64,000 bases of DNA from Sphingorhabdus sp. EL138. Lineage in GTDB: Bacteria; Pseudomonadota; Alphaproteobacteria; Sphingomonadales; Sphingomonadaceae. The stretch covers positions 62,001-126,000 of the forward strand of contig NZ_OGVD01000003.1 of NCBI RefSeq assembly GCF_900258045.1, given 5' to 3'. Under the pieces are notes generated by a model. The model had not been told where the DNA came from, did not search any database, and saw nothing but the letters and a program-made list of their open reading frames with translations. The stretch's first letter is position 1. Each line of letters starts with the position of its first letter. Below are positions 1 to 64,000 of the stretch, piece by piece. The position numbers and the translations under genes were made by a program.

Positions 1-666
1 TTGTTGGACCGTCTCTTTGAGGACCATGAGATTGAAGTGAATCTACATGTGACCACGTCGGAAAGTGTTAGCTCTGATCGTGCAGCTTCGTCGGCATCAT
101 TAAGTGATACGGTCACAAATGTGGTGGGCTTTTCTGGACAACTCAACGGGGAGGTTGATGAGCACATACCGCGCGTTTGGTTTCCGGTTTTGGGGGAAGA
201 CCAAGATGCTCGATTAACTCTGATTCGAGAAGAACTCCGGCCTGATGAAATTTGCCCTGTAATACCGTTCCCTTCTAGAAATGCTCGCCGCGGTGACGAA
301 ATTATTGGCGCATATCGTCAAATTTTGTTCGACGAGTTCCAAGTTGAACCGAAAAATATTCTGCAGGCTAGTGAATACAATCCATTTGAGGCATACCGGC
401 AGTTGTATGGCGCGATTGAGAGATACCGCAATGCACTGCACGAGTTGGGAGGGTGTAAAGCTTTTGTATCGCCACTATCCTCAAAATTGCTATCCATCGG
501 TTCGCTCTTGGCGTGTTATGATCATCGATCTCGAAGGCTAGAAAGTGCAAACCTCCATGTTGGTATGCCATATGTAGAAACAGCGACTTACGGCGAACCG
601 GAACAAAAGGCTGCGGACAAAACAGAATTGTATTCAATGTGGATAAGAGGAGAATGGGAGCGATGA
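1..666 (+). CDS. Hypothetical protein, 5'-truncated by window edge
   Basis: The reading frame is open from the first base to a TGA at 664-666, so the visible 221 residues are probably only the C-terminal part; the TTG at position 1 is not a convincing start. I do not recognise a named family. The segment around residues 83-120 (ICPVIPFPSRNARRGDE) and the later GGCKAFVSPLSSKLLSIGSLLA stretch (seen in two parts, GGCK then SSKLLSIG) resemble a Rossmann-like fold with a CARF/GGTK-like loop. That resemblance is by eye only. The stop overlaps the ATG of the next gene (ATGA at 663-666), so the two are translationally coupled and probably work together. It lies in the island end bounded by the tRNA fragment at 8869. 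Confidence 0.6.
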   Translation: MLDRLFEDHEIEVNLHVTTSESVSSDRAASSASLSDTVTNVVGFSGQLNGEVDEHIPRVWFPVLGEDQDARLTLIREELRPDEICPVIPFPSRNARRGDEIIGAYRQILFDEFQVEPKNILQASEYNPFEAYRQLYGAIERYRNALHELGGCKAFVSPLSSKLLSIGSLLACYDHRSRRLESANLHVGMPYVETATYGEPEQKAADKTELYSMWIRGEWER

Positions 667-1733
667 CCCGTATAGATCTAAGATTCGAAAAAATGCGCGG
701 GACACAATCTGCAATGGGGGCGGGCTTCGTGGCTCTAGATATTGTTGAGGGTCAAAAAAATACTTTTGCGGCGGCGGGAGGGTCCTGTGGTAACGTGATG
801 TCAATTCTGTCGTGGATGGGGTGGAGAGCAATCCAAACCGGACGTTTAGGAACTGATCAAGCAAGTGAATTTATTGTAGAAGAGTTTGACGCCATTGGCG
901 TCAATACGGATCATCTAATTCAAGATAATTCGATTTCCACACCAATCGTCATTCAAAAATTTGTTGAATCTAAAGATGGTGGACGGTCCCACAGATTTTC
1001 TCTGACTTGTCCTGATTGTAAAGGTTGGTTGCCACGATTTAGGGCGATGACTCTAAAGCAAGCTGATCCAATCGTAGAATCAGATTTGCGACCAGCCACA
1101 TTTTATTTTGATAGGGTAACGCCAGCTTCGTTAAAGCTCGCTAAATGGGCTAAGGATCGAGGAGCCTTGGTGATGTTTGAACCTGCTTCTATCAACGACG
1201 AGCGAGCATTCCAAAAGGCGGTCGATTTGTGCCATATACTGAAATATTCAGATGAGCGTCTTGGGCACATTCCCGATCTTGAAGAAACACAAAATCCAAA
1301 AGTAATCATCAAAACGCTCGGCGAAGCAGGGCTCCAAATGCGTTGGCGAAATCGTTGGAGTCGAATCAATGCCTTTGAGGCACCTGTATTTGAGGATGCA
1401 GCAGGTTCAGGCGATTGGTGTACGGCAGGTATCCTCCATAGACTGGGTAACAATGGAAGTTCTCTTTTCCAAAATCTTAAAAAATCCGATTTGGAACGAG
1501 CAATTAGATTTGGTCAGGCGATAGCGGCAATTAATTGTGGATTTGAAGGTGCACGCGGGCTCATGACTTATATGGACCATGATGCTCTAAATAGCGCACT
1601 TAGGGTTTTAGTATCCGCTGAGCATCCTGATAAATGGGAATTTTCTGAAAAAGAGAAGCGAATCTTGCCTGCGCGGCTCTGTGATCTGTGCGCGCAGCCT
1701 GAGGAACCAGAAAGTAAAAAGCGAAGGGCTTGA
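663..1733 (+). CDS. PfkB-family carbohydrate/nucleoside kinase-like protein
   Basis: A 356-residue protein of the ribokinase/PfkB fold. The N-terminal region carries the glycine-rich AAAGGSCGNV stretch that binds sugar in this family, followed by the LGTDQASEFIVEEF pattern. The C-terminal signature is DAAGSGDWCTAG, which matches the PfkB anion-hole motif GAGD with the catalytic Asp. Unusual for the family are a CPDC pair near residue 118 and a CDLC pair near the C-terminus, which could bind a metal. I chose the ATG at 663 because it overlaps the upstream stop (ATGA) and has AGAGGAGA nine bases before it; a GTG at 639 would also keep the frame open. The substrate is unknown. Coupling to an unknown partner inside an island suggests an accessory role rather than central metabolism. 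Confidence 0.75.
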   Translation: MTRIDLRFEKMRGTQSAMGAGFVALDIVEGQKNTFAAAGGSCGNVMSILSWMGWRAIQTGRLGTDQASEFIVEEFDAIGVNTDHLIQDNSISTPIVIQKFVESKDGGRSHRFSLTCPDCKGWLPRFRAMTLKQADPIVESDLRPATFYFDRVTPASLKLAKWAKDRGALVMFEPASINDERAFQKAVDLCHILKYSDERLGHIPDLEETQNPKVIIKTLGEAGLQMRWRNRWSRINAFEAPVFEDAAGSGDWCTAGILHRLGNNGSSLFQNLKKSDLERAIRFGQAIAAINCGFEGARGLMTYMDHDALNSALRVLVSAEHPDKWEFSEKEKRILPARLCDLCAQPEEPESKKRRA

Positions 1734-1988
1734 TCGTGGCCATGTAGGCATAACATCGTCATTCAAAAGTAATGGAATAATAGCCTTGTGTGCATATGGA
1801 GTCTTCGGATGGTTTTCTGATCAAGTATGAGTTCTAGAATGCAATGACGAGGTAACTCGCCGTAACTTTAATGTTGCATCGAATATGAAATCAGATTCCA
1901 GAGCGGCCACCCAATAATCATCCAAGCAAAAAAGCAAACTTCCGCGCCAAACACCAAATTTGCCATTCTAACTTTCAAAGGACGTAGA
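1734..1988. other. Intergenic region, no gene seen
   Basis: A 255-base AT-leaning gap between the stops of the convergent kinase and nuclease-like genes. I see no convincing ORF and no clear terminator hairpin with a T-run. Confidence 0.4.
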
Positions 1989-2429
1989 TTATCCAACACA
2001 GCGGTGCGTCTTCCAATATTTGCTCCATTTGAGTGCCCAACCACCTTTTACCATCGCGCACGAAAGATCTCCGGATATTGGTGACACACACCATGCCGCA
2101 GTGCGCTTGCCGCCCGCCCCGCCATCGGATCGGCACTTCAATGTAGGCCCATACACCAGAACATGACCCTCCCTTGACCGTCCAGAAGGTTTGCCAACCA
2201 ATTTCACTAGAGCGTCGCGTGCTTCTTTTGCACTTGCCTTCGGACAGGGATGACCAGTTGAACAAGTCCCATCCATTTCCCGTGCGGCAATGCCTGATAG
2301 TCTGACTCTTGGACCTTCGGCGCACCAGATGGGACCATCACCATCCCAGACACGAGTTGGCGTGCATTCGAACGATTGCCCTGCGCCAACAATGGTAGAA
2401 CCCATTAATAGCAATTCAATCAAACCCAT
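1989..2429 (-). CDS. Secreted SNase-like (thermonuclease-fold) protein
   Basis: A 146-residue protein with a hydrophobic N-terminus (MGLIELLLMGSTIVGAGQS) that reads as a signal peptide. The mature part has the TNase/SNase-like pattern VWDGDGPIWC then VRLSGIAAREMDG, matching the conserved vDGDT...vRl.GIdaPE core of staphylococcal nuclease homologues. Several cysteines (C36, C56, C62 region and later) suggest disulfides after export. The usual Arg/Glu catalytic set is only partly recognisable, so activity is uncertain; such proteins are common as small accessory ORFs in sphingomonads. It stands alone between the kinase gene and the IS element, with 255 bases upstream of its stop holding no evident gene. 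Confidence 0.55.
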   Translation of the reverse strand: MGLIELLLMGSTIVGAGQSFECTPTRVWDGDGPIWCAEGPRVRLSGIAAREMDGTCSTGHPCPKASAKEARDALVKLVGKPSGRSREGHVLVYGPTLKCRSDGGAGGKRTAAWCVSPISGDLSCAMVKGGWALKWSKYWKTHRCVG

Positions 2430-2643
2430 GTCTCACCCACAAATATTTGAACTTCCTAAATTGGAATAATGACGGCATTGGCTGCAAACTCAAGTTGGAA
2501 CATTGGATTGGCCGAATTTGACCAGTTAATTTCAAAATGACGATGGGTGACATTTTCGCTATAGTCGAAGAGAAGAGGGGGCTTGGTTCCGGGTGAACCA
2601 AGGACTTGGAGACAAATAATGACCGAGGATAAAAACACACAAT

Positions 2644-2690
2644 CTGACAATCAACAAAACTGGCCTGGCTTGTCAGAGGTTGACTGTCAG
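2644..2690. repeat. Imperfect 12-bp inverted repeat
   Basis: CTGACAATCAAC at 2644-2655 pairs with GTTGACTGTCAG at 2679-2690 with one mismatch and a 23-base loop. It lies in the roughly 300-base stretch (2430-2729) between the nuclease-like gene and the IS left end, which otherwise holds no supported gene. It could be an operator, an RNA hairpin or a remnant of an older mobile element end. Confidence 0.4.
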
Positions 2691-2760
2691 TCGTCAGATA
2701 AAATGAGACAGATGTGTCATTCACTTTGGTGAGAGTTTGGCACCATCTGGTTGGTCGATA

Positions 2761-3741
2761 TTAAGCTGCCAGCTTGCTGTGAAGCAAGCGTCGTTTTCTA
2801 AATGTGAGTTGTTTGATCCTTTCTCTTTGTTTGATGATGGATTGAGCTCTGCCGAAGTAGGCATCTGCAGGTGTTACGTTATTGAGGCTCTCATGATAAC
2901 GCTCGTGATTGTAATGCTCGACGAACGCCTCGACCTGCTTTTCCAGATCACCGGGTAGATAATAGTTTTCCAGCAGGATGCGGTTCTTCAAGGTCTGGTG
3001 CCAGCGCTCGATCTTGCCCTGTGTCTGGGGATGGAACGGTGCACCGCGAACATGGCGCATCTTTCGATCCTTGAGCCAGTCGGCCAGTTCTCCTGCAACA
3101 TAGCTGGGACCATTGTCGCTGAGCAGACGCGGTTTATGCAGCACATGTGCTTGATCGCAGCCAGATGCCGTCAATGCCATCTCCAGTGTATCCGTTACAT
3201 CTTCTGCTTTCATCGTTGCGCACAGTTTCCAGCTGATAATGTAGCGGGAGAAGTCATCGAGGATGGTGGAGAGATAATACCAGCCCCAGCCTATGATCTT
3301 GAGGTATGTAAAGTCGGTCTGCCAGAGCTGGTTAGGTGCAGTCGTCCTGTCCTTAAACTCGCTCGCTGCTTTCATTACGATAAAGGCCGGACTGGTGATC
3401 AGATCATGGGCCTTGAGGAGCCGGTAAACACTGGCCTCAGATACGAAGTAGCCTTTGGTGTCGGTGAACGTCACTGCCAGCTCTCTGGGCGATAACTCAG
3501 AGCGTTCCAGCGCCATCTCCAGTATCTGTTCGTGGATCTCATCTGGTATCCGGTTCCACGCACGTCTGGGACCAGGGCGCTTATCTTCCAACGCATCTTC
3601 ACCAAAACGCTGATAGAGGTCATACCAGCGGTAGAAGGTAGGCCGGGCGATGCCCAGCCTATCCAGTGTTTGCTTAGCTGGCAGGTGTGATCGTTCCACC
3701 AGCCTGATGATCTCCAGCTTCTCGGATGCAGGATACCTCAT
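2761..3741 (-). CDS. IS3-family transposase OrfB (DDE integrase domain)
   Basis: A 326-residue transposase. Residues 1-60 hold a helix-turn-helix (TFYRWYDLYQRFGEDALED), followed by an IS3-type HTH_21-like region and the rve integrase core. The DDE residues are recognisable in NQLWQTDFTYLKI (first D), PRLLSDNGPSYV (second D) and HPQTQGKIERWHQTLKNR (E). The C-terminus is RKRRLLHSKLAA, with no sign of truncation. Its ATG overlaps the orfA stop by four bases (ATGA at 3738-3741), so expression appears to be by translational coupling rather than the programmed -1 frameshift that many IS3 elements use. Confidence 0.92.
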   Translation of the reverse strand: MRYPASEKLEIIRLVERSHLPAKQTLDRLGIARPTFYRWYDLYQRFGEDALEDKRPGPRRAWNRIPDEIHEQILEMALERSELSPRELAVTFTDTKGYFVSEASVYRLLKAHDLITSPAFIVMKAASEFKDRTTAPNQLWQTDFTYLKIIGWGWYYLSTILDDFSRYIISWKLCATMKAEDVTDTLEMALTASGCDQAHVLHKPRLLSDNGPSYVAGELADWLKDRKMRHVRGAPFHPQTQGKIERWHQTLKNRILLENYYLPGDLEKQVEAFVEHYNHERYHESLNNVTPADAYFGRAQSIIKQRERIKQLTFRKRRLLHSKLAA

Positions 3742-4112
3742 TCGTCTTCGTCCCCATCCCCGATCATGCTTTTTTTGAGAAGTCGGTTCTCCAAAGTCAG
3801 TTCTGCAACAACTTCTTTCAGGTCGCGGCCTTCACGGCGAAGTTCACTCACTTCTTCATTGTTGGCAGCACGCGCTGTGTCACCTGCAAGACGCTTCTTG
3901 CCAGCCTCCATGAAGTCCTTCGACCATTTGTAATAGACGCCTTGGGCAATGCCTTCTCGGCGACATAGCTCGGCTATCGTATCGTCACCGCGCAAACCCT
4001 CCAGTACGATCCTTATCTTCTCTTCTGCGCTATATTGCTTGCGGGTAGCACGGCGAATATCCTTCACCACCTGGTCAGCGGGCGCCTTGGAATTTTTCTG
4101 TTTTGATCTCAT
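3738..4112 (-). CDS. IS3-family transposase OrfA (HTH subunit)
   Basis: A 124-residue protein of the transposase_8/IS3 OrfA type. The motif YSAEEKIRIVLEGLRGDDTIAELCRREGIAQGVYYKWSKDFMEAGKKRL is the classic helix-turn-helix of the group, given here as landmarks at about residues 27-75. A leucine-rich coiled coil (LKEVVAELTLENRLLKKSM) follows and would serve dimerisation. It ends in an acidic tail (GDGDEDE). It lies just inside the right terminal repeat and is co-transcribed with orfB. Confidence 0.92.
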   Translation of the reverse strand: MRSKQKNSKAPADQVVKDIRRATRKQYSAEEKIRIVLEGLRGDDTIAELCRREGIAQGVYYKWSKDFMEAGKKRLAGDTARAANNEEVSELRREGRDLKEVVAELTLENRLLKKSMIGDGDEDE

Positions 4113-4156
4113 CTTCGTTCCTTACGTCACTACGATGATACCAAAACACTCACATG

Positions 4157-4765
4157 TTAATGAACCGCAATCTGTCTATCGAATGCTGACGGGGAACAGG
4201 TCGCAAACATACCGGGCAAAAGGTTGTTCAGGATTACGCCATGCGGAGCGATTTCCCGCGAGACACTTGCGGTATAATTGAGCAGTGCGGACCGCGCCGG
4301 GCCGGACATCAACCGCCAGATCATAGGGTTTTTCGCGGAAAAGGTCGCGATATTAACAATCCGGCCCCAACCTTTCTCTTTCATCACCGGAATGTAATTG
4401 CGCATGATTTCAATCGGTCCGATCAAGGCTGTGTCCACGGAATCACGCCACATCTCAGGCGTTACCTTTAGGAAATCTCCGTTCGGATCAGGGGGTTTGA
4501 TTGTGATGGCAAGAATATCGGGATCAGGACAAGCGGCGAATAAGACTGCACGGCCTTCCTCGGTGGAGGAGTCTGCAACAACCGGAGTAACTGGCACGTC
4601 AAATTTTCCAGCGATTTCCTCGGCCGCCTTTTGTAAGCGTTCTTCACCGCGAGCGGTGATGACTAGCTCGGCTCCTGCCTCCGCCAGACGTTCAGCCGTT
4701 GCTCGCCCCATACCAGCACTTCCACCGGCCATAATGGCCTTCTTACCTTTAATCTTCAGATCCAT
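4157..4765 (-). pseudogene. Short-chain dehydrogenase/reductase, C-terminus lost at IS boundary
   Basis: The reading frame gives 202 residues where SDRs usually have about 250-265. The cofactor motif AGGSAGMGRA is near residue 13. The strand NIATFSAKNP and the stretch ending LNYTASVSREIAPHGV keep the fold, but the usual catalytic YxxxK is replaced by GPARSALLNY, so the tyrosine is missing even in the retained part; this is seen in some SDR subfamilies. The frame continues to NNLLPGMFAT and then ends in a TAA at 4157-4159, five bases from the IS right end. No downstream remainder lies on the other side of the IS. The start overlaps the end of the upstream isomerase-like gene by 17 bases, so the two formed an operon. 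Confidence 0.7.
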
Positions 4766-5465
4766 TTTCTAACTCCTTTAGTCGGTCGATTTCATTCAAT
4801 TCATGCGTTGATTGGCCGGATGGACTACGTTTCAATCCCGACTCGTCGAGACGCCAACGCAGTGTATCGATCCGGTCCTGACCAAAGAAAGGCTCGTCTT
4901 TGAAGACCATTGTCGGCACGCCCCAATGACCTGATTGCTCAAGCAATCGATGGTTTTTGTCTATCTCTGCCTTTGCATCATAATGCGCGAACGCGCTTTC
5001 CATCTCGGACAGATTGAGACCCGCTCGCTCTGCGACAAGCGCGAGATGGTCACCTTGGTCCCAATCTTTAGTTCCACCCCATAGTAAAGCTGCCGCATGA
5101 TGTGCGAAATCGATACCCCTACCGCGGCGCTCCGCCTCAACGCCGAGCATCGACAATCGCCAGATATAAGGTTGTTCTTCTGGCACTTCATAGGTTTCCA
5201 TATCTTGGACAACTGGATCCGGCTTTGGCCAGAAAAAAGGCAAGCCCAGAAACGCCGCGCGGCGCTTGGAGTCCATCACTATATACTTTGGACGCTTCTT
5301 GTCGGCAGCATCGAACACGGTAGATTTGGCGCGCAAAGCAATCGGTAAAACCGGGCGCAGTGTGACACTGACCGCATAGTCCTCGCGTATTTGCAGCAGG
5401 TCAGGAGTAACAAGATAGGAATAAGGACTTCTGAACGACCAGAAGACATCGACACATTTCGACAT
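4749..5465 (-). CDS. DsbA-family / 2-hydroxychromene-2-carboxylate isomerase-like protein
   Basis: A 238-residue thioredoxin-fold protein of the HCCA isomerase/kappa-GST branch. The N-terminal strand is followed by FWSFRSPYSYL, where the serine takes the place of the CxxC of true DsbA; this substitution is typical of the isomerase branch. The C-terminal QSGHWGVPTMVFKDEPFFGQDRI contains the cis-proline GVPT motif and the F-x-GQDR end of the family. Such enzymes isomerise glutathione-dependent intermediates of aromatic degradation. The ATG at 5465 is preferred over 5480 because GGAAGGAA, inside the longer frame, makes a good ribosome site for it. It is transcribed together with the truncated SDR and away from the TetR gene at 5647. 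Confidence 0.75.
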   Translation of the reverse strand: MSKCVDVFWSFRSPYSYLVTPDLLQIREDYAVSVTLRPVLPIALRAKSTVFDAADKKRPKYIVMDSKRRAAFLGLPFFWPKPDPVVQDMETYEVPEEQPYIWRLSMLGVEAERRGRGIDFAHHAAALLWGGTKDWDQGDHLALVAERAGLNLSEMESAFAHYDAKAEIDKNHRLLEQSGHWGVPTMVFKDEPFFGQDRIDTLRWRLDESGLKRSPSGQSTHELNEIDRLKELENGSED

Positions 5466-5533
5466 TATTTTTCCTTCCAAGTTTCAATCCGCTGGACCAT
5501 CCAAGCTGGAAAGTGCGGCGCCTTAGTTTCGAA

Positions 5534-5587
5534 AATAGGTGCTACCCGAATCATAAAATAGGTAGTAAAACCTATTATTAGGTATTA
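5534..5587. promoter_or_regulatory. Operator cluster between isomerase and TetR genes
   Basis: A perfect inverted repeat AATAGGT-N6-ACCTATT occupies 5557-5576. A further AATAGGT lies at 5534-5540 and a related TTAGGTATT at 5579-5587. The cluster sits in the divergent promoter region (5466-5646) between the HCCA-isomerase-like operon and the TetR gene, which is where a TetR protein normally represses itself and its neighbour. That the adjacent TetR binds here is inference. Confidence 0.6.
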
Positions 5588-5646
5588 TGTACTAAATTAC
5601 AACTTTCTTTTACATAACGGACTAAACCACGAGGACATTTGAACTG

Positions 5647-6279
5647 ATGAAAAAGCGCTCAGCCACCGCTTCTCGAATTTTGGATGTCAGCAGACGTGCC
5701 TTTAATGCCAAGGGCTATGCGGCAACGTCAGTCACCGAAATTGCGGCTTCCCTGCACATGTCCCAAGGCAATTTAACCTATCACTTTCCTGCGAAGCGCG
5801 ACTTGGCGAAAGCTCTGGAAGACGATGTACTATCGCTGATGAAAGACCATCGCGCAGCCAAGAAAAATGGGACATTGGCCGACGACTATATCGACCATTT
5901 GCTATTCGGGATGGAGTTGACGTGGCGCTATCGCTTCCTCTTGCGTGATCGTATGCATTATGCAGGCGAACCCGTAGGTCAGCGACCGGATTCCGAACTG
6001 ACAGCAGATTATGAAGGGCTTGTCGCCTTACTCAAGAGAATTGATAACGAAGGTCTCTTTGTAGGGGACAATGCGCAGAACATTGATGTCCTGGGCCGGT
6101 CGCTCTGGATAGTCAGTCGCTATTGGGTTGACTACCTACGAGAACTCGAAGGGCTTGAGCAGGTAAGTTGGGCCGACCAAGAACGCGGTATTGAACATCA
6201 TCTTGCCGTTCTGTTCCCATACCTGAAAGCCTCTGCGAGACGTGAGTTCAAAGCAGCATTGGACAAGCAACAAATATAG
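5647..6279 (+). CDS. TetR/AcrR-family transcriptional regulator
   Basis: A 210-residue regulator. Residues 8-50 form the TetR helix-turn-helix: ASRILDVSRRAFNAKGYAATSVTEIAASLHMSQGNLTYHFPAKRDL in the region, with the typical GNLTYHF recognition end. The remaining helical part would bind a ligand; several aromatic residues (WRYRFLLRDRMHYAG, SLWIVSRYWVDYL) suggest a hydrophobic pocket. It is divergent from the isomerase/SDR operon, and AATAGGT palindromes lie between them, so it most likely controls that operon and itself. The ATG follows GAGGACATTTGAACTG, giving a reasonable ribosome site. Confidence 0.85.
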   Translation: MKKRSATASRILDVSRRAFNAKGYAATSVTEIAASLHMSQGNLTYHFPAKRDLAKALEDDVLSLMKDHRAAKKNGTLADDYIDHLLFGMELTWRYRFLLRDRMHYAGEPVGQRPDSELTADYEGLVALLKRIDNEGLFVGDNAQNIDVLGRSLWIVSRYWVDYLRELEGLEQVSWADQERGIEHHLAVLFPYLKASARREFKAALDKQQI

Positions 6280-6345
6280 AAGAGTGCGAACTGTTGGAGT
6301 GATCCGAATTGTCTTGATTTAAGGCTGTTGTGCATTGATCTCTAA

Positions 6346-6370
6346 CGTCCGCTTTTGCGTCCAGAGGTGA
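6346..6370. repeat. Dispersed GTCCGCTTTTGCG element, copy 1 (degenerate)
   Basis: CGTCCGCTTTTGCGTCC followed by AGAGGTGAC. It shares the left arm and loop with the two fuller copies at 6803 and 8301, but the right arm has diverged. Confidence 0.4.
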
Positions 6371-6401
6371 CATTTCCTCAACTTGGCTCTAACGTCCTGA
6401 A

Positions 6402-6800
6402 ATGGCTAGAAGATGGCTGATGCGGATTACGGATGTAGGAATGCTGCTCTACTGGGCGGTGACTGCACTGATGGCATTATCGATCATATCCGTACCAGGA
6501 GAGTATCTATTCAAGGATTATCATGATCCGCGTGTAGTGGCCTGGAATTGGTCATTCATGCCCCTCGATGTCATTTTTGCAATATGCGGACTTTGGGCGC
6601 TCAGACTGGAGCGTATTGGAGATCCGAGATGGAAGGTGTGGACAGCTGTATCACTAAGCCTGACGGTATGTGCAGGCCTTATGGCAATCAGCTATTGGAT
6701 TGTTGTCGGAGACTATGATCCTGCTTGGTGGATACCAAATCTCTTCCTTATGCTCTGGCCGATTCCATTTCTTTTTGGACTAGCAAACAACGAAAATTGA
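6402..6800 (+). CDS. Small four-helix membrane protein, DUF5360-like
   Basis: A 132-residue integral membrane protein with four hydrophobic segments at about residues 10-30, 48-66, 78-100 and 108-127. The pattern VVAWNWSFMPLDVIFAICG with conserved W and D, and the closing NLFLMLWPIPFLFG, is what I recall for DUF5360/YvaD-like proteins. The function of that family is unknown. It is an isolated gene between the first TetR gene and the convergent HXXEE protein. A downstream ATG (6420, MRITDVG) is a possible alternative start; neither has a strong ribosome site. Confidence 0.6.
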   Translation: MARRWLMRITDVGMLLYWAVTALMALSIISVPGEYLFKDYHDPRVVAWNWSFMPLDVIFAICGLWALRLERIGDPRWKVWTAVSLSLTVCAGLMAISYWIVVGDYDPAWWIPNLFLMLWPIPFLFGLANNEN

Positions 6801-6802
6801 AT

Positions 6803-6827
6803 ATCCGCTTTTGCGCCCTAAGCGGTC
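6803..6827. repeat. Dispersed hairpin element, copy 2
   Basis: ATCCGCTT and AAGCGGTC flank the loop TTGCGCCCT, giving a small hairpin just after the stop of the DUF5360-like gene. It may act as a bidirectional terminator between this gene and the convergent HXXEE gene, though no long T-run follows. Confidence 0.5.
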
Positions 6828-6920
6828 GTGGCCAATTCTTTGTGAAAGAGGGCGACCTTAGATCAATCCTGATGCAAATCTCAAATTTATATTCTCTGCA
6901 GCCGTTTATTAGCTGGCCGT

Positions 6921-7499
6921 TCAGCGCTGCAAATTTTCCGAAGGCGCTTGTTGAGCAGATTCGCCATCAGCGCTTTTGTTCATGAGGCCGAACACAATCA
7001 TCAGTATCCAGGCGACAAGTGTTGCAATGAGCAAGACAATCGGTCCGAACGCTTCAAATACAAGAAAGACAACACCGCCCATAATGAACACAAAAAACAA
7101 GATTAAGGGGGTTGTCAGCTCTTCCTTCAATGCAACCCGCCAGATAAGAAAATTCACCGGTAAATAGAGCAACACAGATGTAATCATTCCAGGGCTATAG
7201 TCTTGATAGATGATTGTGGTGACAACATGGAAAATTGCGTTGGCGACTTGGCTTCCCATCAGAAAGCCAATTGTAAGTGCGGTGCTTACCCGATTTCGAA
7301 AGATGGAATTCAGTATCAAATAGACAAATGTTACTCCCATCAGGATTGTAAGCATCGCTTCTGTTGTCAAAGCGTTATTGTCGGGAAAGTAGGATAAACG
7401 CCAAGCTCGGAAATCGAGAAGCAGATTTTCTTCGCCATGATGGATGGCATAAGCAAGGGGAGCAAATAGCAGCGAGGTTTGAAATGATAAGCGAGGCAT
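6921..7499 (-). CDS. HXXEE-domain membrane protein
   Basis: A 192-residue membrane protein. The name-giving motif appears near the N-terminus as AIHHGEENLL, with the H-x-x-E-E arrangement in the first membrane segment. Further hydrophobic helices occur around residues 47-66, 73-90, 105-122, 128-150 and 150-170. The conserved charged residues inside a membrane suggest a catalytic or metal-binding role, but the family has no assigned function. It is divergent from the TetR gene at 7589 with an 89-base intergenic region that holds a palindrome. GGAG lies upstream of the ATG at 7499. Confidence 0.7.
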   Translation of the reverse strand: MPRLSFQTSLLFAPLAYAIHHGEENLLLDFRAWRLSYFPDNNALTTEAMLTILMGVTFVYLILNSIFRNRVSTALTIGFLMGSQVANAIFHVVTTIIYQDYSPGMITSVLLYLPVNFLIWRVALKEELTTPLILFFVFIMGGVVFLVFEAFGPIVLLIATLVAWILMIVFGLMNKSADGESAQQAPSENLQR

Positions 7500-7541
7500 G
7501 TCGGTCTCCGCAATAAATGATAGCGAAGTGATAACTCCCTC

Positions 7542-7565
7542 TAAATTGACTTTCCAGTCACTTAA
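7542..7565. promoter_or_regulatory. Palindromic operator between HXXEE and TetR genes
   Basis: The core TGACT-TTCC-AGTCA at 7547-7560 is perfect, and the outer five bases on each side also pair at most positions. Its place between two divergent genes, one of them a TetR regulator, suggests autoregulation and control of the HXXEE gene. Confidence 0.5.
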
Positions 7566-7588
7566 GGATCGTCTATCCGGTTTAGGTT

Positions 7589-8230
7589 ATGAGCAAGCCC
7601 GGATATCAAGGCATTCGACGCACTCTAAGCCGGGATGCCCTGCTTGATGCTGCGGAAATATTGATCGGTTCTGAATCTTTTGCAGCCGTTTCCATTGATG
7701 AGATTGTTGATCGCGCAGGGGTAGCCAAAGGAACCTTCTATAATCACTTTGTCGACAAACGAGATATCGGCAATCACCTTGCCCGGCGGATAAGACACGA
7801 TTTGCGTGGAAGGATTGCCGAAGCAAAAACCAAAAGCGCTGATCCTGCAATGCATCTTGCGATTGCGATGTCTGTTTTCCTGAGCATGTCGGTTCAACGA
7901 CCCCAACGTGCGAAAATCCTGATTACACTGCTTGTTGGTATTGCTGATTCAGACGCATCCATGAACGCTCCTATCCGAAAGAATCTTGAAAGAGGACAAT
8001 CGGATGGGAGATTTCAGTTTGAAGAGATCACCAGTGTTCTTGCATTTATCCTGGGGACCGTGTCTGCAGGGATGCGATATATCATGCAGCAAAATCAATC
8101 CGGGAAGAACGACACTTTCGTCCGAAATCTCATCAGGCATACGCTTTTGGGACTTGGCCTCGAACGAGAAGAAGCGGAGCGAATAGCTGGAGTAGCGACC
8201 TTGGAGTATTTCTCACCAAAAAAAGTCTGA
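7589..8230 (+). CDS. TetR/AcrR-family transcriptional regulator
   Basis: A 213-residue protein with the TetR DNA-binding domain at about residues 12-60 (DALLDAAEILIGSESF, then SIDEIVDRAGVAKGTFYNHF, the best-conserved stretch of the family). The C-terminal ligand domain ends with helices rich in hydrophobic residues (ITSVLAFILGTVSAGMRYIM). It is unlike the first TetR (5647) in sequence and operator, so the two are not recent duplicates. It is the last gene before the island boundary. Confidence 0.85.
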   Translation: MSKPGYQGIRRTLSRDALLDAAEILIGSESFAAVSIDEIVDRAGVAKGTFYNHFVDKRDIGNHLARRIRHDLRGRIAEAKTKSADPAMHLAIAMSVFLSMSVQRPQRAKILITLLVGIADSDASMNAPIRKNLERGQSDGRFQFEEITSVLAFILGTVSAGMRYIMQQNQSGKNDTFVRNLIRHTLLGLGLEREEAERIAGVATLEYFSPKKV

Positions 8231-8868
8231 GAGCATTCAGTTGGTTCGCAATTCTCTTAATTCTGCTAATGGGATTGTATCGGATAGACGAGTTATCTTA
8301 TGTCCGCTTTTGCGCCCTAAGCAGACATTAGAGTACAATACCATCGTCAAATGATTCAATGCCTGCGCTGAAGGCTAACTAACCAAAACTCGTCATTCTG
8401 CTGCCTGCCCAAAAGTGCTCCTTAGATCGCATATCTCGAATAGCTGCTTTTCAGTTTGCCGACAAAAGCGGGCAGGGGCTGCGTCGTGGCCAGCATCAGC
8501 TCCTTTTATGCAACAGGTGTCCGCTTTCTTTTTGCGGCGGACTTACACAAAACCTTACATAGTTCCTGCTTACCAAAATAATTATTGTTTTTTAACAGTG
8601 ATTTACAATAGAGTTGCTTCACTCAAAATCCTGTTATTCTATCGTGCAGGCTTGCTATTCGGAATGACACAGATGTTTGGTACTTCTCGCTTCCAAAGCT
8701 GGAACCCTTGATTATCTAGCATCACAGGGTTTTGTGCTAATAGGCTAACACATAAATCCATAACTCGGCCCAAAAATAGTAGAATATTAAGCACATAATT
8801 TAACACAAACATCGAATATGTCGATAAAAAACAATATATAACAATATTATAAAATCATAGCGTTCCGT
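8231..8868. other. AT-rich intergenic end of the island
   Basis: A 638-base stretch without a supported gene. It becomes strongly AT-rich from about 8750 to 8860. One dispersed hairpin copy lies at 8301-8327. The AT-rich segment directly abuts the tRNA fragment, as is usual for the attachment region of an integrated element. No integrase gene is in view; it may lie near the other end, outside the window. Confidence 0.5.
8301..8327. repeat. Dispersed hairpin element, copy 3
   Basis: TGTCCGCTT pairs with AAGCAGACA (one mismatch) around the loop TTGCGCCCT. It is the most complete of three copies within 2 kb, and none of this exact form was noticed in the EPS, alginate or arsenic regions. Confidence 0.5.
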
Positions 8869-8913
8869 CTCATAACCTGAAGGTCGTAGGTTCAAATCCT
8901 ACTCCCGCAACCA
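8869..8913 (+). other. 3' fragment of tRNA-fMet (CAT), probable attachment-site scar
   Basis: The 45 bases start at the anticodon loop (CTCATAA, anticodon CAT) and continue through the anticodon-stem 3' strand, variable loop, T-arm (GTAGG-TTCAAAT-CCTAC) and acceptor strand with CCA. This matches the 3' part of the alphaproteobacterial initiator tRNA. The bases before 8869 do not continue the tRNA: the anticodon stem, D-arm and 5' acceptor strand are absent. A terminator follows directly. The arrangement is that of the displaced chromosomal end (attR) after an element integrated in a tRNA-fMet gene, with the island to the left. Confidence 0.8.
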
Positions 8914-8952
8914 AAAAAAAGCCGCTGACCTAATGGGTTGGCGGCTTTTTTG
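8914..8952 (+). terminator. Rho-independent terminator of the original tRNA gene
   Basis: GCCGC at 8921-8925 pairs with GCGGC at 8941-8945, with GACC/GGGT extending the stem around TAAT, followed by six T's. An A-run precedes it, so it could also end the converging beta-helix gene transcript. Confidence 0.8.
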
Positions 8953-8982
8953 TGTCTGGCGCAAAGGGGAAGTCTCAGGCCT

Positions 8983-9981
8983 CTATTCCTTCGTCCTAAT
9001 GCTTTGCTCTTCTCGCGCGGGCACCCAGGTGATATTTGGCTTGCTATTTTCAGCAAGGACCAAAGGAGCCCCAGGAGCGCTAATATCAGCATTGCGAATT
9101 TCGATATTGGCTGGCGCATCATTATCAAAAAGAAAAACCGGCGCATCATTATCTTCTGCGGCGCGCACGACGGGCCGGTCGATTACGTATTTTGCGCTGC
9201 CCCCATGGAAGGAGAAATGGGAAGCTCGGCCGGACCCGCCACGTGACCGTGGATCTTCACTACGGCATCTTTCCACCTCACCGCTGCCCCAAAAGCGGAA
9301 ATTGCGTTTGTTATCTTTGGCCACGCAATCGGACAGTCTGACATCGGTTGATTTCAAATCAAACCCTCCGTCCGTGCTGCCTGTGGCAACGCAATTCAGA
9401 TATTGGATCGCCTTATTGCCTCGCTCGTCAGTAAAACCGTCTCCGTTCCAGTAATCGCTGCCAGACCTGCCCCGCTCGGCAAAACCATGTGCCTCACAGC
9501 GACGATAGATGATGGACCGTGCTTCATCGTCGAGAACGAAGCCGGCGCAGTATCGTTCTGTCTCCGTCCCGGCCCGCGCAATCACATCTTCAATGAGACC
9601 GTCTCGCGATCCATAACGAATACGGGTCATGGCTCTGCTGATGTCGTCTCCTGTAATCCGGCGCAATGTGAAATTGGTCAATGACGCCGGCGTAGATCGG
9701 TCTGAAGCGGTATTTTCAAGAAACCGATATAAATCGCGCCCCTCGACATCTTCAACAACCAGACTGTCCGTCGCGACATTCACCCGAATGGCACCATTGC
9801 CCAAATTGAAAAAACCCGAGTTTTTGATCACTAATCCCGATTGGGCTCTTAGCCCTTCTCCTGAGCCATCGCCTTTGAATGTGCGGCCATCTATGGTGGC
9901 TGCGTGGGCAGAATGAGATCTTCCTAACAGAGACGCCAAAATGAAGGCGGAGATAACAGTTCGGCGGTCTGGGTGGTCCAT
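8983..9981 (-). CDS. Secreted right-handed beta-helix protein of the EPS cluster
   Basis: A 332-residue protein with a signal peptide (MDHPDRRTVISAFILASLLG, cleavage likely after HSAHA). The mature chain is a run of short beta-strand rungs (LVIKNSGFF, IRVNVATDSLVVEDVEG, NFTLRRITG, IQYLNCVATGS, VRLSDCVAKDN), which is the parallel beta-helix pattern of pectate-lyase-like and glycosidase-like proteins. It is the last gene of the minus-strand EPS operon and starts four bases after the stop of the outer-membrane barrel gene; AGGA before the ATG at 9981 supports this start over 9999. It could trim, degrade or modify the exported polysaccharide in the periplasm. Catalytic residues cannot be assigned by eye. 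Confidence 0.7.
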   Translation of the reverse strand: MDHPDRRTVISAFILASLLGRSHSAHAATIDGRTFKGDGSGEGLRAQSGLVIKNSGFFNLGNGAIRVNVATDSLVVEDVEGRDLYRFLENTASDRSTPASLTNFTLRRITGDDISRAMTRIRYGSRDGLIEDVIARAGTETERYCAGFVLDDEARSIIYRRCEAHGFAERGRSGSDYWNGDGFTDERGNKAIQYLNCVATGSTDGGFDLKSTDVRLSDCVAKDNKRNFRFWGSGEVERCRSEDPRSRGGSGRASHFSFHGGSAKYVIDRPVVRAAEDNDAPVFLFDNDAPANIEIRNADISAPGAPLVLAENSKPNITWVPAREEQSIRTKE

Positions 9982-9985
9982 GATG

Positions 9986-11338
9986 TCACATTCCTGCAAT
10001 GGTTATGCCCGCCAGGAAACGATGCCGGGAGAATTCACGCCCCGGAAATGTGCCCGAAGCATCCTGTTCGCGAAAATCATATTGGGCGTGGAGCGCAAAG
10101 CGCGGCGCCAGACGCCATTCGGCGCGCATCTTTGTGCTGATGATATTATAGCGCCGGTCGATATCCTGGAAGCGGTCGCGCTCGTAACCAGCGCTCGCAC
10201 TGATGACAAGATTGCGTAACAATTCATAGTCCGCCGTCAGCGAGAAAGATGTTGCAACAAAAGCGCCTGACCCCAGTGTTGAGGACTCTTCAACCCCGCG
10301 ATTGGCTCGCGCCGTCAGCGTCACCAGGGGTGTTACAAAATATTCCGCCTTGGCCCTGACGGCAAAACCATCGACATCTTCAAAGCCAGGATCCTCGAAA
10401 TTTTGCTTGAAATAGCCAACCCCGATTTCCGAGCGGATCAGTTTGCTGAGTTGAAAACTGGTCCCGGCGGTAATTTCATAGCCTTTGGAGTCTCTGGATG
10501 GAGAAAGCGCCGGTTGTGTCGTATAGTCCCGCCGATTGACGCTTCCGTTGATAAATACAGAAGTGTCGGGGCTGATCGCGAATTCGGCAGCCATATCTGA
10601 CGTAAACAGTGTTCGGTTGCGAAAGTCCTGATCCACCGGCGCGTCCAGACCGTCTCGTCCGTCCTTATAATCACGGGTTTCAACCCCGACGCGACCGGCA
10701 ATACGCAGCCGATTGAAACTTTGTGCTGCGCCGAGAAATGCAGAAGCATAGCGATATTGTACTGGCTCTTGCAGATTCAGGGGGGAGGCGGGATCGGTTC
10801 TGTCCTCCGTGGCTTGTCCGTTGCGGGTTCCGATATAGATCTGGCCATCCCGGCTGGCGTCAAACCTTCCGCGGAGACCCAATGTATAGTCCGTGGTGCT
10901 CTGACCATCGGCGCTTAAATATTGCCGACGGTCTGCCTCTGCAGCCGTCGCGATATTGAAACTGCCAAGCTGCGTAGACGCAGTAACTTTGGGCCTGACC
11001 CGCACGATCAGGTCATCACTCGCATCGCGCACTGCAAAGATATTGCTGTCGTAAAGCGTTTCTACATTGATGCTTGGCATGATCTCCACTCCATCAACGC
11101 GGTACGGGACCGGGTCATATTCAGGCTGGGGCCGATCAAGAACGCCAAGCTGATCGTTCCTCTCGAACTGCAGGCTCTCCTCACGAAAATCCTCCAGTAG
11201 GTCGGACTGTTGAGCATAGGCGCGGCTTGGCAGCATAGCCGCAATGATCAGCGGCAAAATAAGAGCCTGATAAGACGTAAAAACTTTGTCGCTGGCGGTT
11301 CGTTTTCCGACAGCACGCATGGGGCCAAATTGACGCAT
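9986..11338 (-). CDS. Outer-membrane beta-barrel protein of the EPS cluster (BBP2-like)
   Basis: A 450-residue protein with a signal peptide ending in AYAQ, a short linker (DRPQPEYDPVPYRVDGVEIMPS in the region of residues 55-75) and a long series of amphipathic strands alternating aromatic and charged residues, ending in a hydrophobic strand (FLAGITIAGM). The opening VEIMPSINVETLYDSNIFAV is typical of the outer membrane beta-barrel family PF10082 found in sphingomonad and rhizobial EPS clusters. It is a candidate outer-membrane component of export, acting with the OPX lipoprotein at 24614. I chose the ATG at 11338, with AAGGAA upstream; the longer frame starts with a TTG at 11377. Confidence 0.75.
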   Translation of the reverse strand: MRQFGPMRAVGKRTASDKVFTSYQALILPLIIAAMLPSRAYAQQSDLLEDFREESLQFERNDQLGVLDRPQPEYDPVPYRVDGVEIMPSINVETLYDSNIFAVRDASDDLIVRVRPKVTASTQLGSFNIATAAEADRRQYLSADGQSTTDYTLGLRGRFDASRDGQIYIGTRNGQATEDRTDPASPLNLQEPVQYRYASAFLGAAQSFNRLRIAGRVGVETRDYKDGRDGLDAPVDQDFRNRTLFTSDMAAEFAISPDTSVFINGSVNRRDYTTQPALSPSRDSKGYEITAGTSFQLSKLIRSEIGVGYFKQNFEDPGFEDVDGFAVRAKAEYFVTPLVTLTARANRGVEESSTLGSGAFVATSFSLTADYELLRNLVISASAGYERDRFQDIDRRYNIISTKMRAEWRLAPRFALHAQYDFREQDASGTFPGREFSRHRFLAGITIAGM

Positions 11339-11394
11339 ATCCGCTTCAATTCCTTGTCTTGCCCCAAGGTTGAACAATTGCCCGAGAGCGTCAG

Positions 11395-12525
11395 CTACAC
11401 GGCATTCATGCTATTCTGTATCACATGCCAGTAACGGCGTGCCGCCTTTTCCGGTGTATAGTCTTTCGTGCGGGTCAAAGCGAGATCAGCGAAGCGTTTG
11501 CGGGTCTCATCATCCTGAAAATAGAGCAAAGAATCGGCCATTGCGGTAACATCGTTGCACGGAACCAGGACGCCAAAATCAACCGGAGTCATCTCTTCAA
11601 TTGCCAGATTGTTCTTGTTAGCGAGAATTTCTGAGGGGCCGGATTTGCAATTGGTGGAAACTACCGCAGTGCCGGTACTCATCGCTTCGACCAGTCCGTT
11701 GGGGAAGCCTTCGGCATTGGATGGCAGCACAAAAAATTGTGCTCCGGCGAGAAGGGGGAAAGGGTTTTGGATGAAGCCGGTCAGGATGATCTGTGGCTCT
11801 AGCCCATGATCAGCAATTTTCTGTTCAAGAGTGGCGCGGAGCGGCCCATCGCCGATGATGATTAGCTTTCCCGGCATTGATGCGGCAGCAAAAGCATCAA
11901 TCAATAGGCTAAAATTCTTGTTCTCTACCAACCGGCCTATTGCGACAATGTAAGGTTCATCCGGATGGACAGGATATTTTTCAAGTGCCTGCCGGGCGAT
12001 GCGGACGGTATCAACCGGATTGGAAATCACGCTGATGATATCGTCCGGAATGGCAAACGCATCCGACAGATCATCCGCTACGCCCTGTGATACGGCAATG
12101 ATATGTGTAGCATGGCGATAGGAAAGCTGCACGAGCATGCGACTAAGGCGCCCGGATAGCCCTTTGCCAAGATGCGCGCTGGTATTAACCCGTTCACTGA
12201 TAATCCAGGGGCAACCTTTGCCTGCTCTGCTGGCCCAGTTCGCCACGTTTGAGCGGGTTAGAAAACTCAGCGTTGCAGCAGGGCGCAGGGATCGTTCCAG
12301 CGCACGTAATTGCCGAATGGATTGCAACAGGCTGCCACGGCAATCCAGCTGATGGACAGTGATCCAGTCCGGCACTTCATAGGCGGCTGGTTCATCGTCC
12401 AGCAAAGCCAGCGATATATCATATTGATCGCGATAAGGAGTCGAGTGTCGAAGCAAGGCAGCCATAACCCGCTCTGCACCTCCGCCTGTCAAACTGTTGA
12501 TGATGAAGAGAATTGTTGGTCGCAA
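11395..12525 (-). CDS. Glycosyltransferase family 4 (GT-B), EPS
   Basis: About 376 residues. The N-terminal domain begins with ILFIINSLTGGGAERVM, the glycine-rich acceptor-side loop of GT4 enzymes. The C-terminal donor domain shows IVAIGRLVENKNFSLLIDAF, then GDGPLR, and the EX7E motif region SNAEGFPNGLVEAMSTGTAVVSTNC. It is expected to add a sugar to the lipid-linked EPS repeat unit on the cytoplasmic side. The start is uncertain: the TTG at 12525 has GAGG at a proper distance, while a TTG at 12534 would add three residues but abuts the GAGG. It is cotranscribed with polymerase and copolymerase genes. Confidence 0.88.
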   Translation of the reverse strand: MRPTILFIINSLTGGGAERVMAALLRHSTPYRDQYDISLALLDDEPAAYEVPDWITVHQLDCRGSLLQSIRQLRALERSLRPAATLSFLTRSNVANWASRAGKGCPWIISERVNTSAHLGKGLSGRLSRMLVQLSYRHATHIIAVSQGVADDLSDAFAIPDDIISVISNPVDTVRIARQALEKYPVHPDEPYIVAIGRLVENKNFSLLIDAFAAASMPGKLIIIGDGPLRATLEQKIADHGLEPQIILTGFIQNPFPLLAGAQFFVLPSNAEGFPNGLVEAMSTGTAVVSTNCKSGPSEILANKNNLAIEEMTPVDFGVLVPCNDVTAMADSLLYFQDDETRKRFADLALTRTKDYTPEKAARRYWHVIQNSMNAV

Positions 12526-12651
12526 AAAATTCAACCTCAGGGGGACAATCTACTTCTAAATATCAAAGCCCGAACGGCAGCAAAATTGTTCGGCGATATA
12601 ACGCACAGATTTCGCGTTGACGGGAAGGAACCCCAATAAAAGAAAATCCAT

Positions 12652-12912
12652 TCAGAAGAAAAAGATCAGCAATCCAATCGCGATGATGATCCAAATGAAC
12701 AGTCCGGCAACAACGATGATCCGTGTCCTTTGCGGCAGCTGTGCTGCCTTTTCGGATGCGGAAGACGGCTGGAAAGCACCAGGATCATCAAGCTGTTCTG
12801 CAGCATTGCCATCCAATGTCGAAGGAGAGTCAGAAAGTATCCGCGCACTAACCGTATCGCCTGACAAATTGGATCGACTGGATCCAGCTGTATCGCCGCC
12901 TTTCTTGTCCAA
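12652..12912 (-). CDS. Small C-tail-anchored membrane protein
   Basis: An 86-residue protein, serine-rich and hydrophilic for about 60 residues, then one C-terminal membrane helix (IIVVAGLFIWIIIAIGLLIF). It starts with TTG preceded by GGAGGCG. It lies between the polymerase and a glycosyltransferase in the same direction with small gaps, so it belongs to the EPS operon. I recognise no family; it could be a small accessory of the Wzy/Wzz complex. Confidence 0.55.
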   Translation of the reverse strand: MDKKGGDTAGSSRSNLSGDTVSARILSDSPSTLDGNAAEQLDDPGAFQPSSASEKAAQLPQRTRIIVVAGLFIWIIIAIGLLIFFF

Positions 12913-12951
12913 TTACGCCTCCCCTGTTCCAGCCTATCTGGAACCAAAAAG

Positions 12952-14295
12952 TCAAGCAGGGTGCAATTGCGCTTTGAAATGGCTTCTGATTGCCCCTGAT
13001 TCCACCTTCCTAAATAGCGAAAAACCACAAATAATGGCATAAAAAATTACACCTTCTATTTGCCACAGGGCCATGGTTGCCAAGTTCATGAAAAGGAATG
13101 ACAAATGCGCGAACAACAATATCACGCGGTCTTCAGTGGGCGCTCGCATGGCCAATTTGATCATGGTAACCCAGAAAAACAACAGTAGGAAAACGCCGGC
13201 CCAGCCCAGTTCGTAGAGATAGGCGACAATTGTATTATGGGGGTAGACTTTGAATATCTCCTCCCAACTGTCCGGACCGAAGCCAATCAGATGATTGAGC
13301 GTCGACCCATCAAGCCAAGCGTATATATATCCTGACCATATATAGAGCCGACCCGACAACAAACGCCGCTCGTCAAACGAAAATTCTGCTTGTGGTTTGA
13401 TATATTGGCCGGGGTCGCCGAAAAACACCGCGAGGTCATTGAAGCGTTCTGCTGAGAAACCGGCCAGCATGAAAACTCCGGCTACCGTGATTACCGATAT
13501 GATGACGGCCAACATGACTCGCTGTTCCCGCACGAAAGAGAACATGGTGCTGCTCACCAACTGTATCACTGCAACCGGCAAAACCGCAAGCATGGTTGTC
13601 CGGTAGTTGGCCAGCACGATCCCGCCAAGCAATCCGATGGATAGAAGGCCCTTTAGCACGCGCGTTAATGAACTCGCAAAACACAAGACCACGAAAAACG
13701 TGGCCATAGCAATGGAGAAGGTGGCCTCATGGTTATAGCCGCCGATATAACTGCTGGAACCATCGAATTCAGATGCTTTTACTGCGCCCAGACCGATCGA
13801 CAGCAATTGGAGAACAGCCAAAGGCGCAAAGGCCCAGAGCAGGGGCGTAAAAAACCGGGCGCCGCCATTTTCCAAAAGCGCACGATATATAGCGATCATC
13901 AGCACCATGAAATATATATGTTTCACTGCGGAATCGAGCGCCGTGAATATGCCGTCATTGGCGGCGGCACTAATCAACGACAGCAGGATTAGCGCATAGA
14001 CGGGCATTAACGGCTTCAGAAGATAATGGCGCGGGGTTACCAGCAGAAGGCCCGTACCGGCAATCGCCACAGAGCCAATGGCATTCCAGCTCAGCCCGGC
14101 AATAGCTGGCGAAAAAGTGATTTCATGAAAAGCGCTCATGATATAGCGGAGCCAAATGGCAAGAATCACAAAGCGCGCTGGATAGCCGCGCACTTTCTTG
14201 AGTGCCAATACCATTGGAATGGCCATGAGGAGCGTAACCAGCACCAATATTGGTAAAGGTAAAGATGGCGCTCCTCCCAGGTCGTCGCCGATCAT
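12952..14295 (-). CDS. O-antigen polymerase/ligase-like protein (Wzy)
   Basis: A 447-residue membrane protein with about eleven hydrophobic segments and a large periplasmic loop (roughly residues 285-345, including RRLLSGRLYIWSGYIYAW and GFGPDSWEEIFKVYPHNTIVAYLYELG). The loop with its PHN and YELGWAG pattern is the hallmark of Wzy_C/O-antigen ligase proteins (PF04932). In this setting it most likely polymerises flipped EPS repeat units. It is followed 39 bases later by the small membrane protein and preceded by the Wzz/kinase gene. Confidence 0.85.
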   Translation of the reverse strand: MIGDDLGGAPSLPLPILVLVTLLMAIPMVLALKKVRGYPARFVILAIWLRYIMSAFHEITFSPAIAGLSWNAIGSVAIAGTGLLLVTPRHYLLKPLMPVYALILLSLISAAANDGIFTALDSAVKHIYFMVLMIAIYRALLENGGARFFTPLLWAFAPLAVLQLLSIGLGAVKASEFDGSSSYIGGYNHEATFSIAMATFFVVLCFASSLTRVLKGLLSIGLLGGIVLANYRTTMLAVLPVAVIQLVSSTMFSFVREQRVMLAVIISVITVAGVFMLAGFSAERFNDLAVFFGDPGQYIKPQAEFSFDERRLLSGRLYIWSGYIYAWLDGSTLNHLIGFGPDSWEEIFKVYPHNTIVAYLYELGWAGVFLLLFFWVTMIKLAMRAPTEDRVILLFAHLSFLFMNLATMALWQIEGVIFYAIICGFSLFRKVESGAIRSHFKAQLHPA

Positions 14296-14354
14296 AGACT
14301 ATTCCTTTGGATATATGAGGAAAATATGACCAAGACTATGTGTCCCCAAGCCGC

Positions 14355-16544
14355 CTAAGCGTAATATTCCTTGTAGCGCTTGAAATAGAGGCCTGCGTCG
14401 CCAAAGCCCGTCCGCGCCTGTTCAATCACATCTACCCGGCTTAAAACGGCTCCAGACACGTTGGCACCGACATCATCCAGCTGATGCAGGGCAATTTCCG
14501 CCGCCTTGGCCGGAGTTTTCTTCCACTGGACCAGAAAGACCACCATGTCTGCGAGTGCTGCCAGCATGCGGGATTCTGCCACCGGCAGAACCGGCGCTGT
14601 ATCCAGAACGACAAATTGGAACTGACCTCGCAATTCCTTGAGCAGGTCGGACATCGCCTCGGAACCCATGAGGTCAAACGGCGTGTCTTCATCAGGTTTT
14701 TGGCCAAGGAAATACACACCGCTATCTTTATCATGGACGACGGCCTGACTCAGCGCGGCTTCGCCGTTCAAAACATCCGTAAGTCCGTAGGTTATCGATT
14801 TGGCCAGGGAACGGGATGATGCCTGTCTGCGGGAATCGCAGTCCACCAAAAGTGTGCGGATGCCGGATCGGGCAGCGGCACCGGCCAGGCATATGGCGGA
14901 ACTCGTCTTGCCTTCCCCGGGGAGCGCCGATGTCACCGAGATGATTTTTGTCTTATGGCGACCTGGCGCCATTGCCAACGTGGTTTTCAGCGCCCGAAAA
15001 GCTTCTGCAAAAGCCGATTTGGGATGATCGATCAAAAACTGCGGCGGCCATGGCTTTGGATCACCGGATTTTTTGACTTCCGGAAGTGAGCCGATTTCCG
15101 GGATAGACCCTAAAGCATTGATTTTCAGACGCTTCTCGACGGCTTCGGCGGTCCTTAGACCATTCTCAAGAAACTCCCGACCTGCGACAACAGCGGTCGA
15201 GGACGCGCCCGCGGCCACCAATGCAATGGTTATATATAATAACGGGTTCGGGGAGACCGGAAGAACTGGAATAGCAGCTCGTGATACCTCTTTAGCCCCG
15301 CTGCTTTCCGTGCCTTGACGCGCCACAGATTCTTTGTAGCGATCCAGAAAGCCCTGATACAATTCCCTAGCAGACGCAGCATTGCGTTCCAGCTCACTGA
15401 GCCGCACAGAGGCATCGCTGTCCACCGCCAAACGATTTTGCAGCCCTGCTATAGACGATGCAATGGACGAGGTGCGTCCACTTGCGGCACTGGCTTCGGT
15501 TTTCAGACTCGATACAATCCTCCCGACCTCGGCGGTGATTTGGGTGTCGATGTCAGCGAGCTGGCTTTGCGCCTTGATCAGGCTGGGGTGACGCTGTCCA
15601 TAGCGCGTCGACAGGTTCGCAACTTCGGCGCTAGCGACCGAGCGCTGAGCCCGCAAAGCGCCTACTACTTCGGACTCGAGCGCGGCTCCCAGGCTTTCTC
15701 CGGACAAGCCTTGAGACATTTGCGCCCTAGCGGTCGACAAACGTGCATTGGCTGCGGCTTCGGCGGCTCGCGCTTCGGCCAGCTGTGTATTGAGAACCGA
15801 TAGTTCTTGCTGTGTAATTGAGCTGACATCCGTGGCGGCGAATAGCCCTTCGTCAGAACGGTATCTTGCGACCTGCGCTTCGGCAGCCAATACTTCCCCG
15901 CGCAATTCTTCCAGCCTTGTTTCGAGCAGGTCTGCGCTCCGTTGGGTGGAGCCTTGCTCCCCCTCAACCCGGGTTAGCAGATATTCATCGATCGTAGCAT
16001 TGGCGATGTTCGCGGCCATCTTTGGGTTTTCGGACTCATAACGAACGGCAATTGCGTAAGAAACACCTTCTCGCTGGACAGTTAGCGAGCCGCCCAAGAT
16101 ACGAATGGCCCGGTCGCGTGCTGCCTGTTGCTGCTCTGATGTCTGTGGTCCTTGGCCATTTGTCTTCAAAAGTGCAGGGTTAAACTCAGGCTCTTCTGTG
16201 AGTTTTAATGCATCGACCACCCGTCCAGCAATAAAAGGGGATTGCAATATCTCCACGGTGGTATCGACTGTGGAAGAGTCGGTTGTAAGCGCCGGTATAT
16301 CGCTATTCACAGGAACCACTTCCTGGGTCTGTCGCTCGACAACCATGGTCGCTGTGGCAATATAGCTGGGTGTGGTCAGGAAATAGGCGGCGGCCGTTAC
16401 GATCATAGCCAATGCCGACACTAGGATGACGGGAATGATATGCTTGCGAAAAGCGCGGCCGATAGCACGTAAATCTATGAGCTCATTACCTTCTTCGACA
16501 ACAAACCTGTCGAGCGGAAGCGGTGTTTCCGACATTTTATTCAT
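14355..16544 (-). CDS. Polysaccharide copolymerase with bacterial tyrosine kinase (Wzz-BYK)
   Basis: A 729-residue protein. A Wzz domain starts near residue 18 (IDLRAIGRAFRKHIIPVILVSALAM) with a first membrane helix, a long periplasmic coiled-coil region and a second membrane helix near residues 430-450 (preceded by the proline-rich PVLPVSPNPLLY). The cytoplasmic kinase domain has Walker A SALPGEGKTSSA, Walker A' LLVDCDSR and Walker B FVVLDTAPVL, and ends in a tyrosine cluster (YFKRYKEYYA) for autophosphorylation. Such proteins control EPS chain length and export. The ATG at 16544 has GGAG nine bases upstream; a TTG at 16559 is the only longer option. Three tandem 14-bp repeats lie between it and the upstream GT2 gene. 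Confidence 0.92.
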   Translation of the reverse strand: MNKMSETPLPLDRFVVEEGNELIDLRAIGRAFRKHIIPVILVSALAMIVTAAAYFLTTPSYIATATMVVERQTQEVVPVNSDIPALTTDSSTVDTTVEILQSPFIAGRVVDALKLTEEPEFNPALLKTNGQGPQTSEQQQAARDRAIRILGGSLTVQREGVSYAIAVRYESENPKMAANIANATIDEYLLTRVEGEQGSTQRSADLLETRLEELRGEVLAAEAQVARYRSDEGLFAATDVSSITQQELSVLNTQLAEARAAEAAANARLSTARAQMSQGLSGESLGAALESEVVGALRAQRSVASAEVANLSTRYGQRHPSLIKAQSQLADIDTQITAEVGRIVSSLKTEASAASGRTSSIASSIAGLQNRLAVDSDASVRLSELERNAASARELYQGFLDRYKESVARQGTESSGAKEVSRAAIPVLPVSPNPLLYITIALVAAGASSTAVVAGREFLENGLRTAEAVEKRLKINALGSIPEIGSLPEVKKSGDPKPWPPQFLIDHPKSAFAEAFRALKTTLAMAPGRHKTKIISVTSALPGEGKTSSAICLAGAAARSGIRTLLVDCDSRRQASSRSLAKSITYGLTDVLNGEAALSQAVVHDKDSGVYFLGQKPDEDTPFDLMGSEAMSDLLKELRGQFQFVVLDTAPVLPVAESRMLAALADMVVFLVQWKKTPAKAAEIALHQLDDVGANVSGAVLSRVDVIEQARTGFGDAGLYFKRYKEYYA

Positions 16545-16595
16545 GGCCGTCAGCTCCAAACAAAACAGCCCCCTGCATTTATGCCCGTAACTTTT

Positions 16596-16637
16596 CCCCC
16601 AGTCTAAATCCCCCAGTCTAAATCCCCCAGTCTAAAT
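16596..16637. repeat. Three perfect tandem copies of a 14-bp unit
   Basis: CCCCCAGTCTAAAT is repeated three times without change at 16596-16609, 16610-16623 and 16624-16637, in the 95-base gap between the GT2 gene stop and the Wzz-kinase start. It directly abuts the GT2 stop codon region. Identical units suggest recent slippage, and copy number may vary among strains. Confidence 0.9.
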
Positions 16638-16639
16638 CA

Positions 16640-17587
16640 TCATGTTCCCTTGATTGCGCGGTAAATCTTGTGGCGCAATGTTGGCGGCATTAACCGTGCG
16701 GCCTCGATCATCAGGAAAAGTCCAAAACCTTCCGGCAAGCATAAATTGCGCGAGAATTGCGACGAGATTTCGCCGCCCTTGAAAGAAAAGCGCGCATAGA
16801 GGCCGATTTGCTGGTTGATCAGCTTGCGCAGCAATGTCCTTTCTTCCTCACTTGCCGTTGCCATCATTGCCCGGGCCGTGTTGACCAATATGGGGATGCT
16901 GTCGGGATTGGTGGTTTTGCTAACCTTGTTATCGGTATCGCGATGAAATTCAGCACTGACCTTTGGTACATAGGTAAAAGGCGCATGGGATAGAGCGCGT
17001 AGCCACATGTCCTTGTCACCGCCGCGTACTGCTTTTCCGGCTGGAAACGATCCTGCCCGGTGAAGCAGATCATGACGAAACGCGGCTGCGCTGGTCCAGA
17101 TCGGGCACTCTCCACTTTGCACCCAGATATCAAGAGCCTCTCGAAAATCGGCGCTGCGCCCTGCAACGCTGGCAAGGGCATCCGTCATTTTGGAAGGTTT
17201 TCGATGGTCAGTAAAAACATGATCATAGCGTGTTGCAACACATCCAGCCTCCGGTGCTGCTTCAATCGCGGCTGCCATGTCTGCAAGATGAGACGGATGC
17301 CAGATATCGTCTGCATCAAGGAAAGCGATCCAATTGCCGTTGGCTTCGGCCATTCCCAAATTACGCGCTGCATATCCACCCGGTCCCGGTGTGTCCCGAA
17401 ACAGTAGGCGAATACAAGGGTCAGTCATCTTTGAAAGGATTGCGGCGCTGCCATCGGTGGATGCATCATCGATGAGGATGATCTCGCTCGGTGGCCGTGT
17501 CTGTTGCAACGCGCTGGCTACGCTTGCGGTGACATGCCTGGCCTTGTTGTGGACCGGAATGACAACAGAGAATCTTGGATCAATCAT
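16640..17587 (-). CDS. Glycosyltransferase family 2 (GT-A), EPS
   Basis: A 315-residue enzyme. The N-terminal GT-A domain begins FSVVIPVHNKARHVTASVASAL, with the first Asp of the nucleotide site in IILIDDASTDGS and the DXD-like metal motif in WIAFLDADDIWHPSHL. A later GGDKDMWLRAL stretch supplies the conserved ED/D-x-x-W acceptor region. It should transfer one sugar during EPS repeat synthesis. The ATG at 17587 (MIDPRFSV) fits the family start; the frame extends further upstream without homology. It is the first gene of the minus-strand EPS operon and is divergent from the GT25 gene. Confidence 0.88.
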   Translation of the reverse strand: MIDPRFSVVIPVHNKARHVTASVASALQQTRPPSEIILIDDASTDGSAAILSKMTDPCIRLLFRDTPGPGGYAARNLGMAEANGNWIAFLDADDIWHPSHLADMAAAIEAAPEAGCVATRYDHVFTDHRKPSKMTDALASVAGRSADFREALDIWVQSGECPIWTSAAAFRHDLLHRAGSFPAGKAVRGGDKDMWLRALSHAPFTYVPKVSAEFHRDTDNKVSKTTNPDSIPILVNTARAMMATASEEERTLLRKLINQQIGLYARFSFKGGEISSQFSRNLCLPEGFGLFLMIEAARLMPPTLRHKIYRAIKGT

Positions 17588-17798
17588 TCTATCCCGTTTT
17601 TTGCAGTGCCGAAGATAATGTGTTGCTTGACATCGACGAATGGATTTTTCGCCTTGCCAGCAGCGCGATACAGGCATTTATAGAACCTAGCTCCTTCGTT
17701 GTGCAATGCAGTAAAGATCGTTCGGTCTGGGGATTCGAACGACCGAACCCGGACGACTTTTTAATCCGCATCTTCAAATGCCGGACAAAGGAACTTTA

Positions 17799-18551
17799 AT
17801 GGCGCGTGGCTCGGTACGGACCAAGATTTTCGTCATAAGTATGCGCAACGCCGGTGAAAGGCGGCGGATATTTGCGGAAAGCGAGATACCGGATTCGATA
17901 GACTGGGCGTTTTTCGATGCCCTCGAAGTGTTGCATCCCGACCTTCATTACAATGAAGACCAGGCAATCATTGCCAAGGGTCGACCGCTGACCACTGGTG
18001 AGCGTGGCTGCTATTCGAGTCACTATGCACTGTGGAAGCAATTGGCGGACGATGACGTGGATCAATATGTCATTCTGGAAGATGATATTCTTGCTGACTG
18101 GAGTTTTATCAGGCCGCTGATTGTTGAAGATCATGCGGAAACTGGTCGTGATTACATCCGGCTCTATTACAAAAAACCTGCGCCTGCCCGGATATTGGAG
18201 AAAGATTTCATTTGCCGGACCACACGGCTAATTGAGATATCCGGATATTGCTTTGGGACCCAGGCTTACTTGCTCACTAAAAACGGAGCCAACCGGTTCC
18301 TCGCCCAAACCCGCGATGTGGTCCGACCGATTGACGATCAGATGGATCGGTCATGGATACATGGCATAGCTAATCTCTCGGTTTTCCCGTTTCCCGTACT
18401 GGAACGGTCGGTCCCCAGTGAGATCGGAATGTCCCGTTTCGATGCCTATAAAATTCCGGAACGATTGAGGCTCAAGCGCTTCATATCGCGGAACCGCGAG
18501 CGCGCCAGCTATCAATTGCGGGGCCGCCACCCTTTCCGATTTCAGCTCTAG
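17799..18551 (+). CDS. Glycosyltransferase family 25
   Basis: A 250-residue protein of the LPS/EPS glycosyltransferase family 25. It starts KIFVISMRNAGERRRIFAE, continues with GERGCYSSHYALWKQLADDDVDQYVILEDDIL, where the GE-x-GC-x-SH and LEDD motifs are diagnostic, and has SGYCFGTQAYLLTKNGANRFL with PIDDQMDR in the C-terminal half. The ATG at 17799 has AAGGAA six bases upstream; a longer frame from 17778 lacks a site. It heads the plus-strand half of the EPS cluster (GT25, flippase, pyruvyltransferase, GT4), with spacing of 3 bases to the flippase gene. Confidence 0.88.
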   Translation: MARGSVRTKIFVISMRNAGERRRIFAESEIPDSIDWAFFDALEVLHPDLHYNEDQAIIAKGRPLTTGERGCYSSHYALWKQLADDDVDQYVILEDDILADWSFIRPLIVEDHAETGRDYIRLYYKKPAPARILEKDFICRTTRLIEISGYCFGTQAYLLTKNGANRFLAQTRDVVRPIDDQMDRSWIHGIANLSVFPFPVLERSVPSEIGMSRFDAYKIPERLRLKRFISRNRERASYQLRGRHPFRFQL

Positions 18552-18554
18552 CCA

Positions 18555-20078
18555 ATGGGTGATCAGCGCATGACGGAAAAGAGCAGTGATTTTTCTGACA
18601 ATGCTTCGGCATTGTTTGATGATTCACTACGCCAGAAAACAAAGAAATCTCTGGGTTGGACCGTGATCAAGGCGCTAAGCGATCAGGTCTTCTCGCTGGT
18701 GATATTCATCCTGCTGGCCCGGTTGCTGACCAAGGAAGAGATAGGCATCTTCGCTATGGTTTATGTCTTTTCGGAAATCGGCAGGATCATTGCGACTAGT
18801 GGTCTGATGCAGCTTATCGCGCGGGCGAAAAAGATCGATAACCTTCAGATTAACACGATTTTCTGGACGAATATGGGCATCGCGTTCGCTTATGTAGCGC
18901 TGATCTGGATTTGCGCGCCGCTGTTGGCGGATTTGCTGGACCAACCAGGATTGGTATGGCCACTGCAAATATTGTCGCTGGCACTGCCGATTAATGCGCT
19001 GGGCGCATCACATTTTGCGCTGCGCCTGCGCGAGTTTGGGCATAAAACTGTGGCGATGCGCTCAATTCTGGCCGGAATCATTGGTGGCAGTGCCGCTGTG
19101 GTGGCCGCGTTGTCGGGCTGGGGTATCTGGTCGCTGGTGCTGCAACGCTGCGTGGCGGAGACCGTGAGTACCGTTCTTGCCTGGGCTTCTTATCGCTGGG
19201 TACCGGGACTGAAGTTTGACTGGGTACAAGCGAAACGGAATTTTGCCTTTTCCAGTAACCTGACGATTGCACAGCTGATTTTTCTTATGCTTGTGCGGAT
19301 ACAGGATTTGCTGATTGGAGCCAGTCTAGGTGCGGCTGCCGTTGGTGTTTACCGCGTGGCATGGCGATCCACCGAAATGTTTGCCAATGCCGCGATACAG
19401 CCATTCTCGCAGGTTGGTTTACAAACCTATTCCCGGCTGCAGGATAATCCGGCCGCGATGCAAAAAGCCTATAAGGCAATGCTCGGCATCTGTTCCGCGT
19501 TGTCCTTTCCAGCCTTGGTCGGTTTTGGTGTTATCGCGCCTGATCTGGTGCCGCTCGTATTTGGCAGCAAATGGCAGGCGTCCGGCAATCTTGCCCAGAT
19601 ATTCGCTTTCATGGCGATACCCTATACGCTGAACTTCTTTGCATCCCCGGTCCTCTCTGCAGTGGGGAATACACATCGTCAGCGAACACTGGCGATTATT
19701 CAGCTGGTATCAACGTTGGTCCTTACTCTCTTGGCCTTGCCTTATGGATTGACCGCAGTTGCCATAGCCTATGTTGTTCGTTCTTATCTGACTTTGCCAC
19801 TTCAGATGCATTTCCTGAAAGAAGCCTCCGGTATTGGCGCCAAGGCCAGTTTTGATGCGATTAAGGCGCCTTTTTTTGTGTCGACCATAATGGGGCTGTT
19901 GCTTTGGACCGGCTTGCAACTTTTCTCAGCTGGACAGCCTCTCTCATGGAAAGGGCTGTTTATCACCATAGCTGGTGCCGCTCTGTTTTACACTGCAGGC
20001 CTGCTCATGATTTCCGCAACTTATCGTCGTTTGGTCTCAGATTTTCTGCCTCTGAAGGAGCTTTCCCCCCATGCCTGA
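18555..20078 (+). CDS. Polysaccharide flippase (MOP superfamily, Wzx-like)
   Basis: A 507-residue membrane protein with about 12-14 hydrophobic helices. The early segment GWTVIKALSDQVFSLVIFILLARLLTKEEIGIFAMVYVF matches the polysaccharide biosynthesis protein family (Polysacc_synt/MVIN-like, lipopolysaccharide exporter type). It would flip the undecaprenyl-linked repeat unit to the periplasm for Wzy. It overlaps the next gene by eight bases (20071-20078), which indicates coupled translation. The ATG at 18570 is a possible alternative start. Confidence 0.88.
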   Translation: MGDQRMTEKSSDFSDNASALFDDSLRQKTKKSLGWTVIKALSDQVFSLVIFILLARLLTKEEIGIFAMVYVFSEIGRIIATSGLMQLIARAKKIDNLQINTIFWTNMGIAFAYVALIWICAPLLADLLDQPGLVWPLQILSLALPINALGASHFALRLREFGHKTVAMRSILAGIIGGSAAVVAALSGWGIWSLVLQRCVAETVSTVLAWASYRWVPGLKFDWVQAKRNFAFSSNLTIAQLIFLMLVRIQDLLIGASLGAAAVGVYRVAWRSTEMFANAAIQPFSQVGLQTYSRLQDNPAAMQKAYKAMLGICSALSFPALVGFGVIAPDLVPLVFGSKWQASGNLAQIFAFMAIPYTLNFFASPVLSAVGNTHRQRTLAIIQLVSTLVLTLLALPYGLTAVAIAYVVRSYLTLPLQMHFLKEASGIGAKASFDAIKAPFFVSTIMGLLLWTGLQLFSAGQPLSWKGLFITIAGAALFYTAGLLMISATYRRLVSDFLPLKELSPHA

Positions 20079-21072
20079 ACAACTCACACTTTCAAACGAT
20101 CCGGCTACAGCTACTCTGGATCACCTCCGACAGGAAATATCGGATAAGATCGAGCCGATGATTGATGAACTGCCTTATGCGTTGCTCGACTTCCCGGATC
20201 ATTCCAACGTCGGTGACTCTGCCATCTGGCTGGGTGAAAAGCGCTTTTTTGAGAAGCATGCCCAATCACCATCTTATGTCAGTAGTTTGAAGTCCCATGT
20301 GTCCAATCAGATGGAGCAGGCAATTGGTGGTGGGACCATCTTCCTGCATGGTGGCGGGAATTTTGGCACCATCTGGAAATCACATCAGGATTTCCGGATA
20401 GATCTAATGGGCCGCTTCCCGGGCCAGAAAATCATACAGCTGCCGCAGTCTATCTACTTTGATAACTATGATGCCGTGGATGAAACAGCACGTGCCATCG
20501 AAAAACACGGTAGTTTCACACTGCTTGTGCGGGATCAAAGATCCTATGAATTTGCGCGGTGTCATTTCCAGTGTGAAGTCTCTCTATGCCCCGATATGGC
20601 GTTTTATATGGAGCCGTTGGAGCGGCAAGATCCTGTCCATGACTTCTACTACCTGATGCGCACCGATTTTGAACGATCAGTCATGGGTAAGGCCAGTCAT
20701 CCAGATCACTCAGTCGAAATTGGCGATTGGCTGACCGAAGACAAGCTGCAGATGAAGATGGCCTCGGCGGCTTCCAAATTAATGGATTTTGGCCAAAGCC
20801 CTGATACCGCCCGAGCCATGAAATATGATCGTTTGGCGCAGAATCGGTTAAAACGCGGCATTGGTCTTTTGTCTTCTGGCCGTGTTGTTGTGACTGATCG
20901 CTTGCATGGGCATATCATGTCCACTTTGCTTGCGATCCCGCATGTCACGCTCGACAACAGCTACGGCAAGCTTCAGAATTTTGTCCAGGCCTGGACCTCG
21001 GACATTCCCTTCATGCGGACCGCGGACACGCTTGAAGAAGCACAGGACCTGGCGGAAGGGCTATTGTCATGA
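20071..21072 (+). CDS. Polysaccharide pyruvyl transferase
   Basis: A 333-residue protein of PF04230. Recognisable landmarks are DFPDHSNVGDSAIWLGE near residue 42, GGGTIFLHGGGNFGTIW near residue 87, IIQLPQSIYF, the RDQRSYEF motif and VVTDRLHGHIMSTLLAIPHVTLDNSYGK towards the C-terminus. These enzymes place a ketal-linked pyruvate on a sugar residue, giving the polymer negative charge. Its stop overlaps the ATG of the following GT4 gene by four bases. With the acetyltransferase at 23940 it indicates that the EPS is decorated. Confidence 0.9.
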   Translation: MPEQLTLSNDPATATLDHLRQEISDKIEPMIDELPYALLDFPDHSNVGDSAIWLGEKRFFEKHAQSPSYVSSLKSHVSNQMEQAIGGGTIFLHGGGNFGTIWKSHQDFRIDLMGRFPGQKIIQLPQSIYFDNYDAVDETARAIEKHGSFTLLVRDQRSYEFARCHFQCEVSLCPDMAFYMEPLERQDPVHDFYYLMRTDFERSVMGKASHPDHSVEIGDWLTEDKLQMKMASAASKLMDFGQSPDTARAMKYDRLAQNRLKRGIGLLSSGRVVVTDRLHGHIMSTLLAIPHVTLDNSYGKLQNFVQAWTSDIPFMRTADTLEEAQDLAEGLLS

Positions 21073-22220
21073 AGGTGGCGGTTACCGGGCTCCGTGGCAT
21101 TCCAGATGTCATGGGTGGAGTGGAAACGCATTGCGAAGAAATGTTACCGCGCGTCAAAGCCATTCACCCGAACCTCGACATCACGGTCTTTGCGCGAGCG
21201 CCTTATGTCAGAAATCCCGAATATGATTTTCGGGGTGTCTCCGTTGTCAGCGTTTCGTCTCCTGTGTCGGTTTGGCAGGAGGCGATAGTTTCCACCTTCA
21301 ACGCCATCATGGCAGCGCGGCGGGATGGTATGGATGTGATTCACATTCATGCGATAGGGCCAGCTCTGCTCACTCCACTGGCGCGGTTACTGGGCCTGAA
21401 GGTAGTCGTGACTCATCATGGTGAAGACTATAAGCGCGCTAAATGGGGCCGATTTCCACGCTTTGCGCTTAAGACGGGTGAACGGTTCGGTCTATGGTTT
21501 GCCAATCATGTGATCGCCGTATCCCCTTCGCTTACAAAGCGGCTGCAACAGTCTTTCCCAGGCGCGAGTAACCGTATTTCCTACATTCCCAACGGAGCCC
21601 CAGAACTTCCCGAGGTGCCCGGTGATGCTCTGTCGCGTTTCTCACTGGAGCGGGGCAAATATGTCCTCGCGGTTGCGCGGCTGGTGCCGGAAAAAGGGTT
21701 GCATGACCTTGTTAACGCACATGCTCAAATAGATGACGGTCGAAAACTGGTAATCGTCGGTGGTGCCGATCATGCCAGCAATTATTCAGCGTCGTTGCTC
21801 AAACTTGCCGATGAAAACATCATATTCACCGGCTTACAGGATCGCGGCACATTGCGGGAGCTTTATGAAAATGCCGATCTTTTTGTAATGCCCTCCTATC
21901 ATGAGGGGCTACCCATCGCTGCGCTGGAGGCAGGATCCTGTTCCACACCAATGCTGCTCAGCGACATTCAACCCAATCTTGATATCGGTTTACCTGAAAG
22001 CGATTATTTCCCGGTCGGCAATACCGGTGCCCTGGCAAAAGCGTTGAGCCGACCGACCTATCTGTATCAGGTTGATGCAGCGGAATTTCGGCGGAAATTT
22101 GATTGGGACCAGATCGCAATGCAAACGTCATCCGTCTACCAAAAAATCATGGGAGGGCAGGGTGGTTCAAAAGCTGTTGCGATGGACAATCACACCAAAG
22201 GTGCGAGCCAAGATCAGTAG
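21069..22220 (+). CDS. Glycosyltransferase family 4, DUF1972-like N-terminus
   Basis: A 383-residue GT-B enzyme. It starts MKVAVTGLRGIPDVMGGVETHCEE, the GxRGIP...GGVE pattern of rhamnosyl/glucosyltransferases with a DUF1972-type N-terminal domain. The donor domain has YVLAVARLVPEKGLHDLVNA and the EX7E motif in MPSYHEGLPIAALEAGSCSTPMLLSD. The ATG overlaps the pyruvyltransferase stop (ATGA). Its last 54 bases overlap, on the opposite strand, the end of the initiating transferase gene at 22167. Confidence 0.9.
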   Translation: MKVAVTGLRGIPDVMGGVETHCEEMLPRVKAIHPNLDITVFARAPYVRNPEYDFRGVSVVSVSSPVSVWQEAIVSTFNAIMAARRDGMDVIHIHAIGPALLTPLARLLGLKVVVTHHGEDYKRAKWGRFPRFALKTGERFGLWFANHVIAVSPSLTKRLQQSFPGASNRISYIPNGAPELPEVPGDALSRFSLERGKYVLAVARLVPEKGLHDLVNAHAQIDDGRKLVIVGGADHASNYSASLLKLADENIIFTGLQDRGTLRELYENADLFVMPSYHEGLPIAALEAGSCSTPMLLSDIQPNLDIGLPESDYFPVGNTGALAKALSRPTYLYQVDAAEFRRKFDWDQIAMQTSSVYQKIMGGQGGSKAVAMDNHTKGASQDQ

Positions 22221-23561
22221 ATCGAAACCCGGCGACCAACGCTGGATATATTCCAGATCTGATGCAAGCCGGTTTTCCAGATCCTCTTGCGTCATGGTCG
22301 CTCCCCGAAAACCACGCACCTGCGCCAAACCGGTGAGGCCGGGTACCGTCGCGTGACGCAGCCAGTAATTGCGGTCGATTTCCCAGAACAGTTTGCTGTC
22401 GGCTTTGGAACCCAAAGCATGAGGCCGTGGTCCGACAAGGCTCATCGTTCCGACCAGCACATTGAACAACTGTGGCAGTTCATCAATGCTGGTGGCACGA
22501 ATGAAACGGCCGACGCGGGTGATCCGGTCATCATCGCGGTCCGTTGATCGGTCACCGTTCAAATCACACAAATCATCACGCATGCTACGAAATTTGTAGA
22601 TGTGAAACAGTCGGTTGCCGTGGCCCAATCGTTTCTGTTTGAATAATATCGGGCCGGGGCTTTCGAGTTTGATCGCGATGGCTGTAATTATCATCAATGG
22701 CGCGAGGAAGAGAATAGCCAATGATACCAGAACCAGATCCATTCCACGTTTCAACCATAGTTGCGTACGGGTCAGTGGCTTCACCTGCGAAGGATTAAGC
22801 GGTAACTCACTGTATTTGGCCACCGGTGCAAACCGGTAATGGCGATGGACTTCGCCCGTCACGCCTGTGCTTTTCAGGACCAGAGCCCAATCGCAATGCC
22901 GCTCACCGGGGCAAGCGACTATCACGCGATCGATTGACTGGAATAGATTTCCCAACCGGTTCAGCATGACGGGATCGGAAACATCCGGGTTCAAACCAAT
23001 ATCCTTGGCGTGGATCACTTGCTTATCTCTGATCGGGCCGTGGGGAACGCCGTCTATGATAACCAGCTCGCTGACCGGATTTGTGCCTAGCATCCGCTTG
23101 GCGAAGGCATAGCATACGTAGCGGCCGCCGGTGATCAGCGCCGATGAAATCAGAAATCCGAAAGCCACAAAGGACGGATGATGGGACTTGAGTATCGACA
23201 ATCCAAAAAGAACGAACAAGATAAGAGTCAATGTGGCAAATAGCGAAGCTATGCTGCGGATGGTCGCGCTTGTGTTCCGGTATAGAGCCCTTCTGCCATA
23301 GGCTTTATTATTCAGCGCTATGGCAAGAAAAATGGGGATCGACAAAATACCAAGTTTTAGCCCGGGCGATGCGAACGGCTGGTCTAACAACAAGGCATTG
23401 CTGATCAGAAAACCGATGAAAACCGCCAATGCATCAGTAAAAAACATGACCGAGTAAATTCCTATCCGCCGTGACCGCTTGGTCAGGATCGGGTTTTTCC
23501 GCGCTGCTATTTTTGTGGTTGTGAAAGACGCATTTTGAAGAGCGCGTAGATTGGCTGTCAT
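22167..23561 (-). CDS. Undecaprenyl-phosphate phosphoglycosyltransferase (EPS initiating enzyme)
   Basis: A 464-residue polyprenyl glycosylphosphotransferase of the WcaJ/ExoY type. The N-terminal half has four to five membrane helices and a Rossmann-like segment. The C-terminal bacterial sugar-transferase domain shows [19 protein letters not shown], then [45 protein letters not shown] and [14 protein letters not shown], all diagnostic. It attaches the first sugar-phosphate to undecaprenyl phosphate and so starts EPS synthesis. It is convergent with the GT4 gene and divergent from the acetyltransferase gene, with its own promoter region at 23562-23939. Confidence 0.93.
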
Positions 23562-23939
23562 CCGAGAACCCTTTCGCGATCATTTCAGCAATGCGGTGCG
23601 GCCAGTATATTTGAAACTATAAGGTTCAAAATCATGCTGCACCGCAACAACAAATATCATCATCACATCTCTACAATGCCACTCGGAACGCGTTTGATGG
23701 TATTTAATATACTGAAACGGGTTGAAAATATTCCCCTGAGAATTCTTCCTGAACAATATGTGCCATCCCCAAACTGGCTTGTCACGCTATGTTGATGGCG
23801 TGAGAGACGGGGTGTGTATTCAACACGATTAGATACCATATGGTCTAATGGCAGTTGCTCCGACTCGCATTTACCCCGACTTTAGATCAATCGAAGCTGA
23901 TGCTGCATCGCAATAAAACGTCGCAAAGGAACAAAGGTT
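23562..23939. promoter_or_regulatory. Divergent EPS promoter region
   Basis: A 378-base gap between the initiating transferase (minus) and the acetyltransferase (plus). CGCATTTACCCC at 23866-23877 also occurs at 25510-25521 upstream of the OPX lipoprotein gene. No ORF is supported. I could not assign -35/-10 boxes with confidence. Confidence 0.4.
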
Positions 23940-24617
23940 TTGAGTGAAGTACTGACGCGAAATACCAATATTGCAAGCAATCGAACGACCAACAGTCGGA
24001 GCCTTCGCCATACTTGGGCGCTTATATTGTCAGACCTATATCGCTATGCCGGGAACAAGCGTGCACGCTCTTTCCTCCGCCACTATTTCTTCACACCTGG
24101 GTTTAAATATTCTGTGATCATGCGTCTCTGCGGTTGCATGAAAAAGCGGGCTGTGATGCAATATACTTTATATCCTCCTTTCAAACTGCTGTTGCTGCGA
24201 TATCGTTACAAATATGGCATCGCTATTCCAGAATATACCAGGATCGGTCCCGGATTTTTCATCAATCGGTTTGGCAATATCATGGTCAACGGCGATGCGA
24301 TCATCGGTGCCAATTGCAATATCACCCATGGAGCTATGCTTGGGCAAATGAACCGGGGGCCGAAACAAGGCTCGCCCATATTGGGAGATGGCGTGTTTCT
24401 GGCGGCGGGATGCAAGGTTATCGGCAGAATATATATCGGTAATCGCGCTGCTGTCGGGGCTAATGCCGTTGTTACCAAAGACGTCCCTGATGACGCCGCA
24501 GTCGGCGGTATTCCGGCGAAGATATTGTCGATGAACGGATCTGAAGGTTACATCAACCGCCGGGTCGATAGCGATTGCCGCACCGGATATCAGCCGGATG
24601 GGCTGTCCAACCGCTAA
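23940..24617 (+). CDS. Serine-acetyltransferase-like hexapeptide acyltransferase, EPS
   Basis: A 225-residue protein. The C-terminal half is a left-handed beta-helix of hexapeptide repeats (IGPGFFINRFGNIMVNGDAIIGANCNI, then LGDGVFLAAGCKVIGRIYIGNRAAVGANAVVTKDV), with the catalytic His expected in NCNITHGAML. The closing GGIPAKIL is standard for this superfamily. It likely O-acetylates an EPS sugar. It starts with TTG behind AAGGAACAAAGG. The stop overlaps the end of the convergent OPX gene by four bases. Confidence 0.88.
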   Translation: MSEVLTRNTNIASNRTTNSRSLRHTWALILSDLYRYAGNKRARSFLRHYFFTPGFKYSVIMRLCGCMKKRAVMQYTLYPPFKLLLLRYRYKYGIAIPEYTRIGPGFFINRFGNIMVNGDAIIGANCNITHGAMLGQMNRGPKQGSPILGDGVFLAAGCKVIGRIYIGNRAAVGANAVVTKDVPDDAAVGGIPAKILSMNGSEGYINRRVDSDCRTGYQPDGLSNR

Positions 24618-25201
24618 AAGAAGCGCTCCGCAATCCGAATAGTGTCACCAGGGTAAATGCGCGTATTGCTGCCTAGCCTGATTTTCACCTCCCGGGGCTG
24701 GTCCGAACGCTTTAAAAATATCTGCTTTTGCTGTGCTCGATAGGTGAAGCCATCCGCTTTAGCGATCGCTGCCAATATGGTCATGTCAGGAACGTAGGGA
24801 TATTCGCCGGGTTTGTTCACTTCGCCCAATATGTAGATGGGTCGATAATTTTTGACTTCAACGTTGACCTGGGGATTTAACACATAGCCGTCAGCGAGCG
24901 CTGCCGCTATACTTTTGCCGAGTGCGGCCGGCGTCAGACCTGCTGCTTTGATGTCCCCGACTAGCGGAAAGGACAGAACCCCATTTGCGCCGATATTAAA
25001 CTCCCCGGTCAGTGTTTCCTCTCCATAAGTGACGACCTGGATTGTTTCGCCAGCCCGCAAAGGATAGGACACATCGATATCGGGTTGTTCAGCGGTCTCC
25101 ACCGGAAAGGCGCCTGATGACGTGCAGCCTGCAACCAAAAGCGGTGCAACAATAATGATCCCGATATTTTTAAAGGCCATGTGTAGAAAACGACGTTTCA
25201 T
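24614..25201 (-). CDS. Polysaccharide export lipoprotein (OPX, Wza/GumB-like)
   Basis: A 195-residue lipoprotein. The lipobox LVAGC gives an acylated Cys near residue 26. The Poly_export domain follows: YPLRAGETIQVVTYGEETLTGEFNIGANGVLSFPLVGDIKAAGLT in the region of residues 47-92, then NPQVNVEVKNYRPIYILGEVNKPGEYPY, which is the SLBB-like motif. It forms or joins the outer-membrane export channel for EPS. It is short compared with Wza (about 380) and similar to GumB-type proteins, so it probably needs a separate barrel partner, for which the 9986 barrel is a candidate. Confidence 0.9.
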   Translation of the reverse strand: MKRRFLHMAFKNIGIIIVAPLLVAGCTSSGAFPVETAEQPDIDVSYPLRAGETIQVVTYGEETLTGEFNIGANGVLSFPLVGDIKAAGLTPAALGKSIAAALADGYVLNPQVNVEVKNYRPIYILGEVNKPGEYPYVPDMTILAAIAKADGFTYRAQQKQIFLKRSDQPREVKIRLGSNTRIYPGDTIRIAERFF

Positions 25202-25625
25202 CCAATGTCACCTGTAATTCCGCAATAAGTCACTTGCCCCGCACAGTGTTTCGACTAGCTCGCTCCACCAATGGCTCAAGCATGAAGCGACAATCTGACA
25301 GACAAATTAGCTCAGTGGACGTTGTCATAGAGCTTCGCGAGGCATCTTTTAAAGACTTCCAAGACAGCATGTCACGGGATGGATTGCCCGATCGATGAGA
25401 ATGATATCGGAATCAGTCGTTTCAGTTTCCCGCTCCATGCCGGTGCGTTTGGAAATAGTGTGATCAGCATCGGTTGAACAACGGACGATAGATTACACTC
25501 CGCAATAACCGCATTTACCCCAAGATGGTCGCCGGCCGCTTAAGCTCCTTTATCTAGAAAGCAGACGTTTCGTGACATCACTTTCACTTTCCGACGCTTC
25601 TTCTGAGGTCGAAGTGAAAACCCGG
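25202..25625. other. Intergenic region upstream of OPX gene and Zur-type operon
   Basis: About 420 bases with no supported gene. It carries the second CGCATTTACCCC copy (25510-25521) shared with the other EPS promoter region, and probably the OPX promoter. Confidence 0.4.
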
Positions 25626-25668
25626 TTGACTCAAGAAGGTCAAATTAATAATGTAATATTATAACATA
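25626..25668 (+). promoter_or_regulatory. Promoter overlapping a Zur-like box
   Basis: TTGACT at 25626-25631 is followed after 17 bases by TAATGT at 25649-25654, a good sigma70-type pair. The imperfect palindrome TGTAATA-T-TATAACA at 25652-25666, within ATGTAATATTATAACAT, overlaps the -10 and matches the shape of alphaproteobacterial Zur boxes (TGTTATA-N-TATAACA) with two differences. Zinc-dependent repression of the downstream operon is inferred from this and the MerC/TonB gene content. Confidence 0.6.
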
Positions 25669-25682
25669 ACATGGATTTCTCA

Positions 25683-26033
25683 ATGCAATCTGCTTTCTAC
25701 AAAGATGGCGCGGCCATCGCGCTTAGTGTTGCTTGTGTTGTGCATTGCGTTGTTTTGCCGGTCATAGCGATATCATCTCCCGTGTTAGCTGCGGTTGCGC
25801 AGGCAGAATGGCTCCATTGGATGATGACTTCACTTGCCCTTCTTACCACCATGAGTGTTGCGCTTTCTTCGCCATCGGCGCGTGTTCCAGTGTTTCTAGT
25901 TCCAGCAGGATCTGGAGCTGTTTTGATCACAAGTGCGCTTTTTGCAGAGCATTTCGGTTTCTCAGAGACACTACCAACCATCATCGGGGGCGGGCTTTTG
26001 GCCTCTGCTCATATCTACCGAATTTACAAATAA
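25683..26033 (+). CDS. MerC-domain membrane protein
   Basis: About 116 residues with four hydrophobic helices. The opening KDGAAIALSVACVVHCVVLPVIAISSP has the paired cysteines C-x-x-x-H-C of the MerC family, which bind or pass soft metals. Not true mercury resistance: no mer genes are nearby, and MerC-domain proteins of this size often sit in zinc-limitation operons. The ATG at 25683 leaves room for a weak ribosome site; an ATG at 25671 would add four residues but lies almost on the promoter. It is the first gene of the putative Zur operon, 25 bases ahead of the TonB receptor. Confidence 0.75.
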   Translation: MQSAFYKDGAAIALSVACVVHCVVLPVIAISSPVLAAVAQAEWLHWMMTSLALLTTMSVALSSPSARVPVFLVPAGSGAVLITSALFAEHFGFSETLPTIIGGGLLASAHIYRIYK

Positions 26034-26058
26034 TGATAATGCATACGGGGATCCTGTA

Positions 26059-28251
26059 ATGACAGTTTTGAAAATTTCGGCATCGGCTTCGGCAATGGCG
26101 CTAACCTTGGCTATGGCAACGCCATCCCATGCCCAAGGCGATAATGAAAGCGGCGTAGAAGATTCCTCGCCTATTGTTGTGACCGGGCTTCGGCAGGCCT
26201 ATCGCGGGGATTTTGAAGTGCTTGAAACGCCGCAAGCTGAACAAATTATCGACAATGAAACGCTTGTCGACTTCGGTGCCGAAGATCTGGTGAGTGCGCT
26301 GGACCTGTCTGCCTCAGTCGCTCGGCAAAATAATTTTGGCGGACTGTGGAATGCGTTTTCGGTCCGCGGTTTTTCCGGTGACATCAATCTACCGAGCGGC
26401 TTTCTCGTCAACGGTTTCAATGCCGGGCGCGGCTTTGGTGGTCCTCGTGATATTGCCGGCATCGAGTCCGTTGAAGTTCTAAAGGGACCCCGGTCAGCCC
26501 TTTTTGGACGAGGTGAGCCGGGGGGCACAGTCAACATAGTCACCAAGCGTCCTGAATTTGTAACCACGGGTTATATCCGCGGTACGATCGGAAGCTGGGA
26601 GCAATATCGTATTGAAGGCGATGTCCAGACAACGCTTGGTTCGAATGACCAACTGGGAATCCGTCTGGTCGGTTTTTTTGAAGATGCTGAAAGCTTTCGC
26701 GAAACGGTCGAAACAGAGCGCTTTGGCCTTTATCCTTCTCTAACCTGGAAGATCGGCGAGTATACCCGCGCGACCTATGAGCTGGAATATACAAGGCAAG
26801 ATATCCCGTTCGATCGCGGTGTCGCTTTTACTGAAGAATTTGGTTTTACACCTCGCAGGACATTTGTGGGCGAACCCGGCGATGGACCGATCGAGACGGA
26901 GGTTCTTGGCCATCAATTCGAAATCCAGCACGATTTCTCGGACAATTGGAGCCTGCTTACCGGTATTGGTTTCCGGGAGACCTCGCTGGTCGGCAACGCA
27001 TCAGAAACAAATTTCGAGGGTCGTCAGACCTTGTTCGAGGACGGACGTACCCTTTCCCGGTTCTTCCGTTTTCGCGACTTCGATTCCGAATATCTTGTCC
27101 TTCGTGCAGAGATCGCGGGCGAATTTAACACCGGTTCCCTGCGCCACCGGATATTGGTCGGTGCGGATTACGACCGTTTCGACAACAGCCTGTTTATCCA
27201 GCGCTTTCGCCCCGGGTTTTTCCCTACAGGTACCGACATCAGCACGCTGGACCCTGCCGAATATCTGTTCCTTGACGTGTTTGATCCGATCTATGGACAG
27301 TTCCCACAACCTGTGCCGGGACCGAATACCGATCGCGAAGAGGTGCTCAAAGGGTTCGGTTTTTACTTCCAGGACCAGATGGATATCACCGATCGTCTGC
27401 AAATCCGTTTGGGTGGGCGGTTTGATGATTTCAAACAGGACCTGACCAATTTGCGCGCCACACCAGCGACCACCATAACGACCTCGGATACCCGTTTTTC
27501 TCCGCAGGTCGGGGCAGTGTACCAGGTTGATGACGGGATCAGCATCTACGCGTCCTATGGTGAAGGCTTCCGCCAACAAACCGGTTCCGACTTCCTGGGC
27601 AACCAGTTCGACCCGAACATCACCGAATCTGCTGAAATCGGGATCAAGGCGGACCTGGGAACCTATTTCAACGGGGTTAATGGCGCCGTCACGCTCACCG
27701 CCTTTCAGGTCGATCAAAGCAATATTCTGGTGAATGATGATCGGCCGGAGGCAGTGGCGGCGGGATTCTTCTCTATCCCGGCCGGTGAGGCACGCAGCCG
27801 CGGCATTGAGTTCGATGCCAATCTGGCTTTTGACAGCGGTCTGAGTATTTGGTTCTCTTACGCTCATACCGACGCGGAGTTTACCAATAGCAACCCCGAT
27901 GCGGACTTTGGCGCGCTGATCGAAGATGGCGACCCGCTGATCAACTCGCCGGACCATCAGCTGAGCCTTCTGGTCAGTCAGTCCTTCAACATAGCCGATG
28001 TCCCAGCACAATTGGGCGGCGGTGTGTTGCATGTCGGTGAACGGCTTGGCTGGACAGGTTTTGATTTCTTCTTGCCTGACTACACTACCGTCCGCTTGTT
28101 CGGGAAAGTGGAGCCTGTCGAGGGTCTCGCGCTTCGTTTCGATGTCGATAACCTGTTCAATGAGACGTTCTACACCAACTCCTTTGCCGATGTTTGGGTC
28201 CAACCGGGCGCACCGCGCCGGTTCCGTTTCACGGCATCCTATTCATTTTAG
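26059..28251 (+). CDS. TonB-dependent receptor, siderophore/metal type
   Basis: A 730-residue outer-membrane receptor. The signal peptide ends near ATPSHAQG. A TonB box-like SPIVVTG follows, then the plug (DLSASVARQNNFGG, SVRGFSGDINLPSGFLVNG, GIESVEVLKGPRSALFGRGEPGGTVNIVTKRP), the strongest signature of the FhuA/FoxA-like siderophore receptor class. The 22-strand barrel ends with RRFRFTASYSF, the expected aromatic C-terminus. Given the Zur-like box, it is likely to import a zinc or zinc-ligand complex; an iron ligand remains possible. The ATG at 26059 was chosen because it begins the signal peptide; the open frame reaches back into the MerC gene. Confidence 0.9.
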   Translation: MTVLKISASASAMALTLAMATPSHAQGDNESGVEDSSPIVVTGLRQAYRGDFEVLETPQAEQIIDNETLVDFGAEDLVSALDLSASVARQNNFGGLWNAFSVRGFSGDINLPSGFLVNGFNAGRGFGGPRDIAGIESVEVLKGPRSALFGRGEPGGTVNIVTKRPEFVTTGYIRGTIGSWEQYRIEGDVQTTLGSNDQLGIRLVGFFEDAESFRETVETERFGLYPSLTWKIGEYTRATYELEYTRQDIPFDRGVAFTEEFGFTPRRTFVGEPGDGPIETEVLGHQFEIQHDFSDNWSLLTGIGFRETSLVGNASETNFEGRQTLFEDGRTLSRFFRFRDFDSEYLVLRAEIAGEFNTGSLRHRILVGADYDRFDNSLFIQRFRPGFFPTGTDISTLDPAEYLFLDVFDPIYGQFPQPVPGPNTDREEVLKGFGFYFQDQMDITDRLQIRLGGRFDDFKQDLTNLRATPATTITTSDTRFSPQVGAVYQVDDGISIYASYGEGFRQQTGSDFLGNQFDPNITESAEIGIKADLGTYFNGVNGAVTLTAFQVDQSNILVNDDRPEAVAAGFFSIPAGEARSRGIEFDANLAFDSGLSIWFSYAHTDAEFTNSNPDADFGALIEDGDPLINSPDHQLSLLVSQSFNIADVPAQLGGGVLHVGERLGWTGFDFFLPDYTTVRLFGKVEPVEGLALRFDVDNLFNETFYTNSFADVWVQPGAPRRFRFTASYSF

Positions 28252-28290
28252 TCCGGAGGACCAGACGAGAGTCGTTTAGCATAGAGAACC

Positions 28291-29451
28291 ATGACCAACG
28301 AAAACATGCCAGCATCACGCATTGCCTCTATCGATACCATGCGGGGCCTCGTTATCATGCTGATGATGCTCGATCATGTGCGCGAGCGGTTTTTCATGCA
28401 TGTCCGCACAGGTGACCCGATCGCTGACACGATAGAGCCGGATCTGTTCTTCACGCGCATGCTCACGCATTTGTGCGCGCCGGTTTTCATTTTCCTCGCC
28501 GGCATGTCCGCTTGGCTTTACGCCCATCCGCGAGACGGAGAATATCGGTCGCCGTCCATGTTCCTGTTCAAGCGCGGTCTTGTCATTATTGCGATCGAAA
28601 TAGTGCTTTACTACCTTGTCTGGGCAGACAGCTTTCCAAACTTTCTTTTTCTGCAAGTGCTTTGGGCGATTGGGCTTTGCATGGTTGCGCTATCCATCGC
28701 CAGCCGATTGAATTACTGGGTCATCGGTGCCTTGGGGTTCCTCATCGTGCTGGGCCACAATATTCTGGTGCCGATCAACTTCGAGCCCGGTGAATTAGGA
28801 TATATCCCATGGGCCATTCTGCACGATGGCGGTGAACTGGGGAAGATCGGCCCTCTGACGATAAACTTGTCTTATCCCAGCCTGCCATGGTTTGGTGTTA
28901 TTCTTTTGGGCTATTTTGCCGGTCCGCTCTTCGCAAAGTCCATGTCTGTCGTGAGGCGGCGGCAATGGCTCATCGGCCTCGGCGCATCGTGTCTTGCTCT
29001 TCTGTTGGTCCTGCGCGGGTTCAACATCTACGGGGAGACGATCCCCTGGACGAGACAAGAGACGGGAATTGAGACAGTGATGTCGTTCATCAACTTCACC
29101 AAATATCCGCCGTCGCTCGACTACATATTGCTCACGCTGGGCCTAGGCCTGCTGATGCTCGCCTGGCTTGAGATGGTGAAAAAGCAAAACTGGTTGCTGG
29201 ACCTGATGCAGACATTCGGGTCCATTCCGATGTTCATCTATGTTCTGCATCTCTATGTTTTACTGGCCGCCTATTGGATCCTCTATGCGATATTCGGCGC
29301 AACGCAAGGTGAGCGCTATGGTCTGGACAGCGTTCTGTGGATCTGGGTTGGTATGTTCCTGCTAGTCGCGGTGCACTACCCGATCGCAAAGGTCTTTGCT
29401 GACTACAAGCACCGTGAAAAGCGCAACAAGCCATGGCTCAGCTATTTCTAA
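28291..29451 (+). CDS. DUF1624/HGSNAT-like membrane acyltransferase-like protein
   Basis: A 386-residue protein with about ten membrane helices. It begins ASIDTMRGLVIMLMMLDHVRERFF, where the R-G-L and D-H match DUF1624 and the heparan-alpha-glucosaminide N-acetyltransferase-like family; CAPVFIFLAGMSAWLY is the next family motif, and PSLPWFGVILLGYFAG follows. The role in bacteria is unknown; an acyl transfer across the membrane is a fair guess. It lies 39 bases after the receptor in the same direction and is therefore probably in the same regulon. Confidence 0.75.
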   Translation: MTNENMPASRIASIDTMRGLVIMLMMLDHVRERFFMHVRTGDPIADTIEPDLFFTRMLTHLCAPVFIFLAGMSAWLYAHPRDGEYRSPSMFLFKRGLVIIAIEIVLYYLVWADSFPNFLFLQVLWAIGLCMVALSIASRLNYWVIGALGFLIVLGHNILVPINFEPGELGYIPWAILHDGGELGKIGPLTINLSYPSLPWFGVILLGYFAGPLFAKSMSVVRRRQWLIGLGASCLALLLVLRGFNIYGETIPWTRQETGIETVMSFINFTKYPPSLDYILLTLGLGLLMLAWLEMVKKQNWLLDLMQTFGSIPMFIYVLHLYVLLAAYWILYAIFGATQGERYGLDSVLWIWVGMFLLVAVHYPIAKVFADYKHREKRNKPWLSYF

Positions 29452-29538
29452 TGGCGCTCTCCCTCCAGCCAGCATGCCCCCAAACGCGCGCCATACCCGT
29501 TTCGTGTCCTCAATCTTTAAGTCAGGGAAAACAGTATT

Positions 29539-30258
29539 ATGACCTCGCCACTTGAAGCTCGTTCCCTCTCACTGAATCGCGAAGGAAATGCTGTACTAAA
29601 CGGTGTTTCTTTCGCGGTTGCGGAAGGGGAGGTTTTCGCCTTGCTTGGCGGCAATGGTGCAGGAAAATCGAGCACACTCCTCGCCTTTCTGGGTTTTCTG
29701 GAACCTTCCGGCGGAGAGATACTGGTCAACGGAAAAAGCGTCGCCAATGATATTGCTGCCGCGCGATCAGCAATTGCATATTTGCCTGAGGCAGCAGCGT
29801 TGTACGGCCATATGACTGCTTATGAGAATCTCAATTACTTTCTCGATTTGGCAGGCAAATCAGCCAGCGAGGCGGACTGTGACGACGCACTGAATCGGGT
29901 TGCACTTCCTGGAGAGGCCCGTTCGCGACGGTTGCAATCCTACTCAAAAGGCATGCGGCAAAAAATGGCGATCGCGCTTGCGCTATTGCGCAAAACTCCG
30001 ATCCTGTTGCTTGATGAACCGACCTCTGGCCTGGATCCGGTCGCGATCGATGAATTCCATGATCTGGTGAAAGATCTGGCTGGCGCCGGCCAGACAATAT
30101 TGATGGTCACACATGATGTTTACGGCGCCTGCCAGGTCGCCGATCGGGTCGGATTGCTTAGGCGCGGTCAATTGGTCGGTAGCTTTGCCGCAGAGAATGG
30201 TGAGCGGATTGATACGGAAACCGTGCATGCGGCCTTTGCCGAGCGAGAAACCGCATGA
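29539..30258 (+). CDS. ABC transporter ATP-binding protein (ABC-2/NosF type)
   Basis: A 239-residue ATPase. Walker A is LLGGNGAGKSST, the signature is SYSKGMRQKM (the variant S-x-G-M-x-Q form of ABC-2 exporters), Walker B is ILLLDEPTSGLDP and the H-loop is MVTHDVYGA. It pairs with the two permeases that follow; its stop overlaps the next ATG by four bases. Such Ccm/Nos-like ABC-2 systems usually export or act on envelope components rather than importing metal. Confidence 0.9.
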   Translation: MTSPLEARSLSLNREGNAVLNGVSFAVAEGEVFALLGGNGAGKSSTLLAFLGFLEPSGGEILVNGKSVANDIAAARSAIAYLPEAAALYGHMTAYENLNYFLDLAGKSASEADCDDALNRVALPGEARSRRLQSYSKGMRQKMAIALALLRKTPILLLDEPTSGLDPVAIDEFHDLVKDLAGAGQTILMVTHDVYGACQVADRVGLLRRGQLVGSFAAENGERIDTETVHAAFAERETA

Positions 30259-31691
30259 ACATGATGCTGAGGATTGCCAAAGAAGAATGGCGGCTCTGGC
30301 TGCGTTCGAAAGTGATCGTGGTGGCGACATTGATTGTCGCGGTTTTGCTAGCGGTAACCAGTGTGCTGACGGTCAACCGCATCGCCAGCGAACAGTCGCA
30401 ACGTCTTGCGCAGCAGGTTGCGGCCGAAGCAACTTTCTTTGCACAGCCGGATCGCCATCCGCACCGCATGGTCCATTATGGCCACTACGCTTTTCGTCCC
30501 CCGCCGCCGCTGGCGGCCTTCGAACCCGGTGTCGATGCGGTAACCGGCCAATCGATCTTCCTAGAGGGACACCAGCAAAATACCCCTATGTTTGCAGATA
30601 CCAAGGCGGCCGCCGATCTAGGCGGTTTTGCCTCCCTGAATCCGGCAAACCTGTATCAGTTGCTCCTGCCATTGCTGCTGATCGTGCTGGGTCACGCGTT
30701 GTTGCTGCGCGAACGTGAAAGCGGCACTTTGGCCGTGATGCTGGCGCAGGGCCAGTCAGGTGTTTCGCTAGCGATGGGTAAAGCATTAGCGTTGCTCGCT
30801 GTAATCGCGATATTCATGTTGCCGCTAGTTGCCGTCACAATCCATTCGGTTGTCCGGGGAGAGAATGGGCTTGCGGCCGTCTCGCTTGTCGGCGGCTATT
30901 TTCTATACCTCTGCGTGTGGGGCGCTATCGTTCTGGCCGCATCGATTATTCTAAAACACCGTGCCGTTTCGCTCGGCGCTCTGATTTTCATATGGCTTTT
31001 CGCGGCGCTGATCGTGCCCCGATTCGCAATCAATGCCAGTAGTGCGACCATTGACGCCCCGGGCAAGATTGAAAGCGACCTCGTCATGCTTGCGGAACAA
31101 CGCAAACTGGGCGACGGCCACAACGCTGCAGACCCGGCTTTTCAGCGCCTGCAAAAAGAGGTGCTGGAGCAATATGAAGTGGAAAAGGTCGAGGATCTGC
31201 CGATCAACTGGCGCGGGGTTGTGGCATCCTATTCCGAAGCTGAACTGACCGATTTGCTCAACGGCTATGCTGAAAATCGCATGGAGCAGGAGGCGAACCA
31301 GTCAGGGCTTTTCGATCTATTTGGTCTTGCCTCACCGACTATTGCAATCGGCTCCGTATCGCGCACCCTTGCCGGAACTGATCTGTCTACGCACCATCGT
31401 TTTTTGCGCGAGAGCGAGGCTCTTCGCTTTGATTTTGTTCAATCACTCAACGAGGTTCATGCCACTGAACTGGCTTATGAGGATGACCTTAACCGCAGCA
31501 GCGATCCGGAGGCCGAACGCCGAACAAGGGTTAATTCAGAAGCATGGCGCGCGCTCGACGAATTTCGTTTCACGCCAGATAGTGCTTCAGACAGAGTCGA
31601 TCGGGCTTCGTTTGCCTTTGGGATGCTTTTCACATGGTTGATACTGGCTTGCGCTGTCGCATTTTTTGCAGCTCGGAGGGTGCGGGTCTGA
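30255..31691 (+). CDS. ABC-2 type permease, DUF3526-like (first subunit)
   Basis: A 478-residue membrane protein. One helix near residues 20-40 is followed by a large periplasmic part (HPHRMVHYGHYAFRPPPPLAAFEPGVDAV), then a block of helices at about 135-260, a second periplasmic region and a last helix at the C-terminus (ACAVAFFAARRV). The H-x-M-x-H-Y-G-H-Y-A-F pattern after the first helix is the DUF3526/ABC-2 signature I recall from operons with TonB receptors. It shares its architecture with the next gene, and the two likely make a heterodimer. Confidence 0.8.
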   Translation: MNMMLRIAKEEWRLWLRSKVIVVATLIVAVLLAVTSVLTVNRIASEQSQRLAQQVAAEATFFAQPDRHPHRMVHYGHYAFRPPPPLAAFEPGVDAVTGQSIFLEGHQQNTPMFADTKAAADLGGFASLNPANLYQLLLPLLLIVLGHALLLRERESGTLAVMLAQGQSGVSLAMGKALALLAVIAIFMLPLVAVTIHSVVRGENGLAAVSLVGGYFLYLCVWGAIVLAASIILKHRAVSLGALIFIWLFAALIVPRFAINASSATIDAPGKIESDLVMLAEQRKLGDGHNAADPAFQRLQKEVLEQYEVEKVEDLPINWRGVVASYSEAELTDLLNGYAENRMEQEANQSGLFDLFGLASPTIAIGSVSRTLAGTDLSTHHRFLRESEALRFDFVQSLNEVHATELAYEDDLNRSSDPEAERRTRVNSEAWRALDEFRFTPDSASDRVDRASFAFGMLFTWLILACAVAFFAARRVRV

Positions 31692-32941
31692 TGGTTAGAG
31701 ATATGCTTCGAGAGTCACGTTTCCTTGCCAAGGACCGTGGTGCGCTATTCTGGCTTCTTCTGGCATTTATACTGTCCATCATTTCCGTCGCGTTTGGCGT
31801 TGCAGAAGTCCGGGACCAGCAAAGGACTATTGCAGAACTTGTCGAGGAAGATCGAGCCGACCGGGCCAATGCACTTGAAGGACAGGAAGACTGGGGCGGC
31901 GCTGCCTATTATGCTTTTCATCTGACCTATGCCCCGCCGTCCGAATTTGCTTTTGCCGCCTTGGGGCAACGCGACAGCAGCCCATGGAAACATCGCATAC
32001 GCATGCTGGCACTGGAGGGGCAGATTCATGAGGCGGACACGAAAAATGCCGATTTCGGTTTGGTCGGGCGGTTTGATTTCGCCTTTCTTGCCGCATCGGT
32101 CGCGCCACTGCTTCTCATATTGCTGCTCTATGATTTACGCGCGGCCGAACGAACAGCAAGGCGTCATGATCTGCTATTAGCGACAGCCGGATCGTCCAAA
32201 AGCCTCTGGTTGCCGAGAGCGCTGATCCGGGTGATGGCATTGTTCTTTTTATTGTTGATACCGCTATGGGCCGCGTCGGTAGTGGAAGGTGCATCACTCG
32301 GCATGATGATCCAGGCAAGCGTCGTTCTCCTAGGCACTCTGTTGATTTGGTGGTTGATTATCGAACTAATCAGCCGGATGGACGCCTCTTCATCTGTCTT
32401 GCTCACTGCATTAGTTGGACTTTGGCTTGCCTTGGCAATTGTAATCCCGGCACTTTCCAAAACTGCAATTGAAACTCGTCAGCCGCTACCGAACAGCGGA
32501 GAAATCTTGCTGCTTCAAAGAGAAACGGTGAACGATGCGTGGGATATGCCCAAGGAAGCGACAATGTCTGCATTTCTAGAAGAGCATCCTGAATGGAACG
32601 CCCACGCAACGATTGAGCAGCCTTTCGAATGGAAATGGTATTATGCCTTTCAACAACTAGGTGACATGAAAGCAGCGCCCCTGGTTACCCAATATCGCTC
32701 TGCAAGACTGGCGCGCGATCATGAGGCAGGTGTGTTTGCCTTTCTCTCCCCAACCTCTTTTGTCGAGCGGTCGTTTGAAAAATTGGCGGGTACGGATGCA
32801 GCCTCCATGATCGCCTATGAGGAATCGGTGCGTGACTTTCACGCGCAACTCAGAGCCTTCCATTACCCCAAGCTTTTCAAGGATGAACCATTTGACCGGG
32901 ACCTGCTGGGACGATTGCCAGCTTACGATCCGTCATCTTAG
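31691..32941 (+). CDS. ABC-2 type permease, DUF3526-like (second subunit)
   Basis: A 416-residue membrane protein with the same plan as the first permease: N-terminal helix (ALFWLLLAFILSIISVAFGV), periplasmic segment with AAYYAFHLTYAPPSEFAF, central helices and a periplasmic helical part with no final helix evident. The ATG at 31691 overlaps the preceding stop (TGATG), which rules out the longer frame from 31634. It is the last gene of the operon and ends 81 bases before the convergent alginate operon. Confidence 0.8.
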   Translation: MVRDMLRESRFLAKDRGALFWLLLAFILSIISVAFGVAEVRDQQRTIAELVEEDRADRANALEGQEDWGGAAYYAFHLTYAPPSEFAFAALGQRDSSPWKHRIRMLALEGQIHEADTKNADFGLVGRFDFAFLAASVAPLLLILLLYDLRAAERTARRHDLLLATAGSSKSLWLPRALIRVMALFFLLLIPLWAASVVEGASLGMMIQASVVLLGTLLIWWLIIELISRMDASSSVLLTALVGLWLALAIVIPALSKTAIETRQPLPNSGEILLLQRETVNDAWDMPKEATMSAFLEEHPEWNAHATIEQPFEWKWYYAFQQLGDMKAAPLVTQYRSARLARDHEAGVFAFLSPTSFVERSFEKLAGTDAASMIAYEESVRDFHAQLRAFHYPKLFKDEPFDRDLLGRLPAYDPSS

Positions 32942-33022
32942 GAGAGTTCTTGTCGTGAGACCATCGCTACGCGCCGACTAGCTATCGGGAATAGGGTTTT
33001 GATGATCTTGACTGTAAAAAGA

Positions 33023-34054
33023 CTATCGTTGAACCCGGCCCGAGCCGTCTCCGCCCATCAGTTTCTCGACTTCCGTTACGCTCACCCGGTTAAAATCACC
33101 CAAGATGGAATGTTTAAGGCAGCTTCCCGCGACCGCAAATTCCAGGGATTGCTGCGGATCATCATAGGCATTGAGACCGTATATCAACGCTGAAGCGAAG
33201 CTATCCCCACCGCCGACGCGATCAACAATGTTCGTAATCTCATAGTGGCGGGACAACATAAATCCCTTGTCTCGCGTTCGCAGGCAAGCGGACCAGCCGT
33301 TGCGGTCCGCACTATGACTCTCACGAAGGGTGATCGCTATTGTCGACATGTCCGGATAAAGTTCCAACACCTTTTCCGACAGTGCTTCATATTTTCCAGT
33401 ATCTAGTTCTCCGGTTTCAACATCAACATCGGCGCTGATCCCAAGAGATTTTTGGCAGTCTTCTTCATTCGCGATGCCAACATCTACATGTTTGACCAGT
33501 TCGGACATGACTTCCGGTGCGGACTTGCCATATTTCCAGAGCTTGCCGCGGTAGTTGAAGTCGCAGGAAACGGCAACGCCAGCCTTTTTTGCTTGCTGCA
33601 CGCATTCAATACTCAGATCAGCTGCGGACTGACTCAGTGCCGGTGTAATGCCGGTTATGTGCAACCATTTTTTGCCATCAAATATAGTTTTCCAGTCGAA
33701 ATCACCAGGTCGGCATTCGCTGATTGCCGAATGCTTACGATCATAAACAACTTTGGAGGGTCTCTGGTTAGCCCCTGCCTCCAGATAATATATCCCGACA
33801 CGATCTCCTGATCTTCGAATTTGGGTCGTATCAACACCAAAACGCCGTAACTCTCCAATCGCTGATGCTCCAATATCATTATCGGGCAATGCGGTGACGA
33901 ATCCGGCTGACAGACCATAGTTGCTAAGTGCGACCGCGACATTGGCTTCACCGCCGCCAAATGTGGCTTCAAATGCCGGTGACTGAAAAAACCGTTCATG
34001 GCCCGGTGTTTTCAGCCGCAGCATGATTTCGCCGAAAGATAAATATTCCGCCAT
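33023..34054 (-). CDS. kdgK: 2-keto-3-deoxygluconate kinase
   Basis: A 343-residue PfkB-family kinase. The start [42 protein letters not shown] is typical of KdgK, with the GGGE-x-N sugar-site motif. The C-terminal signature is [16 protein letters not shown] with the catalytic Asp. It phosphorylates KDG to KDPG in the cytoplasm, the step after DEH reduction in alginate breakdown. It is the last gene of the alginate operon, 11 bases after eda. Confidence 0.92.
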
Positions 34055-34065
34055 GTTAAAACTCC

Positions 34066-34719
34066 TTATGGCCTCGCCGCTTTAGCGAGCGCGACAGCCT
34101 CAATCGCCAATTTTGTAATTGCATTATAGTCGCCGGCCTCAATCGATCCTTTAGGGGTCAGCCAGCTGCCGCCGCAGGCAATCACTGATGGAACAGCCAG
34201 AAATTCGGAGAGGTTTTTCGCGGAAACGCCGCCCGTTGGCATGAAACGCATTTCGCGAAATACCGATGATAATGCCTTTAGCATCGGAACACCCCCTGCG
34301 AGCTTCGCCGGGAAAAATTTCACGGTGCGCAGACCCAAAGCATAAGCCCGCTGCACTTCGCCCGCCGTCATCGTGCCGGCAAACATCGGCGTTGATCGAT
34401 CAAGGCAATATCGCGCTACCGAATCTACCAGACCGGGTGAAACCACAAACTGCACACCTCGTGACAAGACCTGTTCAGCCTGATCAACGGTGAGCACAGT
34501 GCCCGCGCCAACGATTATGCCATAGGCTTCCTTGACAATCGCTTCCATACAATCCAGCGCTGCGTCGGTTCTGAGAACGACTTCGACAACGTCCAAACCG
34601 CCAGCCTGAAGCGCCTTTGCAGTGTGTACAGCGACACCCGGGTCATCAGCCTCTATCAACGGAACGATAGGAGCGGCTTGGAATTTGTCTTCCAATGAAT
34701 TTGCCGTCATTTCACTCAT
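34066..34719 (-). CDS. eda: 2-dehydro-3-deoxyphosphogluconate aldolase
   Basis: A 217-residue aldolase of the KDPG/KHG family. The active-site Glu and Arg lie in [12 protein letters not shown], the phosphate-binding loop in [10 protein letters not shown], and the Schiff-base Lys in [22 protein letters not shown] and ACGGSWLTP complete the family pattern. It splits KDPG into pyruvate and glyceraldehyde-3-phosphate, ending the alginate route. It sits between kdgK and the DEH reductase gene with short gaps. Confidence 0.94.
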
Positions 34720-34749
34720 ATCTTACTCGCTTGTTTCATGAGCCCGTTG

Positions 34750-35505
34750 TTATGAGAACAAGAGGCCGCCGTTGATATCAATATTCGTTCCGGTGATGAA
34801 AGAGGCCTCACCGGATGCGAGATAGGCGACCGCATCGGCGGTTTCTTCCGCGCGGCCCTGACGGCGTAACGGTGTCGAATTGGCAACATTTTCGCGCACA
34901 GCGTCTTTTGTGAACTTGTCGTGGAAAGTCGTAGCAATCATGCCGGGGCAGAGAGAGTTTACTCGGATACCTTTGGGCCCCAGTTCCTTGGCCATACTGC
35001 GTGTAAACGTCATTACCGCACCCTTCGAAGTGGCATAAGCAGATGCGCCCGGTCCGCCGCCATCACGGCCAGCCTGTGATGCAAGGTTCACGATCGCGCT
35101 GCCTTCGGGCATATAAGGTACAGTTGCTTTGGTGACTAGGAAGGTCGATGTCGCGTTGAGCTGCATGACATGGTTGAAAAATTCTTCGTCCATCTGGTCC
35201 AGCGTTTTGCGTTCAACCATGCCGCCTGTAACATTGATGACGATGTCAATCGCATTGCCAAAAGAATTGCGTGCCTGATCAACCAAATTGGTCACGTCGG
35301 CTTGCTTGGTCATATCGCCCTGTACCAGCAACGCCTTGCCGCCAGCGGCTTCGATTTCCGCAATGGTGGCATCGCCATCGTCTTTGTTGTTACAATAGTT
35401 GACGACAACATTTGCGCCTTCTGACGCCAGTTTGACGGATATCGCCCGGCCAATGTCTCTGCTTCCGCCGGTTATAATTGCTGTTTTACCGTTTAATTTA
35501 GCCAT
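34750..35505 (-). CDS. SDR-family DEH reductase (alginate pathway)
   Basis: A 251-residue classical SDR. The cofactor site is ITGGSRDIGRAIS, the structural NAG-equivalent is NVTGGMVERK, and the catalytic YxxxK appears in GASAYATSKGAVMTF after a Ser in NLASQAGRDGGG. The C-terminal FITGTNIDINGGLLFS is standard. Basic residues after the first strand (SRD-x-G-R) may favour NADPH. Location between transporter and Eda genes of an alginate operon supports reduction of 4-deoxy-L-erythro-5-hexoseulose uronate (DEH) to KDG; the exact substrate is inferred from context. Confidence 0.88.
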   Translation of the reverse strand: MAKLNGKTAIITGGSRDIGRAISVKLASEGANVVVNYCNNKDDGDATIAEIEAAGGKALLVQGDMTKQADVTNLVDQARNSFGNAIDIVINVTGGMVERKTLDQMDEEFFNHVMQLNATSTFLVTKATVPYMPEGSAIVNLASQAGRDGGGPGASAYATSKGAVMTFTRSMAKELGPKGIRVNSLCPGMIATTFHDKFTKDAVRENVANSTPLRRQGRAEETADAVAYLASGEASFITGTNIDINGGLLFS

Positions 35506-35544
35506 TTTTTTTCCTGTTTTTAGAACATTGAAGTTTAGGTTGTT

Positions 35545-36846
35545 TTAGGGAGAATTTGGTTTGAGAGGTTTGATCTCTGGGCATAAAATGAAGACCGACA
35601 ATACGGTGAGAATTGCAAGGGCAGCGCCAACCGCAAAGGCCGGTGCGTAGCTATTCACCGTAATCACAGGGATGAGGAAATTGAGTCCTACCACTGCAAG
35701 TTTGGCCGCTGTTCCGGCGAATCCAGCCAGGGAGCCGACCGATTTTCCGCTGTAGAAATCACTGGGTAACGTCTGAATATTACCGACGGCAGTCTGGAAA
35801 CCGAACAATATAGCCGCCATCAGCAGCACCGCCATAAGGGGTGTTGCGGCCGTGATTGTCATCAGCAGCGAGACCAGCATGATCAACCCACCCAGCGCGA
35901 TAACAAATTTGCGAGACTTGTTCACCGTCCAACCGGACTTGATCCGGTTTTGCGCGAGCAGCCCGCCAAACCAGGCACCGAACATGGCACCGACATAAGG
36001 CACCCATGCATAAAGACCGATTTCAGCAACGCCGAAGCCATAGGTTTCAGAGAGGTACAGCGGAAGCCATCCGACGAATAACCACCAGATCGGGTCGAGG
36101 AAAAAGGACGCCATAATTACGCCCCAGCTTTCCTTGCGCGAAAGGATTTCTGCGGAGCTGGGTGCATAACTTGCAACCTCATTGGTCTCGACATTTTTCT
36201 GACCGGTCAGGATATATTGCCGTTCGCCTTCTGACAGCCAGGGATGATCTTCCGGGCCGGACTTGTACATGATCAGCCATGGCACCAGCCACAGGAACCC
36301 CAGCGCGCCAATCGCAATGAAGGTCGCTTGCCATGTACCGAGGAAGACAAACAGATAAGCGATAATCGGTGCCGAGACGATGCCGCCAATGGCTGCACCG
36401 GAGTTAAAGATACCCTGAGCCAGCGCGCGTTCGTTAATCGGGAACCACTCGGCATTTGCCTTGGTCGCACCTGGCCAGTTACCAGCCTCCGAAACACCCA
36501 GCAATCCTCGAAAAAGCGCAAAGCTCATAAGCCCCGTAGCCACGGCGTGTAACATGGTGGCTGCGGACCAGACGACAATCGAAAGTACGAAGCCCATTCT
36601 CGTGCCGATCCAGTCGAAAATTTTCCCGAACAGCGTCTGGCCAAAGGCATAGGCGAAAGTGAACACGTTCAATATGATCGCATAGTCCACTTTCGTGAGG
36701 CCAAGCTCGTCGGAGATTTCCGGCCACAGGAAACCAAGCGCTCCGCGGTCAATATAGTTGATGATTGTCGCCAATGCGACGAGTGTCACGATCGCCCAGC
36801 GAAACTTTCCGATCTTGGCAACACTCTCTTTTGCAGCGGTGCTCAT
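35545..36846 (-). CDS. MFS transporter, hexuronate/DEH type
   Basis: A 433-residue major-facilitator protein with twelve predicted helices. It starts RWAIVTLVALATIINYIDRGALGFLWPEI, the N-Y-x-D-R motif of the anion:cation symporter (ACS) branch that includes ExuT. GKIFDWIGTRMGF is the loop 2-3 motif. In this operon it should carry DEH or unsaturated uronate monomers across the inner membrane. The ATG overlaps the stop of kdgF by four bases. Confidence 0.9.
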   Translation of the reverse strand: MSTAAKESVAKIGKFRWAIVTLVALATIINYIDRGALGFLWPEISDELGLTKVDYAIILNVFTFAYAFGQTLFGKIFDWIGTRMGFVLSIVVWSAATMLHAVATGLMSFALFRGLLGVSEAGNWPGATKANAEWFPINERALAQGIFNSGAAIGGIVSAPIIAYLFVFLGTWQATFIAIGALGFLWLVPWLIMYKSGPEDHPWLSEGERQYILTGQKNVETNEVASYAPSSAEILSRKESWGVIMASFFLDPIWWLFVGWLPLYLSETYGFGVAEIGLYAWVPYVGAMFGAWFGGLLAQNRIKSGWTVNKSRKFVIALGGLIMLVSLLMTITAATPLMAVLLMAAILFGFQTAVGNIQTLPSDFYSGKSVGSLAGFAGTAAKLAVVGLNFLIPVITVNSYAPAFAVGAALAILTVLSVFILCPEIKPLKPNSP

Positions 36847-37211
36847 GACGGGTCACCCGCGTTCAGAAAGTCTTCCCGGGCGGGACTGAACGTGTCGATC
36901 AGCACGCCGGACTCCAGACAGACCGCCCCGTGATCCTGATGGGGCGCGACGTAGAAACAGTCGCCGGCATTCAGCTCAAAATCCTCGCCATCGACATGAA
37001 CCAGAAACCGACCAGATTCGACATAACTCGACTGGCTGTGGAAATGGCTGTGCACCGTACCAACTGCGTCTTTCTCAAACCACACTCGGCAAATCATGAT
37101 GCCCGGACCATAGCCCAGCATTTGCCGCTTGATACCGGGATCAACATCCTCGATGGGAACATCCGATGCGCGCACCGCGCTCGGGCTACATTCGTCCATG
37201 ATTGCACTCAT
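36843..37211 (-). CDS. kdgF: KdgF-type cupin
   Basis: A 122-residue single-cupin protein. The metal ligands are visible in VHSHFHSQSSYVESGRF (two His and a Gln) and in APHQDHGAVCLESGVLIDTFSP (the late His), and the FSPAREDFL ending is characteristic of KdgF. KdgF speeds up the conversion of unsaturated monouronates released by lyases to the linear keto form. Both ends overlap neighbours by four bases (ATGA), which ties it to the PL17 lyase and the transporter. Confidence 0.9.
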   Translation of the reverse strand: MSAIMDECSPSAVRASDVPIEDVDPGIKRQMLGYGPGIMICRVWFEKDAVGTVHSHFHSQSSYVESGRFLVHVDGEDFELNAGDCFYVAPHQDHGAVCLESGVLIDTFSPAREDFLNAGDPS

Positions 37212-39382
37212 TTTTCTCTCCCAATTCCCAAGTCAATTCGGGCGGCAAAGCCTTTCCAGCTAAGCGTCTGTCCCCGAAATTTCACTGTGTGCTTGGTGGC
37301 ATTGTCCGGATCATAAGAGACTGCAAAAGCCAGCTTTGTTCCGGCTGTTGTCTCCAGAAATAATATGTCCTTGCCGTCCACGGTTTCAAAAGCCATTTGC
37401 CTGATCTGGCTATCGCTCGCCACGGTTTGTTCGGCCGCCCCGTCATAACGGCCATGGGCTTCCAATATTCCGGCAAAGCTGGTGTTTTTGGCATTGTCGA
37501 CACGCTGGATCAGCATCGGTTCGCGGCGCAAATTGAAATTGGGATCATTGGCTCCGCTTTCGGCCAGGATCATCTGCGCACCCGCATGTGGAACAAAACG
37601 CCATGTATAGAAACGATCATCAAGCAACCAAGTGACAAAGCTATTGTCGGCAGTCGGTGTGCCTTCTGCATCTACCCAGATATGCTGATAACCGTTTTTG
37701 TCACCAAGTACCGGACGGTTTTGCGGATTGGATGCGACATCGAAACCGATGCGCATGATCTGACCGTTATAGTGAAGCGGCAAGTCATAGCGATGCGCTG
37801 TGTCCGATTGCACGCGCATAATGTCGACTGCCAGCGGCTGGCCGAGCCCTGCGACATCCAGCAACGCCATCGTGCGCGTGAACGCAACATCAGGATAGGC
37901 GCCAGTCATGCTCGCTGCACTTATCTGGCTTCTGGGTTTGTCGGAAAAATAAAGCTGCTTTGGCGACTGCGCCTCGCCTGCCTTGGTATTACCGCGAAAA
38001 TGACTTTGCTCGTCAACAACCAGCGTGTTGTGGGCGATGCTCTGCTTCGCCCAGCTTTTGTTCTCTGGAAGATACCGACCGCCTTCTTTGGCTTCGATAT
38101 TCAGGAAGCGGGCGGCTCCATAATCCGAAATCAACTCGCGACCATTGTCATAATATTGCCAGCTCAGTTTGTCGAAATGGCCGTGCCCCATGCCTTGTGA
38201 GCTATTTTTGGTCACTAGTGCCTGATGATGCGGACCAGTGCCATTGCGCAATATGGCCACTGCTCCTTTTTTGCCGTCCGGCCCGTCGCGCAGCAGTAAA
38301 GATTTATAGTCAAACGGCACGGCTTTTCCAGCTGCAAGGTCTTTTGCAAGCTGCTGGCCGTCGCTGGTCAACACGGTTCGACCTTGCCACTCGGCAATCG
38401 ACAGAAGCTGCGGATCACGGGTCTTGGTATAGGCAATGGCGACGCCGTGATATAATTCTTCGGTATTGAGACTCTTGTCCTTGATCGCGTCGTTAAACGG
38501 GAAGAAGAAACCGCCATAGGTCAGCTGGGCCGTTGTTCGCAGTGCTTTGAGCAATATCCCGTCACGGCGTTCGAAAATCTTGCGTGCAGGATCATTTTTT
38601 TCAATCGCGTCTGCAAAAACCAAGAAAGGCATCAGCGCATAACGCTGATAGTAAGGGCCTTCCGAGTAATAGCCATCTGGGGAGAAAAGCAGGTCGGTCT
38701 GACGCAGAAAGCCAGATTTTCCGTCCTTTGCAGAGCCTAGTAGTGCGCGCTCAACCATATCCTGGTCACCCAGCATATAGCCGGTCATCCCGACACCAGC
38801 TGTGGCCCAGGTTGCATGATTGTGGATCAGATTGAATGTCTGTGCAGACTCCACCGATAGGAAATCGGCTGCTTCACGAAAGACTTGATTGTCGATCCGG
38901 TCGCGCTGTGCTTGTGGCAACTGGTCACGAAACTGTTCATAACCTTGGACGCTCTGCACGAGCCACACGGCATCGTTCAAAACCTGCCAGAAAATCTTGC
39001 CGTAATTCTGCTTCTTGCGTGCTGGATGCGCCCCCAAAGTCGGATAAAGGTCAGCATAGGCTAGCAGGATATCTCGGGCATAATCGGCATAGCGTTGCTC
39101 GCCAGTGATCCGATAGAGCATGCCCGCGTAATAGACTGCCTTATAGTTGCGCTTGTGCTGCTCATGCGTGTAACCACCGCCGGGATCTTTTGGCGTCGGG
39201 ACCACCACACCGGCATCCATCATCATTTTCAGAAAAGCGCGCGAACGGACGACTTCGTTATCAAATAATGGCGCAGCTGCTTGCGGTGCCGCTGCTGACC
39301 GGAGCTGCGACCCTTCTGCCGCCCCGGCAGCACAGGCAGTAGAACAGCTCAGTAACGTCAGAGGCAGGATGAACCACTTCAT
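37208..39382 (-). CDS. Oligoalginate lyase, PL17 family
   Basis: A 724-residue secreted enzyme. The signal peptide MKWFILPLTLLSCSTACAAG contains cysteines and may be a lipoprotein signal, though the lipobox is not perfect. An alpha/alpha toroid (residues about 40-370; GGGYTHEQHKRNYKAVYYAGMLYRITG, TFNLIHNHATWATAGVG with catalytic Asn/His candidates, YYSEGPYYQRYALMPF with the Tyr) is followed by a heparinase II/III-like beta-sheet domain (NSSQGMGHGHFDKLSWQYYDNGRELISDYG). This is the two-domain plan of PL17 exolytic oligoalginate lyases, which release unsaturated monouronates. Four-base overlaps join it to PL6 upstream and kdgF downstream. Confidence 0.92.
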   Translation of the reverse strand: MKWFILPLTLLSCSTACAAGAAEGSQLRSAAAPQAAAPLFDNEVVRSRAFLKMMMDAGVVVPTPKDPGGGYTHEQHKRNYKAVYYAGMLYRITGEQRYADYARDILLAYADLYPTLGAHPARKKQNYGKIFWQVLNDAVWLVQSVQGYEQFRDQLPQAQRDRIDNQVFREAADFLSVESAQTFNLIHNHATWATAGVGMTGYMLGDQDMVERALLGSAKDGKSGFLRQTDLLFSPDGYYSEGPYYQRYALMPFLVFADAIEKNDPARKIFERRDGILLKALRTTAQLTYGGFFFPFNDAIKDKSLNTEELYHGVAIAYTKTRDPQLLSIAEWQGRTVLTSDGQQLAKDLAAGKAVPFDYKSLLLRDGPDGKKGAVAILRNGTGPHHQALVTKNSSQGMGHGHFDKLSWQYYDNGRELISDYGAARFLNIEAKEGGRYLPENKSWAKQSIAHNTLVVDEQSHFRGNTKAGEAQSPKQLYFSDKPRSQISAASMTGAYPDVAFTRTMALLDVAGLGQPLAVDIMRVQSDTAHRYDLPLHYNGQIMRIGFDVASNPQNRPVLGDKNGYQHIWVDAEGTPTADNSFVTWLLDDRFYTWRFVPHAGAQMILAESGANDPNFNLRREPMLIQRVDNAKNTSFAGILEAHGRYDGAAEQTVASDSQIRQMAFETVDGKDILFLETTAGTKLAFAVSYDPDNATKHTVKFRGQTLSWKGFAARIDLGIGREK

Positions 39383-41628
39383 TTCTCAGTTCCGTCCGTG
39401 ACAACGTTATCGGACATTTTTGCACGCGGCGCGCCGGTCCAGATCAGCTCTTCGACAATTGGTGCCGGTGTGTTTGAAAATATGTTCTGGGCAACCCGAG
39501 TTTGCGGACGACCGACCGTGTGAACGATCTTTATCGGCGCACTATCGGCAAAGTTTGATTTACGGATGTCACTGTGCTGCACCCCATGCAACACCATCGC
39601 TGCGCCCGATGCATTATTGCCGCTTTTTCCGACATTCAGGAAATTGGATTCAGATAGGGAAAAATGCGGACCAAAAGTACTTTCATCCCGTCCACCGCGA
39701 TAAATGTTGAATACCGAACCGCCAATATCTTTGAAATTGGATTCAGAGATACTGACATATTCTGCGTTATACTGGCCGTAATCCTCCGTTTCTGCCGCCG
39801 CCTGTATTATCGATCCGGAGATGTTGAGGAAATTGCTGTTCTTGATTGTCACCCGATCCGCGAAACTGCTCTTTCCCAGCGCAATAACATGAAAGGATTT
39901 GTTGACGTCGAGATTGGCAATATTCACGCGATCCAGCGAAATTACGAAATTGGATTGTATCGGATAGCTGGTTGTCCGGATAACCGCATTGCCGACCGAG
40001 TCCGGAGCCAATGCCCCGTCAATCAGCAGATTGGATAGACTCAGGCTTCCGCGTTCTCTGATTTCAAACAAAGACGGTCGCGCAAAGATGATCTTGGCAC
40101 CGCCTTCCGCCGGCCCGGCAATGGAAATCGCTTTGTCCAGCGGTAGCAGCTTGTTGACCACATAATCGCCGACGCTCAACACCAACCGGTCGCCCTCTTC
40201 GGCCGCGGCCAGCGTTTCGGTCAAACTGTCTTCGCCCGGTGCGACAGCAATATCCTTGCCCTTGCCGAAACGATCACCGGTTGCCGGCTTAGCATACCAG
40301 GTAACCCCCACCTGATCCCGGGTCACGGGTTTCAGATCACGGGACGCCCCGACGGTCAAGCCTTCCGGATACAGCAAACCATTGTCAGCGCGGCTCAGCG
40401 TTGCGGGCATGGCCGTGATACCTGCAACGGGCTTCTCCATATTGCCGGCGGTAAGTTGGTTATCAGTAAAGCGGATACCGTTAATGTCGTCCTGCACCTT
40501 GATGAAGGTGCCATCGCCAAAGCCATTTAGCAGGTTACCGGAGAATTTGCTGTTTACCGGCGGTGCGGATCGCTCCTTGTCTGCGCCGGCCGCAAAGGTA
40601 ATCCGCCTGCTATCAACAACACTGTTATTCTCAATAACTGCATTGTCGACCTGGACATAGCGATTGACCGGTGAATTGGGCACACCGTTCATCACGGTCA
40701 GCGCGCTTGAAAAGCCTGTGCCGCGAAGCCCTTCCATATAATTGTTCCGGATTGTCTGATCGCGGTTGATCACCCGGATACCACCCGTATGATCTTTGCC
40801 ATTACCCATGAAGACGTTGTTCTCGACGAAATTGCCATCACCGTGGCGCAAGGTCAATGTCCCGCTCGATTCAAAGAAAACATTGCCGCGATAGGTGTTT
40901 GCACCGGATTTGGAGGAGATGATCTCGACCTCTCCGTCGCAACGATCAAAAAAATTATTCTCGACCAGCGTATGCGAATTGAACATCGAATATTTACTAG
41001 TGCCGATGCGAAGAGTTTCTCCGCCGTTGGAGCCGAGCACAGGGCGCGGTCCGAAATAATTGTGATCGATTCGGTGGTAGTTTTTCTGACTATCCTTGCT
41101 GTCGAGCCGGACAGCGAAGGTCACACCCTTATTGCTTTTACCGACCAGATGATTGTGATCAAAGCGGTTGCGCTTGCCATACATGCCGACCCAGTAGTCA
41201 CTTTCGAACCGGTCCGGCTTGTTGAAATGATCGATGACTACCTCGGTCACCCGGCTGTCATATGCCAAATCCTTTTTCGTCCAGCGAAAAGAGATGACTT
41301 CTCCGGTTGGACTATAACCGTTGCGGAATACAAGACCTGTGACCAGAATATGCTTGCCCCCAATGCGCAGATTAGATTGCCCAGTGATAAGGACTTTTCC
41401 CGGCTCTTCGGAGATGAGGGTGATAGGCTTGGTTTTGGTACCCTGACCTGTCAGTACGATCTCAAAATCACGCCATTCGCCATTGGCCAGAATGATGATA
41501 TCGCCAGCCTCGACCTTTTTGGCGGCTTCGAAATACTCACTCTGGTTTTTGACGAAATAATGAGCGGACTGCGCGGGCGATGCCCAGGCAATGAAAATCC
41601 CAACTATCAGGGCAAACCTGAACACCAT
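39379..41628 (-). CDS. Alginate lyase, PL6 family (two beta-helix domains)
   Basis: A 749-residue secreted enzyme with a signal peptide ending in PAQSAH. The N-terminal beta-helix (residues about 25-450) has the chondroitinase-B/alginate-lyase plan: GEWRDFEIVLTGQG, VTGLVFRNGYSP, NRFDHNHLVGKSNKGVTFAVRLD and HRIDHNYFGPRPVLGSNGGETLRIG, in which the catalytic Lys and Arg are expected. A second, smaller beta-helix fills the C-terminal half. Such two-domain PL6 enzymes cut alginate to oligomers. The ATG at 41628 starts the signal peptide and has AAGGA ten bases upstream; the frame reaches to a GTG at 41667. Confidence 0.92.
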   Translation of the reverse strand: MVFRFALIVGIFIAWASPAQSAHYFVKNQSEYFEAAKKVEAGDIIILANGEWRDFEIVLTGQGTKTKPITLISEEPGKVLITGQSNLRIGGKHILVTGLVFRNGYSPTGEVISFRWTKKDLAYDSRVTEVVIDHFNKPDRFESDYWVGMYGKRNRFDHNHLVGKSNKGVTFAVRLDSKDSQKNYHRIDHNYFGPRPVLGSNGGETLRIGTSKYSMFNSHTLVENNFFDRCDGEVEIISSKSGANTYRGNVFFESSGTLTLRHGDGNFVENNVFMGNGKDHTGGIRVINRDQTIRNNYMEGLRGTGFSSALTVMNGVPNSPVNRYVQVDNAVIENNSVVDSRRITFAAGADKERSAPPVNSKFSGNLLNGFGDGTFIKVQDDINGIRFTDNQLTAGNMEKPVAGITAMPATLSRADNGLLYPEGLTVGASRDLKPVTRDQVGVTWYAKPATGDRFGKGKDIAVAPGEDSLTETLAAAEEGDRLVLSVGDYVVNKLLPLDKAISIAGPAEGGAKIIFARPSLFEIRERGSLSLSNLLIDGALAPDSVGNAVIRTTSYPIQSNFVISLDRVNIANLDVNKSFHVIALGKSSFADRVTIKNSNFLNISGSIIQAAAETEDYGQYNAEYVSISESNFKDIGGSVFNIYRGGRDESTFGPHFSLSESNFLNVGKSGNNASGAAMVLHGVQHSDIRKSNFADSAPIKIVHTVGRPQTRVAQNIFSNTPAPIVEELIWTGAPRAKMSDNVVTDGTEK

Positions 41629-41685
41629 CTCCTGATCATCCTTTTTACTATGATCACGGGCTAACACTGACGCGAATTTACGTCA

Positions 41686-41705
41686 ACCAATTTGTACTAC
41701 CAAAA
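41686..41705. promoter_or_regulatory. GntR/FadR-type operator upstream of the lyase operon
   Basis: ACCAATTTGTACTACCAAAA. It matches 18 of 20 positions of the sequence at 45830-45849 upstream of the TonB receptor gene. The inner TTGTACTACCA fits the FadR-subfamily consensus TNGTNNNACNA exactly. It lies 58 bases upstream of the PL6 start, so binding of the neighbouring GntR protein there is likely but inferred. Confidence 0.65.
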
Positions 41706-41726
41706 GTGATTTTTGTTTATACCAAT

Positions 41727-42467
41727 TTAGCCGAGATTGGCATTGGTAAGGAAGCGCTCTCGACTTTCACTCGCACGCTGCTGCACTTCACGTAGTGCCT
41801 CCTGTTCCGTCGCGTCCAGCATCGCGCTGATCAACCGGAAGAAATGGGCACGCATGGCGTTGCGTGCGTCATCAGGATTGTGTGCCTTTAGAGCATCAAG
41901 GATAAGCTGATGCTCTCTCATACGAGATTCGGCATCTTCCTCACAAACCGAGCCATAGGTCTTTTTGACCTTGGGCAACTCCTCTCGCATCCGCCACAAT
42001 GTCTCAATCGTATGTACAATCGCCTTGTTGCCAGAGGCTTTGGCGATGGTCATATGGAAGGCGTGATCCGCACTGGTTGCAGCATCATCATTGGCAGCGG
42101 ACATCTGGCTAACCAGTTCCTGCAAATCATCCAACGCCTCGTCCGAAATAACCTTCGCCGCAAGTGCCGCCGCTTCAGACTCGATCATGGACCGCGCTTC
42201 GGTCAGTTCGAATGCACTAACATCGGGTAATTGCGCTGGATCTTTTGGTAATTCCTCAGAAACATAGACACCGGAACCCGTTTTGATCTGGATTTTTCCG
42301 ACCGCCTGCAAAGCAATTTCTGCTTCCCTGATCGTTACACGGCTAACACCAAAACGTTCCGCAAGCTCGCGTTCTCCGGGAAGCCGGGTACCTAAAGGAA
42401 AAACGCCCTCGTCAATAAGATCAGAGATTTGTTCTGCAACGCTGTGAAAGAGTCTTTTCTCTGACAT
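41727..42467 (-). CDS. GntR-family regulator, FadR subfamily (alginate locus)
   Basis: A 246-residue regulator. The winged helix-turn-helix occupies residues 5-75 (LFHSVAEQISDLIDEGVFPLGTRLPGERELAERFGVSRVTIREAEIAL as landmarks, with RLPGERELA and SRVTIREA diagnostic). The FCD ligand domain follows, with the metal-site His residues in HAFHMTIAKASGN and MREHQLILDALKAHNPDDARNAMRAHF. It likely senses an alginate breakdown product such as KDG and derepresses the lyase operon and the receptor gene. The ATG at 42467 or the one at 42479, which abuts GGAGG, may be used. Confidence 0.9.
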   Translation of the reverse strand: MSEKRLFHSVAEQISDLIDEGVFPLGTRLPGERELAERFGVSRVTIREAEIALQAVGKIQIKTGSGVYVSEELPKDPAQLPDVSAFELTEARSMIESEAAALAAKVISDEALDDLQELVSQMSAANDDAATSADHAFHMTIAKASGNKAIVHTIETLWRMREELPKVKKTYGSVCEEDAESRMREHQLILDALKAHNPDDARNAMRAHFFRLISAMLDATEQEALREVQQRASESRERFLTNANLG

Positions 42468-42533
42468 TATGGCGCACATCCTCCAGTTTAAATTAGTCCG
42501 GTTAATTCAGACATCTAACGCAAAAATACCCCA

Positions 42534-42546
42534 TTTGTCGACCAAA
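42534..42546. promoter_or_regulatory. Near-palindrome upstream of the GntR gene
   Basis: TTTGTCGACCAAA is nearly self-complementary and resembles the FadR-type half-sites of the locus. It lies about 55-70 bases before the GntR start, so it may serve autoregulation. Confidence 0.35.
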
Positions 42547-42571
42547 TTACCAAACCAAAGCCCTAAGAACC

Positions 42572-42601
42572 GGCGTGGCGGGTTCAAGCTTCCGCCACGC
42601 C
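42572..42601 (-). terminator. Strong hairpin after the alginate TonB receptor gene
   Basis: GGCGTGGCGG and CCGCCACGCC form a perfect 10-bp stem with a 10-base loop, 17 bases past the receptor stop. The T-tract on the minus strand is weak, so it may act as a processing or partial terminator that also shields the GntR promoter. Confidence 0.7.
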
Positions 42602-42617
42602 GCCCCTCTTTGGGAGC

Positions 42618-45600
42618 TTAGAATTTGAATTTCACGCCTGCGAAGTAGCGGGGTCCGTAAACGTTCACTTCCGATATATTTTCCAGCGTCGGATTAAACT
42701 GGTTCCGCGGTTCGTTGAACAGGTTAATACCTTCGATGGTGAACTTGATATTGTCGGTCAGCTTGTATGAAATCCGCGCTTCGAACACGCCGGTATTGCC
42801 AATATATCTGAGGTTACCGGGTGTCGAAATAAACTGCTGGAAATAGTTGCTCCGATATTTGTAGACACCCTGGAAGTCGAAACCGCCAATCTGATAGTAA
42901 GCCTGCGCAGACAGTACATGCTTGGAAAGCCCAAATATTTCTGCTGGTGGGACGATCCCGACACGATCGACAAGTGTACCATTATTGCCAAAGACCTGAG
43001 ACGCGCCAAACTGCGCATCTTCAAACTCGAAATTAGAGCTGGCATAGTTGTAGCTCAGTTTGAAGCCAAGACCATCTAGCGGTTTAGGCAGGTAGCTGAG
43101 ACGATGCGAAGCGGTAACCTCGAAGCCATAGATCGTGCTGGACTCACCAACGGTGTTCTGGGTCGTAACCAACGTTTGCAGCGCTTGCCCGTCAACGATA
43201 AACTCTTCGGTTTGGGTTGTGTTCTCGAAACCGCCATTGAAGCGTTTGTAATAAACACCAGCAGCCAGGATTGTATCGGCATTGGGATACCATTCCACCG
43301 CTGCATCGAAGTTCCATGACAGAAGCGGCTCAGTGAACGGATTACCATTGGCGTTGGCATTGCCGATCGCATCGGCAATTGATGTTACTGTGTCGTCCTG
43401 GAGTCCACTAAAGCTGCGACCAAAGCCTAGAGAGGAGGGATCGGGCCGTGACAGCGCACGATATACCGCAGCACGCGCCTGAACATTCGGTGCGACCTCA
43501 GCCACCACATTAAAGCTAGGTAAAAATTCTGTGTAAGAGCCACCTCCTGTGACCGCCAATAGGGAACCGGCTGCCGGATCAGGAACGATATCAATCGTAC
43601 CATCGGCAGGATCAGTGACCGTGATCAATGCACCGCGAAGACCGGTCGAGCGCACTTTCGTATTTATAACCCGCAAGCCGATATTGCCACGGATCGGGGT
43701 ATTGCCCAGCTCCCCGTCGAAATTGGCCTGCAAATAACCGGCCCAGGTCTTTTCGGTGACATTAACATTCTGGATGGTCTCTTGCGGTCCGGGAATCACC
43801 GGGCGCCCGTCGTCATCAAAAACAATGCCCTGCGGGTCAGCCGCATTCAGCTGCTGCACCAAACAAAGCGGATCGAAAGTTGCGTAGCTGTTGCCCGTGC
43901 CCTGGGTGATGACATTGCCGGCATCATCCACATTCGTCACCAGAGCATTGCCACCACTAATTGATGACAGAAAATTATTTTCCGGGAATACATCATTCCG
44001 GCAGGCCTGATTGGCAATGGTCAGCGCGTCGTCGGAAAAAGTGAATTGGTCCCGCGATCGTGGCACGCTGTCAAAGCCCAGTTCCGAATAGCGAACACCA
44101 CCTATAATGCTCGACAAGAAGCCATCGAATTCATATTCGAGATCACCTCGGATTCCCAGAATATCGTTGTTGCGGAACTGGTTGAGATCGACTCGGGTCC
44201 GGGCATCGTCAGCAAAAAGATCCGGGTTGGTAACGTCGAAGTTTTGGACGATAAAATTATAGCCCTGCGAACCGTTCTGGCCAATGAAAGTAGCAGTTTC
44301 TACGCGATCTCGCTGGATAGAATCACTACCCCTCTCAAGGGCGCTGTTTGTACCGGGAACGGTATTACCGAAAATGTCCTCACGGTCCGATTGCAGCCGG
44401 GTCTGAATGATATTCTCGCGGCGACTAGTATCGGAATAGGAAGCATCAAAGGACAGTTTCAGGCGATCAGAAGCCTGCACTTCAATGGAAATACCGCCAC
44501 CATAATATTCTTCCAGCCGCTCAACAAATTGACTGTTGGTTTCAATCCGCTGTTCGTTGGTGAACTGCAACAAAGATCCGGCCGGCGTGACAATAAGGTC
44601 AAATGGCAAGCGCCGCGATAAATCGACATCAGGTGCATCAACACGCCGGTTTTCGGCAAAAACCAGGTCATTACGAATTTCGGAGAACTCGCGATTTGAA
44701 TATTGAAAATCAAAATTGATATCCACATCCGGAGTAGGCTTTAGCTGCACAGCTGCGAAGAAGGAATCACGCTCATCATCGGTAATATTCTGGCGGAATG
44801 ACCGGGAGCTCGACGTAAAAAGAAACGGCGTATCTGCATCTGGCGCGGTACCAGTCGCAGGATCTATCTCAAGAATCAAATCACCGTCGTCGCTGCCTCC
44901 GTCATCACAGTTATCATCTTCAAAGACACCTTCATTGAAAGTGTTGGGCGCAGAGGCAATCCCAGCCAGTCGGCAGTCCCGAAAACCACTGCTTGAACGT
45001 ACTTCCTGCTCTGGGTTGGTAGTCACATTGCGTGAGTAGCCGAGCGAAATACCGACCTCGCCGTCGCCGACATTAAACTGGTCGATGTAGCTGACCGTGC
45101 CGCGATAACCCAGGTTGCGCTCACGAATGTTCAGGTCGCTGTTGTCGGGATTGTAGTTCAGCTTAAAATCACCCTGTAAACGGCGCTTCCCATAGTCAAT
45201 CGGGCGGACGGTCTCGAGCCTGATTTGCCCGGAAACACCGCCTTCGATGAAGCTCGCTTCCTGTGTCTTGTAGATCGCAACTTTGTTGAAAAGCTCTGAC
45301 GGGAACTGGCTGAAATTCACGGAGCGATCGCCACTACCGTTCGTCGCCTCCCTGCCATTCAGAACGGTAGAGCCCAAGAAAGGGCCCAAGCCACGAATGG
45401 AGATCTCTGTTGCGCCGCCCTGCTCACGATGTGAGGCCGCGCCGGTCAGTGTTTCGAGTGCCTCACCAATGGATAACGCCGGCAGATCACCAATTTCCTC
45501 TGAAGACAGCGCATCCACAATGGTGGTTGCTTCTTTCTTCGTTGCAATCGAATCCTGAATAGTCGCTCGAATACCAGAGACGACAATCGTATTTTCATCC

Positions 45601-45734
45601 GAGTCGTTTGCTGTCGTATCTTGTGCAGCCGCCGGCACTGCCATCGCGGTTATCGCTGTTGTGGCCAGTAAAGCCTTGATTATCTGATTATGTTGATTCT
45701 GTGAACGTGCAGCTAGAGCGTGAAAGCGCATCAT
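42618..45734 (-). CDS. TonB-dependent receptor, carbohydrate type (alginate oligomers)
   Basis: A 1038-residue receptor. The signal peptide ends in VPAAAQD, then a TonB box-like NTIVVSGIRATIQDSI, and the plug with EEIGDLPALSIGEALETLTGA and SIRGLGPFLGSTVLNGREATNGSGDRSVNFSQFPSELFN. This plug form (IRGLG...NGRE...) is that of the large receptors of sphingomonads and Caulobacter that take up oligosaccharides. The barrel ends in GPRYFAGVKFKF. Its place beside the lyases and the shared operator point to alginate oligomers as ligand. GGGAGG precedes the ATG pair. Confidence 0.92.
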   Translation of the reverse strand: MMRFHALAARSQNQHNQIIKALLATTAITAMAVPAAAQDTTANDSDENTIVVSGIRATIQDSIATKKEATTIVDALSSEEIGDLPALSIGEALETLTGAASHREQGGATEISIRGLGPFLGSTVLNGREATNGSGDRSVNFSQFPSELFNKVAIYKTQEASFIEGGVSGQIRLETVRPIDYGKRRLQGDFKLNYNPDNSDLNIRERNLGYRGTVSYIDQFNVGDGEVGISLGYSRNVTTNPEQEVRSSSGFRDCRLAGIASAPNTFNEGVFEDDNCDDGGSDDGDLILEIDPATGTAPDADTPFLFTSSSRSFRQNITDDERDSFFAAVQLKPTPDVDINFDFQYSNREFSEIRNDLVFAENRRVDAPDVDLSRRLPFDLIVTPAGSLLQFTNEQRIETNSQFVERLEEYYGGGISIEVQASDRLKLSFDASYSDTSRRENIIQTRLQSDREDIFGNTVPGTNSALERGSDSIQRDRVETATFIGQNGSQGYNFIVQNFDVTNPDLFADDARTRVDLNQFRNNDILGIRGDLEYEFDGFLSSIIGGVRYSELGFDSVPRSRDQFTFSDDALTIANQACRNDVFPENNFLSSISGGNALVTNVDDAGNVITQGTGNSYATFDPLCLVQQLNAADPQGIVFDDDGRPVIPGPQETIQNVNVTEKTWAGYLQANFDGELGNTPIRGNIGLRVINTKVRSTGLRGALITVTDPADGTIDIVPDPAAGSLLAVTGGGSYTEFLPSFNVVAEVAPNVQARAAVYRALSRPDPSSLGFGRSFSGLQDDTVTSIADAIGNANANGNPFTEPLLSWNFDAAVEWYPNADTILAAGVYYKRFNGGFENTTQTEEFIVDGQALQTLVTTQNTVGESSTIYGFEVTASHRLSYLPKPLDGLGFKLSYNYASSNFEFEDAQFGASQVFGNNGTLVDRVGIVPPAEIFGLSKHVLSAQAYYQIGGFDFQGVYKYRSNYFQQFISTPGNLRYIGNTGVFEARISYKLTDNIKFTIEGINLFNEPRNQFNPTLENISEVNVYGPRYFAGVKFKF

Positions 45735-45801
45735 GGATCCTCCCTGAATATTTTGTGTTTTTTTTGAAACTGACGAGGTCAGACATTTTTGTCAACCTAA
45801 T

Positions 45802-45849
45802 ATGCATACCATAAAGATAATTAATGCATACCAATCTGTAATACCAAAA
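45802..45849. promoter_or_regulatory. Operator region of the alginate receptor gene
   Basis: Two direct copies of ATGCATACCA (45802-45811 and 45824-45833) are spaced by 22 bases, two helical turns, and run into ACCAATCTGTAATACCAAAA at 45830-45849, which is shared with the PL6 promoter. The group suggests cooperative binding by the FadR-type regulator. Confidence 0.6.
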
Positions 45850-46157
45850 AATCTACACCGTTTTCGTTGTTGGAAATTTGGCAATTACAATTAGCCCAAT
45901 GAGCAGATTTTGGGGCTTCTGCCGAATGCGGTTTTCGTACTTGATGAAAAGGGATCGCGTTTATCGCGAAAATCGGCAGAGGGGATTCTAAGGACACACT
46001 GTTCTTGACGCCCATGGCGGGCTTCAGCTGGTCTGTCTTCTGGATACGGGCAAAACAAGTTGGACCGCCAATCAAAACTGCCCCAATTGTAACGTCGTAG
46101 GGCTTTCGATCGAACACCTACCGTATAATTTTAATTTGAAAGCAGATCGGTGGTGGC
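45850..46157. other. Intergenic region, no gene seen
   Basis: About 300 bases between the receptor promoter and the sterol-desaturase-like gene. A minus-strand open frame of 98 codons exists here but has no family resemblance and no ribosome site, so I do not call it. Confidence 0.4.
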
Positions 46158-47105
46158 GTGATAAATAATAATCCCAACATTGCCAGCAAGCAGTCGGAGC
46201 CAATAGGCTACGGGAACTTCATTCTGACTTTTGCGGTTTTGTTGATCGTTGCGGAATCTTTGCTCTATGCTGCTGGATGGATGCAATATCGACTGGGGTT
46301 TTTCTTTCAGGATATCGAAATCAGACCAGTAGCTGCCGATATATTTGTAGCTCTGGCCAATGGGATATTCACTTTTTTGACGGTTGCTGGGCTTTTTGTC
46401 GTCATCGAATGGCGGCAACTGCGCTTTTCCGATTTTCGGACCCGATATCGCGATGGCATGATCTATAGCGTGGTGGCGCTAGCGATTTCTATATTGGTTC
46501 AAGCGGCAGAATTTGGCTTGCTTCGGTCATTGGGCGTGGAACCGCTATTTGCCGCCGATGATCTAGGCCCCGTGCTTGTCGTCTTTCCGCTGATTTACCT
46601 GCTGTTGCTGGGCCTGATGGAATATTGGCTGCATCGTGCGCTACATCACTTTGACTTCCTGTGGCGCTTTCACGCGATCCATCATCAAATCGAACATCTA
46701 AATGCGGCACGCAGTTATTCCCATTTCGGGCAGGATGTAATCTACATACTGCTGATTACCACGCCGCTGGTACTTTTGATCGACGCTCCACAGCAACATA
46801 TCATGCTGGTGACGACATTTTATCTCATATCCAATTACTACATGCATTCTGATGCCCCGGCGCTGTCATTTCCTGCTCCATTTCGCCATATCGTTGCCGA
46901 CAATGTCTACCATCATCACCATCACACACGGGATATCCGTCATATCGGCAAAAATTACGCATCCTTCTTTTCTTTTTTTGACCGCATATTCGGCACGCAA
47001 TATATGCCGAAGGATGGAGAGTTTCCGAAGACCGGCATTGATGGATATCCGCCAGTTGCGTCGCTACGCGACTATATCTTGCGCCCTTTTGGACCCAAAG
47101 GTTAG
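46158..47105 (+). CDS. Sterol desaturase / fatty-acid hydroxylase superfamily protein
   Basis: A 315-residue di-iron membrane enzyme. Hydrophobic helices lie at about residues 22-42, 55-80, 97-118 and 135-155. The histidine boxes are HRALHH (near 163), HAIHHQIEH (near 175) and the run HHHHHTRD (near 255), the full set of the family. It might hydroxylate a lipid or sterol-like substrate. It begins with GTG and has no strong ribosome site. It is nine bases ahead of the rhodanese gene, so it may belong to the arsenic cluster, but a link in function is not evident. Confidence 0.88.
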   Translation: MINNNPNIASKQSEPIGYGNFILTFAVLLIVAESLLYAAGWMQYRLGFFFQDIEIRPVAADIFVALANGIFTFLTVAGLFVVIEWRQLRFSDFRTRYRDGMIYSVVALAISILVQAAEFGLLRSLGVEPLFAADDLGPVLVVFPLIYLLLLGLMEYWLHRALHHFDFLWRFHAIHHQIEHLNAARSYSHFGQDVIYILLITTPLVLLIDAPQQHIMLVTTFYLISNYYMHSDAPALSFPAPFRHIVADNVYHHHHHTRDIRHIGKNYASFFSFFDRIFGTQYMPKDGEFPKTGIDGYPPVASLRDYILRPFGPKG

Positions 47106-47114
47106 GAAGGTGGA

Positions 47115-47663
47115 ATGAAGTGGAAAGCCAAAAGTGCAATCGCGTTTGCGCTGTGCGGTTCGTTAATTGCGGCCGGTTATCTGCTATTCGCGAGCGATGA
47201 TGGCGGTCTAGCCAAAGTCCACAAAGGAATAGAAAGCGAATTCGTTGAGGTGAGTCATATTGATGGTGATAGCCTATCAGCCCTGAGCCAGGAGAGCACC
47301 GTGCTTTTTGACGTGCGGGAGGCGTCGGAATTTTCTGTCAGCCATTTGAAGGGTGCCTTTCGGGTCGATCCAGGGATGTCAACACAGGAGTTCATCACGC
47401 AATTTTCTGATCTCTCCAAAGGAAAGACGGCCATATTCTATTGTTCGGTTGGGCAGCGGTCATCCGATCTGGCCAATCGGGTGCAAGATGCTTTGATATC
47501 GTCGGGTGCAAAAGCGGTTCACAATCTGGAGGGTGGGATCTTCAAATGGCACAACGAAAACCGCCCACTTTACGCTAGCGGAACTAAATCAACTTCATAT
47601 GTGCATCCCTATAACCCGGTTTGGGGCCGTATGGTCAAAGACCAGAAAAACACCCGATATTAG
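47115..47663 (+). CDS. Periplasmic rhodanese-like protein
   Basis: A 182-residue protein with an N-terminal membrane anchor or signal (AIAFALCGSLIAAGYLLF). The rhodanese domain has VLFDVREASEFSVSHLKGAFRVDP and the active-site loop FYCSVGQRSSDLAN, with the catalytic Cys of the CxxGxR type. Rhodanese-domain proteins may carry out thiol or arsenate chemistry; in this cluster a role in arsenic redox or thiolation is possible. AAGGTGG precedes the ATG. Confidence 0.85.
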   Translation: MKWKAKSAIAFALCGSLIAAGYLLFASDDGGLAKVHKGIESEFVEVSHIDGDSLSALSQESTVLFDVREASEFSVSHLKGAFRVDPGMSTQEFITQFSDLSKGKTAIFYCSVGQRSSDLANRVQDALISSGAKAVHNLEGGIFKWHNENRPLYASGTKSTSYVHPYNPVWGRMVKDQKNTRY

Positions 47664-47679
47664 TGTTTGAAGCCGGCGG

Positions 47680-47687
47680 CATGTAAC
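47680..47687. promoter_or_regulatory. CATGTAAC half-site upstream of the PiT permease
   Basis: It equals one arm of the perfect palindrome at 50730-50751 and lies 46 bases before the permease start. Confidence 0.3.
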
Positions 47688-47732
47688 TATCTCTTCTACC
47701 GGACCGAACCTTTGCCAACAGACAAAGGGTAG

Positions 47733-48818
47733 ATGATGATAATAACATTGGTCATAGTCGCAGCACTGTTCCTTGCCTTCGCAAATGGCGCAAATGACAA
47801 TTTTAAAGGCTTCGCAACCGTATGGGGTTCGGCAACGCTGGATTATCGCAAGGCGTTGATAATCGCGACACTTGCGGCGCTGGCTGGTAGCCTGCTTTCG
47901 ATATTACTTGCCCATGGTCTGGTAAAACAGTTTTCAGGCAAGGGTCTGGTCCCGGATGAAATTGTCGCCTTGCCTTCCTTTGCGCTTGCGGTAGCGAGCG
48001 GCGCGGCTGCGGCGGTGATGATTGCGACACGGGTGGGGCTACCAATTTCAACGACCCATGCGCTGGTTGGCGGCCTGATTGGTGCCGGACTTGCGAGCAG
48101 CGCAGGCGCGGTCGACGTTGGCAATTTGGGTTCGGCATTCATTCTGCCTTTGCTGGTCAGTCCGTTCGTTTCAGCGTTCATCGGTTATTTGGTTTATAGG
48201 TTTTTGCCAGAGAGAAACATCAATAAGGACTGTATTTGTGTGGTGAAAACAGCACCGCAAGCAACCGTTGACGGCACAATGAAACGCGCCCTGGCTATGC
48301 CCGCTGTTATCATCGACACGGATGAAGCATGCGCTGTTCACGGGTCTGAAGCTACTCGCGCTTCGGTCAGCAAGACACTCAATTCTGCCCATATCGCCTC
48401 AGCTGCAACGATCTGCTTTGCCCGCTCGGTCAACGACACGCCAAAGTTGGCGGGTTTGATGGTGGTGGTGAATGTTGGCAACACAAATTTGTCATTGATC
48501 GCGATTGCCATTGCCGTGGCCTTGGGCGGTTTATTGTTGTCACGCCGCGTTGCCGAAACGATGAGCCAAAAAATCACTACTCTGACCCCAACACAGGGAT
48601 TGACGGCCAATCTGACAACAGCTGCGCTCGTCCTTGCTGCAAGCTTCAAGAGCTTACCTGTATCCACCACCCACGTCAGTGTGGGTGCCATTACCGGCGT
48701 AGGTGCAGGTGCGCAGACATTGTCCGGTTCAACCGTGCGAACCATCCTGCTTTCATGGGTTGGCACATTACCGTTGGCAGGTGCGATCGCGTGGATCGTA
48801 ATGACACTTGCAGCATAG
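47733..48818 (+). CDS. PiT-family inorganic phosphate/anion permease
   Basis: A 361-residue membrane protein with about ten helices. The diagnostic motifs are FANGANDNFKGFATVWGS near the N-terminus and ARSVNDTPKLAGL in the second half, with the paired GLPISTTHALVGGLIGAG and LPVSTTHVSVGAITGVG repeats. PiT proteins move phosphate and can also move arsenate. Next to arsM and MTAP genes, arsenate or phosphate supply is the likely role, phosphate being consumed by phosphorolysis. AAAGGG lies before the ATG. Confidence 0.9.
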   Translation: MMIITLVIVAALFLAFANGANDNFKGFATVWGSATLDYRKALIIATLAALAGSLLSILLAHGLVKQFSGKGLVPDEIVALPSFALAVASGAAAAVMIATRVGLPISTTHALVGGLIGAGLASSAGAVDVGNLGSAFILPLLVSPFVSAFIGYLVYRFLPERNINKDCICVVKTAPQATVDGTMKRALAMPAVIIDTDEACAVHGSEATRASVSKTLNSAHIASAATICFARSVNDTPKLAGLMVVVNVGNTNLSLIAIAIAVALGGLLLSRRVAETMSQKITTLTPTQGLTANLTTAALVLAASFKSLPVSTTHVSVGAITGVGAGAQTLSGSTVRTILLSWVGTLPLAGAIAWIVMTLAA

Positions 48819-48873
48819 GAAACCTCCGGTCATATCCGGCTAACAACATTTCAATCGGGGCGGAGCTTCAACT

Positions 48874-49743
48874 ATGAGTGAATGGACATTGGGCATTATC
48901 GGCGGATCAGGGTTGTATCAGCTGGATGCTCTGGAGGATGCCCGTTGGATATCGGTTGAAACACCTTGGGGAGCGCCGTCCGACGAACTGCTGACCGGGC
49001 ATATTGCCGGCGTAAAATGTGTATTTTTACCACGTCATGGGCGTGGACACAGTCTTGGACCGAGTCAGTTGAATTTTCGGGCCAATATCGATGCCATGAA
49101 ACGAGTGGGTGTGACGGATCTTGTTTCCATTTCGGCGGTTGGTTCACTCGCCGAAGATTTGGTTCCCGGACATTTTGCGGTGGTGGACCAGTTTATTGAC
49201 CGCACGTTCGCTCGGGAGAAAAGCTTCTTTGGTGACGGCCTTGTTGCTCATGTATCAATGGCTGATCCCGTCTGTCCGCGGCTATCTTCATATGCAGCTG
49301 GCGCTGCGCGAAAGGCCGGAGCAACCGTGCAGGATGGCGGCACCTATCTGGCGATGGAGGGACCGCAATTTTCGACCCGCGCCGAAAGCCATATGTATCG
49401 CGGCTGGGGTGCTCACGTCATTGGCATGACCGCTATGCCAGAGGCAAAATTGGCGCGGGAGGCGGAGCTCCCTTATGCGTTGATTGGCATGGTCACCGAT
49501 TATGACTGCTGGCGCGAAAATGAAGCTCCCGTTGAAGTGGAGGCCATTATTGCTCAGTTGAGCGACAATGCAGCAAGAGGCCGTGCGCTTGTTGAACACC
49601 TGGTGAGATCATTGCCAGAGAAACGAGAGGCAAGTCCGATTGATACGGTGCTCGACTATGCGTTGATTACAGACCCGTCGGTCCAAGATCCCGTGTTAAA
49701 GGCGAAACTGGATGCCGTGGCCGGACGGGTTTTAGCGATTTAA
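48874..49743 (+). CDS. mtnP: S-methyl-5'-thioadenosine phosphorylase (MTAP)
   Basis: A 289-residue nucleoside phosphorylase of the PNP/MTAP family. Landmarks are LGIIGGSGLYQLDALED, FLPRHGRGHSLGPSQLNFRANIDAMK (phosphate and sugar site), the catalytic region GGTYLAMEGPQFSTRAESHMYRGWGAHVIGMTAMPEA, and VTDYDCW, in which the Asp selects adenine over hypoxanthine. It cleaves 5'-substituted adenosines to adenine and a ribose-1-phosphate. In this cluster it may act on a 5'-deoxy-5'-arsenoadenosine made by the radical SAM enzyme, or clear 5'-deoxyadenosine. It ends four bases into the convergent radical SAM gene. Confidence 0.9.
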   Translation: MSEWTLGIIGGSGLYQLDALEDARWISVETPWGAPSDELLTGHIAGVKCVFLPRHGRGHSLGPSQLNFRANIDAMKRVGVTDLVSISAVGSLAEDLVPGHFAVVDQFIDRTFAREKSFFGDGLVAHVSMADPVCPRLSSYAAGAARKAGATVQDGGTYLAMEGPQFSTRAESHMYRGWGAHVIGMTAMPEAKLAREAELPYALIGMVTDYDCWRENEAPVEVEAIIAQLSDNAARGRALVEHLVRSLPEKREASPIDTVLDYALITDPSVQDPVLKAKLDAVAGRVLAI

Positions 49744-50699
49744 GCCGAGCAACTGGCACCGCCCAGAACACAAAACCGTGCACAATGCGGATGGTTTAGT
49801 GCTACGCTTTGGCTGGCTTCCTTCAACGTTCCGCCCATATCAAATTGTGGATCATAGGGCAGCAACGTACAGGCAGCGACGCGGGGAGTGGACTCTCCCT
49901 TGCGTTTCACAACCATGCGGCTGGATGCGCACATGATACTGGACGGATCGACATTCAGGATGCTCCAGCAAGCGTCCGTAATTTCGGCGATATCGGCCTG
50001 CGCATCCATTTCGGGAAACAGCATCAATTGCGAGGGGGCACCCACTTCGATGGCCCAGTTTCGATCGGCAAATAACGCGCGATATCCGGCACGTGCCTGT
50101 GTCTCGTTTTCTCCGGCTAAATGCCGTCCGGCAACCGAGATGTTGAATCCGTTCGCCGAAAGCCAATCAATTCCGTCCAGCGCTTTGTCCCAGCTATTGG
50201 GGCCACGCTCTGCCTCATGAATGGCTTTGGTGAAATGGTCCAGGCTGACCCGGAACGTCAAGCGGCTGCGGCCTTCCAATGCCAGCAAGTCGCTTTCAAA
50301 ACGCCGCATGGGCCGCATGGCATTGGTTAGCACCAGCACATCAAACCCGCGTGACAGGCAAAGACGCAATATCGCCATCATATCCTTGTTCATAAACGGC
50401 TCACCGCCGGTAAACGCGATTTCGCGTGTTGAGAGGTTCTCCGCCACAATCTCATCTAGAAACGCCTGGACCTCGGCCAGCGTGATATAGACCAACGCGT
50501 CATTGGTAGGGGAACTTTCGATATAGCAGTTTTCGCACGCCAGATTGCACAAGGTGCCGGTGTTGATCCACAAAGTATCAAGACCGGTCATGGCGACGCG
50601 CGCGCGCGTTTCACCCTTGGCGGTTAGATCCTGATCAAGGAATTTTTTCGGATCAAGTGGGGTTGCATTGATAACGGAAAATGGCGAAGTCTCTGACAT
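49740..50699 (-). CDS. Radical SAM enzyme of the arsenic cluster
   Basis: A 319-residue radical SAM protein. The [4Fe-4S] motif is CNLACENC (Cys 51, 55, 58), followed by AFTGGEPFMNKDM, the SAM-binding GGE motif. The C-terminus has a Cys cluster (Cys 306, 310, 317; HCARFCVLGG) plus others in IMCASS and AACTLLP, suggesting an auxiliary cluster. The N-terminal LDTLWINTGTLCNLACENCYI recalls the ArsS start, but the DUF3641-like C-terminus I associate with ArsS is not seen. A role in 5'-deoxyadenosylation of methylated arsenic is inferred from neighbours. It is divergent from arsM across a 108-base region with a palindrome. Confidence 0.85.
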   Translation of the reverse strand: MSETSPFSVINATPLDPKKFLDQDLTAKGETRARVAMTGLDTLWINTGTLCNLACENCYIESSPTNDALVYITLAEVQAFLDEIVAENLSTREIAFTGGEPFMNKDMMAILRLCLSRGFDVLVLTNAMRPMRRFESDLLALEGRSRLTFRVSLDHFTKAIHEAERGPNSWDKALDGIDWLSANGFNISVAGRHLAGENETQARAGYRALFADRNWAIEVGAPSQLMLFPEMDAQADIAEITDACWSILNVDPSSIMCASSRMVVKRKGESTPRVAACTLLPYDPQFDMGGTLKEASQSVALNHPHCARFCVLGGASCSA

Positions 50700-50729
50700 A
50701 TAGTCCTATTCGCGACATGTAGGCCATTC

Positions 50730-50751
50730 GTTACATGCAGTGGCATGTAAC
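50730..50751. promoter_or_regulatory. Perfect palindrome between radical SAM gene and arsM
   Basis: GTTACATG-N6-CATGTAAC is a perfect 8-bp dyad with a 6-base spacer, centred between the divergent genes and directly followed by a second TGTAAC. It has the form of an operator for a dimeric regulator. No ArsR gene is in the window, so the binding protein is unknown. Confidence 0.7.
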
Positions 50752-50807
50752 TGTAACCCCTTGGCTATTTTTCTCGAACCAGTGGTGTAAAATTGCGGAG
50801 CCACTGA

Positions 50808-51863
50808 ATGAATCTTGAAAATAGCCAAAAATATTATGGGGAAATCCTTGCCGGATCATCTGATCTGCTGACCGACGCTTGCACCATGGCCGATGCGCCA
50901 GATGCCCGCGTCAGAACGGCATTGGATAACGTGCATGAAGAAGTGAAGGGCCGTTACTATGGTTGCGGCCTTGTAACGCCGCAATTGATTGATGGAGCGC
51001 ACATACTCGATCTGGGTTCCGGATCCGGGCAAGACGCCTATCTGCTGGCGCAACTTGTCGGAGAAGACGGCGCCGTTGTGGGTGTCGATGCCACGCCCGC
51101 GCAGCTTGAAGTCGCCAATCGGCATATCGAATGGCACCGGGAACGCTTTGGCTATGCGCAAAGCAATGTCCGCTTTATCGAGGGTGATATTGAAAAGCTT
51201 GAAGAACTGGAACTGGAACCGAACAGTTTCGATATCATCGTCTCAAACTGTGTCATCAATCTGGTGGCGGACAAAGCTGCAGTTTTCCGAGCGGCGTTTA
51301 ACTTGTTGAAACCGGGCGGTGAGCTGTATTTTTCCGATGTCTATGCCGACCGCCGCGTCCCGGCGCATTTGTTGAATGATCCGGTCCTTCACGGCGAATG
51401 CCTTTCCGGTGCGCTTTATTGGGGCGATTTCATGGAGCAGGCGAAGAGCGCCGGCTTCGGCGACCCGCGTCTGGTAAAGGATCGTCCGCTTGGCATTGGT
51501 GACGCGAATATTGCCAAGATGCTGGATGGTATCAATTTCTACTCGGCAACCTATCGACTTTTCAAACTGGAGGAGTTGGAGCCCGAGTGCGAAGACTATG
51601 GCCAGGCCGTTATGTACAAAGGCGGCATAGAAGGACAGGAACGCCTGTTCGAGCTGGATAAGGGACACGCTATCGAGGTTGGCCGGGTGTTCCCCATTTG
51701 CGGCAATTCATGGCGCATGCTGGCGGACACACGCTTCGCGCCTTATTTCGATTTCATCGGTGATTTTTCTCGCCACTATGGTGTGTTTGAAGGGTGTGGC
51801 AGCGATATGCCCTATACGTCCGATACCAGCGGTGCAGAAGCCGAGTCAGCGTCTTGCTGTTGA
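50808..51863 (+). CDS. arsM: Arsenite S-adenosylmethionine methyltransferase
   Basis: A 351-residue methyltransferase. The SAM site is ILDLGSGSGQDAYLLAQLVG (residues 66-85). Cys 25, 53, 148 and 198 reproduce the spacing of the four conserved arsenic-site cysteines of CmArsM (28, then about 100, then 50 residues apart). FEGCGSDMPY and a terminal CC are further ArsM traits. It methylates As(III) stepwise to mono-, di- or trimethyl forms. It is followed after four bases by an SDR gene, and faces the radical SAM gene across the palindrome. This is the best-supported anchor for arsenic function in the cluster. Confidence 0.94.
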   Translation: MNLENSQKYYGEILAGSSDLLTDACTMADAPDARVRTALDNVHEEVKGRYYGCGLVTPQLIDGAHILDLGSGSGQDAYLLAQLVGEDGAVVGVDATPAQLEVANRHIEWHRERFGYAQSNVRFIEGDIEKLEELELEPNSFDIIVSNCVINLVADKAAVFRAAFNLLKPGGELYFSDVYADRRVPAHLLNDPVLHGECLSGALYWGDFMEQAKSAGFGDPRLVKDRPLGIGDANIAKMLDGINFYSATYRLFKLEELEPECEDYGQAVMYKGGIEGQERLFELDKGHAIEVGRVFPICGNSWRMLADTRFAPYFDFIGDFSRHYGVFEGCGSDMPYTSDTSGAEAESASCC

Positions 51864-51867
51864 AACC

Positions 51868-52938
51868 GTGAATATACTGCTCACAGGTGCAACAGGAACT
51901 ATCGGCGGTGAGCTTACTGCGCGGTTGCTTGCTGCTGGCCATGCGGTCGTCGCGTTGATCCGGAAAACCCGTGACATATATGCAAATGACGGGCGGTTGC
52001 TGCCAGCTGGTGATTTCGCAAATGTCATGCCCGACGCCGGTTGTGCGTCTAAACTGACCGGAGATGTGACGTTACGCGGCCTTGGTCTGGATGAGACCAC
52101 TATTGCTTTGCTCGGGCGTCAGATTGATCTGGTCATTCATTGTGCCGCAACGACCGATTTCAATGCCAGCGGAGCAGTGTATCGAAACGTCAATGTTCGC
52201 GGTGTCTTCAATGTTCTGGAGACGGTACCGAGAGCCCGCTTCCTTCATGTAAGCACAGCCTATGTTTGCGGCCTGAAAGACGGACGGATTGCCGAAGCGC
52301 CATGTGTAGCCGATCAGAGTTTCGCCAATGGTTATGAGCAATCAAAGGCAGCAGGAGAGGCTTTGGTGCTCGCTGCCGGAAGGCGCGCTGTCATTGCACG
52401 GCCCAGCATTGTTGTAGGCGCGCATGATGATGGCAGTTTTCATCACTTCGATAGCTTCTATCAGTTATTCCGGCTGATCGCCGAAGGTCATATTACGCGG
52501 TTGCCTGCAGCGCCCGAAGCGACGCTCGATTTTGTTCCCATTGACCATGTTGTGGGAGGGTTGACCGACATTGTCGGTCATTGGGACAAGGCAGAGGGAA
52601 AGATCATTCACCTGACGTCAGGGGCTGCTATCTCTCCCACCATGCTTGCGGAAGCCATAGGCCTGTTTGACCAGCTGGATCCGCCTAAATTCCTGGCTCC
52701 AGAGATGTTCGGTGTTCAAGGACTACCAGAATTGGAACGCCGTTTATACACACATGTTGCTGCGTTCTACGCCAGCTATTTTCAACGCTGCCCCGATTTC
52801 GGGACCGAAAACCTGCGCCGGATTAGTGGGCGGACCTGCCCCCCGGTTGATCTTGCAGCTTTGGAAAGAATGATCGAACATTGCATCAAAAGCAACTTTA
52901 TCCGCGATGTAAGGCCATCCAGCACGATGGCCCAATAA
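51868..52938 (+). CDS. Extended SDR (NAD-binding epimerase/thioester-reductase-like)
   Basis: A 356-residue Rossmann protein. It begins VNILLTGATGTIGGELTARLL with the extended-SDR TGxxGxxG motif; HVSTAYVCG and NGYEQSKAAGEALVL supply the Ser and YxxxK catalytic residues. The arrangement resembles the NAD_binding_4 group. In an arsenosugar-type pathway it could reduce or epimerise the sugar part. The GTG at 51868, four bases after the arsM stop, is preferred; the open frame extends back into arsM in another frame. Confidence 0.85.
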   Translation: MNILLTGATGTIGGELTARLLAAGHAVVALIRKTRDIYANDGRLLPAGDFANVMPDAGCASKLTGDVTLRGLGLDETTIALLGRQIDLVIHCAATTDFNASGAVYRNVNVRGVFNVLETVPRARFLHVSTAYVCGLKDGRIAEAPCVADQSFANGYEQSKAAGEALVLAAGRRAVIARPSIVVGAHDDGSFHHFDSFYQLFRLIAEGHITRLPAAPEATLDFVPIDHVVGGLTDIVGHWDKAEGKIIHLTSGAAISPTMLAEAIGLFDQLDPPKFLAPEMFGVQGLPELERRLYTHVAAFYASYFQRCPDFGTENLRRISGRTCPPVDLAALERMIEHCIKSNFIRDVRPSSTMAQ

Positions 52939-52946
52939 ACGCCGGA

Positions 52947-53675
52947 CTAGCGGATATCTGGATATTCATCGGCCAGCCGCTCACGAGCGCCCATAGCCCA
53001 CATCAATCCGACTTTCAGATATATCCAGTTGGCCCGCCAACGGCCCCATGCCGTGATCCGTCTGTCCGATGTCCAGACCCAGCGCGGTATCATCCGGATT
53101 TTGCCATAGCGCGACAGTTTGATGCAAAGATCGGCTTCTTCCATCACCGCCACCCGTTCATCGCAGCCACCAATGGCCAGAAACTGTTCTCGCCTGAAAA
53201 ACATCGCATGATCACCGAATAACAGTCGCACACCGCGAAGGAACAGATGCGGCCGAGTAATGAGTGGCGCATACCATGTCTTTATCCAATTATGCAGCGT
53301 CGAACCCCAGCGTGTTCCCCGCGGCCCGGCAATACGCGGTGTGAAGCTGGCCAGACCGGTTTTACCATCGGCCATGGCGGCGCGCATCACCGCCACGGCG
53401 TCCGCAGGCAGTATACTATCGGCATGAAGCACACAGACAATCTCGCCCTCCGCTTCATGCACTCCGAAATTAATTTGTGCGCCGCGACCTTTTTTGGGCG
53501 CTGCGATGACTTGCAGTCCCGCAGTCTGAGCGAGTGCTACAGATGTATCGGAACTGCCACCATCCACAATCAGAATCTCATCCGCCGGTGGATCCAGTGA
53601 TTTGACGCAATCCAAAGTGTTAGGCAATGCCCGCTCTTCATTAAGCATCGGGATTAGAATGGTAACCCGGTTCAT
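52947..53675 (-). CDS. Glycosyltransferase family 2, TIGR04283-type
   Basis: A 242-residue GT-A enzyme. It begins VTILIPMLNEERALPNTLDCVKSLDPPADEILIVDGGSSDTSV (in landmarks: IPMLNEE and VDGGSSD), then KGRGAQINFG and VLHADSILPADA with the DXD-equivalent, and FGDHAMFFRREQFLAIGG. GGSxDxT plus GRxxQxNxG is the TIGR04283 pattern, a group named for co-occurrence with arsenosugar genes. The ATG at 53675 overlaps the stop of the upstream gene (ATGA). It is convergent with the SDR gene. Confidence 0.88.
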   Translation of the reverse strand: MNRVTILIPMLNEERALPNTLDCVKSLDPPADEILIVDGGSSDTSVALAQTAGLQVIAAPKKGRGAQINFGVHEAEGEIVCVLHADSILPADAVAVMRAAMADGKTGLASFTPRIAGPRGTRWGSTLHNWIKTWYAPLITRPHLFLRGVRLLFGDHAMFFRREQFLAIGGCDERVAVMEEADLCIKLSRYGKIRMIPRWVWTSDRRITAWGRWRANWIYLKVGLMWAMGARERLADEYPDIR

Positions 53676-54256
53676 GGATTCAGCCATGGCCATCGCTCCA
53701 GATCCTCTGGCCGGTCGCAGTCATGTAATGTCTCCAATAACTCAAAGCCAATGTCATGCTGTCTCAAACGATCAAGCGTATCGGGCATAACATGTTCTGT
53801 GCTCCAGCGCATATTCTGGAATAGAAAAGGATAGGGTTTTGCTAAACCAATAAGATAGTAGCCGCCGTCATCTGCTGGTCCAATAACTACATCGGATTTT
53901 TGCAAAGCATTGATTGCCGCGTTCACATGGTGGGCGGATAGATCAGGTGTATCGGAGCCCAAGAATATGACCGGTGCGGGGTCCATCGCGGCCAACAGAC
54001 GGCTGGTCAGATCGCCTTCTACCTGCGGCACATAGGACAGGTCGCTACCCAACCATCTGGCAATGGTATTCGCATCGCCGCCGCTATACTGGATTTCAAT
54101 CGGCTGACTGATTTGCTTCAGTATCTCTACGGTCCGCTCGGTCAGCTGCATATGTACGGCGGCCGCCCCGTCTGCGCCCAATGCCGGGATCAGGCGTGTT
54201 TTTGCAGATCCCGGCACCGGATAGCGGGTGAAGAGCACTAACCGAACAGTGTTCAT
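53672..54256 (-). CDS. DUF2064 / TIGR04282-type glycosyltransferase-like protein
   Basis: A 194-residue nucleotidyl/glycosyltransferase-fold protein. LVLFTRYPVPGSAKTRLIPALGADGAA gives the pyrophosphorylase-like nucleotide loop, GSDTPDLSAHHV the metal site and GPADDGGYYLIGL the family signature. The family is often beside TIGR04283 proteins in arsenosugar clusters. It is translationally coupled to the GT2 gene by a four-base overlap and divergent from the small secreted protein at 54450. Confidence 0.88.
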   Translation of the reverse strand: MNTVRLVLFTRYPVPGSAKTRLIPALGADGAAAVHMQLTERTVEILKQISQPIEIQYSGGDANTIARWLGSDLSYVPQVEGDLTSRLLAAMDPAPVIFLGSDTPDLSAHHVNAAINALQKSDVVIGPADDGGYYLIGLAKPYPFLFQNMRWSTEHVMPDTLDRLRQHDIGFELLETLHDCDRPEDLERWPWLNP

Positions 54257-54343
54257 GAGCCGGTTCCAGCCAAAAAAAGCATGCTTTAATAGTCCTTATG
54301 ATGGCCGCTGAGTAGCAGATGGTTCGATTGAGACGGCTATTTC

Positions 54344-54381
54344 GTTACATAAATTGCAGTATTTTCAAACCGACCTGTAAC
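54344..54381. promoter_or_regulatory. Separated GTTACAT and CTGTAAC half-sites
   Basis: GTTACATA at 54344-54351 and CCTGTAAC at 54374-54381 point towards each other in the 193-base divergent region between the TIGR04282-type gene and the small secreted protein gene. They resemble the arms of the 50730 palindrome but with wider spacing. Confidence 0.35.
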
Positions 54382-54449
54382 AAAAAACCATTTTTCTCCG
54401 AAATTGTATTGAGGGTTCAAAACCCGGACCAAAAATTTAGGAGTATGAT

Positions 54450-54785
54450 ATGAAAATGCTGAGCTTATCTGTAGCAGCACTATCTGTGATGATCGCGGCA
54501 CCGGCGTTGGCGTCAGGCGGTGGTGGCGGTGGTGGCGGTTATAGTGGAGGCGGTTTTGGCGCGTCTCAACCACGTGACCCCCGCGCTGCAGCTTATAGTA
54601 AGGGCAAAAGAGCTTTCAAAAAGCGAATTACTTGCAAGAAGTGTGAGTATAAGGGCGGCTTTACCGATGGTAAAACGGCGCGTGAAGTTGCTGCCAGGGT
54701 GAAAGCTGGCGAATTTGATCTGAAGGCCAAACAGCGACAGGCCGTGCTCTACTATATGTCGGAACGCTATAGCATCGCGCCTTGA
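54450..54785 (+). CDS. Small secreted glycine-rich CxxC protein
   Basis: A 111-residue protein. A signal peptide (MKMLSLSVAALSVMIAAPALA) is followed by a glycine run (SGGGGGGGGYSGGGFG) and a basic region with one CxxC (ITCKKCEYKGGFTDGKTA). The C-terminal part (AREVAARVKAGEFDLKAKQRQAV) is predicted helical. The CxxC could bind As(III), zinc or copper, or be redox active. I know no named family. Its stop overlaps the TTG start of the next gene, so the two are coupled. AGGAG lies before the ATG. Confidence 0.75.
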   Translation: MKMLSLSVAALSVMIAAPALASGGGGGGGGYSGGGFGASQPRDPRAAAYSKGKRAFKKRITCKKCEYKGGFTDGKTAREVAARVKAGEFDLKAKQRQAVLYYMSERYSIAP

Positions 54786-56803
54786 TTCAACAATCATCTG
54801 TCGCCCGTCCCAACGGCGTGGTGACCGGCTTTTCCACAATATTGACAGTGGTAGCGGCAATTGCCGTTACCACTGGACTTCTGTTGTTGTCGCACAGTGA
54901 TGACGGCGCGGTCCTTCCCTATGTTGCGTTGCTAAGCCTTGGTAGCTTAACCGTATTCATTGGTATCTGGCGATCAACGGCACTGACGGCCAGAATGGTT
55001 TTTGGCGTTGCGCTGATTCTTCATGTTGTAGCGATTTTTGGCTTTGCGGCCTTTGAAGATGACTATTTCCGGTTTATTTGGGATGGCTGGCGACTGATAA
55101 TCTCCGGCTCTCCCTATGGTATCGCGCCTGCCGACTTTTTTGGAAAGTCGCTCCCCGACAACGGTCTTGCACTGACCTTGGACGGGGTAAATAATCCGCA
55201 TTTGCCGACAATTTATGGCCCGACGCTGCAATTCATATTCTCGCTTGCCTATCTGTTCGCCGGTACAGATCCGGCAGGGTTGCGGATATTTTTTGCGGTA
55301 ATCAACCTGATCCTGGTGTTTTTGCTGCTGCGATGGACCAGTCCTGAAAAGGCGGCCTTATATGCTTGGTGCCCTCTGGTACTGGCGGAAACAATCATCC
55401 ACATCCATCCCGATGGGATAATGGCGATGCTGTTGCTCGCGGGCATATTATTGGCGAAGCACTATCCGCTGTTGGCTGGTCTGTTCTTCGGACTTGCGGC
55501 CGGTGCCAAGATTGTGGCGCTCGCTCTTTGGCCCCTGCTTTTGCGCATGGGGTGGCGGGCCGTGGCATCCGCTATCGCAACACTGGCGCTTATCTATGGT
55601 ATTTTTCTGGTCCAGGGGCAGGGTGCCGGTTTCGATTCAACCGGCGTTTTTGCGGCGGACTGGTATTATAATCCCATGGGCTTTGCGTTGCTTGATGTGC
55701 TGTTGCCTTCATCAATAGCAAGGCTGAGCGCCGCATTGATCGGTATTGGCATCATCATGGTTCTGCATGCGCGTACGCGCAGTTTGGAAGTCGCGCCGAT
55801 AGCAATGATCTTCGGTGCCATATTGCTATTCGCACCGGCGGTGAATGCCTGGTATTTGTTGTGGATATTGCCGTTTGCGACAAAAAGCCGCATGGTCTGG
55901 CCTTTCGCGGCGGCGGTTGCATTGCCGCTTAGCTATCTGACAGGACTTAACCTTGAAAACCCGGCGTTGAGGGATTTCGAGGTGCACTGGATGGCTTGGG
56001 CGGCTCAGATCATCATATTGCTGGCCGCTGTCTGCTGGGATTATCGGCGTTTTCAAAGAGAAAAGAAAGCCAGTGATTCTGCAGAGGTTTTGTGCACACC
56101 AATAGCGCGGGCCCAAGTTGCGGTTATCATCCCGGCAATGAACGAGGAAAATTCTATCGGAGAGGTCGTTCGCGATATTGGATCGCAGAACTGGTCTGAG
56201 CCACCTTGCATCATTGTCGCCGATAATGGCTCTACGGACAGGACGGTCGAACAGGCCTTGGCCGCCGGAGCGATAATTGTACGCGAACCAAAGCGTGGCT
56301 ATGGCGCTGCATGTTTGGCAGGCATATCCGCCGCCCCACCAGCTACGAATATATTTCTGTTCATGGACGGTGATGGTGCAGATGTGCCGGAGGAAGGGCC
56401 TCCTTTGATTAAGCCGCTGACAGACGGCGCGGCTGATCTGGTCATCGGATCACGGGCACTGGGGCAGAAGCAGACCGGGGCCATGACCTTCCCGCAACAG
56501 TTTGGGAATTGGCTTGCGACCCAATTGGTTTGGCTGATTTGGGGCACGAGAATGACTGATCTCGGGCCATTTCGCGCTATTCGGGCTGATGTGCTTGATC
56601 GCCTGAATATGGCGGACAGGGATTTTGGCTGGACCGTTGAGATGCAGGTAAAAGCTGTACAACAGAATATGCGCATAACCGAACGCCCGGCCAATTACCG
56701 CCGCCGTGTCGGTATATCAAAAATATCCGGTACGGTCCGCGGCGTGCTGCTCGCAGGGAACAAGATATTATATGTGATCGGACGGGAAGCGTTCTTCCGT
56801 TAA
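54782..56803 (+). CDS. GT-C mannosyltransferase-like / GT2 fusion protein
   Basis: A 673-residue two-part protein. Residues 1 to about 425 contain ten or more membrane helices with FEDDYFRFIWDGWRLIISGSPYGIAP, the acidic loop-1 motif of GT-C (GT87/PMT-like) enzymes that use polyprenyl-phosphate sugars. Residues about 440-673 form a cytosolic GT2 domain of the dolichyl-phosphate-mannose-synthase type: VAVIIPAMNEENSIGEVVRDI, IIVADNGSTDRT, PKRGYGAACLAGI and FLFMDGDGADVPEE. A single polypeptide could thus make a lipid-linked sugar and use it. It starts at a TTG overlapping the previous stop and ends four bases into the convergent DUF547 gene. Confidence 0.85.
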   Translation: MIQQSSVARPNGVVTGFSTILTVVAAIAVTTGLLLLSHSDDGAVLPYVALLSLGSLTVFIGIWRSTALTARMVFGVALILHVVAIFGFAAFEDDYFRFIWDGWRLIISGSPYGIAPADFFGKSLPDNGLALTLDGVNNPHLPTIYGPTLQFIFSLAYLFAGTDPAGLRIFFAVINLILVFLLLRWTSPEKAALYAWCPLVLAETIIHIHPDGIMAMLLLAGILLAKHYPLLAGLFFGLAAGAKIVALALWPLLLRMGWRAVASAIATLALIYGIFLVQGQGAGFDSTGVFAADWYYNPMGFALLDVLLPSSIARLSAALIGIGIIMVLHARTRSLEVAPIAMIFGAILLFAPAVNAWYLLWILPFATKSRMVWPFAAAVALPLSYLTGLNLENPALRDFEVHWMAWAAQIIILLAAVCWDYRRFQREKKASDSAEVLCTPIARAQVAVIIPAMNEENSIGEVVRDIGSQNWSEPPCIIVADNGSTDRTVEQALAAGAIIVREPKRGYGAACLAGISAAPPATNIFLFMDGDGADVPEEGPPLIKPLTDGAADLVIGSRALGQKQTGAMTFPQQFGNWLATQLVWLIWGTRMTDLGPFRAIRADVLDRLNMADRDFGWTVEMQVKAVQQNMRITERPANYRRRVGISKISGTVRGVLLAGNKILYVIGREAFFR

Positions 56804-57750
56804 GCTTGGGCTGCTTTCGCGCGCCGCCGCCGGATGAAAAATATGATCCCGCCAACTAGCACCAACAGAACGCCGCCAGCTGCAACGCCGAGAATGGGGT
56901 TTGACCTTATGAGCCATAGGGGCGAGATAAAGTTGGAGTTCTCGGCCGAACCCGGTCCTTTGCTGTCATTGAGCCGCCAGTCATATTCCAGAAATGTGAT
57001 TTCCATATCACCGCTATCGAGCGCTTCAATGTCGTCAGCAGACAGACCAAGACTGTCTGCATAGAGCGCGAAAAATTCGTCCAGCGTTTCAGCGCCGCGC
57101 CAACCCTGTTCAAAATCATCGCCATACCAGTTGAAGATGCTCGACACGGCGAGATTTCCGTCCTCAAGCCGGTTGCGGGTGCGGTCGCTCAAGAACCCCT
57201 TGGTCATCATATCCAATTGCTGGTCCAGCTTGCTGCCAACAAAGGCTTCGTTGAGCAAGGCCGGGCAACCAATGCTTGCACAGTTCACACCAAAATGGAT
57301 GCGTGGGTCATTATATAGTCCGCTGCCGCGGATAATATCATGCTCGATGTTATCCAGAGATAATGTCTCTCCCAAAAGCGGAATAAAGGCCATTTGCCAT
57401 GGTGACTCGGTCAACGATCCCAGCTCCTTGATCGACACCAGATCGGGATATTGGGTGAGAATTAGCTCAACCGTCCAAGCGTTATAGGCATTGATCAAAA
57501 ACGCGAGCTGATGCGGTTTCGACCAGCCATCAAACTCCTCGCGGCTGACTTTTGCCATCGCATCCAGATAGGATTTCAGAGCAGCGCGATCCTCTTCAAA
57601 CTTCGCATAGTTTACGGTTGAGGAACTGCCATCGGGCACCATCTCGACATTATCGGTCAAAAGAGCATCCCAGCTGGAATGGTCAAAATCTGCCGCCTGT
57701 ACGGGTGCAGATGCCAGAAGTGACAATATGGCGATATAACGATGTTTCAT
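56800..57750 (-). CDS. DUF547 protein with C-terminal membrane anchor
   Basis: A 316-residue protein. The signal peptide ends in APVQAAD. The DUF547 core carries FLINAYNAWTVELILTQYP, then LSLDNIEHDIIRGSGLYNDPRIHFGVNCASIGCPALLNEAF, the family hallmark with conserved Asn, His and Cys. The end is a hydrophobic helix (ILGVAAGGVLLVLVGGIIFF) and RRRR, so it is a type I membrane protein or carries a sorting-type tail. DUF547 proteins frequently accompany arsenosugar-type genes, but their chemistry is unknown. The ATG at 57750 starts the signal peptide. Confidence 0.88.
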   Translation of the reverse strand: MKHRYIAILSLLASAPVQAADFDHSSWDALLTDNVEMVPDGSSSTVNYAKFEEDRAALKSYLDAMAKVSREEFDGWSKPHQLAFLINAYNAWTVELILTQYPDLVSIKELGSLTESPWQMAFIPLLGETLSLDNIEHDIIRGSGLYNDPRIHFGVNCASIGCPALLNEAFVGSKLDQQLDMMTKGFLSDRTRNRLEDGNLAVSSIFNWYGDDFEQGWRGAETLDEFFALYADSLGLSADDIEALDSGDMEITFLEYDWRLNDSKGPGSAENSNFISPLWLIRSNPILGVAAGGVLLVLVGGIIFFIRRRRAKAAQA

Positions 57751-57873
57751 GTCGAACCTTGCAGAATGAATATGTGGTCTGTCCCTAGTGTATGACCAAT
57801 ATTCGTCCCAAAACCGACAAGCGTTACAAGGCAGCAAAAAATGACCAGATGCGAATATGCCCGCCGTGCTTAT

Positions 57874-58455
57874 TCATTTTGTGTCAACGATATAAACAGC
57901 CTGCTGATAGAATTTTGCCAATCTATGGATTTCGCTGTGACGAAGGGTGAAGCCCATCCGATCAAAAGTTTCCAGCCATTCGTCATGTGACCTGTTGCTA
58001 TGGGGATGACCAATAAATTCCATGTTGGTAATCTTGTCAGTCAGCTTGGTGTAAGCGGCCTGAAATGGAGTGTCATAGACATCTTCCACAATGATCAATC
58101 TTTTTGACACGCGCGCAGCTTCCTGCAGGATTTTGTCAGGGTTAGCTATATGGTGCAACACGGTAAGGAGCAACGCGGCGTCAAATGATTGGTCTGCGAA
58201 TGGCATGGTATCGCCATCATATATTGTGGGTTTCAGGTCTTCAGAGATGCTATTGTCCGCGATATCCAGTGCCATCACGCACAGTCCGTGTTCGCGGAAA
58301 ACCTTTACAACGCTACCCGGACCAGAACCAACTTCCAGCAGATGGTCTCCACGCTCTATCCAGTCTTTTGTGAGCCTGTACTTTCTCTGAGCATCCATTT
58401 TCCAAATAGTGAATACGGCCGGGCCCAGAAGAGGAGTTTTCCAAAAAAGCTGCAT
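57874..58455 (-). CDS. Class I SAM-dependent methyltransferase
   Basis: A 193-residue methyltransferase. Motif I is LLEVGSGPGSVVKVF, motif II-like MALDIADNS, and the post-I region DGDTMPFADQSFDAALLLTVLHHI is the Methyltransf_11 pattern. The substrate is unknown; it lacks the Cys set of ArsM. It is oriented with the DUF547 gene and lies 123 bases from it, so it is probably the last member of the arsenic cluster. Confidence 0.85.
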   Translation of the reverse strand: MQLFWKTPLLGPAVFTIWKMDAQRKYRLTKDWIERGDHLLEVGSGPGSVVKVFREHGLCVMALDIADNSISEDLKPTIYDGDTMPFADQSFDAALLLTVLHHIANPDKILQEAARVSKRLIIVEDVYDTPFQAAYTKLTDKITNMEFIGHPHSNRSHDEWLETFDRMGFTLRHSEIHRLAKFYQQAVYIVDTK

Positions 58456-58757
58456 TTAGTTTCGCCCGGTAACGGTAACATCCAATATTGGTACTGCCAG
58501 CAATATCTATAGGGCTAGTAAAACTCCATGCCAAAACCCTTTGAACAATAGGCTTTCTATGTCCGAACCCAGCTGTGCATAGGATCATGCGAGGTCGTAT
58601 TTACCGGATCGACCGACGTCGCCAAGCTGATGTGCTCGATGCAACATATGTCTGTTTTAGGGATTTTGGCTTATTGAGTATCGGTATTTAAGGATGTTCA
58701 GGCTGGGTGACCCAATGTCCGCTATTCCACGAAAGGGGACACTGGAGGGCAAAGGCT
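58456..58757. other. Intergenic region, no gene seen
   Basis: A 302-base gap. It contains GTCCGCTATTCC...GGGGACA near 58717, loosely like the hairpin elements of the island, and nothing else I can support. Confidence 0.35.
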
Positions 58758-59621
58758 TTATCCTACCATTCTTTTCAAAGCACCTTCATGCTTATCGACA
58801 AAATGATGCTTCAGCGCGCCGAGGATATGCGCGCCCAGTATGATATAGAGTAGATAAGGTAGAATATATTTATGGAATGTTCCCCAAATTATATATGCGT
58901 CGCTCTCTCCCCAGAACGGCTCCACTTCCAGCGCAAAGATATAGGTTGGATATCCATGAAAACTGGTCATCACATATCCAGTCACGGGCACAGCCAACAT
59001 CATCAGGTACAACATGATATGTGCCCGGTGCGCCCATCTATGCTCCACCGGTTTGAGTGATGCATCGAGCGCGGGACGTCTTGATTTTTGGTTCCAAAGT
59101 AACCGAGCTACAAGCAGAACGAAAACCAGCACTCCTATTGTTTTATGCACGACATAATAGTGATTTCGGAACCACGTATCCTCCGGGATCATCGATGCAA
59201 AAATACCTATGGGAATAAGAATAATGAACAATATCGCTGTCGTCCAGTGAAGCATGCGCGAAACAAATCCGTAGCGATCAGATTCGTTTTCCAGGCGTAA
59301 TTCCAGCGCGTTGCTGGTTTTGGCTTGCCTATAGGCAGCCAGCAAAAGCATTAACGCAGCTCCAAGCGCAACGGCTGTCTGCAACCACAACATGATCGGC
59401 TTTGCGGAATCCATCGGGGTCTGATTTGGCTTCGGGTTTTCCAGTATGCCTGTTCCCAATATTATCACGAACCATATGACGATCGCCAAACACCCCATTG
59501 CAGCAAGTAACGTGCCGAATGCACGGACCCGGGGCGTGCGATAATTCATGAACCACGCGGTCAAAACCGATGAGATAATGATCGCCAGTGCAATCCAGCT
59601 TTCACCATTTGATATGGCCAT
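58758..59621 (-). CDS. Cytochrome b561 with extra N-terminal membrane part
   Basis: A 287-residue membrane protein. The C-terminal 180 residues are a Ni-hydrogenase/b561-type cytochrome b: SRMLHWTTAILFIILIP, HYYVVHKTIGVLVFVLLVARLLW, HRWAHRAHIMLYLMMLAVPVTGY and YILPYLLYIILGAHILGALKHHFVDKHEGALKRM, in which the His pairs ligate two hemes. The first 105 residues add three helices and are not part of the usual 180-residue b561. It likely passes electrons from quinol or ascorbate-like donors. Confidence 0.88.
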   Translation of the reverse strand: MAISNGESWIALAIIISSVLTAWFMNYRTPRVRAFGTLLAAMGCLAIVIWFVIILGTGILENPKPNQTPMDSAKPIMLWLQTAVALGAALMLLLAAYRQAKTSNALELRLENESDRYGFVSRMLHWTTAILFIILIPIGIFASMIPEDTWFRNHYYVVHKTIGVLVFVLLVARLLWNQKSRRPALDASLKPVEHRWAHRAHIMLYLMMLAVPVTGYVMTSFHGYPTYIFALEVEPFWGESDAYIIWGTFHKYILPYLLYIILGAHILGALKHHFVDKHEGALKRMVG

Positions 59622-59693
59622 TGGGTTTCCCTTTGTATCTGGAAGTTATAGTTGTTGCGTCATCAATGTTCTGTATCGGGCAATGGCAGCACT

Positions 59694-60335
59694 TTAGTCG
59701 ACTTGCGTAATCATGGTTTCGCTTGATTTGCGTACCTTTGGCATCGGCAAGAGCCAATCGCCCGTCGGATCACGATATCCCAACGGCAAAAGCACAACGG
59801 ATCGCAGGCCGCGTTCTTTCAGGCCCAGAATTTTGTCCACCGCGGCGGGATCAAACCCTTCCATCGGTGTGCTGTCGACTTCCTGCTCTGCGGCGGCGAC
59901 CAAGGCTACCCCCAAGGCAATATAGGCTTGACGTGCCGTATGGGCGTAGTTGACCTCGGCTTCGCGAGGCACATAATTGGCCTTCAGGTTGCCATAATAG
60001 TCGTGTATCAGCGGTATCTCGCCTCGTGCTTTGATATTCAGTGTGGTCACTTCGTCGATACGTTCATTGGTATAATTGTCCCAAGCCGCAAAAATCAGAA
60101 GATGAGAGCCGTCGGTAATAGGTGTCTGGTCGCCAGCGGCCATGCGAATTTTGGCCAGAACTTTCGGATTGGTAACCAGTATAATCTCAAACGGCTGTGT
60201 ACCACTTGACGTAGGTGCCAGGCGAATAGCCTCAAGAATGGCGTCCACCTTTTCCTGCGGTACCTTTTTGGCAGGATCCATCTTCTTGGTGGCATAGCGC
60301 CAGTTCAACAATTCGATCAGGGTTTTATCGGTCAT
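59694..60335 (-). CDS. Nitroreductase-family NAD(P)H oxidoreductase
   Basis: A 213-residue FMN protein of the NfsB type. LLNWRYATKKMDPAKKVPQEKVDAILEAIRLAPTSSGTQPFEIILV gives the FMN phosphate loop (RYATKK, PTSSGTQP), and the C-terminal LPLGYRDPTGDWLLPMPKVRKS matches NAD(P)H-dependent oxidoreductases of the group. It is divergent from an HxlR regulator at 60461, the usual arrangement for quinone/electrophile-induced nitroreductases. Confidence 0.92.
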   Translation of the reverse strand: MTDKTLIELLNWRYATKKMDPAKKVPQEKVDAILEAIRLAPTSSGTQPFEIILVTNPKVLAKIRMAAGDQTPITDGSHLLIFAAWDNYTNERIDEVTTLNIKARGEIPLIHDYYGNLKANYVPREAEVNYAHTARQAYIALGVALVAAAEQEVDSTPMEGFDPAAVDKILGLKERGLRSVVLLPLGYRDPTGDWLLPMPKVRKSSETMITQVD

Positions 60336-60460
60336 CTAGTAGTTCCTCTTGTCAGAGCTCTTGTTAGCCAGTATACTTTTGTAACCGACGATATATTGGG
60401 AACTGGATCTTCCCGCAAGAAGGCACATTTTTGAGCCTTGGTTACATGGAAGGAACTAGT
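60336..60460. promoter_or_regulatory. Divergent control region, nitroreductase/HxlR
   Basis: A TATACTTTTGTAAC sequence near 60373-60386 resembles YodB/HxlR-type operators (TACT-TTTGTAA). A GTTACATG copy lies at 60441-60448, 12 bases before the HxlR start. Confidence 0.4.
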
Positions 60461-60856
60461 ATGTCAGAATCAGAATCCGTTTCGCAGCAATGCCCTGATT
60501 GCAAACGCATAAACGAGGTTCTGACCCGCGTTGGCGACCGCTGGAGCGTACTGGTGATCATATCGCTTTCCCAGTATGGGACGCTGCGGTTCAATGAACT
60601 GAAACGCAATCTGGGAATCTCGCAACGGATGCTCAGTCGTACCTTGCGCGAGCTGGAGCGGGACGGTCTTGTCAATCGCACCTACCATCCGACCATTCCG
60701 CCCAAGGTAGAATATAACCTGACAGCAATGGGCGAGTCATTTTGTGAACCCGTTAACGCGTTGGGACATTGGGCACTGAAGAACCTCTCCAGAATCGACG
60801 CAGCTCGTGAGAGTTTCGATATTGCAAAAGAGATGCAAAACGCGGCGTCCGCTTAG
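60461..60856 (+). CDS. HxlR-family transcriptional regulator
   Basis: A 131-residue winged-helix regulator. CPDCKRINEVLTRVGDRWSVLVIISLS shows the HxlR start with a redox-capable Cys (CPDC), RFNELKRNLGISQRMLSRTLRELERDGLVNRTYHPTIPPKVEYNLT is the DNA-binding core given as landmarks. The Cys residues suggest oxidant or electrophile sensing, as in YodB. The ATG at 60461 has AAGGA eight bases upstream and is preferred over 60431. It probably controls the nitroreductase gene and itself. Confidence 0.92.
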   Translation: MSESESVSQQCPDCKRINEVLTRVGDRWSVLVIISLSQYGTLRFNELKRNLGISQRMLSRTLRELERDGLVNRTYHPTIPPKVEYNLTAMGESFCEPVNALGHWALKNLSRIDAARESFDIAKEMQNAASA

Positions 60857-60910
60857 CGTTTGTCTACGCGCCCAGTACGGACATTGGATAGTTAGTCAAT
60901 ACAGGATGCT

Positions 60911-62557
60911 CTATCCATCAACTTTTGACTTTGCCCATTTTTTCCACGCAGCAACATCATAACCGAAATGCTCGCCGCTGACGGCGGTCAGCGTACCGAT
61001 CACTTGTGACCTGAGCCATGGAGGATCATTGGCGAAATCCAGTCTTGCCAACAACGCCTCTATTGTTTCTCGATCATCCTGTCCGGAAGCTGCGACGGCT
61101 CTTAGTGCGCTCAGCTCTATCTCAAAATATTTTTCGTAACTGTTCGGCGGAGAGGTCCAGGGGTCCTTCAGATATGAAATCGGTACATTTGCATGACCGG
61201 CTCTCTCCATACCCGATAAAAGGACTGCACGCGCAATATCTCTAGCTCTGAGCTCCATATTGCCGCCGAATGCGCGTACCGTCACAGGCGGTATTTCTAC
61301 TTTCAAACGCTAGGCAAAAAAACCCGAGGGCGCGCCATTGGTGGAAGCTTGAACTATTAGTCTGCGAACTTCACTTCTGCCGGCATCGATATAGGTAGAC
61401 GGGTCGGATAATAGCGCGTCGATTTTCTGGCCTGCAGCCGCCCAATCCATTGCTGTTTTTTTCGCCGGGAGTTGCGAGATGAGTTTGGGCGGCTTGTTGT
61501 CCAAGGGAATGACATGCTCACTAGGACCCCAGACAATGCCTCGTCCATCGTCTCCTGCTCCGGCGACATAGATTCCTCCTGCAATTGCCTGAATGGATAC
61601 CGGGCGACCGTTTTCAAGATCGCCATGCCGCGTCCAGCTATCGCCAGTCTGGCTCGACCATAGCCGCCCATCATTGGAAACGACCCAGAGTTGATCACCA
61701 TCACTGGCCAAATCGACGAATGCTCCCTTAAAGCCAACGCGGATGGACCTTCTCCCGTCAAAGCGCCAGATTTCCCTCTCACGGCCACGTCCGACAATTC
61801 CAAAGAGCCCCTCTCTGTGCACCCTCAGGCCGTTAAAATAACGATTAGGCGGCCAACTGCTGACGGTCTGGAAACCAGAGCCAGTCCACCTGACAAGACG
61901 TTTAACCTTGGTGTCTTTCAGCGAAGCATAAGTTTCGTCATTAAATAGGAGCATCTCCTTGATCCGGCTGACATGCGTAGACGGCGTCGGGTGGATATAA
62001 AATTCTTCCCAACTGCGCCCCGCATCCCTTGATCGTTGCAGACCAGCGTTACGCGTTCCGGTAATTGCCAGCAATCCATCGTTCCATTCCAGCAACTGGC
62101 TGGTGTGATAAATTGGCGAATTGGGAATGATCAAAGGGCTCCAAGTTACACCATCGGTAACCTCGACAACGCCTTCACCGGCAGATTGCAGTGCATCCTC
62201 GAACGGCCAGTAAAGTAATCCCTTGTAGACCAGTGGATGCCCAGCATCCTGACTGTATAAATGCCGTTCATATCTCGTTTCGCGCGTGTCGGGATCGAAA
62301 CTCCAGATATCGGCCGAATTGTGATTGCGACCCTTGACCGAGTTAGCGAACCATAATTTGCCCCGATATCCGATCAGCCGGGATGCAACTGGCCAAGGAC
62401 CAACTTGCGCGATGACATCCAGCCGTAATTTCTTGGTTTCTTGTCCTGCACTGTCCGACGAAGGATTGGCAACAGAACCGCGTGTAAAATAGAAAGTCAT
62501 GATAACGGCGAGACACGCAAGTAAAGCTAACATCATACCATTGCGGGAAATTTGCAT
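60911..62557 (-). pseudogene. Membrane-anchored BNR-propeller/helical-repeat gene interrupted by in-frame TAG
   Basis: Two open segments, 61310-62557 (415 residues) and 60911-61306 (131 residues), are in the same frame and separated only by TAG and CGT. Segment one has an N-terminal anchor (MMLALLACLAVIMTFYF) and propeller repeats with Asp-box motifs (SRDAGRSWEEF, SSQTGDSWTRH), then a helical part (AAGQKIDALLSDPSTYIDAGRSEVRRLIVQ in the region of residues 370-400). Segment two continues with helices (LRARDIARAVLLSGME, ALRAVAASGQDD) and has no ribosome site of its own at its TTG; an ATG lies at 61258. A CAG-to-TAG change would explain it. The function is unknown; a sialidase-like propeller fold is likely. 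Confidence 0.6.
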
Positions 62558-62686
62558 ATTTCGGGTCTACGAACCATTGGCCCAATTGCAATGCATTTTC
62601 TATATGCTTTGGGCATCAATTGATGCCATAGCGTAGTGGCAACCCTTCATTCGAAAGGGCGCTGCATATTGTCATTGGGAGAAAAG

Positions 62687-62764
62687 ATGCTCAGAATCGC
62701 GGCCTATCTGGCGAAATCCAAAATAGGCCAACCATCAAACGCGTGCATTGGGAATGGTTCATGA
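62687..62764 (+). CDS. 25-codon leader ORF coupled to glpS
   Basis: An ATG at 62687 follows GGGAGAAAAG, a strong ribosome site. The frame encodes 25 residues (starts MLRIAAYLAKSKIG, ends CIGNGS) and stops at TGA 62762-62764, which overlaps the ATG of glpS (ATGA at 62761-62764). The glpS gene itself has only a weak site, so translation of the leader may set glpS expression. It could also be a remnant of a larger upstream gene. I see no homology. Confidence 0.5.
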   Translation: MLRIAAYLAKSKIGQPSNACIGNGS

Positions 62765-63858
62765 GTTTGCGACTTCATGGGATCTCCAAAATATCCAATG
62801 GTGAGACGCATATCTATGCCACCGATCTGGAATTGCAGAAAGGAACGATGAACGTTCTGCTCGGACCAACATCATCCGGCAAGACTTCCTTGATGCGTCT
62901 CATGGCTGGGCTCGACAGGCCAGATACTGGCAAAGTCTTTTGGGACAATGTGGATGTGACGAAAAAGCGCGTGCAGAATCGCGATATTGCGATGGTGTAC
63001 CAGCAATTCGTCAATTACCCCTCGATGACGGTCTATGACAATATTGCGTCACCGCTGAAGTTGCAGAAGAAGTCCGCGGCGGAAATTGATGCAAAAGTGC
63101 AGGAAATGGCTGAACTGCTCAAACTGACTTCTATTCTTGATAGCAAACCCAATGAAATATCGGGCGGACAACAGCAGCGATGCGCGATGGCGCGAGCATT
63201 GGCGAAAGATGTCGGTCTGGTCCTCATGGATGAGCCGCTTGCAAATCTGGACTATAAATTGCGGGAAGAGCTGCGCGTAGAAATTCCGCGGCTTTTTGAT
63301 GCGTCCGGAAGTATTTTTGTTTACGCAACGACAGAGCCGGAAGAGGCGCTTTTGCTTGGTGGAAACACCGCGACCCTCTGGAACGGCCGGGTAACACAAT
63401 ATGGGAAGGCTATGGATGTCTATCGCAATCCCGTGGATGAGACGACCGCTCGCGTTTACTCCGACCCGCCGATGAATTTTGTGTCGGTCCAGAAGGATGA
63501 CGCAGTTGTTCATTTTCCAAATGGGCAATCGACAAAACTGAACGATGATTTGGCATGCTTGCCCAATGGCGAATATCGGGCCGGATTTCGTGCCCATCAT
63601 CTCGAAATGAGTGATGGCCAGTCTGGGGCCATTGAATTTACCGCGAAACTCATCGTCACAGAACTTACCGGGTCAGACACATATATTCACGTCAATGCAA
63701 TGGATGAAAGGTGGATCGGCTTGATCCCCGGGCTTCAGACTTTTGAAGTTGGGCAAGTGCTGAAAGTTTCCCTAGACCCTAAAAATATCTTCTTTTTTGA
63801 TAAGGACAAGAAGCTGGTTGCGTCACCAAATCATGAACCTGAAAAGCCGGGAGCATAG
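62761..63858 (+). CDS. glpS: Glycerol ABC transporter ATP-binding protein GlpS-like
   Basis: A 365-residue ATPase of the sugar/glycerol importer class. Walker A is LLGPTSSGKTSLMRLMAGLD, the Q-loop VYQQFVNYPSMTVYDNIASPL, the signature ISGGQQQRCAMARAL and Walker B LVLMDEPLANLD. At the switch position the usual His is Thr (YATTEPEEALLLGGNTATL), which is a trait of the GlpS subunit of the rhizobial GlpSTPQUV glycerol transporter. A TOBE-like regulatory domain follows from about residue 240. A second ATPase gene starts two bases later, as in glpST. Confidence 0.85.
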   Translation: MSLRLHGISKISNGETHIYATDLELQKGTMNVLLGPTSSGKTSLMRLMAGLDRPDTGKVFWDNVDVTKKRVQNRDIAMVYQQFVNYPSMTVYDNIASPLKLQKKSAAEIDAKVQEMAELLKLTSILDSKPNEISGGQQQRCAMARALAKDVGLVLMDEPLANLDYKLREELRVEIPRLFDASGSIFVYATTEPEEALLLGGNTATLWNGRVTQYGKAMDVYRNPVDETTARVYSDPPMNFVSVQKDDAVVHFPNGQSTKLNDDLACLPNGEYRAGFRAHHLEMSDGQSGAIEFTAKLIVTELTGSDTYIHVNAMDERWIGLIPGLQTFEVGQVLKVSLDPKNIFFFDKDKKLVASPNHEPEKPGA

Positions 63859-63860
63859 AT

Positions 63861-64000
63861 TTGGCCTCCATAACCCTCGAAAATCTGGCGCATAGCTACC
63901 TCCCCGATCCGGGTGGGGATCATGATTTCGCTCTCAAGGAAGTCAATCATATATGGGAGGATGGGCGAGCCTATGCATTATTGGGCCCCAGCGGATGCGG
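63861..64000 (+). CDS. glpT: Glycerol ABC transporter ATP-binding protein GlpT-like, truncated by window edge
   Basis: Translation from the TTG at 63861, behind GGGAG, reads MASITLENLAHSYLPDPGG and continues to WEDGRAYALLGPSGCG, the start of a canonical Walker A, at the last base. The AHSYLP...ALK...WEDG-x-YALLGPSGCG pattern matches the second ATPase of two-ATPase glycerol ABC systems. The rest lies outside the window. Confidence 0.8.
   Translation, partial: MASITLENLAHSYLPDPGGDHDFALKEVNHIWEDGRAYALLGPSGC

Follow-up and report, generated by a model that had tools for sequence, protein, structure and literature searches.

Arsenosugars rank among the major organoarsenicals of marine environments. 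To our knowledge, their C5′-As bond is formed only by ArsS, which adenosylates a dimethylarsenical. The locus described here, in a 64,000-nucleotide stretch of the Sphingorhabdus sp. EL138 genome (the window), raises the question of whether a different radical SAM enzyme can take the place of ArsS. A sequence-only reading of the window had proposed an arsenosugar-type cluster at positions 49740-58455 whose radical SAM enzyme might not be ArsS. Our analysis indicates that the cluster probably makes arsenosugars (perhaps arsenosugar lipids), with a member of an unnamed radical SAM family standing in for ArsS. On our best reading, this non-ArsS enzyme would add the 5′-deoxyadenosyl group to (methylated) arsenic. 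The observations behind this reading are the genes present, their conservation and co-occurrence, the mutual exclusion with ArsS, and the cysteine layout; the reactions, the metal content of the enzyme, and the product are inferred.

The gene for the putative arsenic adenosyltransferase (49740..50699, minus strand; 319 amino acids) is transcribed divergently from arsM; it converges with the S-methyl-5′-thioadenosine phosphorylase (MTAP) gene, which it overlaps by 4 bp. Its core domain places the protein in the radical SAM superfamily (PF04055, 68.8 bits; cut-off, 29.5). As had been noticed from the sequence alone, the protein carries a CxxxCxxC motif and a C-terminal cysteine cluster: the motif (C51/C55/C58) is invariant in 29/29 aligned family proteins, the C-terminal cysteines are C244, C257, C277, C306, C310, and C317, and the family alignment contains nine conserved cysteines. 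This alignment included 29 of 59 new proteins, the corresponding ArsS alignment included 18 of 20 ArsS proteins, and a further alignment comprised the window protein and 52 of 80 named loci. The family is mainly alphaproteobacterial, with 56 to 68% identity over the best 80 loci. An AlphaFold2 model of the protein has a mean pLDDT of 91.2, and its fold matches include SPASM/twitch enzymes. The C-terminal cysteines, which are conserved, may hold an auxiliary cluster. A relative from a viral collection (L263; 59% identity) adjoins an ORF whose translation we read as integrase-like; this sequence resembles host DNA from the margin of a prophage.

The curated models do not identify the protein as ArsS. 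The ArsS profile TIGR04167 scored 58.4 bits, over residues 38 to 188 only (cut-off, 300), and a search of the genome at 1e-50 found no TIGR04167 match, so full-length ArsS identity was rejected. DUF3641 (PF12345) gave no Pfam match on the protein at 0.01 and none in the genome at 0.001, a search that was positive in 2 of 14 control genomes. The earlier claim that the protein has no DUF3641-like tail is thus correct with respect to PF12345, but the tail shows a remote likeness to its ArsS counterpart. When the tails alone were compared between the new family and ArsS, the score (23.9) was higher than in all 200 column shuffles (maximum, 21.5), with a hit probability of 16% over 17 columns; tail-only homology is suggestive only. 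The profile-profile alignment of the two families extends to the last cysteines, although the shared radical SAM core alone scores high. Given this alignment and the tail score above the shuffles, the protein appears, at the sequence level, to be related to ArsS, though very remotely, and to occupy its slot; an enzyme of unrelated origin seems less likely. Both families have a radical SAM N-terminus and the same MC, C, and C-terminal H-C-C-G-SC cysteine pattern. Of 20 ArsS proteins, 11 gave a BLAST match, with local identities of 22 to 28%. The new family differs in having GGEP instead of GGAPE, an extra cysteine (C244), and a different spacing of the last cysteines, and in a tree that omits two short new ORFs, it is split from ArsS by one long branch, whose two drawn parts (6.05 and 3.95) add up to ∼10 changes per column. 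The solved relatives of both families (found by sequence) are other radical SAM enzymes, none of them named ArsS, and a viral scan for full-length ArsS yielded four partial matches only.

The cluster genes named by the sequence-only reading are present (radical SAM, ArsM, SDR, TIGR04283-like, TIGR04282, GT-C/GT2, DUF547, MTAP, PiT, and rhodanese). The ArsM-type arsenite methyltransferase (50808..51863, plus strand) has the four cysteines ascribed to it; C25, C53, C148, and C198 are invariant in 30/30 aligned ArsM proteins, and we take them to be the defining ArsM cysteines. The protein scores below every curated cut-off (155.9 bits against 263 for NF008823, 143.3 against 500 for NF040538, and 96.1 against 400 for the arsenosugar ArsM family NF038099), and its putative assignment is drawn from the best-scoring families, the cysteines, and the neighbors. 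Next to it lies an extended SDR of the thioester-reductase/male-sterility type (51877..52938, plus strand; PF07993, 138 bits), whose start is uncertain (open frame from 51679) and which occurs in 14/16 loci of the window family, window counted. Two glycosyltransferase genes follow on the minus strand. One (52947..53693) is TIGR04283-like, matching positions 2 to 218 of 221 with 174.5 bits and narrowly missing the cut-off of 182; the other (53672..54256) belongs to TIGR04282 (DUF2064; 188.4 bits, above the cut-off of 134). Their “arsenosugar biosynthesis” role is taken from the family names.

Farther along, a small secreted CxxC protein (54450..54785, plus strand) had no NCBIfam or Pfam match at 0.01, has homologues in two other loci (L031 and L033), and is at most accessory. 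The GT-C/GT2 fusion (54821..56803, plus strand; PF00535, 74.8 bits; start uncertain, with an open frame from 54782) was found at 3/39 main-clade loci, window counted, and at 4/20 divergent-clade loci, with two separate matches in L052 and L054. The DUF547 protein (56800..57837, minus strand; PF04784, 83.3 bits), an accessory also found at ArsS loci, occurs in equal numbers of loci (3/39, window counted, and 4/20) and at 2/20 ArsS loci. A methyltransferase at 57874-58455 also lies within the boundaries first drawn for the cluster and is only a candidate member, whereas the rhodanese (PF00581) and the PiT/PHO4 phosphate transporter (47733..48818, plus strand; PF01384) fall outside them. PiT could admit arsenate, but its association is loose (among 40 loci searched, it was also found in L056, L059, L061, and L065). 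MTAP (48874..49743, plus strand; NF006492, 453 bits, above the cut-off of 437) is present at 8/16 window-family loci, window counted, and at 2/20 ArsS loci; it could cleave adenine from an adenosylated arsenical or serve plain MTA salvage. Since it occurs in 147/196 genomes of the order and is the sole TIGR01694 match in this genome, it need not be pathway specific, which weakens it as a pathway marker. Thus, MTAP and PiT are present as described earlier, but neither is specific to the pathway on present evidence.

The radical SAM family occurs in 64/196 genomes of the order, and TIGR04282 and TIGR04283 are each present in 62 of these 64 carriers (Fisher P of ∼2e-41 with each transferase, uncorrected for relatedness). 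Genes for both transferases lie within ∼10 kb of the radical SAM gene in 14/16 window-family loci, window counted, which argues for a cluster beyond chance. ArsS was found in 0/196 genomes of the order; in a phylum sample of 299 genomes, ArsS occurred in 114, the new family in 22, and both in 0, a non-overlap that is inflated because the two are split by phylogeny. The loci of ArsS and the new family have ArsM, TIGR04282, TIGR04283, an FAD oxidoreductase, a VTT protein, DUF547, and MTAP in common, and the ArsS-like setting of ArsM with TIGR04282/04283 occurs in the window and many relatives. It is very improbable that arsM, an unrelated radical SAM gene, and general glycosyltransferases are neighbors here by chance: MTAP is indeed common, and 24/39 main-clade loci had no marker gene on the fetched stretch (some stretches were shorter than 20 kb), but the co-occurrence with each transferase and its appearance in two deep clades speak against coincidence.

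The distribution of ArsM bears on whether the product contains arsenic at all. ArsM is present at 10/16 window-family loci, tblastn having added two (L041 and L042) to the eight from ORF picking, a method that can miss genes; the cluster of Blastomonas marina (L228) also includes it. It was missing at 1e-40 in 27/64 carriers of the order; 24 of these 27 were re-searched with the family model, with no match in 15 and a weak partial match in 9, and 10/18 further carriers in the phylum had no match to this model (the genomes searched in this way were non-random, as 24/46 were picked for an earlier lack of an ArsM match). Several loci have the radical SAM gene at a distance from ArsM, where its neighbors are metZ-apaG-folE or zwf-pgl-pgi. 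These observations would suit an enzyme that makes, with TIGR04282/04283, an arsenic-free glycosylated small molecule or cofactor, with ArsM as an occasional lodger. We consider this unlikely, as ArsM is also absent from 6/37 ArsS genomes and only weakly and partially matched in 7, so that its absence is seen with the known enzyme too; furthermore, 37/40 ArsM genomes of the order carry the radical SAM gene, which adjoins ArsM in two distant clades. The same counts led us to reject ArsM as an obligate partner. It is rather improbable, too, that the enzyme forms another C-As bond, by 3-amino-3-carboxypropyl transfer like ArsL or by adenosylating inorganic arsenite directly, to give a different organoarsenical. 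ArsL (PMC8552651) is already an example of an arsenic radical SAM enzyme besides ArsS, and methylation would then be unnecessary in clusters that lack ArsM, but the glycosyltransferases, MTAP, and oxidoreductase also occur at ArsS loci, which argues for the same intermediate, and no ArsL family name appears among the best 25 of 58 NCBIfam matches.

In the proposed pathway, ArsM would convert arsenite to a dimethylarsenical. The radical SAM enzyme, with one SAM-binding [4Fe-4S] cluster and a probable auxiliary cluster on its C-terminal cysteines, would cleave SAM and join the 5′-deoxyadenosyl radical to arsenic. Adenine may then be stripped by a phosphorylase, for which the adjacent MTAP is a candidate. 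The TIGR04282/04283 transferases, perhaps with the SDR and the GT-C/GT2 fusion, would build the glycoside, the fusion possibly acting in a late or lipid-linked glycosylation step. More tentatively, arsenic adenosylation in many Alphaproteobacteria might be the work of a second radical SAM family, separated from ArsS by a deep split, whose ArsM-less members (e.g., in Qipengyuania aquimaris) use either a methylarsenical scavenged from neighboring organisms or unmethylated arsenite; arsenosugar synthesis could then be shared out between organisms or yield unknown organoarsenicals.

Searches of an open-access library, judged by titles and abstract openings, yielded no description of a non-ArsS arsenosugar radical SAM enzyme, which does not imply absence from print. 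If the replacement family does the same job, the predicted arsenosugar producers grow to include many Alphaproteobacteria, and surveys relying on ArsS only would miss them, as with the 22 carriers in the phylum sample. As analogous enzymes, the two families would also allow comparative study of how C-As bonds are formed by radical chemistry, and the role of the ArsM-less carriers would become testable.

Among other named relatives, the best NCBIfam score belongs to the Rv1681 family (NF049973) and not to ArsS, a point against the ArsS-like reading; a literature search on this family found nothing. The likeness is confined to the radical SAM core: the match covers residues 42 to 198 only, and its 102.7 bits (91 to 109 bits for three relatives) fall below the cut-off of 380. 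BlsE and the SPASM/twitch radical SAM enzymes stand farther off, with 21% identity and another pathway. ArsL of arsinothricin synthesis (arsQML) is likewise a radical SAM enzyme encoded next to ArsM; it forms a C-As bond and has only three conserved cysteines (PMC8552651). Compared by description rather than by sequence, the window family has nine, and its gene set differs from that of arsinothricin synthesis.

The sequence-only reading had proposed an arsenosugar-type cluster, and all of its named genes were confirmed at their positions. The radical SAM gene (49740-50699, minus strand; its protein and family are called rSAM here) is separated by 108 bases from the start of arsM, a plus-strand gene, and its end overlaps the MTAP gene by 4 bases. 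The four cysteines reported for ArsM are invariant in 30/30 aligned relatives, and the window ArsM missed every cut-off of the curated ArsM models. The window encodes GT-C and GT2 as one fusion protein (54821-56803), whose two parts match at separate places in two loci of a divergent rSAM clade (L052 and L054). A PF04116 fatty-acid-hydroxylase-type protein adjoins the cluster in 5 of the 16 loci of the window's taxonomic family (46158-47105 in the window; L033, L038, L042, and L044), hinting at a lipid end product.

Among 196 genomes of the order Sphingomonadales, 64 carry rSAM (E cut-off, 1e-30), 40 carry ArsM (1e-40), and 68 each carry the "arsenosugar" glycosyltransferases TIGR04282 (1e-20) and TIGR04283 (1e-30), while ArsS, the known radical SAM enzyme, was found in 0/196 at 1e-50. 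The rSAM carriers include 62 with TIGR04282, 62 with TIGR04283, and 37 with ArsM (P near 2e-41 and 4e-19 for the rSAM joint counts by Fisher tests that ignore kinship). The carriers without either transferase are G040 (64% complete) and G089 (90%). Five genomes (G013, G031, G032, G051, and G182) have both transferases without rSAM, G095 has TIGR04282 without it, and G072 has TIGR04283 without it. ArsM occurs without rSAM in G182, where a 7.9-kb contig stops beside the cluster (L137), G095 (74% complete), and G104 (69%).

In a sample of 299 Pseudomonadota genomes (thresholds of 1e-40 for ArsS and 1e-20 for rSAM), 114 carry ArsS and 22 carry rSAM, and none carries both (hypergeometric chance of zero overlap, 1.6e-5, with phylogeny ignored). 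TIGR04283 accompanies rSAM in 21/22 cases (19/20 of one search set, plus G019 and G050), G202 being the exception; it was found in 8/8 ArsS genomes searched and in 1/5 same-class genomes with neither enzyme.

Neighbors, mostly ≤10 kb away, were counted on fetched stretches. At 39 loci of the main rSAM clade, including the window, these were TIGR04283 (14), TIGR04282 (14), SDR (14), FAD oxidoreductase (11), ArsM (8), MTAP (8), GT-C (3), and DUF547 (3). The 20 divergent-clade loci had FAD oxidoreductase (17), TIGR04282 (15), TIGR04283 (13), ArsM (11), a VTT protein (11), a sigma factor (10), MTAP (9), GT-C (4), and DUF547 (4), and 20 ArsS loci had FAD oxidoreductase (11), TIGR04282 (6), TIGR04283 (5), ArsM (5), MTAP (2), VTT (2), DUF547 (2), and a sigma factor (1). 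None of the counted genes was on the fetched stretches of the 23 main-clade loci outside the window's family, at several of which rSAM adjoins metZ-apaG-folE or zwf-pgl-pgi; where searched, the transferases of main-clade loci outside that family lie elsewhere in the genome. One account of oxo-arsenosugar synthesis has arsenic adenosylated by a radical SAM enzyme (PMC12159101), and another describes ArsS acting together with ArsM in Synechocystis (PMC8552651). As its neighbors are like those of ArsS and the two were never met together, the rSAM family most likely performs the same step as ArsS, with all of the chemistry inferred.

ArsM is not obligatory for rSAM carriers, as 27/64 in the order lack it at 1e-40. 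When 24 of these were searched again with family model NF008823 (1e-25), 9 gave a weak partial match and 15 gave none, including all 11 members of the window's family, each with both transferases. Of 18 further rSAM carriers from the phylum sample, 8 had a clear ArsM match and 10 had none. Five loci (L036, L037, L039, L040, and L044) keep rSAM, SDR, and both transferases, with FAD oxidoreductase in 3/5, and ArsM was undetected genome-wide in their genomes (G177, G118, G105, G050, and G129, respectively); the genes on both flanks of the ArsM slot are still there in L036. In six further genomes of the window's family (G124, G137, G139, G142, G160, and G187), rSAM likewise occurs together with both transferases but no ArsM. 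Do such clusters use scavenged methylarsenicals or another substrate? Among 37 ArsS genomes chosen for high completeness, ArsM gave a clear match in 24, a weak partial match in 7, and none in 6; its absence is therefore not unique to the rSAM family, though commoner there. An ArsM-like open frame, mostly ∼380 to 400 aa, matches NF008823 only partially (G015:C1:1141463-1142224, G021:C1:2062924-2063643, G201:C1:1722582-1722854, and others), in two pieces in 7 rSAM genomes and as a single piece in 2 other rSAM genomes and 7 ArsS genomes, and is possibly an unnamed ArsM variant.

A species-genome scan (tblastn, E ≤ 1e-3) found 572 stretches encoding an rSAM-related protein, some of which may code for other radical SAM proteins. 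The top 80, at 56 to 68% identity and mostly labeled alphaproteobacterial, have TIGR04283 at 32, TIGR04282 at 29, and ArsM at 9 on the fetched stretch; the marker-bearing loci include Reyranella and Caulobacter records, outside the window's family, and the closest named proteins are from Erythrobacter and Sphingomonas MAGs (68%). The gammaproteobacterium Nitrococcus mobilis (L223 and L231) has rSAM with FAD oxidoreductase nearby, and its placement within the alphaproteobacterial part of the tree suggests lateral transfer. On a viral-collection contig (L263), rSAM adjoins an integrase-like ORF, an arrangement resembling the border of a prophage within host DNA. A locus labeled Enemella evansiae (L243) clusters with rhodobacterial sequences and has the same gene order as they do, and one labeled as a Klebsiella pneumoniae MAG (L208) groups with a betaproteobacterial MAG; contamination or misbinning likely explains both labels.

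The suggestion that rSAM is a non-ArsS enzyme with no DUF3641-like tail held in part. Among the 25 NCBIfam matches listed of 58, none reached its cut-off; the best were NF049973 (102.7 bits; cut-off, 380) and the ArsS model TIGR04167 (58.4; cut-off, 300), both confined to the radical SAM core. The Pfam search matched the radical SAM domain and, more weakly, Fer4_12, but not DUF3641. The tail is less distinct than proposed: a profile comparison aligned 274 columns at 99% probability and extended to the last cysteines, a likeness that may not be ArsS specific, as ArsS was the sole radical SAM family used. The tails alone scored 23.9, against 12.4 ± 2.5 (maximum, 21.5) in 200 column shuffles, and matched over 17 columns at 16% probability. 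In a tree of 157 proteins, a long branch (support, 100) splits the 20 ArsS proteins from the rest. Invariant cysteines in 29 aligned rSAM relatives are C51, C55, C58, C244, C257, C277, C306, C310, and C317, whereas 18 ArsS proteins have C32, C36, and C39, then MC(250), C265, HC(304), C307, and C315. With ArsS as the sole family compared, the two read as distant homologues with a related cysteine layout.
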